This document shows, in pieces, positions 1 to 58,584 of a stretch of DNA of 58,584 bases. Source of the stretch: Candidatus Merdivivens pullistercoris (GTDB lineage Bacteria > Bacteroidota > Bacteroidia > Bacteroidales > UBA932); contig JADIME010000013.1 in the NCBI GenBank assembly GCA_017694935.1, positions 1 to 58,584 on the forward strand. Direction: 5' to 3'. The notes beneath the pieces are model-generated. The model made no database searches, was not told the origin of the DNA, and saw only the letters and a program-made list of their open reading frames with translations. Each line of letters begins with the position of its first letter. Within the stretch, counting starts at the first letter, position 1. The position numbers and the translations under genes were made by a program.

Positions 1-27
1 TTTTTTCTCAGAATATTTGAGACACGC

Positions 28-118
28 TTTTGTGCAGGTTTTTGCCGTTTTTTGAGGAGAATAGCAGCGCTATTGTGTGATAAAAACGGCAGAAAGATGC
101 CGAAATGGTGGCACAAAG
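28..118. repeat. Nested inverted-repeat element, likely dispersed intergenic repeat or structured RNA
   Basis: Three nested arms: TTTGTGC(29-35)/GCACAAA(111-117), TGCCGTTTTT(43-52)/AAAAACGGCA(82-91), apical ATAGC(61-65)/GCTAT(69-73). Confidence 0.55.
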
Positions 119-185
119 AACTTTTGAAAAAATTTTAAACAGCTTCTTATTATGCAAATGTAATAAATCCTATTAAAAAATTCAG

Positions 186-215
186 GAGCTGTTTGAAAAA
201 AATTCAAAACAGCCC
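186..215 (-). terminator. Rho-independent terminator of the fimbrial operon
   Basis: GGAGCTGTTTGAA/TTCAAAACAGCCCC imperfect hairpin; read on the minus strand it is followed by a T-rich tract (GAATTTTTTAA). Confidence 0.6.
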
Positions 216-234
216 CTGTGCACTTTCTTGTATT

Positions 235-2955
235 TTAGCGCCTGTTTGTCTCTGTACTGCCATTAGGCATTCCTGTGTTTGAACTGCATCCTGAGTGGGT
301 GATTGTGTATAGGAATGAATCAGCAAGTTCGAACTTGAGCAGTATGGCTTGTCCTCCAAAAAACTCTTCCGCGATATTCCTGTCCGTGACAAACATTCCC
401 GACCCCTCGTTTTTGTCTGTGTACGGATTATGCAGTTCATATACGAAGTTACGTTTATTGAATTGATTTATAATACTGTCGATAAAATTCTCGCATAAAG
501 GCATAAGGGCGTGTGCCGTATCATTGTAAAAGAAAGACGGATTTGTACTCCAGCTGTTAATAAATGTCCCTATAGGGTAGAGGGAGGCTTTATTGCTTTC
601 AAATCTTTCGGATAGTAACAGAAAATCGTGGTTTTCCCCATCTATCGCCTTTACGATTTTGCTTCTCGCCGCCGCATTTTTGTTTATATTGAATATGATT
701 TCCAGATCCAATCTGTACCGTCCGTTTTCATTCCATGGAAAGTGAATGCCAACTTCGAGATTCAGGTAAAGATCGAAATAGTATGTACTGTGGAAACTTT
801 TTCCTGTTTCCGGACTCGTTTTGGTAAGGCGCAATGCAAACGGTCCCGCGCCATCTGGGCCCATGCATAGCCGTATGCCTCCATCTATCGTTTCTTTGGA
901 ATTGATTTCATTATTTGTAGCGTTTGTGCCTTTTTCCCATGACCTGTCCCAACCCAGATGTCTCACGGAAATGCTTGACCCTGTGATGTCTGATTCAGGA
1001 ATGCTTATTTCTAGGTAGTCCTGTCCGTTTTTATTATAGAGGGCGGTGTTGTCGAATGATCCCAAATTTCCTCCATTCCCGGTAAAAGCGGGAAGGACTG
1101 TCACTTCCATTGTTGCCTGCCCCTCAGGAAGGTTTCCCAAAATCCCTTCTGTCCTGAACTCTATGACCCCTTTATACGGATTTATACCGTCTGCCGCTAT
1201 CCCGTATATCTTTCCGACCTGAACCAATTGTTCACTTTTTATTCCTATGTGTAACAAGTCTATTGGTGATGTGGCGTTTTTTACTTTCAAAAACAGAGAC
1301 TGATATACATCTCGGTCAAAATCGATGGCGGTAAGAGTGCGGTTTCCTTCTTTGTACAAAACCATATATTGTGAACTTCCCCCTGCTTCGGAATAAGTCT
1401 GATTGTCGCATATCACCGTAAGTTGTGGAATCTTTATGTTGATTTTGAATTTCTGACTATTTCCGCTTTTGTTTATGATAGTACCATTCAATACTCTGTT
1501 TTCGGCACTCGGCAATTCTTTTACCAATATTCCCAGTTTTTTGCCGTTTTTTGTGTCATTGGGATCGAAACTCAGCCGGATTGCTCCATTTTCAACAATT
1601 CTTGTTTCGCCTCCGGCTTCGAGGGAGATGTCCATTTCCAGCACCCCATGTTTGGTTACGACCCTGATTACCCCGTCATTATTGGATACGAATAGTATGC
1701 TTCTCTCTATTCCAAGCGTAGCCGAAATGTTCTCCGCTATGAAAATCCTATCGTCATCTTCGCTTATGACATTCACGTTTATGCTTCCCGATGCATCTGG
1801 TGAGTCCGATGAGGCTCTTATTGTGGTCTTCCCTACATTGTGTGCAAACAGTTCTCCGTTATTGTATGTGACAATGCTCTCGTCACCGCTTTCATACGTT
1901 ATTTCAGTATATTCTTCAGCCGGTATGGAAAATTTGATTTTCGTATTTTCCACCATGGTTATCTCTTCCCCCATGTCCAGTATGGCATCGCTTACGGTGA
2001 CTCTCCAGGAATCCTCGAATATTCCTTCATCGGTAGCATAAAACGAGATATTGTATCTTTTATTGCGTTCAATCTTGAAATTCAAGATAATGCGATATTC
2101 TATGCGGGCGCTTTCCAAGCCAGCGCTATTGACTATCCTGCCGCTGAATTCTATCCATGAATATTGTTCAGTAACAGGTACTGACGGATCCTGCACATCC
2201 AAATCCCCGGAGACCACTTCATTGGTGAAATTCGCATTTTCCAGCATGAACATGCGGATAGTGCCTCCGTTTTCGAAATTTTCAAGATCTTCATCCGTAC
2301 CCATGTCTCCGTCTCCGAGAGCCTCTTTTGACGGTTTATTGTCTGTGAACGGGGATATCCGGGTGGGAGAGTTGCATATTTGCACGCGTTCCGGTATTAT
2401 CTTTACACCGTCAAGGCTGCTGTATTCTATATTGATTTCCGCTACAAGCCGTCTGACATATATCGGAAAATTTTTGCCCGCCCTCGTGTCTATGTTTATG
2501 CTTCCCGCCATTGGTAGGAAACCGTGTTCATCCACGATTCCATCCCATGAACCTGCATCGTATATGTATTTTTCCATCTCTGCCATATTTCCCGGAGGAA
2601 CGGTTTCCCCCATATTTACCAAAGCGAAAATCCGGTATGTTTTATTGTTTCTTAATTCCAGTGAACACTCGGCTGATCCGTCATAATTTTCAACATAGCA
2701 TGACGCGCAGTAATTGCCGGTCTCTAGATCGTATGCCGTTATGTATATGTCGTCCATTCCGTTGTCATCGGTACAGTATATATCTGCCAACAATCCCTTT
2801 GTGTATTGATTGTCAAATTCACGCAAATCTTCTTCTATGGTAAAAGTGACATTTTGCGTATGATTGTCTTTTTGTTCGTATATGTCCCGGATGCATCCGG
2901 ATGACAGAAATATCGCGATTGCATGCGCGACCAATATGATTGTTCTGTATTTCAT
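235..2955 (-). CDS. DUF4906-type fimbrial/adhesin lipoprotein with Ig-like region (candidate tip protein)
   Basis: 906 aa ORF, lipobox-like SSGC signal, fimbrillin-like N-terminal region, last gene of a fimbrial operon. Confidence 0.7.
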   Translation of the reverse strand: MKYRTIILVAHAIAIFLSSGCIRDIYEQKDNHTQNVTFTIEEDLREFDNQYTKGLLADIYCTDDNGMDDIYITAYDLETGNYCASCYVENYDGSAECSLELRNNKTYRIFALVNMGETVPPGNMAEMEKYIYDAGSWDGIVDEHGFLPMAGSINIDTRAGKNFPIYVRRLVAEINIEYSSLDGVKIIPERVQICNSPTRISPFTDNKPSKEALGDGDMGTDEDLENFENGGTIRMFMLENANFTNEVVSGDLDVQDPSVPVTEQYSWIEFSGRIVNSAGLESARIEYRIILNFKIERNKRYNISFYATDEGIFEDSWRVTVSDAILDMGEEITMVENTKIKFSIPAEEYTEITYESGDESIVTYNNGELFAHNVGKTTIRASSDSPDASGSINVNVISEDDDRIFIAENISATLGIERSILFVSNNDGVIRVVTKHGVLEMDISLEAGGETRIVENGAIRLSFDPNDTKNGKKLGILVKELPSAENRVLNGTIINKSGNSQKFKINIKIPQLTVICDNQTYSEAGGSSQYMVLYKEGNRTLTAIDFDRDVYQSLFLKVKNATSPIDLLHIGIKSEQLVQVGKIYGIAADGINPYKGVIEFRTEGILGNLPEGQATMEVTVLPAFTGNGGNLGSFDNTALYNKNGQDYLEISIPESDITGSSISVRHLGWDRSWEKGTNATNNEINSKETIDGGIRLCMGPDGAGPFALRLTKTSPETGKSFHSTYYFDLYLNLEVGIHFPWNENGRYRLDLEIIFNINKNAAARSKIVKAIDGENHDFLLLSERFESNKASLYPIGTFINSWSTNPSFFYNDTAHALMPLCENFIDSIINQFNKRNFVYELHNPYTDKNEGSGMFVTDRNIAEEFFGGQAILLKFELADSFLYTITHSGCSSNTGMPNGSTETNRR

Positions 2956-2962
2956 AATTCAT

Positions 2963-3772
2963 TCATAAGATTAAATCGCCCCAACTTCCTGTCACCCATT
3001 CTGCATTCCCGAGCCTGATCTCCATCAAGTTCCCGTTGATTGTCAATTCAATGTCCATCAGATCCTTTGCCTCCCAATTGTACCCTTTGGATGCCAATAT
3101 TTTTCCAAGCGGTATTTTATATGAGTCGCCGTCCATGTCGTATATGCCTATCATTAAGCCGTCATCGGTCTGTTGAGGCAGTCTCGTGGAAAATGATACG
3201 TATTTGTCACGGTATGTGAAATCAGGTCTGCAATAAAATTTGCCGGAAACAGGCTCCCCGTTTATCTTGTATCCGTTGGAATACCCTTCCAGATAAAGTC
3301 CGCCTATGTCATTTTCTTCATTCAGAATAGAGGCGTTCAGTGTCGCGAATCTTTTGTTAAAATCGATTGTTACCTCGGCTTCTTCGACGCGGGTGTCCAT
3401 AAAGGTTCCGAACTTATACAGTGCCGGAAAATCTTCCCCGTTTTCGCCAAGGATTTCCGGCCCGTCTATGGCAAATGCGGGGAAAACATATCCGGTAGTA
3501 TCGCACCATACATATATTTCGACATTCTTTTTTCTGTCTATGTCGTGTACATATCCTTCGGATAATTGCCCTGCCGGAACTTCTATACGCTCTTTCATGG
3601 TGTTGCCGTCATAAATATAGATAATAGGCACATGCTGTCCATCGGGGAGATCCACAGCTTTGAATAACAGTCTGCATGGGCATTCGTTCCTGTCTTCAAG
3701 AATATTGCAGGAGGATAGGAATATTCCTAAAATAGCGGCAACGGCAATTGCCCGGGATATATGATTATGCAT
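2963..3772 (-). CDS. FimB/Mfa2 family fimbrial anchor subunit
   Basis: 269 aa, lipobox (LSSC), ECPCRLLFKA N-terminal motif typical of Mfa2/FimB, adjacent to pilin gene. Confidence 0.8.
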   Translation of the reverse strand: MHNHISRAIAVAAILGIFLSSCNILEDRNECPCRLLFKAVDLPDGQHVPIIYIYDGNTMKERIEVPAGQLSEGYVHDIDRKKNVEIYVWCDTTGYVFPAFAIDGPEILGENGEDFPALYKFGTFMDTRVEEAEVTIDFNKRFATLNASILNEENDIGGLYLEGYSNGYKINGEPVSGKFYCRPDFTYRDKYVSFSTRLPQQTDDGLMIGIYDMDGDSYKIPLGKILASKGYNWEAKDLMDIELTINGNLMEIRLGNAEWVTGSWGDLIL

Positions 3773-3790
3773 AGCGTCGGCCTTTGTTTG

Positions 3791-4804
3791 TCAGATGATT
3801 TTGTCGGTCGTGAGGCCTTTTTCCCAATCTACTACGGTAATAGTGAAATTGCACATTTCACCGTCTATCCTTTCCCATGGATTGTCTGTCCCAGGTTTTG
3901 TGATAGTCAGATTGTTGATGATATATGAGTGGTTGGCCTCTATGTTGCCGAAAGGAATAGGGTAGTAGCATGTCTTTCCGTTCAGGGCGGCTTCAATTAC
4001 CAACCGTGTAAAACGCGGGCTCCAAAGCGCATCGTATGAGTCGTCCGCTATGTCATTCGGGTATACGTAATAATAATGTTCTTGCGAATATTCTCCGTGA
4101 AGTGCTATTGTCCGGTCTATATTGTCATCTTCAAGCAGGGATTTTATATCGTCCGTTTCATCTTCCCATAATCCGTTTTTATTGTACCATACGGTAGGGG
4201 AGTTTTCACCTCTAAGATCGGACAGTCCCGAAACATTTGATACGAAAATCCTCTGTATTTCAAAGGCCTGCTTTTGGAATACCGGGTCTTTCATTTCATT
4301 CTTGATGGTCCCGACGGCAATTTTCGCAACGTTTCTTCTCGCTTCCATGTTTACATCTGCTCCGCTTTCATCGATAGTGAATGATTTTTCGGCGTACATT
4401 ATCAGGTTCCCTTTTGAATTGTCTTCCAACGGGACGGATATTTCATCCACGGAACCGTAGCTGAAATTTTCGCCGGCATGGCTTTGTCCCATATTGACAA
4501 TTGCCGCCGCAGTATATGAACCTTCGTAAATCTCCATTTCGGCTGTCGCACCGTCTGTAAGCAGCGAGGTCACGTATTCGCCCGAATCATCGAAAATGAT
4601 AAATTCGACGTTGTTCAATGCTTCTTCGTCGGAAGAGCCTGTCAGTTTTGTAGATGCACTTCCGCCATTGACTGAACTGTCATCCAGGCAGAATCTTACG
4701 ATGCTTTTTCCGTTTTCATTTCCGGTGCCGTCTTTTTTTTCGATTTGTTCGCAACCTTGTGCAATTGTGGCGATAACACTTAATGCCAATAGTAATTTTT
4801 TCAT
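3791..4804 (-). CDS. FimA/Mfa1-like major fimbrial subunit lipoprotein
   Basis: 337 aa lipoprotein (AQGC), FIIFDDSGEYV and VNMGQS motifs of fimbrillins, C-terminal VVDWEKGL. Confidence 0.75.
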   Translation of the reverse strand: MKKLLLALSVIATIAQGCEQIEKKDGTGNENGKSIVRFCLDDSSVNGGSASTKLTGSSDEEALNNVEFIIFDDSGEYVTSLLTDGATAEMEIYEGSYTAAAIVNMGQSHAGENFSYGSVDEISVPLEDNSKGNLIMYAEKSFTIDESGADVNMEARRNVAKIAVGTIKNEMKDPVFQKQAFEIQRIFVSNVSGLSDLRGENSPTVWYNKNGLWEDETDDIKSLLEDDNIDRTIALHGEYSQEHYYYVYPNDIADDSYDALWSPRFTRLVIEAALNGKTCYYPIPFGNIEANHSYIINNLTITKPGTDNPWERIDGEMCNFTITVVDWEKGLTTDKII

Positions 4805-4840
4805 TTTTTGTTAATTTGATTAATTGATTAATAATAAGTT

Positions 4841-4947
4841 AAAAACCGTACCGGAAGAAAGCACGTGTCCTCCCGCACTATCGTCTTTATGAATGCTCCC
4901 CTCCAATTCTTTTCATAAAAGCGATTCTCCAAATCCTCCGGTACGGT
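4841..4947 (-). ncRNA. Nested two-stem structured leader/attenuator candidate upstream of the pilin gene
   Basis: Outer arms 4845-4858/4934-4947 (14 bp incl. one GU) and inner arms 4880-4893/4912-4925 (14-nt arms, one mismatch, one GU); minus-strand 3' arm followed by TTTT. Confidence 0.6.
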
Positions 4948-4959
4948 ATGTCAAGCAAT

Positions 4960-6852
4960 CTAAATAAGTTTTGCGCATTCAGGATCAAGCCTGTACCTGT
5001 ATTTGAATTTACTGTCCTGCCCGATTGCCGATTTTAAAAACCGGACGGCTTTTTCAGTGTCTCCAAGCCTTGAATACGCAATTGCCATAAGGTAATCCCT
5101 GTCTCCGCTGGCTTCCAGGTTTTCCAGTATCCCGAGTGCGGAATAATTGTAGTCCATTAACAGATAGGCCAAAGCAGTATTGTAGTCTTTATAGCCGTTA
5201 AGGTATTCCAACGCCTTTTTGTAGTCTCTGTCTTTTAAATATCCGACCCCCTTCATGTACAGCGTATCTATTTGGGTTGTAACAACCGTGTCGGAGATAG
5301 CGTCTTTTTTGTGGATATGAAAGGAAAATTCAACGTTACGCATTTTGTCATAAATGGAGTCGGATATGGTTTTGTAATAAGGCAATTCCCTCAGTCTTTC
5401 TTCTTTGTCCGATTCATCGGTATCCGATACGCATCTTAATATTTCCGCGACCTGGCTTTCACTGAAGCATCCCGACAGCATGAGATGTTTTTCAAAACCA
5501 GCCCAGTCTTCGCCTATGCCGTATGCCCTGATGTTTTTATAAATGTTGTCATAATCAATCGGGGCGGCCTGGTGCATAGATGACATATTTCCAGTAGTAT
5601 CGATTATAGAAGAAAGATCCTCGATCGAGGCAAAGTAAACGCGTTCCCTGCCGTCCCGATGTTTCTTGACAGTCTCTTTTACCTTTTTTAAAACGAAACC
5701 GGCGCGTTCCTGAGAAAGTCTTTTATTGTAGTCTTGCCTGCCTTCAGGAGATGCTCCTCCTTTTATGATTATGGAATCGAGCACGAGGTCTTTGTTTTCA
5801 AGAAGTGAGTTCAATATGCTTTCAGCCTTGCCGAATTCTTTTTTATTGTCCGCTATCTCTTCTTTGAAATAATATTTGTCGAGTTCGAAACGGATGTCTG
5901 CACGTGCTGTTATTACGGAGTCCCGCGAAGTAATTTTCACGATGTATTTCTCCCTGTTGTCGGCAAGGCTGCTGATGGAACTTATGTAGAATTTCGTGGT
6001 GTCTTTACTTAGATTGCTGTACAGTATGCTCCCGTCCGTTTCTATCGATGATCTGAGATTCATGTCTATGCGTCTCATTTTGGGTGTGGTGTTTATAAGC
6101 TGGCGGTATCTGTAATGTATGTTGCCTCCGGATTTGTCTATGATTGTGTCTATCCGTACTCCTCCGTTTATATATGGGGATTTTACGAAACGTTCATATT
6201 TTTTGCCTATCCGCGAGTGCCGTATGAGATTGAGCCTTTTCAGCCAGTTTTTAGTATAATGTTTTACGGCTTCATCCTCAGTCACTCCGAATGGCGCGGC
6301 CGCGTACCGTTCGAGAAAGAGTTTCAGGCTCCTTCTATATAGGAAAAGCTCTTCTTCGTTCAATGGAAGCAGTGATTTCAAGTATTTTTCGTATTTCTCA
6401 TAGCCGTTTTGCTGTCGGCGCTTGTAGTCTTTTCCGCTTATGAGGATGGAGTCAAGCTGCTCTTTGTCGTTCAGAATGGTGAGGACCGGGGTGATACGTA
6501 CCTGCCACGCCGTATTCAGCATGATTTCGGGTACGACTATTTCAAAGTCCAACTCGACTGTGCCATGGCGCTCGCTGACTTGTTTGTGTCTGGCTACCAC
6601 GAAGGCGGCATCGAGTACGTCTATCGGTTTCATTTCACCGTTCTCGTCGAGTACCGCGTTCATTACATCGGATTCTTCCCGCACGGTATCGCGTACGACA
6701 GGCTTTTCCATGCGTGCAAGCTGTTCCTCCTGCATCATCACTCCGATACTTGGATGTTCTTTGTGCAAAGTTCTGATCTGTAGTTGTGTAGTACAAGATA
6801 TCGGAGCTGATGCAGCGGCAATTAACAATATTATCATGAAAGTATTTCTCAT
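4960..6852 (-). CDS. DUF3868 / OmpA-like domain protein with C-terminal TPR-like repeats
   Basis: 630 aa; OmpA-like segment LDSIIIKGGASPEGRQDYNKRLSQERA; TPR-like C terminus; fimbrial operon context. Confidence 0.75.
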   Translation of the reverse strand: MRNTFMIILLIAAASAPISCTTQLQIRTLHKEHPSIGVMMQEEQLARMEKPVVRDTVREESDVMNAVLDENGEMKPIDVLDAAFVVARHKQVSERHGTVELDFEIVVPEIMLNTAWQVRITPVLTILNDKEQLDSILISGKDYKRRQQNGYEKYEKYLKSLLPLNEEELFLYRRSLKLFLERYAAAPFGVTEDEAVKHYTKNWLKRLNLIRHSRIGKKYERFVKSPYINGGVRIDTIIDKSGGNIHYRYRQLINTTPKMRRIDMNLRSSIETDGSILYSNLSKDTTKFYISSISSLADNREKYIVKITSRDSVITARADIRFELDKYYFKEEIADNKKEFGKAESILNSLLENKDLVLDSIIIKGGASPEGRQDYNKRLSQERAGFVLKKVKETVKKHRDGRERVYFASIEDLSSIIDTTGNMSSMHQAAPIDYDNIYKNIRAYGIGEDWAGFEKHLMLSGCFSESQVAEILRCVSDTDESDKEERLRELPYYKTISDSIYDKMRNVEFSFHIHKKDAISDTVVTTQIDTLYMKGVGYLKDRDYKKALEYLNGYKDYNTALAYLLMDYNYSALGILENLEASGDRDYLMAIAYSRLGDTEKAVRFLKSAIGQDSKFKYRYRLDPECAKLI

Positions 6853-6865
6853 TTTTCAATGTATG

Positions 6866-7426
6866 TTAAAACATATATACAAGCTGTACGATAAGGTTGT
6901 CGGGGAAAATGTACGGTGTCACGCCCTTTGAAACAATTTCGCCGCAACTCTGGCATTTGTATCTCACATAGTCTTTTATGCCTCCGAGCAGGCCTATGCC
7001 GAGTTCCAGATTTAGGTTGGGGGTAAGCATGATGGCATAGCCTCCGAACAGGCCGACCGAATATCCCATGCCTTCTTCGGTGCGCCTTGAGACAAGTCCG
7101 CCGTAATTGTATATGGAATATTGCAATTTGGCTCCGGCGAACCATCCTGAATTGAAATGCCAGAACCAGTATCTCGATCCGGCGGATATGGAAAACAGGC
7201 GATGCTGTATCTGTCCGGCAGTACCTTTGTTAAAGGTAAAAGGATTATATGCCCCTTTTGCGAATAGACTCCAATGCTGGTTCAGTGCGTATGCTCCTTC
7301 TATATTGAATGTGGCGAAGTTTGCATAGTCCGCAAGGTTTGTTGAAATGGAAATGCGTTGAGCTTTCAGTAATGTAGGAGCGGTGACCGCCAATGCTACA
7401 ACGATGATGATAAATCTGCCTCTCAT
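6866..7426 (-). CDS. DUF3575 domain-containing outer membrane protein
   Basis: 186 aa; signal peptide, ISISTNLADYANFATFNIEGAYALNQHWSLFAKGAYNPF motif. Confidence 0.8.
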   Translation of the reverse strand: MRGRFIIIVVALAVTAPTLLKAQRISISTNLADYANFATFNIEGAYALNQHWSLFAKGAYNPFTFNKGTAGQIQHRLFSISAGSRYWFWHFNSGWFAGAKLQYSIYNYGGLVSRRTEEGMGYSVGLFGGYAIMLTPNLNLELGIGLLGGIKDYVRYKCQSCGEIVSKGVTPYIFPDNLIVQLVYMF

Positions 7427-7452
7427 AATCTTGTCCCTTCTGTTTTGTGCCG

Positions 7453-7460
7453 CAAATCTA
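7453..7460 (-). promoter_or_regulatory. Bacteroidetes -7 box for the fimbrial operon
   Basis: Minus strand TAGATTTG matches TAnnTTTG, upstream of the DUF3575 start. Confidence 0.5.
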
Positions 7461-7549
7461 TGTGAAAGAATACAGAAAGACCCTCAAAAAAAGATAAACT
7501 TTAAAAGTTTTGATTATCTTGCGAAAAATTATGTTTTAGCGTTTTTTAT

Positions 7550-8188
7550 ATGAGTTTTTTTTGGTTTTTTAAGGCATCCGGGGATAAAATTTATCCTTAT
7601 TTTGAAAAACAGGCATCATGTTTCGTGTCGGCGGCGGGGCTTCTTTCTGACTTGGTGAGGTCGAAGGAGGTTTCGGAACGTAAAAACATATATAGGAATA
7701 TAAAGTTGTGCGAAACACAAGGCGATGCTGTCATCACCACGCTTTATGAAGAGATGGTCGAGATAAAAAGCACTCCTTTCGACAGGGCTGACGTGCAGGG
7801 ACTGGCTACTATGCTGGACGATTTCCTCGACATGATCAACGACAGTGCAAAGCGGGTGCTGATATATCTTCCGAAAAGGATAGATTCACAGGTAATCGAA
7901 CTGGCCGATTATATAAAGGAGGATGCCGTTGTGCTCGAATTGCTTGTAGGCCAGATGAAATTCATCGGCAAGAAGCCTATGCAGGTATTGCAGCAGTGCG
8001 AAAGGATAACCCAGATCGAACATGCCAGCGATGACGTTTTCGGGGAGTATATGACTTTCCTGTTTGAAAACGAGAAGGACGCGATAGAGTTGGTGAAATA
8101 TAAGAATATAGTCGAAGCCTTGGAGGATACTACGGATTGTGCCAAGGACATAGCCGGGCTGATACGGAAGATAGCTTTCGAGAAATAG
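7550..8188 (+). CDS. DUF47 / PhoU-like family protein
   Basis: 212 aa; typical DUF47 helical sequence (YFEKQA..., ECERITQIEHASDDVF). Confidence 0.85.
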   Translation: MSFFWFFKASGDKIYPYFEKQASCFVSAAGLLSDLVRSKEVSERKNIYRNIKLCETQGDAVITTLYEEMVEIKSTPFDRADVQGLATMLDDFLDMINDSAKRVLIYLPKRIDSQVIELADYIKEDAVVLELLVGQMKFIGKKPMQVLQQCERITQIEHASDDVFGEYMTFLFENEKDAIELVKYKNIVEALEDTTDCAKDIAGLIRKIAFEK

Positions 8189-8228
8189 TTTCCATAAGGC
8201 AATCTCCATACTGTAATTCCGGAAAAAA

Positions 8229-8261
8229 ACAGGGCGGTTCCGCGCAAACGGATCGCCCTGT
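8229..8261. terminator. Terminator between DUF47 gene and oadB
   Basis: ACAGGGCG/CGCCCTGT stem with inner TCCG/CGGA; long T-run on the minus strand. Confidence 0.8.
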
Positions 8262-8285
8262 CTCTTATGTAGTTATTTGTATGTT

Positions 8286-9428
8286 CTATCCGAGGAATCC
8301 CAACAATATACCGGCAGCAACCGCACTTCCGATCACGCCGGCCACATTAGGCCCCATGGCATGCATCAGCAGGAAGTTCCTCTTGTCATAACGGAGCCCT
8401 TCCAGATTGGATATGCGGGCCGAATCAGGCACTGCGGATACTCCTGCATTTCCGATAAGCGGGTTGATCTTGTTGCCAGGTTTCAGGAAGAGGTTGATGA
8501 ATTTCACGAACATCACGCCTCCGAAAGTTGCAATCACGAATGAAAGGAATCCCAATACGAAGATCATGATTGAACTTGGCTGAAGGAATTTGTCTGCCTG
8601 AGTCGAGCATCCCACTGTAAGTCCGATGAGTATGGTGACAACATCGATGAGCGGTCCGCGGGCTGTTTCGGCAAGCCTTCTTGTAACGCCTGACTCTTTA
8701 AGCAGGTTCCCGAAGAAGAGCATACCCAGAAGCGGAAGTCCGGACGGCACTATGAATGCCGTAAGAAGGAATCCCGCGATAGGGAAGAGGATCTTTTCCC
8801 TCTGTGAAACCACGCGCGGTGCAGGCATACGGATAAGACGTTCTTTCTTGGTCGTACACAATCTCATTACCGGAGGCTGTATTACAGGCACCAGTGCCAT
8901 GTAGGAATATGCAGATACTGCAATGGCACCCATAAGGTCCGGTGCGAGTTTGGATGACAGGAAGATTGCCGTAGGACCGTCGGCCCCGCCGATGATACCT
9001 ATGGCACCGGCCTCGCTAGGACTGAATCCCATTGCGAGAGCGATTGCATAGGCACCGAAAATACCGAGCTGGGCGGCTGCTCCGATCAGCATCAGCTTAG
9101 GATTGGCAATCAATGCCGAAAAGTCGGTCATAGCACCGATTCCCAAAAAGATGAGAGGCGGATACCATCCCTGTTGCACGCCTTTGTACAGGATGTTCAG
9201 GACAGAGCCGTCTTCATATATGCCGACATTCAGTCCCGGGAACAATGGAATGTTACCGACGATGATACCGAAACCTATCGGGACAAGCAACAGCGGCTCC
9301 CATTCTTTTTTTATCGCGATGTATATAAATGCCAGTCCGATGATGATCATGATGATATGACCCCATGTGGCATTCGCGAATCCCGTAAACTGTAAAAATT
9401 CACCTATGTTTTCTAATACAGTATTCAT
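8286..9428 (-). CDS. oadB: Na+-translocating decarboxylase beta subunit
   Basis: 380 aa polytopic protein; GIIGGADGPTAIFLSSKLAP motif. Confidence 0.93.
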   Translation of the reverse strand: MNTVLENIGEFLQFTGFANATWGHIIMIIIGLAFIYIAIKKEWEPLLLVPIGFGIIVGNIPLFPGLNVGIYEDGSVLNILYKGVQQGWYPPLIFLGIGAMTDFSALIANPKLMLIGAAAQLGIFGAYAIALAMGFSPSEAGAIGIIGGADGPTAIFLSSKLAPDLMGAIAVSAYSYMALVPVIQPPVMRLCTTKKERLIRMPAPRVVSQREKILFPIAGFLLTAFIVPSGLPLLGMLFFGNLLKESGVTRRLAETARGPLIDVVTILIGLTVGCSTQADKFLQPSSIMIFVLGFLSFVIATFGGVMFVKFINLFLKPGNKINPLIGNAGVSAVPDSARISNLEGLRYDKRNFLLMHAMGPNVAGVIGSAVAAGILLGFLG

Positions 9429-9465
9429 TTAAATGGATTTAATTTTTACATATACGGAGAACCGA

Positions 9466-9915
9466 TTATCCTATTACCACGATAGTCGCGCCTTCAAGCA
9501 CTGAGTCGCCTTTTGAAACGCAAATCTCGGTTATGGTACCGTTGCAGGAAGCCTCGATTACATTTTCCATCTTCATGGCTTCAAGTACGGCTACTTGCTG
9601 GCCGATCTTCACAGTGTCGCCGACCTTTACATTGACGCCGAGTATCACGCCCGGAAGCGGTGAGGTTACCTTTTCGCCTTTTCCGCCTGCTGCAGGAGCA
9701 GGTGCCGGAGCAGCGGCCTGTGCAGGAGCGGGTGCTGCTGCCGGTGCAGGTGCGGCCGCTGGTGTTGCTGCAGGGGCAGGTGCCGGAGCAACTTCTTTTT
9801 CCATTTCCACTGTATAGGCAGCACCGTTTACAGTGACATTGGCGTTAGTGCCTTCAATGCTATTAATGACTACATTGTAGTCAGAGCCGTTGATTTTGAA
9901 TTTATACTCTTTCAT
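9466..9915 (-). CDS. Biotin/lipoyl carrier subunit with Ala/Pro-rich linker
   Basis: 149 aa; biotinylation motif LEAMKMENVI and APAPA linker. Confidence 0.93.
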   Translation of the reverse strand: MKEYKFKINGSDYNVVINSIEGTNANVTVNGAAYTVEMEKEVAPAPAPAATPAAAPAPAAAPAPAQAAAPAPAPAAGGKGEKVTSPLPGVILGVNVKVGDTVKIGQQVAVLEAMKMENVIEASCNGTITEICVSKGDSVLEGATIVVIG

Positions 9916-9948
9916 TTCGATTCTTTTTATTTGTTGTCGGGTTGTTTG

Positions 9949-10899
9949 TTACTTAATGGGTTTGCGGAGCTGCATATCCCTTTTGTCGCTCCATTGTGTC
10001 TGATGGGATTTGATTGTCAGGACAAAACTCTCCTGATCGTGAACGTATGATGTAAGGTGCATGTGCAAAGCCAAGGCTATTGCCGCCTTAACCTCGTTTC
10101 CGCACTCTTTGTCCAAGGCCATTGCAATCGCGGCGGCTACTTCAGGCATGTTGCCGTCTTTCTTGCCTGTGTGTTTAGGCTTGAATGCCACCGGAACCGT
10201 AGTCTCGTCCTTGCTGTCGTTTTTCCTGTCGTATTTTACTGATGCCTTTCCGATATATTTGAATATAAGGAACAGGATTATCAGTGCAGAGAATACGACA
10301 CTCATTGAAGTCAGGGAAATGATCCATCCGTACGGGTCGGTACGTGCCATGATCTGGCTTTTTGTTTCCGCTTCGAGATCACCGTTCTGGGAGTTAGGGG
10401 AAGGGGACATCTTTGTAAATTCTGTGTCGTCTATGGTACCTTCGATATGTACCCTTCCGTATGATTCATCCACTCCGAGGTCGGCAGGAATTGTGACCTG
10501 GTCTATGACTGTGCGTCCGTCACTGCTGACAAAGTAGATGGTCTTGCCGGGCTCGAGCTTGAAATTGATATAGTAAGTTCCTTGCTCTCCTATGCCCGAT
10601 GCGTAGAACACTACTACTTGGCGCGGAGCCAGTTTTGTGCTTACGTCCCCTTTCGGAATCAAATATTTTTTCTTGTTTTGCAGGTCGTCTGTCAGGTAGC
10701 AGCCTCCTATGTCCACGCTCCCGTAGGAACTGTTGAGCAACTCTATCCACCCGTTCCTGTTGCCGTAACCGTCCACGAGGCTCGTCTCGTTGTGGACAAG
10801 CACTTCGTTGATCAGCATTTCATTCAGGTTCTGGGCGGATGCGGAGGCGGCTGCAACCGTCAGTGCGCACAAAACAAACAAACTCTTTATTTTGTTCAT
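9949..10899 (-). CDS. Lamin-tail domain fused to OadG-type gamma chain
   Basis: 316 aa; signal peptide, lamin-tail-like region (MLINEVLVHN...GNRNGWIELLNSS..VDIGGCYLTDD), then one TM helix and cytoplasmic tail, between biotin carrier and carboxyltransferase genes. Confidence 0.8.
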   Translation of the reverse strand: MNKIKSLFVLCALTVAAASASAQNLNEMLINEVLVHNETSLVDGYGNRNGWIELLNSSYGSVDIGGCYLTDDLQNKKKYLIPKGDVSTKLAPRQVVVFYASGIGEQGTYYINFKLEPGKTIYFVSSDGRTVIDQVTIPADLGVDESYGRVHIEGTIDDTEFTKMSPSPNSQNGDLEAETKSQIMARTDPYGWIISLTSMSVVFSALIILFLIFKYIGKASVKYDRKNDSKDETTVPVAFKPKHTGKKDGNMPEVAAAIAMALDKECGNEVKAAIALALHMHLTSYVHDQESFVLTIKSHQTQWSDKRDMQLRKPIK

Positions 10900-10922
10900 T
10901 CTTTGGAATCTTTAATGATATT

Positions 10923-12485
10923 TTATAAAGGTAGGTTGTCGTGTTTCTTTGCCGGATTGCTCTGCTTCTTGGTAGCGAGCTGTTCCAAAGCGCGGATAAC
11001 ACGGAAACGCGTGTTGCGAGGTTCGATTACATCGTCTATGTAGCCATAGCTTGCAGCCTTGTACGGATTGCAGAAGAGATCGTTGTACTCTTTCTTCTTT
11101 TCTTCCGTAAGCCTTGCCTGCTCTGCAGGATCCTCGACAGCCTTGATTTCTTTCGAATACAATACGGCTACAGCTCCGTCTGCACCCATTACGGCAATGT
11201 TGGCAGTAGGCCATGCGTAATTGATGTCGCCACGCAATTGCTTGCAGCTCATGACGATATGCGATCCTCCGTAAGATTTTCTCAGGGTAACTGTCACCTT
11301 AGGAACGGTAGCTTCGCCGTATGCATAGAGCAATTTAGCCCCGTGTACGATGATTCCGCCGTATTCCTGTTGTGTTCCGCAAAGGAAGCCCGGCACGTCC
11401 ACCAGTGTTACCAAAGGAATATTGAATGCATCGCAGAACCTTACGAAGCGGGCTGCCTTGCGTGACGCATTGATGTCGAGTACGCCGGCAAGTATCTTAG
11501 GCTGGTTGGCCACTATACCTACGGACCTTCCGTTCATGCGGGCAAAGCCGATGATGATGTTCTTGGCGTAGTTCTTATGTATTTCAAGGAATTTTCCGTC
11601 ATCTACTATTCTTGCAACCACTTCATACATGTCGTATGGTTTGTTAGGGTTGTCAGGAATGATTTCATTCAGATAGTCGTCTACACGGCTGATTGGGTCG
11701 GAGGTAGGTACTATCGGAGCCTCTTCGAGATTGTTTTGAGGAATATAGCTGATGATATCCTTGATGAGCTGGATACCTTCCTGTTCCGTATCCACGGCGA
11801 AATGCGCGACACCGCTTTTTGTCGAATGCACGCTTGCGCCTCCGAGCTGTTCCTGGGTTACGGTTTCACCGGTCACGCTTTTTACAACCGCAGGTCCTGT
11901 GAGGAACATGTAGCTGGCATCGCGTACCATGATATTGAAGTCCGTCAGGGCAGGGGAATATACGGCTCCTCCGGCGCACGGCCCGAAGATACCGGAGATT
12001 TGCGGAACCACGCCAGATGCGAGGATGTTCCTCTGGAAGATCTCGGAATAACCTGCAAGTGCGTTCACGCCTTCCTGGATACGTGCTCCGCCCGAGTCGT
12101 TTATACCGATGACCGGTGCGCCTACTTTCATTGCCATGTCCATTACTTTGCAGATTTTCTGGGCCATGGTCTCGGAAAGAGATCCTCCGATAACAGTGAA
12201 ATCCTGTGCAAACACGTACACAAGCCTTCCGTCGATAGTACCGCAGCCAGTTACCACACCGTCTCCGTCGAACTGGGTCTTTTCCATTCCGAAATTGGTG
12301 CAGCGGTGGCGTACAAACATATCATACTCTTCGAAACTGCCTTCGTCCAAAAGCAGGTTAATCCTTTCACGGGCGGTCAGTTTCCCTTTGGCGTGCTGGG
12401 CGTCGATCCTTTTCTGTCCTCCGCCGAGCCGGGCCTGTTCCCTACGCTCTACTAAAGCCTTGATCTGTTCTTGTTGTATGCTCAT
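10923..12485 (-). CDS. mmdA: Acyl-CoA carboxyltransferase / methylmalonyl-CoA decarboxylase alpha subunit
   Basis: 520 aa; [65 protein letters not shown]. Confidence 0.93.
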
Positions 12486-12500
12486 ATTTATGGAATATTA

Positions 12501-12914
12501 CTATTTTTCGTTAGGATTTTCGCATATTTCCGTCAGAACGCCCATTGTGGATTTAGGGTGGAGGAATGCGATGTTGAGACCTTCGGCGCCTTTCCTCGGA
12601 GCCTTGTCTATCAATTGTACGCCTTTTTCGGCTGCCTCGTCGAGACATTTCTGAACGCATTTGGTCGCGAATGCTATATGGTGTACGCCTTCGCCTCTCT
12701 TTTCTATGAATTTTGCTATTGTACCCTCAGGCGAGGTGCTTTCCAGAAGTTCGAGCTTGGTCTGGCCTATCTTGAAAAAGGCCGTTTTTACTTTCTGGTC
12801 TGCCACTTCTTCGATATAGTAGCATTTCAGACCCAAGACATTCTCGTAATAAGGTATGGCCGTTTCGAGGGATTTTACAGCGATACCGATGTGTTCAATG
12901 TGACTTAATTCCAT
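12501..12914 (-). CDS. mce: Methylmalonyl-CoA epimerase
   Basis: 137 aa VOC-fold; HIEHIGIAVKSLETAIPYYENVLG, GEGVHHIAF. Confidence 0.92.
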   Translation of the reverse strand: MELSHIEHIGIAVKSLETAIPYYENVLGLKCYYIEEVADQKVKTAFFKIGQTKLELLESTSPEGTIAKFIEKRGEGVHHIAFATKCVQKCLDEAAEKGVQLIDKAPRKGAEGLNIAFLHPKSTMGVLTEICENPNEK

Positions 12915-12977
12915 TGCTTTAAATCTTTAAATATTGTACAATAATTCAAAATAATCAAGTATGCACATAATGCGCGG

Positions 12978-12985
12978 CAAAAGTA
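12978..12985 (-). promoter_or_regulatory. -7 box of the mce-mmd operon
   Basis: Minus strand TACTTTTG matches TAnnTTTG upstream of mce. Confidence 0.5.
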
Positions 12986-13091
12986 CTAATATTTTTTGAT
13001 TAAGAAATCCATTTGACTTGAATTTCGTTCAAGGAATCAGGAAAATTTGCCGTAATTGTAAGAAATCCCGAAACGGAATCATGGAAAAAGC

Positions 13092-13127
13092 GACGGGCGG
13101 CAGTGCCTTTGCCCACTGTCGCCCGTC
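13092..13127 (-). terminator. Terminator of yebC
   Basis: GACGGGCGGCAGTG/CACTGTCGCCCGTC stem; minus strand continues GCTTTTTC. Confidence 0.8.
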
Positions 13128-13165
13128 CTGTATCCCTTCAAATGTATTGCCGAGGCCGTACGTGA

Positions 13166-13897
13166 TTACGCCATGTTGTGATATACGTTCTGCACGTCGT
13201 CGTCGCTCTCGATCTTTTCGATCAGCTTTTCAACCGCGGCCTTGTCTTCCTCGGAAAGTTCTTTCAGCTCGCCGTTCGGCAGACGCTCGAAAGCTCCCGA
13301 AACAAGCTGGTATCCGTGTTCTTCTATGTATTTCTGGATGTTCCCGAATGCGGTGTAGTCGCCGTATATCACGATGGTTTCTTCCCCTGTTTCTTCGTCA
13401 GACTCTTTGAACACCTCGTCTGCACCGTAGTCGATAAGGTCGAGTTCCAGTTCGTCGAGATCTACCGGCTTGTCCGTCTTGATTCTGAATACGCATTTGC
13501 GGTCGAACATGAAAGCAACGCTTCCGGAAGTCCCGAGCGAGCCTCCGAATTTGTTGAAATAGCTGCGCACGTTTGCGACTGTCCTGTTGATATTGTCGGT
13601 GGCAGTCTCCACGAGGATGGCTACTCCGTGAGGCCCGTAACCTTCGTATACCACTTCCTTATAGTCGCCGGCATCCTTTTCCACTGCACGTTTGATGGCC
13701 CTGTCGATATTTTCCTTAGGCATGTTCTCGGACTTGGCCGTCTGGATTAGGGTGCGGAGCCTCGGGTTCCCGTCAGGATCGGTGCCCCCGGCCTTCGCGG
13801 CAATGGTTATTTCCTTTCCCAATCTTGTGAACACGCGGGCCATGTTTCCCCAGCGTTTGAACTTTCTCTCTTTTCTAAATTCGAATGCCCTTCCCAT
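13166..13897 (-). CDS. YebC/PmpR family regulator
   Basis: 243 aa; MGRAFEFRKERKFKRWGNMARVFTRLGKEI, YEGYGPHGVAILVE. Confidence 0.93.
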   Translation of the reverse strand: MGRAFEFRKERKFKRWGNMARVFTRLGKEITIAAKAGGTDPDGNPRLRTLIQTAKSENMPKENIDRAIKRAVEKDAGDYKEVVYEGYGPHGVAILVETATDNINRTVANVRSYFNKFGGSLGTSGSVAFMFDRKCVFRIKTDKPVDLDELELDLIDYGADEVFKESDEETGEETIVIYGDYTAFGNIQKYIEEHGYQLVSGAFERLPNGELKELSEEDKAAVEKLIEKIESDDDVQNVYHNMA

Positions 13898-13969
13898 ATT
13901 GTGAATCCTTTATTTTGTCTGTAAAATAGGCGGCCATGTTAAGTGCATGGCACGCGCTGTATTCTTCCT

Positions 13970-14653
13970 TTATTCTGCCTTGACCTCTATGCGGGATATG
14001 TATTTGTCTATATCGTATCCTTCGATGGATGCAGGATATTTTTCCTTGATGGTCCTGTAGCACTCGAGCGCTTTTGCGGAGTTGCCCATCTCCTCGTATG
14101 TCACTCCTGCCTTAAGCCAATATTCGGCCGCATATATGTTGTCGATATGCTTTGCCGCCCTCTCGAAATAGTTCACGGCATTGGCATAGTCGCCCAATCC
14201 TACGTAGGCGTCCCCGATGCAGGAGAATGCGCGTGACTTGAGTATCGGCTCTTTGCCGTTGTATTTCTGCAGATATGAAATGGCCTGCTGGTAGTTGCCG
14301 TTCTGAAGTTCGCAGATGCCTGCATAGAGATAAACGGCTTTTCCTGCCTTTTTGCCGTAATTGTCAATGATCTGTGCGAAGCCGAGGATGTTCCCGTCGC
14401 CGTTCAGCGCGGTCTCATAGTCTCCTGAGCGGAAAACTTCTTCGGCAGGGTACATCTGGCTCATGGCCTCCGCCTTCTTCGGCTCGTTTATGAGTTTCGC
14501 GTAGCCCAGATATATGATGATTATGGCTACGATTGCTATGAGTATCCCGTACAGCAATCCTTTCTTGTCCCTGATGAACTGTTCAGTCTTTGAAACTGCA
14601 TTGACGATAGCTTCCGCTTCTTCGTTTTTGGTCTTTTTAGTCTCTTTTGTCAT
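13970..14653 (-). CDS. Tetratricopeptide repeat membrane protein
   Basis: 227 aa; N-terminal TM helix and TPR units (GDAYVGLGDYANAVNYFERAAK). Confidence 0.75.
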   Translation of the reverse strand: MTKETKKTKNEEAEAIVNAVSKTEQFIRDKKGLLYGILIAIVAIIIIYLGYAKLINEPKKAEAMSQMYPAEEVFRSGDYETALNGDGNILGFAQIIDNYGKKAGKAVYLYAGICELQNGNYQQAISYLQKYNGKEPILKSRAFSCIGDAYVGLGDYANAVNYFERAAKHIDNIYAAEYWLKAGVTYEEMGNSAKALECYRTIKEKYPASIEGYDIDKYISRIEVKAE

Positions 14654-14676
14654 ATCACTGTCTTTTTAGCAGGGTG

Positions 14677-14734
14677 CAAAATTACTATAATTTGTCCAAT
14701 TGCAAATAATTTTGTCGTAAAAATGGTATCTTTG
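14677..14734. promoter_or_regulatory. Divergent promoter region, TPR gene / recF
   Basis: Minus strand TAATTTTG (14677-14684) and plus strand TATCTTTG (14727-14734), both TAnnTTTG. Confidence 0.5.
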
Positions 14735-14756
14735 CGGAGTTTTTTAATGAGAGAAT

Positions 14757-15857
14757 ATGCCTGTCCTCGACAAAATCATAATATCCGGTTTCAAAAACAT
14801 CGGATTTCAGGAACTGGCGTTTTCATCGGGGATAAATTGCATTACCGGCGACAACGGGGAGGGGAAGACAAACCTTATAGATGCGATATATTATCTTTCG
14901 ATGACAAAAAGCGCTTTCAGCCAGTCGGACAAATTCAACTCGCTGAACGGATGCGGAAAGTTTTCCCTCAGCGGGCTTTATTCGTTTGAAAACGGCCTGT
15001 CCAACCGGTATTCCGTCTCCGTTTCGGAAGCAGGGAAGACCGTGAAGGTGAACGACAAGGTTTACGAAAGGCTTTCCGACCACATAGGGGTATTGCCCAT
15101 CGTGCTCGTGTCTCCCAATGACGTTTCTTTGGTTAACGGCTTCGGGGAGGAACGGCGCAAGTTCATGAATGCTATCATATCCCAGTTGGACAAAGACTAT
15201 CTGAAAGCCCATCAGGGCTACGGCAGGCTCCTGCAGCAGCGCAATTCCATCCTGAAGTCCGGACGTCCGGATCCGGCTTTGCTGGAGGCCGTGGACTCCC
15301 GGCTGGCAGTCCATGCCGCCTATATTTATGATAAAAGGAGCTATTTTGCCGGGAAGATGCTCCCGATAGTAAGGCAATATTATAAAGACGTCTCCGGTAC
15401 CGGTGAAGATGTGGACATGGTTTACCGTTCGGATCTTCAGAAAGGCGATTGCCTCTCCGTCTTGAAAGACACCTTGGACAGGGATATTGCCATGGGACAT
15501 ACGACTTCCGGCATCCACAGAGACGACATGGAATTCACGATAGAGGGGATGCCTCTCAGGAAATGCGGCTCCCAGGGCCAGCAGAAATCCTTTACGGTCG
15601 CGTTGAAGTTCGCCCAGTTTTCCATAATGAGGGACGAATACGGTTTCCCGCCGCTGATGCTTTTGGACGATTTGTTCGACAAACTGGATCCGCACAGGGT
15701 TTCCAATCTGTTGAAAATAGTGATAGGTACAGGGTTCGGGCAGATTTTCCTGACCGACTGCAATGCGGAAAGGATGCGCCGCATGGTAGACGGCATGACG
15801 GAAGAAAAAGCCTATTTCCAAGCCTGCAAGGGCAGTTTTACCGTTTTGGAGCCATGA
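14757..15857 (+). CDS. recF: DNA replication/repair protein RecF
   Basis: 366 aa; Walker A GDNGEGKTNL, LLDDLFDKLD, TTSGIHRDD. Confidence 0.93.
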   Translation: MPVLDKIIISGFKNIGFQELAFSSGINCITGDNGEGKTNLIDAIYYLSMTKSAFSQSDKFNSLNGCGKFSLSGLYSFENGLSNRYSVSVSEAGKTVKVNDKVYERLSDHIGVLPIVLVSPNDVSLVNGFGEERRKFMNAIISQLDKDYLKAHQGYGRLLQQRNSILKSGRPDPALLEAVDSRLAVHAAYIYDKRSYFAGKMLPIVRQYYKDVSGTGEDVDMVYRSDLQKGDCLSVLKDTLDRDIAMGHTTSGIHRDDMEFTIEGMPLRKCGSQGQQKSFTVALKFAQFSIMRDEYGFPPLMLLDDLFDKLDPHRVSNLLKIVIGTGFGQIFLTDCNAERMRRMVDGMTEEKAYFQACKGSFTVLEP

Positions 15858-16138
15858 AAAGACAGGAAGCGGAGCGTTTGGATTCGGTTGTAAGGAGGCT
15901 TCTCAGGGGGTCGGTCCTCGAAGAGGGGATAACAAGGGTGCAGGTCTGTGAGGCGTTCGACAGGGTTTCGGGTTTTTCCGGATACGTATTGAGGAAAAAT
16001 TTTTCCGCAGGCATACTATATTGCAGCATGAGCTCGTCCATGGCAAGGGAGCTGGCCAGTCCCATGAAAAACGCCATGATAGAGAAAATCAATGCCGAAT
16101 TGGGTGAAAATCTGGTAAAAGACATAGTGTTCAGATGA
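15854..16138 (+). CDS. DUF721 domain-containing protein
   Basis: 94 aa; starts in ATGA overlap with recF stop; SSSMARELASPMKNAMIEKINAELGENLVKDIVFR. Confidence 0.8.
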   Translation: MKRQEAERLDSVVRRLLRGSVLEEGITRVQVCEAFDRVSGFSGYVLRKNFSAGILYCSMSSSMARELASPMKNAMIEKINAELGENLVKDIVFR

Positions 16139-17166
16139 AAATAATCATAGATGACGACATACCTTTTATAAAAGGGGTGCTGGAGCGTTATTGCGACGTC
16201 GAATATATGAAAGGCGAGGATATTTGCCCGGAAAACGTGAAAGACGCGGATGCCATGATGGTGCGTACATGGACGGTCTGTGACGCTTCCCTGCTTTCGG
16301 GTTCCAAAGTGAGGTTCGTGGCCACGGCCACGGCGGGAATGAACCATATCGACACGGATTGGTGCCGCCGCAACGGCATATATACGGCGAATGCGCCGGG
16401 TTGCAATGCAATGGGAGTAGTGCAGTATCTGTACACGGCATTGTTCTGTGTCGCCGAACTGAAAGGCATATCGTTAAAGGGTAAGAAAATAGGCATCATA
16501 GGTGCCGGCAATGTGGGCGGCCGTGCCGCCGCGATCGCCCCGAAATTCGGACTGGTCCCTGTCGTGTGCGATCCTCCGAGGGCCGCCGTGGAAGGGCCTG
16601 AAGGGTTTCATGACTTGCAGGAACTGCTTGGAATATCCGATATAGTCACACTGCATGTGCCGCTTTACGAGGGCACGTACAGGATGGCGGATGAGAATTT
16701 TTTTAGTAAAATGCCGAAAAATACTATCTTTGTAAATGCATCCCGTGGGGACACTGTGGATGAAGCGGCCCTGGCAAGGCATTTGGAGGATTTTTCGGCG
16801 TTGGTGCTCGACGTATGGCACGGCGAGCCGCATGTCTCGGAAATGCTTGTACAGGCCGCGGATATAGCCACTCCGCACATTGCGGGCTATTCGTTGGCGG
16901 GCAAGGTAAATGCGACGGCCGCCGCGGTAAGGGCTTTTGCGGATTTCGCATCCATAGATGCATTGAAAGGCTTTTATCCTGAAACAGGTTTGGGCAAAGA
17001 AGCCGTATCCCGTTTTCTGGATACGGAAGGGAGCCAGAGCGAGGTTGCCGGCAGATTGGCGGATATTTTCCCGATAAACGAGGAAAGCGCGTTGCTCAAG
17101 GCGGCCCCCGGAGATTTTGGAAGATTGAGGACAGAGTACCAATATAGAACTGAATTTTATGTTTGA
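16135..17166 (+). CDS. pdxB: 4-phosphoerythronate dehydrogenase
   Basis: 343 aa D-2-hydroxyacid dehydrogenase; GIIGAGNVGGRAA, NASRGDTVDEAAL, C-terminal PdxB-like region. Confidence 0.88.
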   Translation: MKIIIDDDIPFIKGVLERYCDVEYMKGEDICPENVKDADAMMVRTWTVCDASLLSGSKVRFVATATAGMNHIDTDWCRRNGIYTANAPGCNAMGVVQYLYTALFCVAELKGISLKGKKIGIIGAGNVGGRAAAIAPKFGLVPVVCDPPRAAVEGPEGFHDLQELLGISDIVTLHVPLYEGTYRMADENFFSKMPKNTIFVNASRGDTVDEAALARHLEDFSALVLDVWHGEPHVSEMLVQAADIATPHIAGYSLAGKVNATAAAVRAFADFASIDALKGFYPETGLGKEAVSRFLDTEGSQSEVAGRLADIFPINEESALLKAAPGDFGRLRTEYQYRTEFYV

Positions 17167-18670
17167 CGAAAAAGACATAGCCTTCATGGCGACCAAAGGC
17201 ATCGGCCTTGAAACGGTGCAAGGGCAGCTTGACTCTTTCGTGAAAGGGTTCCCGAGTCTGGAGATTGTAGCTCCGGCAACTGCCGAAAAGGGCATAAAGA
17301 TACTTTCCGATGAGGAGATCGAGGCCTCGCTGGAAATTTACGCGAAGGCGAAAATCGACGGGAGGAGGAAATTCGTGCCTGCTTCCGGGGCGGCATCGAG
17401 GATGTTCAAGGATTTGTTTTCCGGTCTGGACAGGCTGAAATCCGGCGGGTCTTTGCGCGAGGATGAGCCTGCTGCCGTTTTCGTCTCGAATATAGAAAGG
17501 TTCGCGTTTTACGATCCTGATATTTTCCCTGCCCGGGCGGCGGGGGAAAGTCTCGCGGAATATCAGTCCAGGGTGCTTGAAACCGTGCTGCACGTGCATG
17601 GGGGGACAGGGCTGGGCTATGGCTCCAAGCCCAAGGGTGTCTTGAAGTTCCATAAATACATCGACGGGGCGCGCACTCCTTTTGAGGAACACCTTGTCGA
17701 GGCTCAGGAATATATGCGGAACGATGACGGAAGCGCGTGCATGACAGTGACCATCTCGCCGGAGCATGAAAGGCTTTTCAAGGAACTGTATGGGAATGTA
17801 AGGGAAAGGTACGAGTCCAAATACTGTTGCAGGTTCGATGTGGACTTCACCTTCCAGTCTGCTGCCACTGACACGATAGCGGTGGATATGGACAACAGGC
17901 CGTTCCGCACGGATTCAGGCGACCTGCTTTTCCGTCCGGGAGGGCACGGGGCGTTGATATACAATCTGAATGCGATAGAAGACGAATTCGTCTCAATCAA
18001 GAATATAGACAATGTGGCGATAGAGCGTTTCCTGCCGCAGACATCGCTGTACAAGAAAGTGCTGTTGGGCCGCCTTGTCATGCTGAGGGACAGGATAAGA
18101 GGTTATCTGTCCGCTTTGGACGAAGGTACGGATTATGATAGCCTGGTTCCCGAGATCAAAGGATTCCTTTCCGGGGAACTGTGCATAGAAGTGCCTGAAA
18201 ACATTTCCGATGCTGACTTGCCGGGATACCTTAGAAAGAAACTGGACCGTCCCATAAGGGTTTGCGGCATGGTGCGCAATCAGGGAGAACCCGGAGGAGG
18301 GCCGTTCATCATAAGGGAAAAAGACGGATCCACTTCATTGCAGATTTTGGAAAACGACCAGATAAACCGTTCCGACCCTCATTCCGCGGCTTGCCTGTCT
18401 GCAAGTACGCATTTCAATCCGGTGGATATCGTCTGCTGTCTGAGGGATTACAGGGGCGGCAGATTCGATCTTGTAAAATTTGTGGACAAGGATACGGCTT
18501 TCATTAGCAGCAAGACATATCAGGGCAGGCAGTTGAAGGCATTGGAACTTCCGGGTCTGTGGAACGGCTCCATGAGCGACTGGAACACGGCTTTCGTGGA
18601 AGTGCCGCTCATAACGTTCAATCCGGTAAAAGTCGCTCTGGATCTTCTGAGGCTGGAACATCTGGGCTAA
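17159..18670 (+). CDS. DUF4301 family protein
   Basis: 503 aa; PASGAASRMFKDLF and RPGGHGALIYNLN motifs. Confidence 0.8.
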   Translation: MFDEKDIAFMATKGIGLETVQGQLDSFVKGFPSLEIVAPATAEKGIKILSDEEIEASLEIYAKAKIDGRRKFVPASGAASRMFKDLFSGLDRLKSGGSLREDEPAAVFVSNIERFAFYDPDIFPARAAGESLAEYQSRVLETVLHVHGGTGLGYGSKPKGVLKFHKYIDGARTPFEEHLVEAQEYMRNDDGSACMTVTISPEHERLFKELYGNVRERYESKYCCRFDVDFTFQSAATDTIAVDMDNRPFRTDSGDLLFRPGGHGALIYNLNAIEDEFVSIKNIDNVAIERFLPQTSLYKKVLLGRLVMLRDRIRGYLSALDEGTDYDSLVPEIKGFLSGELCIEVPENISDADLPGYLRKKLDRPIRVCGMVRNQGEPGGGPFIIREKDGSTSLQILENDQINRSDPHSAACLSASTHFNPVDIVCCLRDYRGGRFDLVKFVDKDTAFISSKTYQGRQLKALELPGLWNGSMSDWNTAFVEVPLITFNPVKVALDLLRLEHLG

Positions 18671-18692
18671 TCACTTAAAACGCCGCATTGCC

Positions 18693-19142
18693 ATGAAAAA
18701 ATATTTATTCTCCATTTTCATTGTCGTCCTGTCGTTTTTCTTGACGGCATCATGCAGTGTGGAATACAGCGATACGGGCGTTGCGGAAAGATACGGATGT
18801 TTCAGGATAACTGGCAGCGTGGCCGGCGGTTCCGATGACGGAAAGCAGGTAATGTTGTCGGGGATAAGGGTGGCTGTGGATTTCGGAGACGGCAATGTGC
18901 AGGAAACGTTTACCAAAAGCGGTTTGTACGAGACGGAATTCTATACGGCAGCTTATGCCGACCCTCGGGTAATAAAGGTCACGGTGAGCGACGTGGACGG
19001 CGCGGACAACGGTTTGTATGAAACGGCTGTAAAGGAAATAAATATCAGTTCCCCTTCCGGCTTTGCGGACGGGGACGGAAGGAATTTCGTGGGAACAAAG
19101 ACGATAGTGCTCGACTTCCTGCTTGACAGGGTCGGGCAATGA
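18693..19142 (+). CDS. Hypothetical lipoprotein
   Basis: 149 aa; signal peptide with lipobox (TASC). Confidence 0.6.
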   Translation: MKKYLFSIFIVVLSFFLTASCSVEYSDTGVAERYGCFRITGSVAGGSDDGKQVMLSGIRVAVDFGDGNVQETFTKSGLYETEFYTAAYADPRVIKVTVSDVDGADNGLYETAVKEINISSPSGFADGDGRNFVGTKTIVLDFLLDRVGQ

Positions 19143-19166
19143 CGATGATAAATAAAAACACAGGAT

Positions 19167-20501
19167 ATGTTCGAAAATTTAGTCGATAGGTTGGAAAGGT
19201 CTTTCAAGATTTTGAAAGGCGAAGGGAAAATAACGGAAATCAATGTGGCCGAGACCCTAAAGGATATAAGGCGAGCATTGCTCGATGCCGATGTCAGCTA
19301 TAAGATCGCAAAGGAATTCTGCGATGATGTGAAGAAAAAGGCATTGGGCATGAACGTGCTGACGGCTGTCAAACCGGAGCAGATGATGGTCAAGATCGTC
19401 CATGATGAACTTGCCGCGCTGATGGGGAGCGAATCCGCCGACATCAATGTGAAAGGCAACCCCGGAATAGTTCTTGTTGCCGGTCTGCAAGGGTCCGGAA
19501 AGACTACATTCTGCGGCAAGCTGGCTTTGAACTGCAAATCCAAGAGAGGCATGAGACCCCTGCTGGTTGCCTGCGACGTGTACAGGCCTGCCGCAATCGA
19601 CCAGTTGAAAGTACTCGGCTCCCAGATAGGGGTGGAAGTATACAGCGAGGACGGGGTGAAGGATCCTGTCGGGATAGCGAAGAGGGGAGTGGAATATGCC
19701 AAAACCGCAAATTGTTCAGTCGTGATAGTCGATACCGCCGGACGTCTGGCCGTGGATGCGGAAATGATGGATGAAATATCCGCATTGAAGACATCCCTGA
19801 ACCCGTCCGAGACGCTTTTCGTCGTCGATGCCATGACCGGGCAGGATGCGGTCGAGACCGCAAGGGCATTCAACGACAGGATAGACTACGACGGTGTTGT
19901 CTTGACGAAAATGGACGGAGACACCCGCGGCGGTGCGGCCCTTTCCATCAAGGCTGTTGTCGGCAAGCCGATAAAGTTCGTATCCGCCGGCGAGAAGATG
20001 GAGGCCCTGGAAGTCTTTTATCCTAAAAGGATAGCTGACAGGATACTCGGGATGGGAGATGTCGTGACTCTCGTCGAGAAGGCGCAGGAACAGTTTGACG
20101 AGGAGCAGGCAAGGAAACTTACAAAGAAGATAGCCAAGGATCAGTATACCCTTTCGGATTTCTATGAACAAATCCAGCAGATAAAGAAGATGGGCAATAT
20201 AAAGGATCTGGCTTCGATGATACCTGGCGTAGGCAAGGCCCTGCGCAATGTGGACATAGACAATGACTCGTTCAAGGGCGTGGAGGCCATCATCCTGTCC
20301 ATGACTGCAGAAGAGAGGGAACATCCCGAAATCATCAACGGAAGCAGGCGCAGGCGCATTTCTGACGGCAGCGGCCGTTCCATAGCCGAGGTAAACAGGC
20401 TGCTTAAACAGTTCGAGGATACGCGCAAGGTAATGAAAAACGTCGTCGGCGGCGGTTTGCGCGGGGCGATGAAGATGGCCAAGGCGAAAAAAAGGAGGTA
20501 G
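19167..20501 (+). CDS. ffh: Signal recognition particle protein Ffh
   Basis: 444 aa; GLQGSGKTTFCGKLA, DTAGRL, TKMDGDTRGG, M-domain. Confidence 0.97.
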   Translation: MFENLVDRLERSFKILKGEGKITEINVAETLKDIRRALLDADVSYKIAKEFCDDVKKKALGMNVLTAVKPEQMMVKIVHDELAALMGSESADINVKGNPGIVLVAGLQGSGKTTFCGKLALNCKSKRGMRPLLVACDVYRPAAIDQLKVLGSQIGVEVYSEDGVKDPVGIAKRGVEYAKTANCSVVIVDTAGRLAVDAEMMDEISALKTSLNPSETLFVVDAMTGQDAVETARAFNDRIDYDGVVLTKMDGDTRGGAALSIKAVVGKPIKFVSAGEKMEALEVFYPKRIADRILGMGDVVTLVEKAQEQFDEEQARKLTKKIAKDQYTLSDFYEQIQQIKKMGNIKDLASMIPGVGKALRNVDIDNDSFKGVEAIILSMTAEEREHPEIINGSRRRRISDGSGRSIAEVNRLLKQFEDTRKVMKNVVGGGLRGAMKMAKAKKRR

Positions 20502-20512
20502 GAACCTCCTTT
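20491..20512. terminator. Bidirectional terminator between ffh and trmD
   Basis: AAAGGAGGT/ACCTCCTTT, T-rich flanks on both strands; left arm overlaps the ffh stop codon. Confidence 0.8.
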
Positions 20513-20534
20513 TCGTTTTCCGTAATAACGGTTT

Positions 20535-21224
20535 TTATCCTTTTTCCTCTGTATCCAACAGTCCCGGGCGGAGCCGGCGGGTGCGTTCCAATGCCTGTTC
20601 GTCCTGCCATTCCTTTATGCGTTTCGGGTCTCCGCAAAGGAGTATGTCGGGTACTTTCCAGCCGTTGAATTCGGCAGGCCTTGTGTAGATGGGAGGCGAA
20701 AGCAGCCCGTCCTGGAACGAGTCGCTCAACGCCGACTGTTCATCCCCGATGGCACCGGGGATCAGACGCACGATTGAGTCCACGAGCAGAGAGGCCGGAA
20801 GTTCTCCTCCGCTTACGACATAGTCCCCGCATGATATTTCGCGTGTGACGAGGTGTTCCCTGATGCGATGGTCTATCCCTTTGTAGTGTCCGCATAGGAT
20901 GATTATGTTCTCTTTGCAGGACAATTCGTTGGCCATTGACTGGTTCATGATGTCCCCGTCCGGGCTCATGTATATTATTTCATCGTATTTCCTTTCGGAC
21001 GAGAGCTCCTCGATCATCCGGAAAACGGGTTCTATCATCATTACCATTCCCGCGTCGCCGCCGAAGGCATAGTCGTCCACCTGCCTGTAACGTCCTTTCC
21101 CGTATTTTCTCAGATTGTGGACATGGATTTCAACAATGCCCTTTTTCCGCGCCCTCCCGACTATGGAATATTCCAGCGGGCTTTCCAACAATTCCGGAAC
21201 TACGCTGAGTATGTCGATTCTCAT
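20535..21224 (-). CDS. trmD: tRNA (guanine-N1-)-methyltransferase
   Basis: 229 aa; [42 protein letters not shown]. Confidence 0.95.
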
Positions 21225-21244
21225 TTTTTTCGCTTTAAACGCGG

Positions 21245-21301
21245 CAAAGGTAATGAAAATATCGCGGATGATGGTTTTTTTGTGAAAAAAGGTTATTTTT
21301 G
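21245..21301. promoter_or_regulatory. Divergent promoters, trmD / DUF349 gene
   Basis: Minus strand TACCTTTG (21245-21252) and plus strand TATTTTTG (21294-21301). Confidence 0.45.
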
Positions 21302-21334
21302 CATTTTGTTTGATAATTTTTTCAGAAAAATACT

Positions 21335-23095
21335 ATGAGTGAAGACATTTTGACCATCAACGACGATCTTTCCGCCATCAATGCGGAAAACGAGCATGTC
21401 GATTATTCCGAAAAATCCCTTCAGGAAATCCTTGACATATTCTCAGGGATGCTTGAAAACGAGGATCATCATGAATTGTACAAAAATGCAGAGGCATTGA
21501 AATCAGCGTTTTACAAAAACCTGAACAAGTTCAGGAGCGCTGCCATGCCTGAAAGCGGCGATGGTGAATCTGTCTCCGAAGACACCGGGACGGAAGATAG
21601 GCAGCAGGAGCGCGCCTATGCCGACGAGGAGCGTCGTTTCAAGGAATTGTATGCGGCGTACAAGGCCGACAGGGCGGAATTCAATGCGCGCAATGAAAAG
21701 ATAAAGGAAGAAAATCTTGCCAAGAAGATAGAAATAATAAACGAAATCAAGGCTTTGATCGAAAAGGGCGATGTGAGCCAAAGTTTCCCGGATTTCAGGG
21801 CCTTGCAGCAAAGATGGCGCGAGACCGGCCCGATCCCTGCTTCAAGCCATAAGGATGTGTATGAGACGTACCAGCATACGGTGGAGATGTTCTATGATCT
21901 CGTAAGCATCGACAGGGAGCTGCGTGACCTTGATTTCAAGAAAAACCTTGAAATAAAGACAAAGTTCTGCGAAATGGCTGAAAAGCTGGCGGACAATAAA
22001 AACGTCATCGAGGCTTTCCGGACTTTGCAGAAACTCCATGAACAGTGGAAAGAATTCGGCCCAGTGGCCAAGGAATACAGGGATTCGATATGGGAAAGGT
22101 TCAAGGCGGCCACTTCGGTGATAAACAAACGCTACCAGGAATACTTCGAGACCCAGAAAGAAAAATTCAAGGCCAATCTTGCTGCAAAGACCGAGATCTG
22201 CGAGAAGGTCGAACAGATGCTGACCGAGGAAATAAAGTCGGCCAAAGACTGGCTTAAATATACCGAGGAACTTGAAAGTCTCCGTAAGGCATGGCGCGAA
22301 ATAGGCCCTGTCGGAAAGAAGTACGGGCAAAAGATTTATGAGCGTTTCCGTGCGGCTTCCGACAAATTCTATGAAAAAAGGAAGGCGTACTATGACAATT
22401 TCAAGAGTACCATGCATGAGAACCTCATGAAGAAGACTGCCATCTGCGAGCAGGCGGAAGCCTTGCAGGACAGTGAAGACTGGAAGTCCACGACCGAGGC
22501 TTTCGTCGATCTGCAGAAGCAGTGGAAAGAAATAGGTCCTGTTCCAAGGAAAAAGGCCGAACCGCTGTGGAACCGTTTCAGGAAAGCGTGCGACACGTTT
22601 TTCGACAACAGGAACAAAAACTCCAACGACCCGTCCATAACGATATATCTGAACCTCAGGTCGAAGAAGGCTCTGGTCAAAGAAATAAAGGCGTATGTCC
22701 CGAGCGGCGACGAGCAGCAGGACAGGCAGGCGATGGACGCTTTCGTTGAAAAATGGAACGGTATAGGTTATGTGCCGATCAAGGAAAAAGACAAGATAAA
22801 CAAAGCATACTTCGAAGCTTTGGACGAGAAATTCCCTTTTGCATCGAAGGAGTCTAAACGGGGTGCCAAGCAGCAACGCCATGCCCCTGTATCGGAGAAA
22901 GAAAGGCTGATACAGCTATACAACAGGAAAGAAGCCGAGCTGGCTACTTACGAAAACAACATGGGCTTCTTCTCGCAGCCTTCAGGTTCTCTGATCGAAC
23001 ATCTGAAGCAGCAGATAGAAGCGGCGAAGGCCGAACTTGCCAGAATAGAGGAGCAGATAAAGGAGTTGGAGAACAAGGAAAATTCGGAGGCATAG
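21335..23095 (+). CDS. DUF349 domain-containing protein
   Basis: 586 aa; repeated W+EIGPV..K modules. Confidence 0.88.
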   Translation: MSEDILTINDDLSAINAENEHVDYSEKSLQEILDIFSGMLENEDHHELYKNAEALKSAFYKNLNKFRSAAMPESGDGESVSEDTGTEDRQQERAYADEERRFKELYAAYKADRAEFNARNEKIKEENLAKKIEIINEIKALIEKGDVSQSFPDFRALQQRWRETGPIPASSHKDVYETYQHTVEMFYDLVSIDRELRDLDFKKNLEIKTKFCEMAEKLADNKNVIEAFRTLQKLHEQWKEFGPVAKEYRDSIWERFKAATSVINKRYQEYFETQKEKFKANLAAKTEICEKVEQMLTEEIKSAKDWLKYTEELESLRKAWREIGPVGKKYGQKIYERFRAASDKFYEKRKAYYDNFKSTMHENLMKKTAICEQAEALQDSEDWKSTTEAFVDLQKQWKEIGPVPRKKAEPLWNRFRKACDTFFDNRNKNSNDPSITIYLNLRSKKALVKEIKAYVPSGDEQQDRQAMDAFVEKWNGIGYVPIKEKDKINKAYFEALDEKFPFASKESKRGAKQQRHAPVSEKERLIQLYNRKEAELATYENNMGFFSQPSGSLIEHLKQQIEAAKAELARIEEQIKELENKENSEA

Positions 23096-23098
23096 CGG

Positions 23099-24991
23099 AT
23101 GAAAAGAAGTTCTATAGTGGGTTTTGCCCTGATAGGCATCATCCTGCTTGGATTCAGTTGGTACAATTCGGTACAGTTCAATAAGAGACAAAGAGAGGCA
23201 TTCGTCGCCGATTCGATAGCTGCAGCCCGACTGGCGGAGCAGATGCGCGCGGAGCAGGCGGCTTCCGGAATTGCCGACAGTGCGGCGGCATTCGCCGGAC
23301 AGCCGCAGGGACAGCAGTCCGTGGCCGAACCGGCTGTTTACAAGGACTCTCTGATGGAAGCGGCTTTCAGGAAGCCGGCTGAATACTATACCATAGAAAA
23401 CGACAAGCTTTCCGTGGATTTTACGACCAAGGGCGCACAGATGTACAGTGCTTTGATAAAGCCGTATTACAGGTACGACAGTACCGCCCTGTATTTCATA
23501 CGTCCCGGAAAGAGCAACTACAATGTAAGATTTTTTACGGACCAGAGCATATCTACCGAGGACTTGGTTTTCGACCTTGCCGAAAAGACGGACACATCCA
23601 TTACGATGCGACTCAATTTCCAGAACGGCGGCTACCTTGAACAGAAGTACTGGTTGGAACCAGGCAGTTTTGTCGTGAAAAACAACATGGCCTTGGTAGG
23701 CATGGAGGGCATCATCCCGAGAAACGTCACCGCTTTGGACATAGACTGGGAATTGGACGTGCCGCGTATCGAGAAATCATACAAGACCGAACGCCAGTAT
23801 TCGAGGATGGATTACAAATATCCGGGCGAGAAGAAGATAGAAAAACTCGGCAAAAACGGAAGGGACGTAGTGGACGAGCGTATCGGAACCAGGATTTCAT
23901 GGTTTACGTTCCAGCAGCATTTCTTCTCGGCTTTCATGGTTTCGGACAGGGACTTTTCGAGCGGTGAATTTTCCATGGTGTTCCATGAGGAAAATGATCC
24001 GGACAGCACCCTGATGGCCTGTGCCGCGAATGTGTCCGTGGATTATGATCCGGGACAGCGGGTGGATTATCCTTTCGATTTCTATATCGGCCCGAACCAT
24101 TACCAGACATTGAAGGCGAGCGGGGACGGATTTGAAAACATAGTCCAGCTCGGCGGATGGCTTGCAAGCAAGATCAACAAATGGGTCATCATCCCGTTCT
24201 TCAACTGGCTGCATGAATATATCGCCAGCTTCGGCATCATCATACTTCTGATGACCATCTGCATCAAACTCGTCCTTTCCCCTCTTACCTTCAAGTCCTA
24301 TTCGTCTTCGGCGAAGATGGGTGTGATAAAGCCGGAAGTGGACAAGTTGAATGCCAAATATCCTAAGCCTGAAGACGCGATGAAGAAGCAGCAGGCCTTG
24401 ATGGAACTCTACAAGCGTGCCGGTATCAGTCCTATGGGGGGATGCCTGCCTATGTTGCTCCAGCTTCCTATACTTTATGCAATGTTCCGCTTCTTCCCTA
24501 CATCGTTCGAGTTGCGCCAGCAGGGCTTCCTTTGGGTGGATGACCTCAGTACGTATGATTCGATATGGGATTTCGGGTTCAGGATTCCTCTGTTGGGCGA
24601 CCACCTGTCGCTGTTGTCCCTCCTGATGGCAGTCTCGATGTTCCTGTATTCGAAGATCAATTCGGCACAGATGTCTTCGGATCCGAGCATGAAGAGCATG
24701 AAATTCATGACCCTGTGGCTGATGCCTATCATGATGTTCTTCATCTGTAACAACCTGTCCAGCGGTTTGAGTTATTACTACATGCTGTCGAACATAATCA
24801 CCATTTTGCAGACCTGGATTATAAAGAGATTCTTTATAGACGAAAATAAGATTCACGCACGATTGGCGGCAAAAGCATCCGAGCCGGTGAAAAAATCCAA
24901 ATTCATGCAGCGTCTTGAAGCCGCCCAGAAGGCACAGGAACAGGCCATGAGGCAGCAGGTCAGGGAACAGAGTAAAAAAATGCGCAGATAA
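23099..24991 (+). CDS. yidC: Membrane protein insertase YidC
   Basis: 630 aa; periplasmic domain then Oxa1-like TM core (SPMGGCLPMLLQLPILYAMFRFFP). Confidence 0.95.
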   Translation: MKRSSIVGFALIGIILLGFSWYNSVQFNKRQREAFVADSIAAARLAEQMRAEQAASGIADSAAAFAGQPQGQQSVAEPAVYKDSLMEAAFRKPAEYYTIENDKLSVDFTTKGAQMYSALIKPYYRYDSTALYFIRPGKSNYNVRFFTDQSISTEDLVFDLAEKTDTSITMRLNFQNGGYLEQKYWLEPGSFVVKNNMALVGMEGIIPRNVTALDIDWELDVPRIEKSYKTERQYSRMDYKYPGEKKIEKLGKNGRDVVDERIGTRISWFTFQQHFFSAFMVSDRDFSSGEFSMVFHEENDPDSTLMACAANVSVDYDPGQRVDYPFDFYIGPNHYQTLKASGDGFENIVQLGGWLASKINKWVIIPFFNWLHEYIASFGIIILLMTICIKLVLSPLTFKSYSSSAKMGVIKPEVDKLNAKYPKPEDAMKKQQALMELYKRAGISPMGGCLPMLLQLPILYAMFRFFPTSFELRQQGFLWVDDLSTYDSIWDFGFRIPLLGDHLSLLSLLMAVSMFLYSKINSAQMSSDPSMKSMKFMTLWLMPIMMFFICNNLSSGLSYYYMLSNIITILQTWIIKRFFIDENKIHARLAAKASEPVKKSKFMQRLEAAQKAQEQAMRQQVREQSKKMRR

Positions 24992-25671
24992 TGGGTAATA
25001 TCGCTTCTGAAATTATCAAACTTCATAATGAACTGCCATCGACTGTAAAGTTGGTGGCGGTTTCTAAATTCCATCCATCCACGGCCGTAATGGAAGCCTA
25101 CAATGCCGGACAGAGGGTATTCGGCGAGAACCGCCCGCAGGAGATGGCGGCCAAGGCCCGGGAATTGCCGAAAGATATCGAATGGCATTTCATCGGACAC
25201 CTTCAGACAAATAAATTGAAGATGGTGCTGCCTTATGCGACGCTTGTCGAGTCTGTGGACTCCCTGCACCTGTTGGAGGCTATAGACCGGTGGGGAAGGG
25301 ACAACGGGAAGACCATAGACGTGCTTTTGGAATACCATGTGGCCGCCGAGGAGACAAAACAGGGTTTCGATGCCGATGAAATCCGTGACATACTCTTTTC
25401 CCCGGAACCTTTTGCCAATATCCGTTTCAGGGGACTTATGGGCATGGCCACCCTTACTTCCGACGAGCATGTGATCGAGTCCGATTTCGGGCGCATCGTG
25501 TCGCTTTTCGATGAGTTGTCGGCAAGGATCGGCGAGTCTCCGAAACTTACCTCCGGTTTCAATCTCAAATCCTTCGGCATGACACACGATTACGGGATTG
25601 CCGTCCGGATGGGAGCGAACATTGTCAGGATAGGCACTCTTATCTTCGGAGCACGCCCGGCAAAGATTTAG
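24991..25671 (+). CDS. YggS/PLPBP family pyridoxal phosphate protein
   Basis: 226 aa; VAVSKFHP, FGENRPQEM, WHFIGHLQTNK, RIGTLIFGAR. Confidence 0.92.
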   Translation: MGNIASEIIKLHNELPSTVKLVAVSKFHPSTAVMEAYNAGQRVFGENRPQEMAAKARELPKDIEWHFIGHLQTNKLKMVLPYATLVESVDSLHLLEAIDRWGRDNGKTIDVLLEYHVAAEETKQGFDADEIRDILFSPEPFANIRFRGLMGMATLTSDEHVIESDFGRIVSLFDELSARIGESPKLTSGFNLKSFGMTHDYGIAVRMGANIVRIGTLIFGARPAKI

Positions 25672-25696
25672 AATCAGGACATGGTGTATGAAAGGA

Positions 25697-26866
25697 CTAC
25701 CGTGCGGCAAGTTCCCGCACCATGGCTTCCGCGACGGCTTCCGATGCCCCGTCCTCTCCGAGCGACTTTCTTATGGAAGCATAGCCGTCAAGCATCCTGT
25801 TCCGGTACTGCCTGTCTTCTATCAGCCTCCTGATTTCGGCTACAAGCGCGTCTGCATTGCATTCGTTCTGTATCAGTTCTTTAAAAACCAGCCTGTCTGC
25901 TATGAGGTTGCCGAGGCTGATGAACTTGGCCTTGACTATCATCCGGCCTATCCAGTATGTCAGACGGTTTCCGAGGATGTATCCTACGACCTGGGGGGTG
26001 CCGAGCAGGGCGGCTTCGAGGGATGCGGTGCCGGAGTTTATTATCGCGGCTTCGGCGTTTTTTACAATGGACTGGGTCTGCCCGAAAATCACTTTTATCT
26101 CCGGAGTCCCGTTTTCTGTATGAAGATTTTTCAGATACGGGGCATAGTCCTCCATGCTTCTTGAAGGCGCCCCGGCTATGATGAACTGGTAGCCGGAATA
26201 TTGCGGGATTTCATGCATTTTCCTTGCAAATCCTGTCAGGACAGGCATCATCGTGTCTATCTCGCCTTTGCGCGAGCCGGCGAGCATGGCGATATACGGC
26301 GTGTCCTGCAGTCCGTTGCGGGCAAAAAACGCCTCTCGGTCTTCGTTCATGGCTGCCGAACCGTCGATGGCATCCACGAGCGGATTGCCGCAGTAGACGG
26401 CATCTATTCCCTTGGACGCGAAATATGGTATCTCGAACGGGAAGATGATGAAAAGCCGGTCTATGTCGCGGCGGAGTCTTTTTATCCGGCCTTCCCTCGA
26501 TGCCCATACTTTCGGGGCTATGTAATAAAAGGTCCTGATGCCCTTTTTATGCGCAAAAGCCGCTATCCTGAAATTGAATCCAGGGTAGTCTATGAAAATC
26601 ACGACATCGGGCCGCCATTCGAGGATGTCCTTTTTGCAGAACCTAACATTATGAAGCAGCTTCCTTGCTTTTGCCAATATTTCCGTGAAGCCCATCATGG
26701 CTCCCTCTTTATAATGCACCACAGGCGGTTTCCCGGCTGCTTCCGCCATCAGGTCGCCTCCCCAGAAACGTATGTCGCATTCAGGATCCTTGACCCTGAG
26801 CCCTTTTATTAAATTGGAGCCGTGCAAATCCCCGGACGCTTCGCCGGCTATGATATAGTATTTCAT
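25697..26866 (-). CDS. lpxB: Lipid-A-disaccharide synthase
   Basis: 389 aa; AGEASGDLHGSNLI, IDYPGFN, APKVWASREGR. Confidence 0.95.
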   Translation of the reverse strand: MKYYIIAGEASGDLHGSNLIKGLRVKDPECDIRFWGGDLMAEAAGKPPVVHYKEGAMMGFTEILAKARKLLHNVRFCKKDILEWRPDVVIFIDYPGFNFRIAAFAHKKGIRTFYYIAPKVWASREGRIKRLRRDIDRLFIIFPFEIPYFASKGIDAVYCGNPLVDAIDGSAAMNEDREAFFARNGLQDTPYIAMLAGSRKGEIDTMMPVLTGFARKMHEIPQYSGYQFIIAGAPSRSMEDYAPYLKNLHTENGTPEIKVIFGQTQSIVKNAEAAIINSGTASLEAALLGTPQVVGYILGNRLTYWIGRMIVKAKFISLGNLIADRLVFKELIQNECNADALVAEIRRLIEDRQYRNRMLDGYASIRKSLGEDGASEAVAEAMVRELAAR

Positions 26867-26878
26867 TGAAAATAGCGT

Positions 26879-27676
26879 TTACAGGTTCCAAAGCTCGGAC
26901 AGCCGTTTCATTTCATCATAATCCGTATAGTCCACAGAATGCGGCACTATCGTTACATAGCCTTTGGCCATGAGCCGGTGGTCGGCAGTAGGAGGGTTCT
27001 CTGCAGAGTCTTCATAATTTCCCAACATTTTGTAAGCCTCCATTCCCTCTTCGGGAGCTTTGGCCGTGCATTCTTCGGGCGACAACGGTATGAATTCCTT
27101 TATCCATATCCCGGTCCCCTGTGATGCCATGATGCAGCCCTTTATGTTTTCGAAAGGTATGTCGGGGAAATTGATATTGAGGTATATCCCCGGTTTAGGG
27201 GGGTACTCGAGCACATGCCCTATCAGAGAGGGCAGTATTTTCCTGATTGCGCCCAGATCCACGTCCTGGCTGTGGTTTTCAATGGATACCCCTACGGAAA
27301 CAATTCCATGCAACGCCCCTTCGGCAGCGGCTCCGAGGGTGCCCGAATATATTACCGAGGCCGAGGCGTTGGAGCCGTGGTTGATCCCTGATACTATCAG
27401 ATCCGGATATTTGTCAGGGAAAAACTGTGTCAGTCCGAATTTGATGCATGACGCGGGTGTCCCTGTGAGTTTCCCCGCAACGAATCCTTCCTCGCGGTGT
27501 ATTTCCTTGTAAAACAGTTCCTGGCCGAGCGATACGGCGGCGGACATTCCTGATTGCGGGTATGCCGGTGCGACGAGGGTTATGTTTCCGAAAGGACGGA
27601 GTATGTCCGCAAGCGTGTGCAGGCCGTTGGAATCTATGCCGTCATCGTTGGTTATCAGTATTTCGATTTTTTCCAT
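26879..27676 (-). CDS. surE: 5'/3'-nucleotidase SurE
   Basis: 265 aa; ILITNDDGIDSNGL, SGINHGSNAS. Confidence 0.95.
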   Translation of the reverse strand: MEKIEILITNDDGIDSNGLHTLADILRPFGNITLVAPAYPQSGMSAAVSLGQELFYKEIHREEGFVAGKLTGTPASCIKFGLTQFFPDKYPDLIVSGINHGSNASASVIYSGTLGAAAEGALHGIVSVGVSIENHSQDVDLGAIRKILPSLIGHVLEYPPKPGIYLNINFPDIPFENIKGCIMASQGTGIWIKEFIPLSPEECTAKAPEEGMEAYKMLGNYEDSAENPPTADHRLMAKGYVTIVPHSVDYTDYDEMKRLSELWNL

Positions 27677-27693
27677 GTTTTAAAAAATTTGGA

Positions 27694-27732
27694 CAAATAT
27701 AGCAAATATTCCCCCTTTTTTTAATATTTTTG
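27694..27732. promoter_or_regulatory. Divergent promoters, surE / gap
   Basis: Minus strand TATATTTG (27694-27701) and plus strand TATTTTTG (27725-27732). Confidence 0.5.
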
Positions 27733-27790
27733 CACAGCATTTGCTGACAGCCGGACATGTCGGAAGATAACGTATAAGTATAACAAATAA

Positions 27791-28810
<1,020 letters not shown>

Positions 28811-28886
28811 GGATACCGGTACATCGGGATTAACTTGGCTTTATCTTTTTTGTTGATAAACAATTGGTTAAACTTTTTTGGTATTT

Positions 28887-28931
28887 TACTGTGGATTTCA
28901 AAAGGGGTAGAACCCTGTGAAATCCACAGTA
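28887..28931 (+). terminator. Strong hairpin terminator downstream of gap
   Basis: Perfect 14-bp arms TACTGTGGATTTCA/TGAAATCCACAGTA followed by ATTTTTTTG. Confidence 0.85.
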
Positions 28932-28974
28932 ATTTTTTTGAAGTGTTTCGTACTGCGCTGACAGATAGGGCGCT

Positions 28975-29490
28975 ATGGCTGTATTGACTATGCCGGGGCT
29001 TTCCTTCATTCAAAACCTGAAGCCGATGCAAAGCATTGCCCTGTTCCACCACCAGTCTCCTGTCATGTATGCTGTGCAGAATTTTACGGAGAAATCCACC
29101 GCCATGTTTTTTATGTATGAACTGAAAAAAATACCTTATGACGAGCCTGTTCCGGGCAAGGAAAACGAATTTATAGTACATTACAGAGATACATTGTGCC
29201 ACGCACAGACATTCAGATGTTCGGTTAGTGGTGACGATAAGACGATAGTTTTGTCCTATGTGGATCCTGACGAACTACCGGGTGAGTTAGGAGATGTCGA
29301 AGAGTATAAGAATGGCCTTTTAAGTCTTTTAAATGATTATGACGATTTCGATTTGTCGAGCAAGTTGTTCATAAACGAGGGCGAAATTGTGCTGAAGGCA
29401 GCGGATTACGAGGATGAAGGCAGGGATTATACTGATTTCGACTTCGTGTTAGAATGGGACGGGAAGGAATATATCCTTGAAAACCGTTGA
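28975..29490 (+). CDS. Hypothetical protein
   Basis: Up to 171 aa acidic ORF; start uncertain (ATG at 29104 also possible). Confidence 0.5.
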   Translation: MAVLTMPGLSFIQNLKPMQSIALFHHQSPVMYAVQNFTEKSTAMFFMYELKKIPYDEPVPGKENEFIVHYRDTLCHAQTFRCSVSGDDKTIVLSYVDPDELPGELGDVEEYKNGLLSLLNDYDDFDLSSKLFINEGEIVLKAADYEDEGRDYTDFDFVLEWDGKEYILENR

Positions 29491-29540
29491 TGTTTTTCAA
29501 GCGTAATGCAAAAATTACCCTTTGAGAAGGCATTTTCTTG

Positions 29541-29574
29541 CAGTGTGCGGATTTTTCATTAAATTCGCACACTG
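29541..29574 (+). terminator. Terminator before bcp
   Basis: CAGTGTGCG/CGCACACTG stem followed by TGTTTAATTT. Confidence 0.6.
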
Positions 29575-29592
29575 TGTTTAATTTATATAGTC

Positions 29593-30039
29593 ATGTTGAA
29601 GATAGGAGACAAGGCTCCCGCGTTTTCCGGAATTGATCAGGACGGGAATGCCATTAAATCGGAAGATTTTGCAGGCAGGAAACTGGTGCTTTATTTTTAT
29701 CCCAAGGACAGCACTCCGGGATGTACTGCCGAGGCCTGCGATTTGAGGGACAATTACCAGCGCTTTCTTGCGGCAGGCTATGCCGTGGTAGGGGTGAGCA
29801 AGGACAGCGCGGCATCGCATAAAAGGTTCATAGAGAAGTATTCTCTTCCTTTCCCCCTTATTTCGGATACTTCAACGGAAATACTACGGGCATACGAGGC
29901 GTGGGGAGAGAAGAAGAACTACGGGAAAGTTTCGGTAGGGACACTTCGCAAAACGTATGTGATCGATGAAAACGGGATCATAACCGACATTGTGACCAAA
30001 GTAAACACGAAGGCCCATGCTTCACAGATTTTAGGCTGA
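29593..30039 (+). CDS. bcp: Thioredoxin-dependent thiol peroxidase (BCP/PrxQ)
   Basis: 148 aa; YPKDSTPGCTAEACDLRD. Confidence 0.95.
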   Translation: MLKIGDKAPAFSGIDQDGNAIKSEDFAGRKLVLYFYPKDSTPGCTAEACDLRDNYQRFLAAGYAVVGVSKDSAASHKRFIEKYSLPFPLISDTSTEILRAYEAWGEKKNYGKVSVGTLRKTYVIDENGIITDIVTKVNTKAHASQILG

Positions 30040-30046
30040 GCGCTTT

Positions 30047-31501
30047 ATGAAAAAACTCAAGACTCTCATGGCCGTCCTGTCGTTTTCGGCCTTATTGCTT
30101 TGTTCGCTGCCGGCGCATTCCCAAAACAGGGAAGATTGCGCCTTTATTGTCGGTGACGCCCTGGAACATGCAGGCATCACAATAGATACTTCTCTCTTGT
30201 CAATGGGAGAAGCAAGGCAAGAGAAGAAAACAACCGTCGTCACGATACGGTATGATGACGGTACGGTTTCTTTCGATGCGACGGTGGTATCTGGGAAGAA
30301 ATCCAGCAGCGTGGAGATTGCCGGGACGTCGGCGGACGGGGAGATGGATTTGTCGTGCAGCTATGACCGGTCTTTAAGGATAACGGAACTGAAAGACAGG
30401 CGGTATCCTTACCGTGAAACATGGCAGTACCGTTCGGTAAGCACGTTTCCGGCAAGCAAAAGCATGGTTTTCGACATACGCAAGGATCTTGCGGAGTATT
30501 TTCCCGTGATGGCGGAAATATTCAGGATAGATTCGCTTTTTATCAGGCCCGGCGATGCCGTAGTCATCGAATACGATTACGATACGCAAAGGCCTGTTTC
30601 TGCCGTGCTGACGGGAAAGAGCAAGGCGGATGCTCTGGAACAGTACGGGTTCTGCAAGGTGACATTCGATCTCGGCAGGTATTCGGAAGCGCGCAGGCCG
30701 TTCGGTTCCAATATTTTCGACAATGATTTCAATACTTCTTTCGATTTTTTGGAGGGCATAAGTCCGCTGATAAATTTCATACAGTTTATGGATGAAGACG
30801 ACAATCCGGTCGAGTCTCCTTCGGGTGCGGGCATGGTTCAGTTCCGGCAGGAATTGTGGGAAGATTCGCTCAGCAACAGTGTCAGTTTTTCGAACAATAT
30901 GTGGAAATCTGTGGATGTGGAGTTTCGGGGATGCCGTTTTTCATCTATTAAAGAGTCGGTGTGGATTGATGAAGGATATGAAAATTATTCCATAAATATC
31001 AATGCCGTGGCAGACGACGCAGGTGTGACTGCCCATGGCCTGAGCGGTTATGCCGTGATGGCTTCACCGTCTTCCGTATATGCGGCCGCATATGGCAAGG
31101 ATGCCAAGTATGTGCCTATCACGGACTTCCTGTCGATGGGGCGTTTCGGGCTGTACTGGTCCACAATGAGGGAACGGAACGGCAACATGGTTTATCAGGC
31201 CTCGTTCAGGGGATATGACGATGACGACCGAGTGGTATGTTACATGGGATTTTCCGACATGGTCATAAGATATTCCGGCAAATCCGGCGTGGTAAAGGAT
31301 GTGTACTATTACGGCACGGACGGGGAGCCGGCCCTGCATGCCAAATATCGTTGCGCCCGCATATCCACGCGATTCAGTTCTGCCGGCAAACCGCTTTCTT
31401 TGGGGCTTTACGATACCGGAGGCGAGCTGATACGGGTGATACCTTACAAGGAATACGCCCCGGAGGATTACCAGTTCTATAACCCCGAGTTGGAACCATA
31501 A
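30047..31501 (+). CDS. Secreted hypothetical protein
   Basis: 484 aa with signal peptide; no family recognised. Confidence 0.6.
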   Translation: MKKLKTLMAVLSFSALLLCSLPAHSQNREDCAFIVGDALEHAGITIDTSLLSMGEARQEKKTTVVTIRYDDGTVSFDATVVSGKKSSSVEIAGTSADGEMDLSCSYDRSLRITELKDRRYPYRETWQYRSVSTFPASKSMVFDIRKDLAEYFPVMAEIFRIDSLFIRPGDAVVIEYDYDTQRPVSAVLTGKSKADALEQYGFCKVTFDLGRYSEARRPFGSNIFDNDFNTSFDFLEGISPLINFIQFMDEDDNPVESPSGAGMVQFRQELWEDSLSNSVSFSNNMWKSVDVEFRGCRFSSIKESVWIDEGYENYSININAVADDAGVTAHGLSGYAVMASPSSVYAAAYGKDAKYVPITDFLSMGRFGLYWSTMRERNGNMVYQASFRGYDDDDRVVCYMGFSDMVIRYSGKSGVVKDVYYYGTDGEPALHAKYRCARISTRFSSAGKPLSLGLYDTGGELIRVIPYKEYAPEDYQFYNPELEP

Positions 31502-31513
31502 AATATATTATTT

Positions 31514-32986
31514 ATGAAAAACAGTCATTCCCTTCTTTTTGCAGGACTTGTCTTAGTGACGCTTTCAGTGTCATGCTCGTATGCTGCCAAGGCTCCTGAG
31601 CCTGTGCTTCCTGTCCCTACGGTACAACAGGTTGAATGGCAGCAGATGGAAAGGTATGCTTTCATCCATTACGGGCTAAATACATATACGGATGCCGAGT
31701 GGGGGTACGGTAACGTTTCCCCTGAGGTGTTCGCTCCAGAAAAACCCGACTGCCGCCAATGGGCGAGGGTGCTTGCCGGAGCGGGAATGAAAGGCGTAAT
31801 ATTGACAGCCAAACATCATGACGGGTTTTGCCTGTGGCCTTGCACGGGGACTGATTACGATATAGCATCGTCCCCTTATAAAGGAGGCAAGGGAGATTTG
31901 GTCAAGGAACTTTCCGAAGCATGCCGGGAATACGGCCTGCGTTTCGGTGTCTATGTCTCTCCGTGGGACAGGAACAGAAGCGATTACGGTACGGAAAGCT
32001 ATGTCGGATATTACCGGTCGCAGCTGAAAGAACTTTTGTCCGGCGGGTACGGGGATATCTTCGAGGTCTGGCTGGACGGAGCAAATGGCGGGGACGGCTG
32101 GTACGGAGGTGCGGATGAAACGAGGACGATAGACAGGAGGACTTATTATGATTTCCCTGCAATAGATTCATTGATACTTGCATTGCAGCCGGATGCGATA
32201 ATCTTTTCCGACGGGGGGCCGGGCTGCCGTTGGGTGGGCAACGAGCGCGGCATTGCAGGCGAGACCAACTGGTCTTTCCTGAAGGGAGCCGAGGTTTATC
32301 CGGGATACCCTCGCTTTCAGGAGTTGCCCTCAGGCCATGAAGACGGTGATGCATGGATTCCGGCGGAATGCGATGTGTCCATACGTCCGGGTTGGTTCTG
32401 GCATGCCGATGAAGACACATTGGTGAAGACTCCGGAGCAGTTGCTCGATCTTTATTTCAAGAGTGTGGGACGGAATGCCAATTTTCTGTTGAATGTGCCT
32501 GTGAACAGGGACGGCCTGATATCAGGGGCGGATTCGGCTAGCTTGTACGGCTTCAATGAGTTGCTGGCAAGGGAATTCCCGTGCAACCTGCTGCAGGGAA
32601 GCAATGTGACTGTAAATGTTTCTTCGGAAAGAGGCCGTGATTTCAGGGCGGAAAACATGACGGACGGTGACGTTGATACGTATTGGTCTGTCCCGGACGG
32701 GACTGGCGCGGCTTATGCGGAGTTCGTTTTCGGTGTTCCTGAAAGGCTGGACAAGATGGTGCTTCAGGAATATATCCCTTTGGGGCAACGGGTCGTCGAT
32801 TTCGATGTCGAATATCTTTCCGATGGAAAATGGTTGCCGCTCGATTGCGGGGAAGAGACTTCTACCATAGGGTACAAGAGGATCCTGCGTTTTGCGCCTG
32901 TGACGGCCGATGGTGTCCGGGTGATATTCAAAGAATCCCGCGGCCCTGTGTGCGTCAGCGCTGTCGAAGCATTTCTTCGGCACTGA
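31514..32986 (+). CDS. GH29 alpha-L-fucosidase with C-terminal discoidin-like domain
   Basis: 490 aa lipoprotein; FIHYGLNTYTDAEWGYGN, AKHHDGFCLWPC, C-terminal F5/8-type region. Confidence 0.88.
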   Translation: MKNSHSLLFAGLVLVTLSVSCSYAAKAPEPVLPVPTVQQVEWQQMERYAFIHYGLNTYTDAEWGYGNVSPEVFAPEKPDCRQWARVLAGAGMKGVILTAKHHDGFCLWPCTGTDYDIASSPYKGGKGDLVKELSEACREYGLRFGVYVSPWDRNRSDYGTESYVGYYRSQLKELLSGGYGDIFEVWLDGANGGDGWYGGADETRTIDRRTYYDFPAIDSLILALQPDAIIFSDGGPGCRWVGNERGIAGETNWSFLKGAEVYPGYPRFQELPSGHEDGDAWIPAECDVSIRPGWFWHADEDTLVKTPEQLLDLYFKSVGRNANFLLNVPVNRDGLISGADSASLYGFNELLAREFPCNLLQGSNVTVNVSSERGRDFRAENMTDGDVDTYWSVPDGTGAAYAEFVFGVPERLDKMVLQEYIPLGQRVVDFDVEYLSDGKWLPLDCGEETSTIGYKRILRFAPVTADGVRVIFKESRGPVCVSAVEAFLRH

Positions 32987-33671
32987 TTACTGGCTTGGGG
33001 ACGGACGATTTGTAAACACGGGGATCGAAGTTTTTCTCCCAAAATACAGTCTCGTCGAATGATTCCGGTTTCCCCGGCGGTATCGGCATATACCATAACC
33101 CGTTCATCATAGGCTTGGCCTTGGGGTTGTATGCCGCGCTTCCTCCTAAGAGGAGTCTGGCTATTGTCCATGCTATCCGTTCTCCTTTGGACATGGAAGC
33201 TACTCTTTTTTCGTAAGCAAGATCACGGCCGAGCAATTCATCTATGCGCTCCAGCGCCTGTTCCGTGGTGAGAGGCCCGAACTGTTCTTCGGTTTCCGGG
33301 ATTGAAAGGAGGATGGGCAGCATCTTTTCCTTTATAAGGTCCCTGTCTGTGCCGGCATCGGTAATTCCCGAGAGCGTTTCGTCGTTGTAGAGTTTTTCAA
33401 GGAAGGACAGTTTTTCTTCCCAGCTGGCGCGCATGGCTTCCAGTTCAGGTATGATGTATCCGGCCGCGTTTATAAGCGAGTCCCTGCCTTTTTCATCGAG
33501 CAGTCCGAACATGTATGCTTTCGTGGCAAGGTCGCGGATGTCCGCACGCAATACCGCCGGCCTGTCTGTGATTGTATCCTGACAGGCCGCCCTTACTGTG
33601 TGCGATAAGATGAAAACCGCTGTCAATAAAACATATATTGCCTTCCTGCGCATGGCCGTCAGACAAAACAA
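32955..33671 (-). CDS. Hypothetical exported protein
   Basis: 238 aa, signal peptide; overlaps fucosidase 3' end by 32 bp (convergent); start may be internal (MRRKAIYV). Confidence 0.55.
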   Translation of the reverse strand: MFCLTAMRRKAIYVLLTAVFILSHTVRAACQDTITDRPAVLRADIRDLATKAYMFGLLDEKGRDSLINAAGYIIPELEAMRASWEEKLSFLEKLYNDETLSGITDAGTDRDLIKEKMLPILLSIPETEEQFGPLTTEQALERIDELLGRDLAYEKRVASMSKGERIAWTIARLLLGGSAAYNPKAKPMMNGLWYMPIPPGKPESFDETVFWEKNFDPRVYKSSVPKPVISAEEMLRQR

Positions 33672-33739
33672 TAAATATGCCAGACAAACTATTGTATAAT
33701 TCTAAGGACTTTGTAACTTTGTATGAAAGATTGAGCAGA

Positions 33740-34580
33740 ATGACAAATACACAGAATGTACAGTTGTATAATGACCAGCAAATCAGAACTGCATGGGATA
33801 GTGAGGAAGAAAAGTGGTATTTTTCAATCATCGACGTTGTTAAAATACTGACTGACAGCAAAGACCCTTCAGGATACTGGCGGAAGTTAAAACAGCGTTT
33901 GAAAGAGGAAGGAAATGAAACCGTGACGAATTGTCACGGTTTGAAAATGCTTGCTCCGGATGGCAGGATGCGGCTGACAGACGTGGCTGACCAAGAGCAA
34001 CTTTTTCGCCTTATCCAGTCCATACCATCCCCTAAGGCGGAACCGTTCAAACGATGGATGGCGCAGGTGGCAAGCGAAAGAATGGACGAGGTGCAAGATC
34101 CGGAACTTGCAATAGACCGGGCTATGGATTATTATCGTAGAAAAGGTTATGGCGAAAAATGGATAGAACAACGTATGCAAGGAAAGGCTACGAGAAAAGC
34201 CTTGACGGATGAATGGCGAAGATGCGGGGTAAAAGACAATCAGTTTGCCATGCTCACGGATATACTTACCAAAGAATGGTCCGGTTTTACTACAAAAGAA
34301 TATAAACGTTTCAAAGGTTTGAAAAAAGAGAATCTACGTGATAATATGACTAATCTTGAAACGGCGGTAAATACGCTTGCTGAAGCTTTTACTACAGAGT
34401 TGTCAAAGAAACATAATCCTAAAAATATAGAACAGAAAGGTTGCCAAGACTGGAGGCGGTGTGGCAAGGGAAACACGGGAGAAGATGGAGAAACAGCTTG
34501 GCCGAAGTATAGTTTCTTCCAAAAATGCCAAATACTTGAAACCCCCGGATGGTAATTCCGATGAAATAGAAAATCAATAA
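33740..34580 (+). pseudogene. Bro-N/phage-antirepressor-like protein, frameshifted near the C terminus
   Basis: Reads as family to IEQK (34438), then the conserved tail VAKTGGGVARETREKMEKQLGRSIVSSKNAK... continues in the next frame to TAA at 34578-34580. Confidence 0.8.
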
Positions 34581-34639
34581 AATATATCGGTGTAATAGCA
34601 GGCCGTATGGCGTGTTGCCGGATTATTTAAAAGTTAATT

Positions 34640-35659
34640 ATGAATCTGGAAAATTTTCTCAATATACTGAAGATCGATTCGTCTTCCGGAAAGGAGCGGA
34701 GGCTTGCGGAATACTGTGCGTACGGTTTCGCGACGGGGAAATCGGTCTCGGAAATATATGAAGTGGGGGACGGTACCCTGAACGTGTATATCAAATGGGG
34801 GGAGCCGCGACTGGTTTTCTGTACCCATCTCGATACGGTTCCACCTTATATCCCGCCCGTAGTGGAGCGGTTGCCGGACGGGGATGTGAAGATTTCCGGA
34901 CGCGGGAGCTGTGATGCGAAAGGACAGATATTTTCGATGTACAATGCGTGTGTGGAACTTGAAAATGAAGGATATACGGATTTCGGGCTTTTGCTTGTGT
35001 CCGGGGAGGAGACCGGTTCGAAAGGAGCCAAGACGGTGGACGGGCAGATTTCCGGCGGGGAATACCTGATAGTAGGAGAACCTACAGATTCCAGGATGGT
35101 ATCGGCCGGAAAAGGCACCAAATCTTTCCGCGTGACTATAAAGGGCGTAAGTTCCCATTCAGGCTATCCGGAGCATGGAGACAGTGCCGTCATGCGTTTC
35201 GTGGATTTCATGAACAGGCTCGGAGCAGTGGAATTTCCGGCGGATCCCGTATTGGGCGACACTACATACAATGTGGGAGAGCTTGAAAGCCCCAATTCGC
35301 AGAATATCCTGAGCGACAGGCTGACTTTCCGCATATATTTCCGCACTACATTCGCAAGCGACAGCATGGTCTGCAAGGTCATGGAGTCATTCGCGGACGA
35401 TATGACGGAGGTGACGGCGTTCGGGGGCGATACTCCTTCCGAATACATGGTGTTGCCGGGTTTCGAAACCAAGACAGTGGCTTTCGGAAACGATGCCCCT
35501 CATATAAACAATTTCAGGCACAAGATGCTGTGCGGTCCGGGCTCGATATTGACAGCCCACACGGACAATGAGCATATATTGCTGAGCGACCTGCGCAAGG
35601 CCAAGGACAATTATGTGTCCATCTATAAAAGGCTTGTGGGGCGCAAGGCGGACGAATAA
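34640..35659 (+). CDS. M20 family metallo-hydrolase (ArgE/DapE-like)
   Basis: 339 aa; FCTHLDTVPP, GRGSCDAKGQ, SGEETGSKGAK; first gene of DAP cluster. Confidence 0.85.
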   Translation: MNLENFLNILKIDSSSGKERRLAEYCAYGFATGKSVSEIYEVGDGTLNVYIKWGEPRLVFCTHLDTVPPYIPPVVERLPDGDVKISGRGSCDAKGQIFSMYNACVELENEGYTDFGLLLVSGEETGSKGAKTVDGQISGGEYLIVGEPTDSRMVSAGKGTKSFRVTIKGVSSHSGYPEHGDSAVMRFVDFMNRLGAVEFPADPVLGDTTYNVGELESPNSQNILSDRLTFRIYFRTTFASDSMVCKVMESFADDMTEVTAFGGDTPSEYMVLPGFETKTVAFGNDAPHINNFRHKMLCGPGSILTAHTDNEHILLSDLRKAKDNYVSIYKRLVGRKADE

Positions 35660-35732
35660 AATGAGTGTCCGTGTATTTCCTGTCATGTGTCAGGCGCAAG
35701 GCGGACAATGCGTGTTAAATAATTTTAATAAA

Positions 35733-36779
35733 ATGAAAGAAAATAAGATAGATGTGGCAATCCTCGGTTGCACCGGGGCAGTGGGACAGAAACTCGTATC
35801 CCTTCTGGGAGACCATCCTTTGTTCAATATCAGGGAACTTGTGGCTTCTGACCGTTCTGCAGGGCAGAGATATTCGGACAGGGTTGTCTGGAAAGAGCCG
35901 GCACGCATCCCCGAAGGCGTAGGCGACATAGTTATCAGGCGGCTTTCCGACAAGCTGGAATCCCGGCTGCTGTTTTCAGGCCTGGACGCCGCCGTGGCCG
36001 GGGAGGCTGAAAGCGATTACGCTTCACGCGGGCATATAGTCGTGAGCAATTCGAGAAACCACAGGATGGATACATACGTGCCTCTGGTCATACCTGAAAT
36101 CAATGCATCGCACCTTGATATTGTGAAGATGCAGGACACATACGGCAAGAGCGGGGGTTTCATCGTTACCAATCCCAATTGTTCCACAATAGTGCTTGCA
36201 CTTGCCATTTATCCCGTTTTTGCCGGTTTCGGGCTTGAAAAGGTGATGGCGGTCACGATGCAGGCGATTTCCGGAGGAGGCTACCCCGGAGTGCCGTCAA
36301 TGGACATACTGGGAAATGTCATCCCTTATATCGGCGGAGAAGAGGAGAAGATCGAACGCGAGCTTTCCAAGATTTTCGGCGCTTGCGGAAATGATGGAAT
36401 ACTGCCGGCTGATTTTGCCGTTTCGGCTACTTGCAACCGTGTGCCTGTCAGGAACGGACATACGGTATGCATATCGTTTTCCACCAAGAAAAAGGCTGGC
36501 AGGGAAGGCCTGCTGGATGCGATGGAGCATTGCTATCCTGATCTGGGACTGTACTCGTCGCCTGACAAAGTGTTGGAATACAACAATTGCGATGACCGTC
36601 CGCAACCTCTTATGGATTTGCAGGCCGGGCATGGGATGACAGTCACGGCGGGCAGGCTGCGCCCGTGCAATATCCTTGACTGGAAAATGACGGCTTTCGG
36701 CCACAATACGGTGCGCGGGGCTGCAGGCGCGGCTGTCCTCAATGCTGAACTTCTGGTCAGGAAAGGTTTTTTGAAGTAA
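35733..36779 (+). CDS. asd: Aspartate-semialdehyde dehydrogenase, archaeal/fungal-type
   Basis: 348 aa; GCTGAVGQKLV, TNPNCSTI, GGYPGVPSMDILGNVIPYIGGEEEKIE. Confidence 0.88.
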   Translation: MKENKIDVAILGCTGAVGQKLVSLLGDHPLFNIRELVASDRSAGQRYSDRVVWKEPARIPEGVGDIVIRRLSDKLESRLLFSGLDAAVAGEAESDYASRGHIVVSNSRNHRMDTYVPLVIPEINASHLDIVKMQDTYGKSGGFIVTNPNCSTIVLALAIYPVFAGFGLEKVMAVTMQAISGGGYPGVPSMDILGNVIPYIGGEEEKIERELSKIFGACGNDGILPADFAVSATCNRVPVRNGHTVCISFSTKKKAGREGLLDAMEHCYPDLGLYSSPDKVLEYNNCDDRPQPLMDLQAGHGMTVTAGRLRPCNILDWKMTAFGHNTVRGAAGAAVLNAELLVRKGFLK

Positions 36780-36791
36780 GGAGGCAGGGTT

Positions 36792-38171
36792 ATGATAGTC
36801 ATGAAGTTCGGAGGTACGTCGGTGGCCGATGCAAAAGCGATAGAGAGGGTGATGTCCATTGTAGGGGGAAGGCTGGACAAGGCTCCGGTGATAGTCGTTT
36901 CCGCTTTGTCGAAGATCACGGACGCCTTGTATAAGATATGCGATTTTGCGGAAAACGGGGATCTCATCGAGGCCGGGATGCTTGTGGAGAATATCCGCGA
37001 CAGGCATCTGAAACTGATCGCGGAACTGATAAAGGATGAAAAATATGCCGCCGAGGCGAAAACCCATACCGATTCGTTGTGCGACAATCTGAAAAAACTC
37101 GTGGATGTCATCTGTGATCTCGGGGAGCTTTCTCCTCGGAGCAGGGCGAGGATAATCTCCACTGGAGAATACCTTTCTTCCGGGATAATCTGCTGTGCGT
37201 TGAACGCGGCCGGAATCGCGACCGGCTTTTTGGATGCGAGGAAACTGATAATAACCGATGACAATTACCTTAAAGGGGAACCCGACATACGCCTTATTTC
37301 TGAAAAGGTCCCCGAGATAATTACCAAGGCTTTCGCTTCTTTGGACGACGGGCCGGTTTCAGCCCTGATTACGCAAGGCTTCGTTTCCGCCACTGAAAAA
37401 GGGGTGCCTACCGTGCTCGGAAGGGGAGGGTCGGACTATTCCGCTTCACTGATAGGAATGGCAATGGATTCCGATGAGATTGAAATATGGACGGATGTGG
37501 ACGGGGTGCATACTGCCGATCCGCGCAAGGTAAAGGATACCAAATCGTTGAATGCTATATCTTTCCGTGAAGCGGCGGAGATGGCCCGTTCCGGGGCCAA
37601 GGTGCTGCATCCTTCCACCATGGAACCTGCCGTAGGGAAGAATATCCCGATCAAGGTGCTCAATTCGATGAACCCTGAATCCAAAGGGACCGTGATACTC
37701 GATGAGTCGCGTATACCGGCCGGTGTCAAGTCGGTTTCCTGCAAGGAAAACATAAGGATGCTGAATATATTTTCTTCCAGGGTTTACAATTCTGCCGGAT
37801 TCATGGGAAGGGTTTTTTCCGTTTTCGGAAAGCACCATTTCCCTTTTGAACTTATAACTGTCTCGCAAGGAGCGGTTTCCGTTACTTTGGGGGAAGATGA
37901 CGATTTGCAGGAAATGATAGAGGAACTCTCCGGTTTTTCCACGGTATTCATGGAGACGGGAAAATCGCAGATCGCGATTGTAGGCAAGGACATGTTTTCG
38001 GCAGGGGACGTGCTCTCACGCATTTCAGGCGTCCTTGCCGGGCATAAAATATACCTGATGTCCATGGGAGGCACCGGCGGAAGCCTGAGCATCGTGGTGG
38101 ACAGGAATGAACTGGACGGGATAATAAAGGATTTGCATAAAGTTTTGTTTACGGATGAAAGCGGTGATTAG
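36792..38171 (+). CDS. lysC: Monofunctional aspartate kinase
   Basis: 459 aa; MKFGGTSVADA, GRGGSDYSASL, WTDVDGVHTADPR, C-terminal ACT-like region. Confidence 0.93.
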   Translation: MIVMKFGGTSVADAKAIERVMSIVGGRLDKAPVIVVSALSKITDALYKICDFAENGDLIEAGMLVENIRDRHLKLIAELIKDEKYAAEAKTHTDSLCDNLKKLVDVICDLGELSPRSRARIISTGEYLSSGIICCALNAAGIATGFLDARKLIITDDNYLKGEPDIRLISEKVPEIITKAFASLDDGPVSALITQGFVSATEKGVPTVLGRGGSDYSASLIGMAMDSDEIEIWTDVDGVHTADPRKVKDTKSLNAISFREAAEMARSGAKVLHPSTMEPAVGKNIPIKVLNSMNPESKGTVILDESRIPAGVKSVSCKENIRMLNIFSSRVYNSAGFMGRVFSVFGKHHFPFELITVSQGAVSVTLGEDDDLQEMIEELSGFSTVFMETGKSQIAIVGKDMFSAGDVLSRISGVLAGHKIYLMSMGGTGGSLSIVVDRNELDGIIKDLHKVLFTDESGD

Positions 38172-38826
38172 CGGGTACGGCAGGATGGGCAAGGCCGTGG
38201 AAAAGATTCTTGCCGAGAAGGGGATTGAATGTGCCGGGAAAAGCGAGGATATAAGGGCCTTCGACCCTGAAACGGCTTCGGATGCGATATGCATAGATTT
38301 TACAACGCCTGCGGCTTTCAGGGCGAATTACCGTTTCATCGCCGCCACGTTCAAAGGCGCGGTGGTCGGGACTACAGGCTGGACGGATATAAGCGGCGAG
38401 GTGTTCCGGGCATTTGAAGAATGCGGGAAGCCGCTGGTCTACGCTTCCAATTTTTCCATAGGCGTGAACGCCATGTTCAAGGCTGCCGGGCTGCTTTCGC
38501 GCATTCTCGGCAATGCCGGTGATTATGAGCCGTATATCATTGAAATGCATCACAAACACAAGCTCGATGCCCCGAGCGGCACGGCCAAAACGTTGGCTGC
38601 CCTCGTTGAAGACGGCATGGGTGTCCGGGTGCCGGTGGAGTCGGTCCGTTGCGGAGAGATTTCCGGCATACACGAGCTCGGTTTCGAAGGATTGAGCGAC
38701 CGTATAGTCCTGAGGCATGAGGCGTTTTCGCGGGAAGGCTTCGCAAGGGGAGCGGTGCAGGCGGCCTTGTGGTGCGACGGGCTGGAAGACGGGATATATG
38801 AATTCAAGGATTTGATTAAATTTTAA
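38155..38826 (+). CDS. dapB: 4-hydroxy-tetrahydrodipicolinate reductase
   Basis: 223 aa; ISGYGRMGKAVE, GTTGWT, NFSIGVN, EMHHKHKLDAPSGTA. Confidence 0.95.
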   Translation: MKAVISGYGRMGKAVEKILAEKGIECAGKSEDIRAFDPETASDAICIDFTTPAAFRANYRFIAATFKGAVVGTTGWTDISGEVFRAFEECGKPLVYASNFSIGVNAMFKAAGLLSRILGNAGDYEPYIIEMHHKHKLDAPSGTAKTLAALVEDGMGVRVPVESVRCGEISGIHELGFEGLSDRIVLRHEAFSREGFARGAVQAALWCDGLEDGIYEFKDLIKF

Positions 38827-38837
38827 TTTATAAAAAT

Positions 38838-39731
38838 ATGGGACGGAACAATATATGGTCAGGCTGCGGAACAGCGTTGATAACTCCTTTCGATGACGAA
38901 GACCAGGTGGACATCGATGTTTATGCCGATTTGGTAAGAAGGCAGGTGGATGCGGGCGTGGATTTCCTCGTTCCTCTCGGGACAACGGCGGAAACTCCCA
39001 ACCTTTCGGACAGGGAAAAGCTCTCGATCCTGAAGACGACAAAAGAATATGGCGGGGGAAAACCTATCCTGTGCGGTGCCGGGAGCAATTCCACGGCCGG
39101 TGTGTTGAGAAATATAGAAATGCTTTCAGAGGTCGGGGCGGACGCGTTTCTTGTAGTCGTGCCGTATTACAACAAGCCGACACAGCAAGGAATATACGAG
39201 CATTTCAGTACGATTCTCGAAGTTACCGGGAAACCTTTGGTAATATACAATGTGCCGGGAAGGACCGGGGTCAATATTACGGCTGAAACCACATTGAGGC
39301 TTGCCCAGTTGCCGGGGATAGTCGGAATAAAAGAGGCTTCCGGAAACTATGCCCAGATCTCGGCCGTGATCAGGGATGCTCCGGAAGGATTCTCGGTGTT
39401 GAGCGGCAATGACGATGAAACGCTTTCGTTGATGGCGACCGGTGCCGACGGAGTGATAAGCGTGGCTTCGAATATAGCTCCCGTGCTTATGACGCAACTT
39501 GTCAGGGCATTGGCGTACAACGATATGGAGGCGGCAAGGAGGATACATTACAGCCTGATGCCGCTGTTCAGGAACTGTTTTGTCGAAAGCAACCCAATAC
39601 CTGTAAAGGCAGGCATGTCATTGCTCGGACTGATCAGGAACAATCTGCGTCTGCCTCTGACATCGGCAACCGAAAGCACCATGAATATAATGAAACAGAC
39701 TCTCAAGGATCTTGGAATATGGAAGAGCTGA
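38838..39731 (+). CDS. dapA: 4-hydroxy-tetrahydrodipicolinate synthase
   Basis: 297 aa; [49 protein letters not shown]. Confidence 0.96.
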
Positions 39732-40492
39732 GACGTTTCAATGAAGTATGCGATGCGCTTGAACGCGGTGAAATACGCGTTGCCGAAAAAAAGGATGGCG
39801 CGTGGACAGTAAATACGGGCATCAAGGAGATAATCCTGGACGGGTTCAGATACGGGCGCATGACCGGGATGGGAGACGGCCTGTTCGGGTATTTCGACAA
39901 GGATACCTTGCCGCCGAGACATTTCAGCCAAAGCGACGGGGTGCGCATAGTGCCTGGAGGGAGCTCTGTCCGCAGGGGGGCGTATCTTGCACCGTCCGTG
40001 ATAATGATGCCGCCGTCATACGTGAATATCGGGGCATACGTGGATTCAGGCTCGATGATAGATTCCCACGCTCTTGTCGGATCGTGCGCCCAGGTGGGAA
40101 AGAACGTGCATATCGCGGCCGCTTCCCAGCTCGGGGGCGTGCTAGAACCTGTCGGCGCACTTCCGGTAATCATAGAAGACAATGTGTTTATCGGCGGCAA
40201 TTGCGGCATTTACGAAGGTACATTGGTAAGGGAAAACGCGGTGATAGCCACGGGAGTGATACTTAATGCATCCACTGCCTTGTACGATGCTGTGAACGGG
40301 ATCTTTATACGTTCCGGTGCGGACGGAAGGCTCGTGGTTCCTGAAAATGCCGTAGTGGTGGCGGGAAGCAGGCCTGTGCGCAAAGGCCCTGGGGCGGATG
40401 AGGGCATACATATCTATACTCCCGTGATTGTCAAATACAGGGATGCCGGTACGGATGCCTCTGTCGCCCTTGAGTCCTTGCTGAGGGACTGA
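39719..40492 (+). CDS. dapD: Tetrahydrodipicolinate N-succinyltransferase (DapD-like)
   Basis: 257 aa left-handed beta-helix; [54 protein letters not shown]. Confidence 0.9.
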
Positions 40493-40563
40493 TCGGCAGT
40501 GCGGGTGTCCCTTGCCGGTTGTCACGATGCGTTATAGGAGCCGATACTTTAAAATATTCGTTT

Positions 40564-41739
40564 ATGGACGTACAGATTGATTATGGAAGACTGTTTTCAG
40601 ACGATGGGGCGGCTTTCGTGCCGTCGCCGGTGAGGGCTATTTTCAAAAATTATGATTTTTCCAGAATAATATCTTTCGCCGGAGGCTATCCTTCCCCGGA
40701 TACTTTCCGCACGGACGACATTCTCGCGGCTGCACGCGATGCATTCCGTGCATACGGGCCGGGTATCCTGCAATACGGGGCTACTGAGGGAGCAATGCAG
40801 CTGAGGCAGGCCGTTTCACGGAAGTACGGGGTTCCTGTGGACAATATACGTATAACCACTTCCTCGCAGCAGGGCATAGATCTCTGTGCGCGGATTTTCG
40901 TGAATCCCGGCGATGCCGTTTTCGTGTCGCAGCCGACATTCCTCGGCGCGATACAGTCTTTCCGTTCGTACAGGGCGAATATCATTGGAGTGAAAGACAC
41001 GGGTTTTCAGGCGGCGATAACGAAGGCGAGGGATGAAGGACTTGTCCCTAAATTCATATATGTAATTCCGGATTTTAACAATCCCACAGGGGAGACTCTT
41101 TCTTTGGAAGCCCGCCGGGAGATTATAGGTGTGGCGAGAAAAGAGTCGTTGATGATCATCGAGGACAGCCCTTACAGGGAATTGAGATTTTCCGGGGAGG
41201 ATGTGCCTTCAATGTATTCAATGGCTCCGGACTGTGTATTGCATCTCGGTTCGTTTTCAAAGATACTTGCCCCGGGGTTCAGGCTCGGCTGGGTATTCGG
41301 CCCGAGGCAGGTGCTGGCACAGCTTGTTGCCTGCAAGCAGTCGGTGGATCTGTGCCCTCCGATGCTGGACCAGTATATTGCAGCCGGACTGTTGGACGAC
41401 GGCCGTCTGCATGACAATCTCCGTAATACCGTGGAACTTTATCGGGGGAAACGGGACTTTATGCTGAGGATGCTTGAAAAATATATGCCTTCCGGTGTGA
41501 GCTGGACCCGTCCCGAAGGCGGATTGTTCATCTTCCTTGCCCTTCCTGAAGCCATAGACACCGTTGCCTTGTACGACAGGGCTTTGTCGGCCGGTGTAGC
41601 ATACGTCTCAGGGGCATTTTTCCATACGGACGGCAGCGGCAGGAACACGATGAGGCTCAATTATTCATTTATGGATAAAGACAGGATTGAAGAAGGTGTC
41701 CGGATTCTGGCCGGACTGTTCCGCGACTGTATTGTCTGA
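40564..41739 (+). CDS. PLP aminotransferase (MocR/LysN-like class I/II)
   Basis: 391 aa; FAGGYPSPDTF, YVIPDFNNPTGETLS, GSFSKILAPGFRLGW. Confidence 0.88.
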   Translation: MDVQIDYGRLFSDDGAAFVPSPVRAIFKNYDFSRIISFAGGYPSPDTFRTDDILAAARDAFRAYGPGILQYGATEGAMQLRQAVSRKYGVPVDNIRITTSSQQGIDLCARIFVNPGDAVFVSQPTFLGAIQSFRSYRANIIGVKDTGFQAAITKARDEGLVPKFIYVIPDFNNPTGETLSLEARREIIGVARKESLMIIEDSPYRELRFSGEDVPSMYSMAPDCVLHLGSFSKILAPGFRLGWVFGPRQVLAQLVACKQSVDLCPPMLDQYIAAGLLDDGRLHDNLRNTVELYRGKRDFMLRMLEKYMPSGVSWTRPEGGLFIFLALPEAIDTVALYDRALSAGVAYVSGAFFHTDGSGRNTMRLNYSFMDKDRIEEGVRILAGLFRDCIV

Positions 41740-41773
41740 TTTTCCTGATTTGTATTGTTTGGCTTGGATTGTT

Positions 41774-43834
41774 ATGGATTGGATTAACCTGAATCTCCCG
41801 ATAGAAGACCCGACCTGGATATTTCTTATAGTTTTGGCTATCATCCTGTTCGCGCCGATGCTTTTCAATAAGTTGCGGATACCTAACATCATCGGGATGA
41901 TACTTGCCGGCATACTGATAGGGGAGCATGGCTTCAACCTTCTGGCAAGGGACAGCAGTTTCGAGCTTTTCGGCAATGTAGGCCTGTACTATATCATGTT
42001 CCTTGCAGGTCTGGAGATTAACACCGCCAATCTGAAGAAAAACAGGAATAAGACACTTGTGCTCGGCCTTCTCGCCTTTCTGATACCTATCACGCTCGGT
42101 TTCATCATAAATGTTTCTTATCTGAAATACGGTATCGTCACCTCTTTGCTGCTTGCCAGCATGTGCGCTTCATATACGCTCGTGTCCTACCCGATAGTGC
42201 TGAGGCTCGGCGTGTCAAAACAGCGTAGCGTGAGCATAACAGTTGGGGCCACGGCAATTACGGATACACTGACACTAATGGTGCTTGCTGTCATAAGCGG
42301 GATATTCGGCGGCACGACCGGGGAACTGTTCTGGTTGTGGCTGATCGTTAAAGTGCTGGCAGTAGGTGCTTTCATCATCTACAGTTTCCCTCGTATAGCA
42401 CGTTGGTTCTTCCGCAAATACGATGATACCGTGGTGCAGTTCCTGTTTGTGCTTGTGCTGCTTTTCCTTGCGGCCGGACTGATGGAAGTGGCGGGGCTGG
42501 AAGGGATTCTCGGGGCCTTTCTCGCCGGGATACTGTTCAACAGGTTCATTCCGGGCATCTCCCCGTTGAAAAACCATATCGAATTTGTCGGCAATGTCCT
42601 GTTCATACCTTATTTCCTGATAGGTGTCGGGATGCTTTTGGACCTGAAAGTGATATTCGGGCACGGGAATGCGTTGAAAGTCGCTCTGATAATGATGTCG
42701 TGCGCTTTGGCCGGCAAATGGATCGCGTGTTTCCTTACCCAGAAAATATTCGGCATGAGGGATACGGAGCGCAGGCTGATGTACGGTCTGAGCACTGCAC
42801 AGGCGGCAGCCACGCTTGCCGCCGCCTTGGTAGGTTACAACATAATCATGCCTGACGGGAGCCGCCTGTTTAATGAAGACATTTTAAACGGGACTGTCCT
42901 GTTGATACTTGTCACGTGCATCGTAAGTTCAGTGATTACCGAGAGGACCGCAAAGAAAATGGCGGTAGAGAACGTCGTGGCTGATGCCGGTGCTGATGCG
43001 GACATGAGGGAAAAGATACTCATACCTATCGCCAACCCTGATACGGTGAAGGACTTGGTATGTTTTTCCATAGCGATGCGTGACAATGCGCCTTCGGGAG
43101 GAGGGGAGCTTTATGCGCTGAGTATCATCAATGATGAGGGTAACGGAGGCAGGATGAAAGTCGCGAGTGTCTCTAACCTTGACAATGCTGCAAAGGTGGC
43201 GGCCTCAGCCAATGTCGATTTGAAAAAACTCACACGTTACGATTTGAATATCGCCTCGGGAATCATCCATACTGTCAGGGAACAGGATATTACGACTGTC
43301 ATTATAGGACTGCGCCGTGACAGCGGGGTGAAGAGTCCGGTGTTGCTGAGCGATTTTGCGGTAAACCTCCTGAAAGGCATTAACTGTGAGGTGTTCGTAA
43401 TGCGGATGCTGGTGCCTGTCAATACTTTGAAAAAGATTGTGGTGGCCGTTCCTTCCAAAGCCGAGTTCGAGGCCGGTTTTGCCCGATGGACTATGCATCT
43501 GTGCAGGATCGGACTGTCATTGGAAAGGAAGCTGCATTTTTACTGTATTTCAGAAACTGCCGAAGCTTTGGAGCAGCTGATTTCGGAAAAATATCCGGGT
43601 GTAGAATGCGATTTTTCAGCATTGCCGGAGGAAGATGGGCTTCATTCGCTTTCAGGGCAAGTAGACGGGGACAGCCTTATGGTTGTGGTAAGTTCTCGCT
43701 TCGGTTCGATTTCATACGACAGTTCGCATGAAAGGCTGCCCCGTCTGTTGGGTAAGGATTTCTCGCATACGAGCCTTGTGATACTTTATCCGGAAAAATT
43801 CGATGATTCCGCGCATAGTCTGATGCTGTCATAA
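41774..43834 (+). CDS. CPA-type cation:proton antiporter with C-terminal USP-like cytoplasmic region
   Basis: 686 aa; multiple TM helices, NIIGMILAGILIGEHGFNLL, GLEGILGAFLAGILFNRFIP. Confidence 0.85.
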   Translation: MDWINLNLPIEDPTWIFLIVLAIILFAPMLFNKLRIPNIIGMILAGILIGEHGFNLLARDSSFELFGNVGLYYIMFLAGLEINTANLKKNRNKTLVLGLLAFLIPITLGFIINVSYLKYGIVTSLLLASMCASYTLVSYPIVLRLGVSKQRSVSITVGATAITDTLTLMVLAVISGIFGGTTGELFWLWLIVKVLAVGAFIIYSFPRIARWFFRKYDDTVVQFLFVLVLLFLAAGLMEVAGLEGILGAFLAGILFNRFIPGISPLKNHIEFVGNVLFIPYFLIGVGMLLDLKVIFGHGNALKVALIMMSCALAGKWIACFLTQKIFGMRDTERRLMYGLSTAQAAATLAAALVGYNIIMPDGSRLFNEDILNGTVLLILVTCIVSSVITERTAKKMAVENVVADAGADADMREKILIPIANPDTVKDLVCFSIAMRDNAPSGGGELYALSIINDEGNGGRMKVASVSNLDNAAKVAASANVDLKKLTRYDLNIASGIIHTVREQDITTVIIGLRRDSGVKSPVLLSDFAVNLLKGINCEVFVMRMLVPVNTLKKIVVAVPSKAEFEAGFARWTMHLCRIGLSLERKLHFYCISETAEALEQLISEKYPGVECDFSALPEEDGLHSLSGQVDGDSLMVVVSSRFGSISYDSSHERLPRLLGKDFSHTSLVILYPEKFDDSAHSLMLS

Positions 43835-43910
43835 GGTGCCCGGCATGCTTGCTGTCCTTTAAAAAAATCCGGACAGCTTCTAATAAAATACCGTGGGTCA
43901 TATAAGAAGT

Positions 43911-43950
43911 GTGCCAAAATGCAGATTCTGTCAAATACACATTTTGGCAC
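43911..43950. terminator. Terminator between antiporter and hydrolase genes
   Basis: GTGCCAAAATG/CATTTTGGCAC, followed by TTCTTTATCTT. Confidence 0.65.
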
Positions 43951-43986
43951 TTCTTTATCTTATTCTTTTAAAGCGGCTTCTTGGTC

Positions 43987-44538
43987 TTATAGAGCCGCTA
44001 TGATTTCTTCGTTACTGTATGCTTCCGCTCCGTAACATGTCTTCAGGTATGCAAGTCCCGATTTGTAGTCTTCTTCAGTGAAGGAGTCTGTCGCTTCTTT
44101 GGCCACTACAACATCGTATCCGAGGCAGAAAGCGTCGGCTGATGTGTGTCTTACGCACATGTGGGTGTGCAGGCCTGTCATGATAACAGTCTTTACGCCG
44201 AGTTCCCTGAGCAGTATGTCTAAGTCTGTCTGGAAAAATCCGCTGTAACGGCGTTTCGGAACTATGTAGTCTTTGTCTGTGGCTTTCAGTTCAGGGATTA
44301 TTTCCGCCCCTTTGGTGCCTGCTATCGCATGGTCGCCCCAGATTGTAAGTTCGCGGTCTATGCCGGCCACATGGGCGTCGTTGCAGAAGATTACGGGTAC
44401 GTTTGCCTTGCGAGCGGCATCGAGCAGGGCTGCTGTGGCAGGGACTATGGCTTTGGCGCGGTCGCAGGTGAGTGCGCCGGTAACGAAGTCATTGAGCATG
44501 TCAACGACAAGGATTGCTGGTTTTTGTAATTTTTCCAT
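43987..44538 (-). CDS. Isochorismatase-family cysteine hydrolase
   Basis: 183 aa; VVDMLNDFVTGAL, VIMTGLHTHMCVRHTSADA. Confidence 0.9.
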   Translation of the reverse strand: MEKLQKPAILVVDMLNDFVTGALTCDRAKAIVPATAALLDAARKANVPVIFCNDAHVAGIDRELTIWGDHAIAGTKGAEIIPELKATDKDYIVPKRRYSGFFQTDLDILLRELGVKTVIMTGLHTHMCVRHTSADAFCLGYDVVVAKEATDSFTEEDYKSGLAYLKTCYGAEAYSNEEIIAAL

Positions 44539-44563
44539 TTTATTTTAAACTTTGTTTATTATT

Positions 44564-44620
44564 CACGCTGCGCCTCGGCATAGTACAATCTTGCTTGTCC
44601 TCTGCTCTCGGCTTGCAGTT
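44564..44620. repeat. Candidate Bacteroidales dispersed intergenic repeat
   Basis: CACGCTGCGCCTCGGCATAGTACAATCTTGCTTGTCCTCTGCTCTCGGCTTGCAG; GC-rich, noncoding island, recalled as a recurrent motif in related genomes (unverified). Confidence 0.4.
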
Positions 44621-44666
44621 CATTTTAAAATTTGCGCTAAGATAGGAAGTATTTTTTAAACAGCTT

Positions 44667-45188
44667 CTAAACAGCTTTTAACAATTTCTCATATATTTCC
44701 GCATCTTCCCGGGTGAAACAGCATATGATTACGTCGCCCTTGTAAGAGCCGCTGCCAAGATGCTTGAATATCGTTTTAAGGGCTATTTGGGCGGCCTGCT
44801 GTTTGGGATAATGGTAAACTCCGGTGCTTATGCATGGAAACGCAATGCTTTTCAGAGAGTTGTCTTCGGCAATCTTCATGGCGGTATCGTAACATGAGGC
44901 AAGAAGATCGGGTTCGCCGTGGTTTCCTCCGCGCCACACCGGACCGACGGTGTGTATGACTTTCCTGCAAGGCAGGTTGTAGGCCGAGGTGATCCGGCTT
45001 TCGCCTGTCGGACAACCTCCAACGGTGCGGCACTCTTCAAGCAGTCCCGGACCTGCCGCCCTGTGTATCGCTCCGTCCACGCCTCCTCCGCCGAGCAGGG
45101 TGTTGTTGGCGGCATTGACGATTGCATCGACATGCAGTATGGTGATGTCTCCGACAGTTATCCGTATTGAATTTTCCTTGACTTTCAT
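44667..45188 (-). CDS. Macro domain protein (ADP-ribose hydrolase-like)
   Basis: 173 aa; VDAIVNAANNTLLGGGGVDGAIHRAAG, HTVGPVW, AFPCISTGVYHYP. Confidence 0.94.
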   Translation of the reverse strand: MKVKENSIRITVGDITILHVDAIVNAANNTLLGGGGVDGAIHRAAGPGLLEECRTVGGCPTGESRITSAYNLPCRKVIHTVGPVWRGGNHGEPDLLASCYDTAMKIAEDNSLKSIAFPCISTGVYHYPKQQAAQIALKTIFKHLGSGSYKGDVIICCFTREDAEIYEKLLKAV

Positions 45189-45299
45189 AAAAAACCATGT
45201 ATTTTTTACAAAAATGCTAAAAATTTTATAGTTTTTTCGGAGTTTTGTTGTCTAATTACATGAAAACAGTTTTAAAAGCGCTTTTAACTTTTGCGGAAG

Positions 45300-45776
45300 A
45301 TGGATAGGAAGGAACAGGAATTTACAGGATTGGTCGAGAAGTACAAGACGGTCATCTATGTGGTGTGTTACATGTTCTCGGACTGCCGTGAGGAGGTGGA
45401 AGACCTTTTTCAGGATGTGCTGATAAGGCTTTGGAAAGGCTATGATAAGTTCAGTGGCGAGGCTGATGTCAAGACATGGATTTACCGCGTGAGCCTGAAT
45501 TGCTGTATCAATCATCGGAAGAAAAACAGGCATTCCGGCACTCATGTCCCTTTGAGTGTGGATTCGGACTTTTTCGATGACATCGACGACAGGGCGTTGC
45601 AGGTCAGGCGGCTCTACGGGCGTATCAATCGTCTCGGGCTGATAGACAGGGGGATAATCCTGCTTTGGCTTGAAGGCCTGACATACGAGGAAATCGGCCG
45701 GATCATAGGCATTTCGGTAAAGAATGTTTCGTTCCAGCTTCACAGGATTAAGGAAGAATTGAAAAAACAGGATTGA
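45300..45776 (+). CDS. Sigma-70 family (ECF) RNA polymerase sigma factor
   Basis: 158 aa; DLFQDVLIRLWKGYDKF, KTWIYRVSLN, LTYEEIGRIIGISVKNVSFQLHRIKEEL. Confidence 0.93.
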   Translation: MDRKEQEFTGLVEKYKTVIYVVCYMFSDCREEVEDLFQDVLIRLWKGYDKFSGEADVKTWIYRVSLNCCINHRKKNRHSGTHVPLSVDSDFFDDIDDRALQVRRLYGRINRLGLIDRGIILLWLEGLTYEEIGRIIGISVKNVSFQLHRIKEELKKQD

Positions 45777-45809
45777 ATTGAAAATCGGAATTTACAGGAG
45801 GTAGGAATC

Positions 45810-46415
45810 ATGGTTGCTAATGGCGATATGAAACAGGTATTGGACGAATTAGAGCAGATGCGCGACGAATATGCCAATCTGAAGGAAGAGCTTGACCGGC
45901 AGAAGATTATCAATGGAAAACTGATGGAAAACACTTTCCGGAAGAATATAGATGTGTTGGATAGCAACAAGAAAACAGGCATCGCCGTTTGTGTCGTGAT
46001 GGCGTTGTTCCTTACAGTGTTTGCAATTTTCATGGGGACATTTACGCTGCCCGTGGCGGCCGGAGTGGCATTGTGCCTGATCATCATGGCGGGATATATC
46101 GTGCTTTACCGCCGGATGGATTTCAAGGACGGTATTGATGATGTCAGGACTACTGCGCTGAAAGTTAGTAGGTTCAGAAAAAATTACATAAAGTTTCAAC
46201 TCACATCATATGCTTGGGTGCTTGGTTTCATCATCATTTCGGCTTCGTTTATTTTCAAAGGATTCCTTACCACGGCCAAGAGCCTGACGGCTATTGCGCT
46301 TATCATAGTCATCTTCATCGCCTGTGCCTGCGCACAGTATTTTACCGACAGGAAAGTGCTGAAGGCCTGCGATGAAATCATAGACAGGTTGGAGGAAGGG
46401 GACAATCTGTCTTAA
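45810..46415 (+). CDS. Coiled-coil membrane protein, sigma-factor partner
   Basis: 201 aa; N-terminal ELEQMRDEYANLKEELDRQKIINGKLMENTF then about four TM helices; directly downstream of the sigma gene. Confidence 0.65.
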   Translation: MVANGDMKQVLDELEQMRDEYANLKEELDRQKIINGKLMENTFRKNIDVLDSNKKTGIAVCVVMALFLTVFAIFMGTFTLPVAAGVALCLIIMAGYIVLYRRMDFKDGIDDVRTTALKVSRFRKNYIKFQLTSYAWVLGFIIISASFIFKGFLTTAKSLTAIALIIVIFIACACAQYFTDRKVLKACDEIIDRLEEGDNLS

Positions 46416-46435
46416 AATAGTTTCGAGGCGTGCCT

Positions 46436-47494
46436 TCAGAGCGTTTTTTCCATCCGGTAATTGGTCAGATGCAGTCTGTTGGCCTTGGCTTTCTGTTCTT
46501 TTGTCATTGTGTATCCGCGTTTTTCGAAAAACGGTCTTGCAGTGATGCTGACATCCGAGGTCATCTGCCTTGCACCGTATGTTATGGCCGTCTTTTCGGC
46601 TTCAGAAAGCAGCAAAGTCCCGATGCCCTTGCTTTGCCAGTCTTTGTGGACGAACAGCGAGTGCAGGTATCCGTCGCGGCTTACCGCTGAAAAACCGATG
46701 ATGCCGCCTTTGCAATCCGTTGCGGCTATGAAATGCAGATGCGAGAACAATTCTTCCCAATGTCCGGGAATGTCGCCGCATGAAGCCCAGTCTGCGACTT
46801 CGGCGGCATAGTCTTGCACATTGACAGTCAGCACGGTCGATTTGAACAAGGAGTTTAATTCCTGAATGTCTTTTAACTCTGCCCGGCGCGTCCGGATGTC
46901 TTCTGCCAGATGTCCTTTTTTGATCTGCGGCCTGATGAAGTTGTCGAGGGAGTAGTCCCATAGTGGTTTGGAGCCTTCGGCGGAACGGGAGTTGCGTTTG
47001 AGCACCTGACTGAAAGTGCGGCCTTCTTTAGCCCATGACAGGCCGTCGGTGGCCGCCTGGAGCATGAGTGGCTGGAAGTTATCGAGAGAGTGTGCGAACC
47101 GGGCTTCAGGGGTTTCCCATGCCTCGAATTCGTCCCAGAGGGAACGGAATTTTATGGCCAAGTCTTCTGGAAGTGCTGAAAAAAGTTTTTCGGCGGCGGC
47201 GTTTTCCCTCTCTTTCTGGGTCTTGAGCCCTTCGGTGTCATATGCGAAGGTGTCCCCGGCGTAAACCTCCACCAAATCGTGAATCAGAACGATGCTTACG
47301 ACCTTCAGCAGGTCTATCGGCTCGTTCGAGTATTCGGAAAGCAGCAGGGCCATTACGGCCATGTGCCAGGCATGTTCGGCATCGTTTTCAAGCCGCTTGC
47401 CGTCAGTCAGGTATGTGCGGCGCTGGATGAATTTTTCTTTGTCTATGAGGCGGCAGAAATCGACTATCCGCCCGAGTCTTTCGTTGTCTGTCAT
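46436..47494 (-). CDS. HD-domain nucleotidase-like / GNAT acetyltransferase fusion
   Basis: 352 aa; ENDAEHAWHMAVMALLL..IHDLVEVYAGD (HD), then LHSLFVHKDWQSKGIGTLLLSEAEK (GNAT). Confidence 0.88.
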   Translation of the reverse strand: MTDNERLGRIVDFCRLIDKEKFIQRRTYLTDGKRLENDAEHAWHMAVMALLLSEYSNEPIDLLKVVSIVLIHDLVEVYAGDTFAYDTEGLKTQKERENAAAEKLFSALPEDLAIKFRSLWDEFEAWETPEARFAHSLDNFQPLMLQAATDGLSWAKEGRTFSQVLKRNSRSAEGSKPLWDYSLDNFIRPQIKKGHLAEDIRTRRAELKDIQELNSLFKSTVLTVNVQDYAAEVADWASCGDIPGHWEELFSHLHFIAATDCKGGIIGFSAVSRDGYLHSLFVHKDWQSKGIGTLLLSEAEKTAITYGARQMTSDVSITARPFFEKRGYTMTKEQKAKANRLHLTNYRMEKTL

Positions 47495-47596
47495 TGTTTA
47501 AAATTTCATGTGCTAAGGCAAAGTTATCCATATTTTCAAAACATCGGTTGAGAATACGATGTATTTTTGTCCCCGGAAAATATAACTGTTTCAATC

Positions 47597-48664
47597 ATGG
47601 GAAAATTAAGGATTGCCGCGTTAGTGTGCCTTTGTTGCATGGCTTGCAGTTGCACCGACAACGGAGACCGTATCGAATTTACTGTCCTGCAATGGAATAT
47701 ATGGCAGGAAGGGACAATGGTGCCGGGAGGGTATGAGGCCATAGTCGATGAGATTGCGAGGTTGCAGCCTGATTTCGTGACTTTCAGCGAGGTGAGGAAC
47801 TATGACGGGACAAGGTTCTGTGACAGGATTGTCCGGTCGTTAGGGGAGAGGGGACTGGTTTATTATTCGTTTTACAGTTATGATTCAGGGCTTTTAAGCC
47901 GGCATCCGATAACGGATTCGGCGACTGTGTTTCCAGAGAACGGCGACCATGGCAGCATCTATAAGATGGTGTCTTCGATAGGAGGGTGCAGGATAGCGGT
48001 TTATACGGCCCATTTGGACTATCTCAATGATGCGTATTACAATGTAAGGGGGTACGACGGTTCGACATGGGAAGAAATCCCTGTCCCGTCTTCGGTGGCG
48101 GAAATCCTGACGGTGAACGATGCTTCACAGCGCGATGATGCGATAAAATGTTTTATCGCGGATGCACGGCAGGAGATTAGTGAAGGCGCGGTTGTGATTC
48201 TCGGCGGGGATTTTAATGAGCCTTCGCACCTTGACTGGATCCGTGAGACCAAGGACATGTATGACCACAATGGTTTCATAGTGCCGTGGACTGTCACGCT
48301 GATGCTGGACAATGCCGGTTTTACGGATGCGTACAGGGAGATGAATCCGTCCGTTACGGATTGCCCGGGCTTTACTTTTCCTGCAGACAACCCTCTCGTT
48401 CCGGTGGAAAGGCTGACCTGGACACCCGAGGCGGATGAACGTGAAAGAATCGACTATGTTTTCTATTATCCCTGCAAAGGGCTCGATTTGACGGACGTTG
48501 CCGTTTTCGGCCCGAAGGGAAGCATCTGCAAATCACAGAGGGTGACAGAGGTTTCCGATGACAGGTTCATCGAACCGCTCGGGGTGTGTGGTGATTTTGA
48601 ATATATTGACAATCGGTCGTATAATAAAATTTGCCACGAATCAGGTACGCTTCCCGCTTCATGA
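47597..48664 (+). CDS. Endonuclease/exonuclease/phosphatase family lipoprotein
   Basis: 355 aa; MACSC lipobox, VLQWNIWQEG, GGDFNEPSHLDW, RIDYVFYY. Confidence 0.88.
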   Translation: MGKLRIAALVCLCCMACSCTDNGDRIEFTVLQWNIWQEGTMVPGGYEAIVDEIARLQPDFVTFSEVRNYDGTRFCDRIVRSLGERGLVYYSFYSYDSGLLSRHPITDSATVFPENGDHGSIYKMVSSIGGCRIAVYTAHLDYLNDAYYNVRGYDGSTWEEIPVPSSVAEILTVNDASQRDDAIKCFIADARQEISEGAVVILGGDFNEPSHLDWIRETKDMYDHNGFIVPWTVTLMLDNAGFTDAYREMNPSVTDCPGFTFPADNPLVPVERLTWTPEADERERIDYVFYYPCKGLDLTDVAVFGPKGSICKSQRVTEVSDDRFIEPLGVCGDFEYIDNRSYNKICHESGTLPAS

Positions 48665-48727
48665 CAGTTGCAATATGGTTTGTCTGGCTTGTGTGCGGTT
48701 TCATCTATGAACGCAAGCAGACGGCCA

Positions 48728-49465
48728 TTACAGCCGTGTTCTTAACTTTTCCCATGCCTTGCCGTTGAACAGGGCGGTATGCGGAAGGGTTTCAAGCATT
48801 TGGGGCAGGCGGCACGAGGGGATTGTGAATGCGAGCAACCCCGAAGACACAAGGTAGCGTGCCGAAAGGTCCGTCATGCCGAGGAAGCACCTGTATCCGT
48901 CGGGAAGGCGGTTTTCCGCTATGGCAAAAGTGATGGTTGAAGCGCAGCCGGAGCCGAATTTTACTGTAACGGTATCCGCTTCGTTCCTGTCATAAAACGC
49001 CCATGCAGCAAGTCCGGATACGATGTCGGGCGTGGCGAAGAATATGAGGCCTTCGGTGCCGTCCCAACTGTCCAGATGGTCTATGCGCATGAAATTGAGG
49101 TATGGTTTTGCTGCCGGGACGATTCCGAGGCCTGCTACATAGTCTTTGACAAGTGCCGGGGTTTGTTTGTAGCACTCGGTCTCGGATACGAATGTGGCGG
49201 TGCGTTCTGTCATTTCGCCACGGCCGAGATAGGTGCGCCCTCCCATGCAGTTGATGAAATCCCCTTCGAGGGTGATGTCCCTGCCGTCGAGCACCATCTT
49301 ATAGGCCCCGACAATGCAGCGGATGCCGTGTTTTACTTTCGCGCGCGGTGAGTCGCTGAATCCGAAGGCAATCGGAAGAAGCGCATTTTCCCCGAATGCG
49401 GTGCGGTATGATGTGATGAATTGAGTAGGTGTCATGGGTAGTCGAATATATGGTTTGTCATTCAT
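48728..49465 (-). CDS. DUF169 domain-containing protein
   Basis: 245 aa; LPIAFGFSDSP.., GSGCASTITFAIAENRLPDGYRCFLG; start overlaps AbiH stop by 8 nt. Confidence 0.8.
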   Translation of the reverse strand: MNDKPYIRLPMTPTQFITSYRTAFGENALLPIAFGFSDSPRAKVKHGIRCIVGAYKMVLDGRDITLEGDFINCMGGRTYLGRGEMTERTATFVSETECYKQTPALVKDYVAGLGIVPAAKPYLNFMRIDHLDSWDGTEGLIFFATPDIVSGLAAWAFYDRNEADTVTVKFGSGCASTITFAIAENRLPDGYRCFLGMTDLSARYLVSSGLLAFTIPSCRLPQMLETLPHTALFNGKAWEKLRTRL

Positions 49466-50567
49466 TCTGTGGTAATGTTTCACAGTATGTTTTATTGACA
49501 ATGCGATCTCGCATCTTTTCTCTGTTAGTAAAATTTCTGCTAATATTTTGGACTATTTCGATATAGTTATCTGAATTGTCATTTTTTTTATAATAAAATG
49601 GTTTGATTGATATGCAGTTGCCGTGCTCAAACAAAGTATTTAGCAATGTTCTGTCAGAATTTCCACACGAATGTCCCATGATGTAGATTTGATATGGCCC
49701 CATTCCGATATAAGATAATAATTTTCTATAATAGTCATATTCCAAATATCGTATAGATTTTATATTTCTTAAAAATTCATTATCGTTTAAATCAAGCAGG
49801 CTCTTATAATCTCTGTCAAACTCATCCCCATATCCGAAAATTATGCTTTGATAATTATCAAGATATCCATGAATGTGGTTGACTTTACAATTATCAATTC
49901 CTTCGGCATAAATGTCAGCTGTTGAAGTATAGTTGAAATTCAAAATCGTAATTGTCGCCGGATACGTTATTTTCATATTAGTCATTAGGAAATCCTGATA
50001 GAATTTTTTCCTACCTTCAACGGATATATCGTTAGGGCGGAACGGCTCAAATATTTTCTGTTTTATATCAGTATTGACAATTGCCGGGGTGATGTCTTTT
50101 TGAACAGTAGTAAGATATTCTGCCAGTAGTGATTTGATATAATCCAGTTCATCATTTAATTTTTTTGCCGCATTATCCGCGTTTTCTGATTGGACTATGG
50201 ACAAGAGTGATTTATAATATTCATTTTCAATGTCCACCCATCCTTTTGCTTCAATGGACATGCAAATTCTTTTCATAAAAGGAGTAAATTCCAAAGAATA
50301 TAAATTCGGGTTACTCTTTATATATTTTATGAAATCTTTTCCGCTTTTGGGAATAAATACTGAATTGAAATGAAAATGATACATCCAAGTTGAAACACCA
50401 TTGTCTTTACATTCAAAAGTGCATAAGATGTCCTTTTCTATTTTATTTTGACTATAATTTAGTTTTTCCAGCCATTTGTCCCAATACCAGTTAATGAAGT
50501 CTTCATATTTTGTGGGGAGTTTATGGGCCAAATCAAATCCATTACCTATAAGAATTATTCTATTCAT
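49458..50567 (-). CDS. AbiH family abortive-infection protein
   Basis: 369 aa; IILIGNGFDLAHKLPTKYEDF, LNFNYT, HIHG, YIMGHSCGNSDRTLLNTLFEHG. Confidence 0.9.
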   Translation of the reverse strand: MNRIILIGNGFDLAHKLPTKYEDFINWYWDKWLEKLNYSQNKIEKDILCTFECKDNGVSTWMYHFHFNSVFIPKSGKDFIKYIKSNPNLYSLEFTPFMKRICMSIEAKGWVDIENEYYKSLLSIVQSENADNAAKKLNDELDYIKSLLAEYLTTVQKDITPAIVNTDIKQKIFEPFRPNDISVEGRKKFYQDFLMTNMKITYPATITILNFNYTSTADIYAEGIDNCKVNHIHGYLDNYQSIIFGYGDEFDRDYKSLLDLNDNEFLRNIKSIRYLEYDYYRKLLSYIGMGPYQIYIMGHSCGNSDRTLLNTLFEHGNCISIKPFYYKKNDNSDNYIEIVQNISRNFTNREKMRDRIVNKTYCETLPQNE

Positions 50568-50582
50568 GATAAATAACTGCTG

Positions 50583-52475
50583 TTAAAGGACGAATACTGT
50601 TTCATCACCGCAAATGTTGCGTATCTTCATACGTAAAGGCCTGTTTTCGCTCCAAATGCAGGCATCCCACAAGTCAGCCGTCTTTGTACCGTTTTTGATA
50701 GTCCGGCCGAGTTTGTCTATCTTGATTTCGCTGTCGCTGTGCCAGACGGATTCCTTTTCGGATGCTGTACAATCAAGGCTTATCCATTCTATTGTTTCCA
50801 ATCCTTCCTCGCTCAACAGGATAGGAGTATATGCCCAGTTTTTTCCTTTGCTTTGAAGATTCAATGACTGTTGCCAGTTTTTCTGGTTGATTTCATCTAT
50901 TTTCCGTTTTACCCGGTCGCTTTGGAATTGGAGTATCTCGACTTTGTAGCCATTGAACAGTCCGTTTTGCCCTTCGGATACTTTCCATTCGGCATAATCT
51001 TCTGTAACTACATTGTCAAGTACTTGTTTCAAATCGCGCAGTTCTATCTGAATCAATGTATCGTTTTGTTCATTGATAAATCGTTCGATGTCATCTCTGT
51101 CCTCAATGTCTATATAATAGACGATAATCCGTTTGGTGTCTTCGGGAAGATCGGGCATGGCTTCATGGATAATCCTGTTCATCAGCGGCTTGTCAAGCAT
51201 ACGGGTAGTGCCGTCCATCAGATTTGGCAGATAAACGGGAACCATGCCGTATTTAGTGTCTATTATGCTTCCTTCCCAGAATTTGTCCAATGCATCTTCA
51301 TTGCGTAATCCGGGTATGAGGGTTTTTAATTTTTCCATTGTCTGCACCGGGTTGCGGTACAATGAAACGCCGTCTTTGATTTCAAGTATGTCAAACTCGG
51401 CCTTCGCGGCTATCAGGCGGTCACGTGTTGTCTGAATGCTGTTCAGGTTCACATCGGCATGGATAAACTTGCGCCCTGTCTTGCTGGCAACCGCTGCTGT
51501 TACCCCGCTTCCGCCAAAGAAATCGGCTACGACCATTCCTTCATCGCTGCTGGCTTTGATGATGCGTTCGAGAAGGGTTTCGGGTTTTTGGGTGGCGTAA
51601 TCCGTATCGTGTTTTTCTTTAGAAGAACCGGCCAAGGAAGGTATGCGCCATACGTTATTTATCATTGTCTTATCGTATGTTTCATAAACTACGTTTCCGT
51701 TTTCATCTCGTACTGACTGTTTCTTCCCATTGATTTTTACCTCTTTGGCTCTTTGATGCGGTTTGATGTCCTGATATTGTATGTTAAAGATTTGTTCATC
51801 ACTTTTTGTATAAAACAATACAATGTCTGAGCAGTTGGTAAATAAAGGTTTTCTTTTATCAGGTATTTTGTTGGGATAATACCATACAATCTCATTTCTG
51901 AAATTGTCTTCTCCGAAAATTTCATCCATGAGGATTTTTACATAATGGCCTATGTGCCAGTCAAGGTGTACATAGATGCTTGCCGTGTCGCTCATTACGG
52001 ACTTGATGGCCATGAGGTTTTCATACATCCAGTTCAGGTAGCTTTCCTTGTTCCAGATGTCCCCGTACATTTTTTCCTCAAATGAACGCAATTCTTCTAT
52101 GTCCAATTCGCTTTCAGCGTGGCGTATAACCTCGGCTACTTTGGGATTACGGCGGAGGTACACTTTTTTCGCATAGTCCGCGCCGCTGGCAAAAGGAGGA
52201 TCAATATATACCAAATCCACTGTTATCCCTTTGTCCTTTAAATAGGCGCAGGCAGACAGGCATTCTCCCCGTATGACAAGGTTTCCGTTTGGATTTGTGC
52301 CTGTGCGTTCTTTCAGTTCGGTTTCATAATATGGCATCCCGCGTTCAATGCGTTCATATATGCGGTCATTGTCCCTGTAGCGCAGAATGCGTTTTGTCCT
52401 TACGAAATTGTCAAGCAAGGCTTGCCCCTCAAGTGTATCGGGAAAATATGGTATGTATTTTATCGCCATAGTCAA
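50583..52475 (-). CDS. Type III-like site-specific DNA methyltransferase (Mod)
   Basis: 630 aa; DLVYIDPPFASGADY, DFFGGSGVTAAVA, YATQKPETLLERII. Confidence 0.92.
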   Translation of the reverse strand: MTMAIKYIPYFPDTLEGQALLDNFVRTKRILRYRDNDRIYERIERGMPYYETELKERTGTNPNGNLVIRGECLSACAYLKDKGITVDLVYIDPPFASGADYAKKVYLRRNPKVAEVIRHAESELDIEELRSFEEKMYGDIWNKESYLNWMYENLMAIKSVMSDTASIYVHLDWHIGHYVKILMDEIFGEDNFRNEIVWYYPNKIPDKRKPLFTNCSDIVLFYTKSDEQIFNIQYQDIKPHQRAKEVKINGKKQSVRDENGNVVYETYDKTMINNVWRIPSLAGSSKEKHDTDYATQKPETLLERIIKASSDEGMVVADFFGGSGVTAAVASKTGRKFIHADVNLNSIQTTRDRLIAAKAEFDILEIKDGVSLYRNPVQTMEKLKTLIPGLRNEDALDKFWEGSIIDTKYGMVPVYLPNLMDGTTRMLDKPLMNRIIHEAMPDLPEDTKRIIVYYIDIEDRDDIERFINEQNDTLIQIELRDLKQVLDNVVTEDYAEWKVSEGQNGLFNGYKVEILQFQSDRVKRKIDEINQKNWQQSLNLQSKGKNWAYTPILLSEEGLETIEWISLDCTASEKESVWHSDSEIKIDKLGRTIKNGTKTADLWDACIWSENRPLRMKIRNICGDETVFVL

Positions 52476-52484
52476 ATGATGTTT

Positions 52485-55331
52485 CTAATTGTTGAAAAAA
52501 TCCTGTATCGTTTTTAAGGTCAGGCTGATGAACTTCTCGGGTCCTATCGTGTCTTCAAGATAAAGGAAATGGAAACGTTCGTAGCCGAATTTTTCGTTGT
52601 TCTTTTTAATGAATTCTGTTTCCATGAAATGTCTTCGGTCTGCAAACTTGGCCGCAAAAACTTCACCTTTGGTTTCGATAATAGCGATGCGGTTTATTGA
52701 ACCGTCATCTTTCCTGTCCATTATCAGAAAGTCCGGAGTGTATTTGCCTATGTATGCCCAAGACGTGCCGTTTCGTTTGTAACAGTCTATCTTGAACTCG
52801 GTCAGTGTGTCATCGCCATTGAAATATATTTCCAGTTTCTTGTCTTTTATCAATGTGAGTGATTGTATGAAATACATGCGTTCCAACGGGCTGTCGAAAC
52901 GGTACGGAAGATAGTGATATGTCTTTTCCCTTTCCGGATGCCGGTCGGTTGCAACTGCCGGAACCTCGATACCTTGAGATGCAAGTGTCTTTATGGCTGC
53001 AACTACATCAGGCGGAAGTGCCTTGGACGAAGGCTTCTCATCCAGTTCAATGATTTCCCTGACAACATTTTGCGGGGGATAAAATAATGATTCGTCATCA
53101 TTGGCAATTATGGGAGATGAGAGTTTTTCAATCTGGAGAAGCCCGGCATGGCATGGTATTGTCTCTTCTTTTATTGAGAAACCTCGCTTTGGAGTGAATG
53201 CGCAGCGGATGAGGGAGCGTATCCTGTCCTGGTCATATTGCTGGTTCAGGAAAAGTCCACCGTCTTTTCGTACCGTAATGCATTCAAATATTGCCTTCAA
53301 TTCATTTTCGAATCTTTTCAGTTCGCTTATGCTTAATGTGCCGAAACTTCCTTTCGCAATCAGCCAAATCCAGTGATTGAAATCAGTACGTTCGCCATCT
53401 TTGTTTTCATTGAAATAAACCGCCGTTTCCTCACCGGAAAAATCCTGTTGATGAATGAGGGTTTCTTCCGATTTCTTCAATATTTTCTCTGTCCGGAGAC
53501 ACTGTGCCGTATCATGGTGTTCATCCATGATAAGCGTACGGTAAGATACTTTCAGCTGATAAAAGTCTATGGGAGGGACTTTTAATTTGTCTATACGGGA
53601 AAAACGTTCTATGGATATCCCGTGATTCTGTTCGCTTGTATTCAGTTCTTGCAGAGAAATGTTTTGCTGCTGGCGTAGCTGTCTGTTCAGAATGTCGGCA
53701 TTGAATTTATTCAGCCAAATCAATGCATCCTCTTTTTCATGTTTTGTTACCTGTCGCAGGCAACGGCAGCATGTCTGCAATACCATATTGGTGGGACACA
53801 CGCCCTTGTGCGGAAGAATCACTCCCGTAAGGCTTTTACAATCCCAACCTTCTTTGCCTATTTGTACCAGCAATACGATGCGGATACGTGACAATTCAGT
53901 GTCGAGTGACAGAAACTCGGTTTCTGAACCTTCAGGTTTCGGGTATTTTTTGTTGCCGCCGTGGTATTTCAATATGGTTTCCGCAGGATTCAGACCGTAC
54001 GATGCGACCAGTTCGGATACTTGAGGCAGGATTTGCTCTTCAAGTGTCTCAATCTGTCCGCAATATATTGCCAGTTTGGCTTTTGTGCCATTTGGATAAA
54101 TTTTGTTCCCGTATTTTTCCAAAAACTCGTTTACTCCGTTATGTATTATGACCTCCGTGTCATTGTCGGAGTATTTGACCACTGGCTTCTTCAGGAAATT
54201 TCCGACTGCATTAATTAAAGGATAATGGTAAACGATATTGGATAATTCGGTGTTCCTGATTGTAAACTGCTCGGCCAACCGGATGTTTTCCGGTTTCTCC
54301 AGATATGGTGTGCCGGAAAAACCCAATACGCCGTTAAATGTGTGTCCTTTTGTCCATTCGGTCACAACCTGCCTGAGTTTGATTTCACTGTCAGCCGCGT
54401 GATGTACTTCATCGATATAAACGGCAAGGTTGGGAATTTTACCGATAATGCTTCGAAGTTCATTGGCCAATATTATCCTTTCCAAATCCTCTTTGCTGAA
54501 TACAGAGTCATCAATATCTTCACCGGCGCGGTCGAGTATTACTTTTTCCGCATTTGTAATGGACACGAGCCCGATAAGGTCTTCAAGCGGTTGGTGATTG
54601 TTGATTTTCTGGGCATTCGGATTTTTTAAAAGGTTGCTTTTCCTCGCGGATTTCTGTTCATCAAGTATTTCGAATTTTATGAGTTTTCTCAGATTGTCAG
54701 CCGCAGGATTTGGGATTATCCATGTAGGGTCGAATTCCTGAATATGTTTCAGGCTCGGTATGATTGAAGATTTAAGCCCTGAAGGGGCGAATATCATGAA
54801 ATTGTGTGCGAAACGCGGATTGTCGGGTTCATTCAGCGCAAAATATAGATCCAGGTAGATGAATGCCGCCATCAGATAGGTTTTCCCGGCTCCCATAGGG
54901 AGGCTGAAAAGGTAGTCGGCATAATCGATATTATAGAAAATCTTTCTGAATGCTGTCTGATAGTCGATTTTGTCAGGGTGTTCTTTAATGAACCGCTCCA
55001 TTTCAGGTGCCAGTTGCCGTCCATTCCGGTCGGTCAGTCTCGAATATTCCAGAAGCGCGGCGGCGGCTTTGTCGGAATTCAATATTTCGCGTGCCGTTAC
55101 CGATAATGGAATGGAATCCAAATCGATTGTGCAGAATGTCCCGTTTGTGAACAGTTTCCACAACGGTGTATTGTCACAGGCCAGTTTTAAATAAAGATAT
55201 GTTTTAATGGCTTCAATCTGTGCATCGCGCATTTGGCCGCGCATGATTATATAATTGATAAGTTCTTTGACCGTGCAGGCCGAAGAATCAAGCCATTCGT
55301 TCCTTTTCTTCTCTATCAGTTTATAGAACAT
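52485..55331 (-). CDS. Type III-like restriction subunit (Res), helicase plus PD-(D/E)XK nuclease
   Basis: 948 aa; Walker A LPMGAGKTY, DEVHHAAD, FSGTPY, C-terminal TPDFLIM...IAIIETKGE. Confidence 0.9.
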   Translation of the reverse strand: MFYKLIEKKRNEWLDSSACTVKELINYIIMRGQMRDAQIEAIKTYLYLKLACDNTPLWKLFTNGTFCTIDLDSIPLSVTAREILNSDKAAAALLEYSRLTDRNGRQLAPEMERFIKEHPDKIDYQTAFRKIFYNIDYADYLFSLPMGAGKTYLMAAFIYLDLYFALNEPDNPRFAHNFMIFAPSGLKSSIIPSLKHIQEFDPTWIIPNPAADNLRKLIKFEILDEQKSARKSNLLKNPNAQKINNHQPLEDLIGLVSITNAEKVILDRAGEDIDDSVFSKEDLERIILANELRSIIGKIPNLAVYIDEVHHAADSEIKLRQVVTEWTKGHTFNGVLGFSGTPYLEKPENIRLAEQFTIRNTELSNIVYHYPLINAVGNFLKKPVVKYSDNDTEVIIHNGVNEFLEKYGNKIYPNGTKAKLAIYCGQIETLEEQILPQVSELVASYGLNPAETILKYHGGNKKYPKPEGSETEFLSLDTELSRIRIVLLVQIGKEGWDCKSLTGVILPHKGVCPTNMVLQTCCRCLRQVTKHEKEDALIWLNKFNADILNRQLRQQQNISLQELNTSEQNHGISIERFSRIDKLKVPPIDFYQLKVSYRTLIMDEHHDTAQCLRTEKILKKSEETLIHQQDFSGEETAVYFNENKDGERTDFNHWIWLIAKGSFGTLSISELKRFENELKAIFECITVRKDGGLFLNQQYDQDRIRSLIRCAFTPKRGFSIKEETIPCHAGLLQIEKLSSPIIANDDESLFYPPQNVVREIIELDEKPSSKALPPDVVAAIKTLASQGIEVPAVATDRHPEREKTYHYLPYRFDSPLERMYFIQSLTLIKDKKLEIYFNGDDTLTEFKIDCYKRNGTSWAYIGKYTPDFLIMDRKDDGSINRIAIIETKGEVFAAKFADRRHFMETEFIKKNNEKFGYERFHFLYLEDTIGPEKFISLTLKTIQDFFNN

Positions 55332-55369
55332 AATTTTCCCTCTTGGAGAACAAAGGTAATCATTTTTTT

Positions 55370-55678
55370 TCAGCATCCGCTCCCGTCGATGCTGCATGAA
55401 GCCCCTTCTTGTCCGTCTCCGGCAGGGCGGGAGTGTAGTCCGGCCTCTTCGGGTATCAGGGTGACCCGTCCGTCTTCAAGCACGAAGCACGGTATTCCTG
55501 CCGCTCCGGCCTTTCTGGCGCTATCGAAGGCAGGATTGTTGTCGCGCAGGCGGAGGAACTCCTTGAGTTTTCTTACGTGGCTGCCGATGTCGATGATTTC
55601 GTATCCGGATTTTCCTTCTATCTGTTTTTCCACCCATTCGCAGTCTGGGCAGGTGGGCATGCTATAGACTTTTATCAT
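55370..55678 (-). CDS. Glutaredoxin-like protein
   Basis: 102 aa; VYSMPTCPDCEWVEKQI, AAGIPCFVLEDG. Confidence 0.8.
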   Translation of the reverse strand: MIKVYSMPTCPDCEWVEKQIEGKSGYEIIDIGSHVRKLKEFLRLRDNNPAFDSARKAGAAGIPCFVLEDGRVTLIPEEAGLHSRPAGDGQEGASCSIDGSGC

Positions 55679-55842
55679 GATTTTCCCTCTTCTTTTTTAT
55701 CTTCTTTATTGTCCGGTTTGCCGTCGAGGTCTATGCCGTGGGACTTGAATATCTTTTTCAGGTGCAGCCTGAAACCGAGGTTGATTAGCAGCACGACGGC
55801 TACCACTATTAAGATATAGATGATGACTGCAAGCGGTTCCAT
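55675..55842 (-). CDS. Small single-TM protein (55 aa)
   Basis: MEPLAVIIYILIVVAVVLLINLGFRLHLKKIFKSHGIDLDGKPDNKEDKKEEGKS; TGA overlaps the glutaredoxin ATG (ATGA). Below the ORF-track length cutoff. Confidence 0.7.
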   Translation of the reverse strand: MEPLAVIIYILIVVAVVLLINLGFRLHLKKIFKSHGIDLDGKPDNKEDKKEEGKS

Positions 55843-56081
55843 AGTTCCGTGTGTTAATGACTTTATAATAAGGTTCCCGGTTTTCGGGTTTTGCCGGCAG
55901 CAAATTTAATGAAAATTACCCGGAATTTTCCGGATTTCTTGAATTTTCCGAATTTCCTGAATTTTCCGAAAAAGCCAATCGGTAATTTGGTTACAAATCC
56001 CCGTAATAAAGTTACCGGCCCGTTCCCGGATGGCAATTAATTTTGTCTCGTGAATTTTTATGAGTTTTTAAGTAAAAAAAT

Positions 56082-57155
56082 ATGGGGACATTCAAAAAAT
56101 TATCCGTGGCCATAATGGCGTGCATTTTATGCGCAGGGTGTGGCGCGGAACAGGACGAACAACTTAATAATGAGAAATTTATGGAAGAAAAACTGAATCT
56201 TGCGGAAGAATGGGACAAGGTATTCCCGCAGAGTGACAAGGTCATTCATAGTAAAATAACTTTCCACAACCGTTATGGTGTGACCCTTGCGGCTGATTTG
56301 TACATTCCCAAAATGAAAAAAGGAAAATTGCCGGCAATTGCGATGAGCGGGCCTTACGGGGCGGTAAAAGAGCAGGTTTCCGGACTTTATGCACAGACGT
56401 TGGCCGAGCGTGGTTTTCTGACCATTGCCTTTGACCCTTCGTTTACGGGCGAGAGCGGGGGAGAGCCGAGGGCTGTTTCTTCTCCTGATATCAACACCGA
56501 GGATTTTTGTGCGGCGGTGGACTATCTGTCTGTCCGTGAGGATGTAGACCCTGAACGCATAGGCATCCTGGGCATTTGCGGTTTCGGAGGCTTTGCGGTG
56601 AATGCGGCTGCAATCGACACCCGTATAAAGGCTACTGTTGCCGTTACGATGTACGATATGACCAGGGTTTCCGCCAAAGGCTATTTCGATGCCGATGATA
56701 ATGCGGATGCGCGTTATGAAATGAAAAAAAGGCTCAATGCACAGCGTACTGAAGATTACCGGAACGGGACGTATGCCCATGCGGGAGGCAATCCCGAGGT
56801 AGCTCCGGCCGATGCTCCCCAGTTTGTCAAAGACTATGTCTCTTATTATAAGACGGAGCGTGGCTACCATCCTCGGTCATTGGGCTCTAACGATGGTTTC
56901 AATACTACAGCCGTCCTCTCTATGATTAACATGCCAATCCTTGCGTATGCCGGTGAAATCCGCAGTGCGGTGTTGCTTGTCCATGGGGAGAAGGCCCATT
57001 CGCGCTATTTCAGCGAGACCGTTTATGAAAAACTCTCCGGCGGAAACAAGGAGCTGCTGATTGTCCCGGGAGCCGTCCATACGGATTTGTACGACAACTT
57101 AGAGGTGATACCTTTCGACAGGATAGAGGAGTTTTACAATGAATATTTGAGATAA
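56082..57155 (+). CDS. Alpha/beta hydrolase (dienelactone hydrolase-like) lipoprotein
   Basis: 357 aa; lipobox CAGC, GILGICGFGGFAVNAA nucleophile elbow, C-terminal PGAVHTDLYD. Confidence 0.85.
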   Translation: MGTFKKLSVAIMACILCAGCGAEQDEQLNNEKFMEEKLNLAEEWDKVFPQSDKVIHSKITFHNRYGVTLAADLYIPKMKKGKLPAIAMSGPYGAVKEQVSGLYAQTLAERGFLTIAFDPSFTGESGGEPRAVSSPDINTEDFCAAVDYLSVREDVDPERIGILGICGFGGFAVNAAAIDTRIKATVAVTMYDMTRVSAKGYFDADDNADARYEMKKRLNAQRTEDYRNGTYAHAGGNPEVAPADAPQFVKDYVSYYKTERGYHPRSLGSNDGFNTTAVLSMINMPILAYAGEIRSAVLLVHGEKAHSRYFSETVYEKLSGGNKELLIVPGAVHTDLYDNLEVIPFDRIEEFYNEYLR

Positions 57156-57178
57156 AATGAACTCTGCTGCGTAGTAAG

Positions 57179-57217
57179 GGGCAGGCATGTCTGTGATTTG
57201 ACAGGCATGCCTGTCCC
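57179..57217. repeat. Hairpin downstream of the alpha/beta hydrolase
   Basis: GGGCAGGCATGTCTGT/ACAGGCATGCCTGTCCC; no clear T-tract. Confidence 0.5.
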
Positions 57218-57638
57218 AAGTAGTCCGCAATCCAATGTCAATGATGAATCGCTATCATTGAAAAATGGAATTGTTGAAATTAGCATTATTCCAGCTCGGG
57301 GCAAACCGGTAAAGCATGTATAAGTGTCCAATTCGGGAGCAACGCTTTCTTGCCGGAGAGGTATCCGTAGAATTTGCAAGACTCAAAGGAGGCTATGTCA
57401 AGTCCGTTTTTCCTTAGCCAATATGTGCATGAGCCAAGTCACCATTCCATCGAACGGTGGCAACATCATTTTCGGCGGTTTCCGATACTGCATGCGGAAC
57501 TGGCGTTCAACTCGCAGGAGGTAAATTTCGATAATATGGCGGAGCGTTTTCGAAATGGACGCCCGGTGTCTCATCGGTCTAAAGTGGGGCCACGATGAAG
57601 ACAACCTCCATACACGGACGGCCTGGGAAAGCCCCCTT

Positions 57639-57810
57639 TTATTCTTGCAGGCTTTCCGCTGTAAATTTCTTGCGGTGTTTGACGATGGTCTTCATGTTCG
57701 TCTGCGCCCATTCGGTCAGCTGGGTAATGAGCGGCACGAGCGAGCAGCCTATTTCCGTCAGGCGGTACTCGACCTTCGGCGGCACGGTAAGATATACTTC
57801 GCTCAGGCAT
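57639..57810 (-). pseudogene. HxlR-family regulator remnant (C-terminal part)
   Basis: LSEVYLTVPPKVEYRLTEIGCSLVPLITQLTEWAQTNM matches the HxlR wing/C terminus; N-terminal HTH half absent. Confidence 0.7.
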
Positions 57811-57932
57811 TTGCCGGTGCTATGAAGAAAGCCTATCCTGACCTGCCCGGAGCGGACGGACTGGAAGATCTGGCCAAGGCACTGTACAAATAACATCAGA
57901 CGGTATGTTCCGCTCCCAAGCCGGGGCGGAAC

Positions 57933-58379
57933 ATGTCATTAAGAGGGCAGGCCGAAAATCCGTGTCTTCCAGATCATGAAGCAGGAAAAGTGGACTCTTT
58001 ATTTTGTTACCGCACCGGACAAGCCGTGTTCGATGTGGACGATGCAATGGCACGGGAGATATATGCCGACAATCCCGTACTGCCGAGATTTTACAAGTCC
58101 TATGCAGATTTGGTCTATTTCCGGTTGTCCGCTGCAACACTTGATTATTATGACCTGATACCTGGAAAAGCCACGGCCAGGACGGCTGCCGACTGGATAG
58201 ACTCCTGTGTCATTACGGAGGCCGGAAACATGCTCCGCTATTCTGACATGAGTATCAAGGAGATTGTTGGCGGACTCCATTTCCCCGACCAGTCGTCCTT
58301 TACCAAATTTTTCAAGAGAAAAACAGGTCAGACTCCCCGCCAGTACAGCATCGGACCGCGCTCCGGTACTTCCGCTTAG
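57933..58379 (+). pseudogene. AraC-family regulator remnant
   Basis: ARTAADWIDSCVITEAGNMLRYSDMSIKEIVGGLHFPDQSSFTKFFKRKTGQTPRQY is a C-terminal AraC HTH; upstream portion degenerate and shifted. Confidence 0.65.
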
Positions 58380-58428
58380 AAAAATCAGGCGGTTTTATGA
58401 AAAATAATGTCAATGTGTTGTTTTTTAC

Positions 58429-58436
58429 TACTTTTG
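58429..58436 (+). promoter_or_regulatory. -7 box of the last gene
   Basis: TACTTTTG matches TAnnTTTG, 23 nt before the ATG at 58460. Confidence 0.55.
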
Positions 58437-58459
58437 CGGTGAAATTCAACTATCATAAA

Positions 58460-58584
58460 ATGAACAAAGAATTGATTACAAGTAAGCTCCTGTTCCGGTT
58501 ATTGGCAGCAGTTCCGGTGTTATTGTCCGGATGCGCGGAATTTGAGGACTATTCATCCTCGAAGAATGACAGTGAGTATGTAGA
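58460..58584 (+). CDS. Lipoprotein, 5' fragment (truncated by window end)
   Basis: MNKELITSKLLFRLLAAVPVLLSGCAEFEDYSSSKNDSEYV; lipobox LSGC. Confidence 0.55.
   Translation, partial: MNKELITSKLLFRLLAAVPVLLSGCAEFEDYSSSKNDSEYV

Follow-up and report, generated by a model that had tools for sequence, protein, structure and literature searches.

A horizontally acquired type III-like restriction–modification cassette carries AbiH in a variable gene slot behind mod

A 58,584-nucleotide stretch of DNA from Candidatus Merdivivens pullistercoris (hereafter ‘the window’; contig JADIME010000013.1 of GenBank assembly GCA_017694935.1, a draft genome of 95 contigs) carries a res–mod–abiH cassette that was acquired horizontally and that belongs to a family in which the gene behind mod has been repeatedly exchanged. 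We consider it reasonably probable that this arrangement represents a mobile type III-like restriction–modification (RM) system, expressed as a single unit, in which the position behind mod serves as an exchangeable slot for a back-up anti-phage effector. The slot is now occupied by AbiH, which would act in parallel with restriction.

RESULTS AND DISCUSSION

A three-gene cassette inserted into a host gene pair

Four open reading frames (ORFs) follow one another on the minus strand in the order res, mod, abiH and DUF169, as the initial annotation described and as the ORF list and Pfam matches confirm. The res gene (52485..55331, with an in-frame ORF that reaches 55397) encodes an SF2 helicase-nuclease of 948 amino acids, mod (50583..52469) encodes a beta-class N6/N4 DNA methyltransferase (PF01555, 2.7e-43), abiH (49458..50567) encodes a protein of 369 amino acids (PF14253, 2.4e-27), and the DUF169 gene (48728..49435) matches PF02596 (1.6e-16). 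The packing of the first three genes is operon-like. The gap between mod and abiH is indeed 15 nt, whereas that between res and mod, previously given as 9 nt because a TTG start was assumed for mod, is also 15 nt when measured from the conserved start. Alignment reveals that Mod homologues begin with MAIKYIPY, which places this start at the ATG at 52469.

The proposal that all four genes form one operon fails on comparison with the genome of a sister species from the same genus (G002), where the insertion site is empty. In this genome (locus L003), a gap of just 23 nt separates a glutaredoxin gene (1166-1480) from the DUF169 gene (1504-2211) directly behind it, with nothing that matches window positions 49440-55366. 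A blastn comparison aligns window positions 55367-56861 with L003 1483-1 and positions 48733-49439 with the contiguous L003 2206-1500. Both flanks are 93-96% identical to the sister genome, as is DUF169 itself (93%). The other flank of the insertion in the window bears the corresponding glutaredoxin-like gene (55370..55678, minus strand), whose Thioredoxin_2/Glutaredoxin matches are weak and below cut-off, and which is contiguous with DUF169 in L003. The GC profile falls from ~49-55% to 43% across the RM genes (res 43.1%, mod 43.5%) and to 31% in abiH (31.3%), compared with 55% for DUF169 and 48.7% for the remaining window. Because the sister genome retains an empty site and the GC content drops, we conclude that res–mod–abiH is a horizontally acquired, AT-richer cassette of ~5.9 kb (49440..55366, minus strand; ~5.93 kb), which took the place of a short intergenic stretch within the host gene pair glutaredoxin–DUF169. 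Since this pair exists in the sister genome without res–mod–abiH, DUF169 is a host flank that neighbours AbiH solely through the insertion, and it was rejected as a defence component. The reported 8-nt overlap between the stop codon of abiH and a potential start of DUF169 (ATGAATGA, 49465-49458) does exist. However, the native DUF169 start is the ATG at 49435, and the alternative upstream ATG at 49465 sits in sequence that is missing from the sister.

No transposase or integrase was found in the cassette, and its ends display no convincing terminal repeats, direct repeats or target-site duplication. A candidate Bacteroidetes -7 promoter element, TACCTTTG (55351..55358, minus strand), lies ~20 nt ahead of the start codon of res, with no matching -33 TTTG partner in the window. 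The motif TAnnTTTG is present in the 70-nt stretch that precedes res in 28 of the 81 sequences compared, frequently around positions -27 to -31. Given both observations, the cassette may supply its own promoter.

Res and Mod resemble a type III pair

Type III RM enzymes assemble as Mod2Res1 complexes and cleave DNA 25-27 bp from head-to-head asymmetric sites. The two proteins encoded in the window share with EcoP1I and EcoP15I a beta-class Mod that has a central variable region and a Res that joins an SF2 helicase to a C-terminal PD-ExK nuclease. In Mod, the order of motifs is that of a beta-class adenine methyltransferase, with DPPF (residue 92) preceding FFGGSG (residue 319). The stretch between them is hypervariable in alignments and constitutes a putative target-recognition domain. 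PADLOC assigns Mod to MTase_III (8.5e-48), and EcoP15I Mod (4zcf_A, 1.3e-18) is among the best PDB profile matches. A plasmid search with Mod returned general methyltransferases only, none covering 80% of the query.

The evidence for Res comes from its motifs and predicted fold. Its Pfam similarity is weak (PF04851, 3.4e-6) and a PDB sequence search with the Res profile gave no significant match. The helicase motifs (GAGKT 147, DEVHH 307, SGTP 339 and QTCCRCLR 519) and the nuclease residues (PD 866 and ETK 886-888) show no or almost no variation across 29 aligned sequences. An AlphaFold model of Res (pLDDT 80.6, pTM 0.60) finds EcoP15I Res (4zcf_C, E 1.7e-9) as its best Foldseek match in the PDB, with low TM-scores and with other SF2 translocases close behind. 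The type III-like assignment made from the window alone is therefore upheld, through sequence for Mod and through fold for Res.

Several features set this pair apart from EcoP1I and EcoP15I, including the absence of a PDB sequence match for Res, the attached third gene and the order of the genes. In EcoP1, mod precedes res with a 2-bp gap, and the two genes have separate promoters (PMC3874151). The res-then-mod order had been highlighted as a reversal of the classical arrangement. Although present in the window, it is no oddity, being shared by every locus of this Res family in which both genes are complete. We rejected it as a special feature; the mod–res order is customary for type III systems rather than defining.

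A genome scan recovered 360 relatives of Res, and the loci studied were the best 80 of these, which derive mainly from Bacteroidales, with some from Clostridia and other gut bacteria. Spacing between res and mod is conserved, usually at 11-16 nt in Bacteroidales, and a gene resides between the two in 17 of 77 loci from the same set. One complete genome has an IS200-like transposase between res and mod (L035, 9274-9723). At another locus (L017, 8752-13658; genome G071) mod is intact but the Res frame is interrupted in the part that encodes the C-terminal nuclease domain, which resembles type III systems that have been reduced to methylation only.

A variable gene slot behind mod

Among the best 80 of 360 loci, 68 include 700 nt or more of sequence after mod. 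In 42 of these 68, a co-directional gene encoding 110 amino acids or more begins within 100 nt of mod, and in 27 it does so within 30 nt. The occupants are diverse. In addition to AbiH (L046, L047, L048, L050 and the window), they include SIR2 proteins related to DSR2 and ThsA (L069 and L083, with a shorter relative in L067), which thus fill the same position as AbiH. Other occupants are Septu PtuAB (L057, L063), Hachiman HamAB (L081, L125), Ppl-like proteins (L061, and L080 as judged by its similar N-terminus), proteins related to the GmrSD N-terminal domain (L085, and L113 as second gene), a KAP protein (L082), a STAND-like ATPase (L094) and several DUFs. Some of the occupants are evidently ordinary genes, for example a pseudouridine synthase (L095). 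Entire autonomous systems, HamAB and PtuAB among them, occupy the slot, and AbiH itself also occurs away from this RM; this pattern suggests stacking of defences at least as much as guarding of the RM system by the third gene. For this Res family, the constant position of the slot after mod makes it a practical place to seek new anti-phage genes.

RhuM-type genes also recur within or behind res–mod operons (L046, L052, L068, L077 and L078), sometimes between res and mod. PF13310 was confirmed in L068, and the N-termini in L046, L052, L077 and L078 are similar.

AbiH is predicted to adopt a SIR2-like fold

To our knowledge, AbiH has lacked an established mechanism ever since it became known in 1996. 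The protein encoded in the window scores 97.1 bits against PF14253 (gathering cut-off 30.9) and carries the motifs GNGFD (8-12), FNYT (211-214), HIHG (ending at 234), G298-S300 and D305. Comparison of 54 AbiH sequences revealed that GNGFD, N212-Y213, H233, G298, S300 and D305 are conserved in all 54. Membership in PF14253 and the GNGFD, FNYT and HIHG motifs are shared with the stand-alone AbiH proteins of Lactococcus and Streptococcus thermophilus. These act as single-gene systems, unlike AbiH behind res–mod, and in S. thermophilus AbiH alone restricts phages by an unknown mode of action (PMC12322248).

An AlphaFold model built from a 15-sequence alignment (pLDDT 87.3, pTM 0.86) predicts a SIR2 Rossmann-like fold for AbiH. 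Its top Foldseek matches are the SIR2 proteins of SIR2-HerA (best E 3.9e-5, probability 1.00). The top 22 PDB matches are all SIR2/HerA entries, as are all 15 with E ≤ 0.001, whereas DSR2 and yeast Hst2 appear lower with non-significant E-values. These matches rest on Foldseek E-values, as whole-chain TM-scores to SIR2 are only ~0.3. At the level of sequence, an hhalign comparison of the AbiH profile with one SIR2-long accessory was not significant, and a PDB search with the AbiH profile returned nothing. Makarova et al. (2012) had earlier called AbiH a Sir2-superfamily protein (PMC3506569).

With the SIR2 NADases (SIR2-HerA/Nezha, DSR2 and ThsA), AbiH shares the predicted fold, the order of motifs and candidates for the Asn and His of the catalytic dyad. 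The pocket residues are N133-Y134-D135-H171 in DSR2 and N112-Y113-D114-H152 in ThsA (PMC11263360). The candidate counterparts in AbiH are the asparagine N212 (codon 49932..49934, minus strand) of FNYT, the motif in place of NYD, and the histidine H233 (codon 49869..49871, minus strand), which corresponds in motif position to DSR2 H171 and ThsA H152. AbiH differs in having T214 (conserved in 52 of 54 sequences) where the N-Y-D motif of SIR2 has D, and in lacking a HerA or TIR partner. NADase activity is therefore likely but not certain, since N, Y and H are kept but T replaces D. In the papers that we searched, nothing shows AbiH NADase activity experimentally.

AbiH has entered the slot more than once

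The gene-neighbourhood survey extended the res–mod–AbiH arrangement to other genera, and its recurrence beyond a single strain is thereby established. AbiH lies directly after mod, co-directional and 14-67 nt downstream, in 4 of the 68 sampled loci in addition to the window. This count is lowered by shared ancestry, as L047 and L048 have the same neighbours and represent the same insertion. A GNGFD match upstream of res in L049 was rejected as an AbiH gene, being a chance match in an unrelated protein of ~800 amino acids. AbiH is present in 42 of 393 genomes of the order of the host (Bacteroidales), at a frequency of ~5e-5 per gene as estimated from genome sizes. It is over-represented behind mod by ~1000-fold relative to this frequency, and because ~5e-5 per gene compares with 4 of 68 loci, chance is not a credible explanation. 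The pairing itself is genuine and recurs, whereas a working partnership between the genes is putative.

The loci with AbiH all belong to a single Res clade of 11 members (FastTree support 0.998). Their AbiH proteins are of two types that are 22-27% identical to each other. Type I comprises the window and L047/L048 (53-54% identical), and type II comprises L046 and L050 (69% identical). In the AbiH tree, the window protein groups with a stand-alone relative (L177; support 0.93), whereas those of L047/L048 group with another (L189) elsewhere in that clade. Because they pair with different stand-alone relatives, sequence relationships indicate that AbiH was recruited to the slot at least twice and probably three times.

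The association does not extend to AbiH in general. Across 39 identified AbiH regions elsewhere in the order, none had this Res or a beta-class methylase nearby, in a test that used profiles for these proteins only and would miss type I RM. A general coupling between AbiH and type III-like RM was rejected on this basis. AbiH genes are generally AT-rich and mobile and also occur on viral contigs, one of which carries two in tandem (L203, 6001-8650).

Possible functions of the cassette

If the cassette operates as we propose, res, mod and abiH would be expressed as one unit. Mod would methylate a host site, and Res together with Mod would translocate on unmodified phage DNA and cut it. In infected cells that escape restriction, the SIR2-like AbiH might then consume NAD+ or act on a related substrate, and thereby stop phage production through abortive infection. 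AbiH would most likely sense its own phage cue in parallel to Res–Mod rather than being switched by them. We favour this parallel back-up role over RM-controlled guarding because relatives of AbiH live alone and because the slot accepts autonomous systems.

As the initial annotation suggested, AbiH may be a second-layer effector that fires upon restriction failure. An explicit version, in which Res–Mod keeps AbiH silent or is monitored by it, so that AbiH fires once a phage blocks restriction, would parallel PrrC–EcoPrrI (PMC12707154). There, too, a toxin-like abortive effector gene is part of an RM operon, but the RM system is type I and the effector is a tRNA anticodon nuclease, and EcoPrrI controls PrrC, whereas control of AbiH by Res–Mod is hypothetical. 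The operon-like packing and the conservation of the AbiH-next-to-mod arrangement in one Res clade are in keeping with such a role, as are the precedent of PrrC and the hypothesis already in print (PMC3506569). Likewise, the 69% identity of the L046 and L050 AbiH proteins is similar to that of their Res (71%) and Mod (73%) and is consistent with long co-inheritance. Nonetheless, we regard guarding as unlikely, given that the nearest AbiH relatives occur without this type III-like RM, that closely related Res–Mod pairs carry different third genes or none, and that HamAB and PtuAB also enter the slot.

A broader form, in which the family as a whole has an interchangeable slot for RM-controlled suicide effectors, where AbiH is a SIR2-like NADase that is set off when restriction fails and DSR2-like SIR2 proteins are alternatives, seems similarly doubtful. 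The initial view that coupling of this kind is under-described holds only in part: Makarova et al. (2012) had associated type I and type III RM loci with toxin-like genes, among them SIR2, as well as assigning AbiH to Sir2 (PMC3506569). Together, the confident AbiH model with its SIR2-NADase relatives, the invariant candidate Asn and His and the natural setting beside a type III-like RM open both the mechanism of AbiH and that coupling hypothesis to direct test.

Another arrangement to be weighed is that the end of the res–mod operon is simply a safe landing site, such that AbiH travels with Res–Mod as cargo and no selection ties it to them. The great variety of third genes, some of them housekeeping-like, and the mobility of AbiH are in line with this, yet its over-representation behind mod and its more than one arrival within a Res clade of 11 loci render pure hitchhiking improbable. 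That all four genes form one functional unit is scarcely tenable despite the co-directional DUF169 and its potential overlap with abiH, as the empty site already refutes it as an ancestral unit, the GC content of DUF169 is that of the host, and no other locus seen has a DUF169 homologue behind res–mod.

The arrangement also has parallels in other multi-gene restriction operons that have added anti-phage genes, namely TgvAB in type I RM and the HEC genes in Hma (PMC11411939). Those systems involve other RM types, and the added genes are nested rather than located in a 3′ slot.

Other differences from the sister genome near the cassette

Two further genes near the cassette differ between the window and the sister genome. 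An endonuclease/exonuclease/phosphatase protein (47567-48664, plus strand) has the C-terminus GVCGDFEYID... in place of GVWPSDHKGVVARFS... in the sister, with loss of the SDHKG motif, and its tail region (48589-48732) spans 144 nt in the window versus 45 nt in the sister. A gene on the minus strand (46436-47494) encodes a protein of 352 amino acids in which an HD_3 domain is fused to a GNAT acetyltransferase, whereas the sister has only an HD protein of 211 amino acids at this place (L018, 13551-14186).
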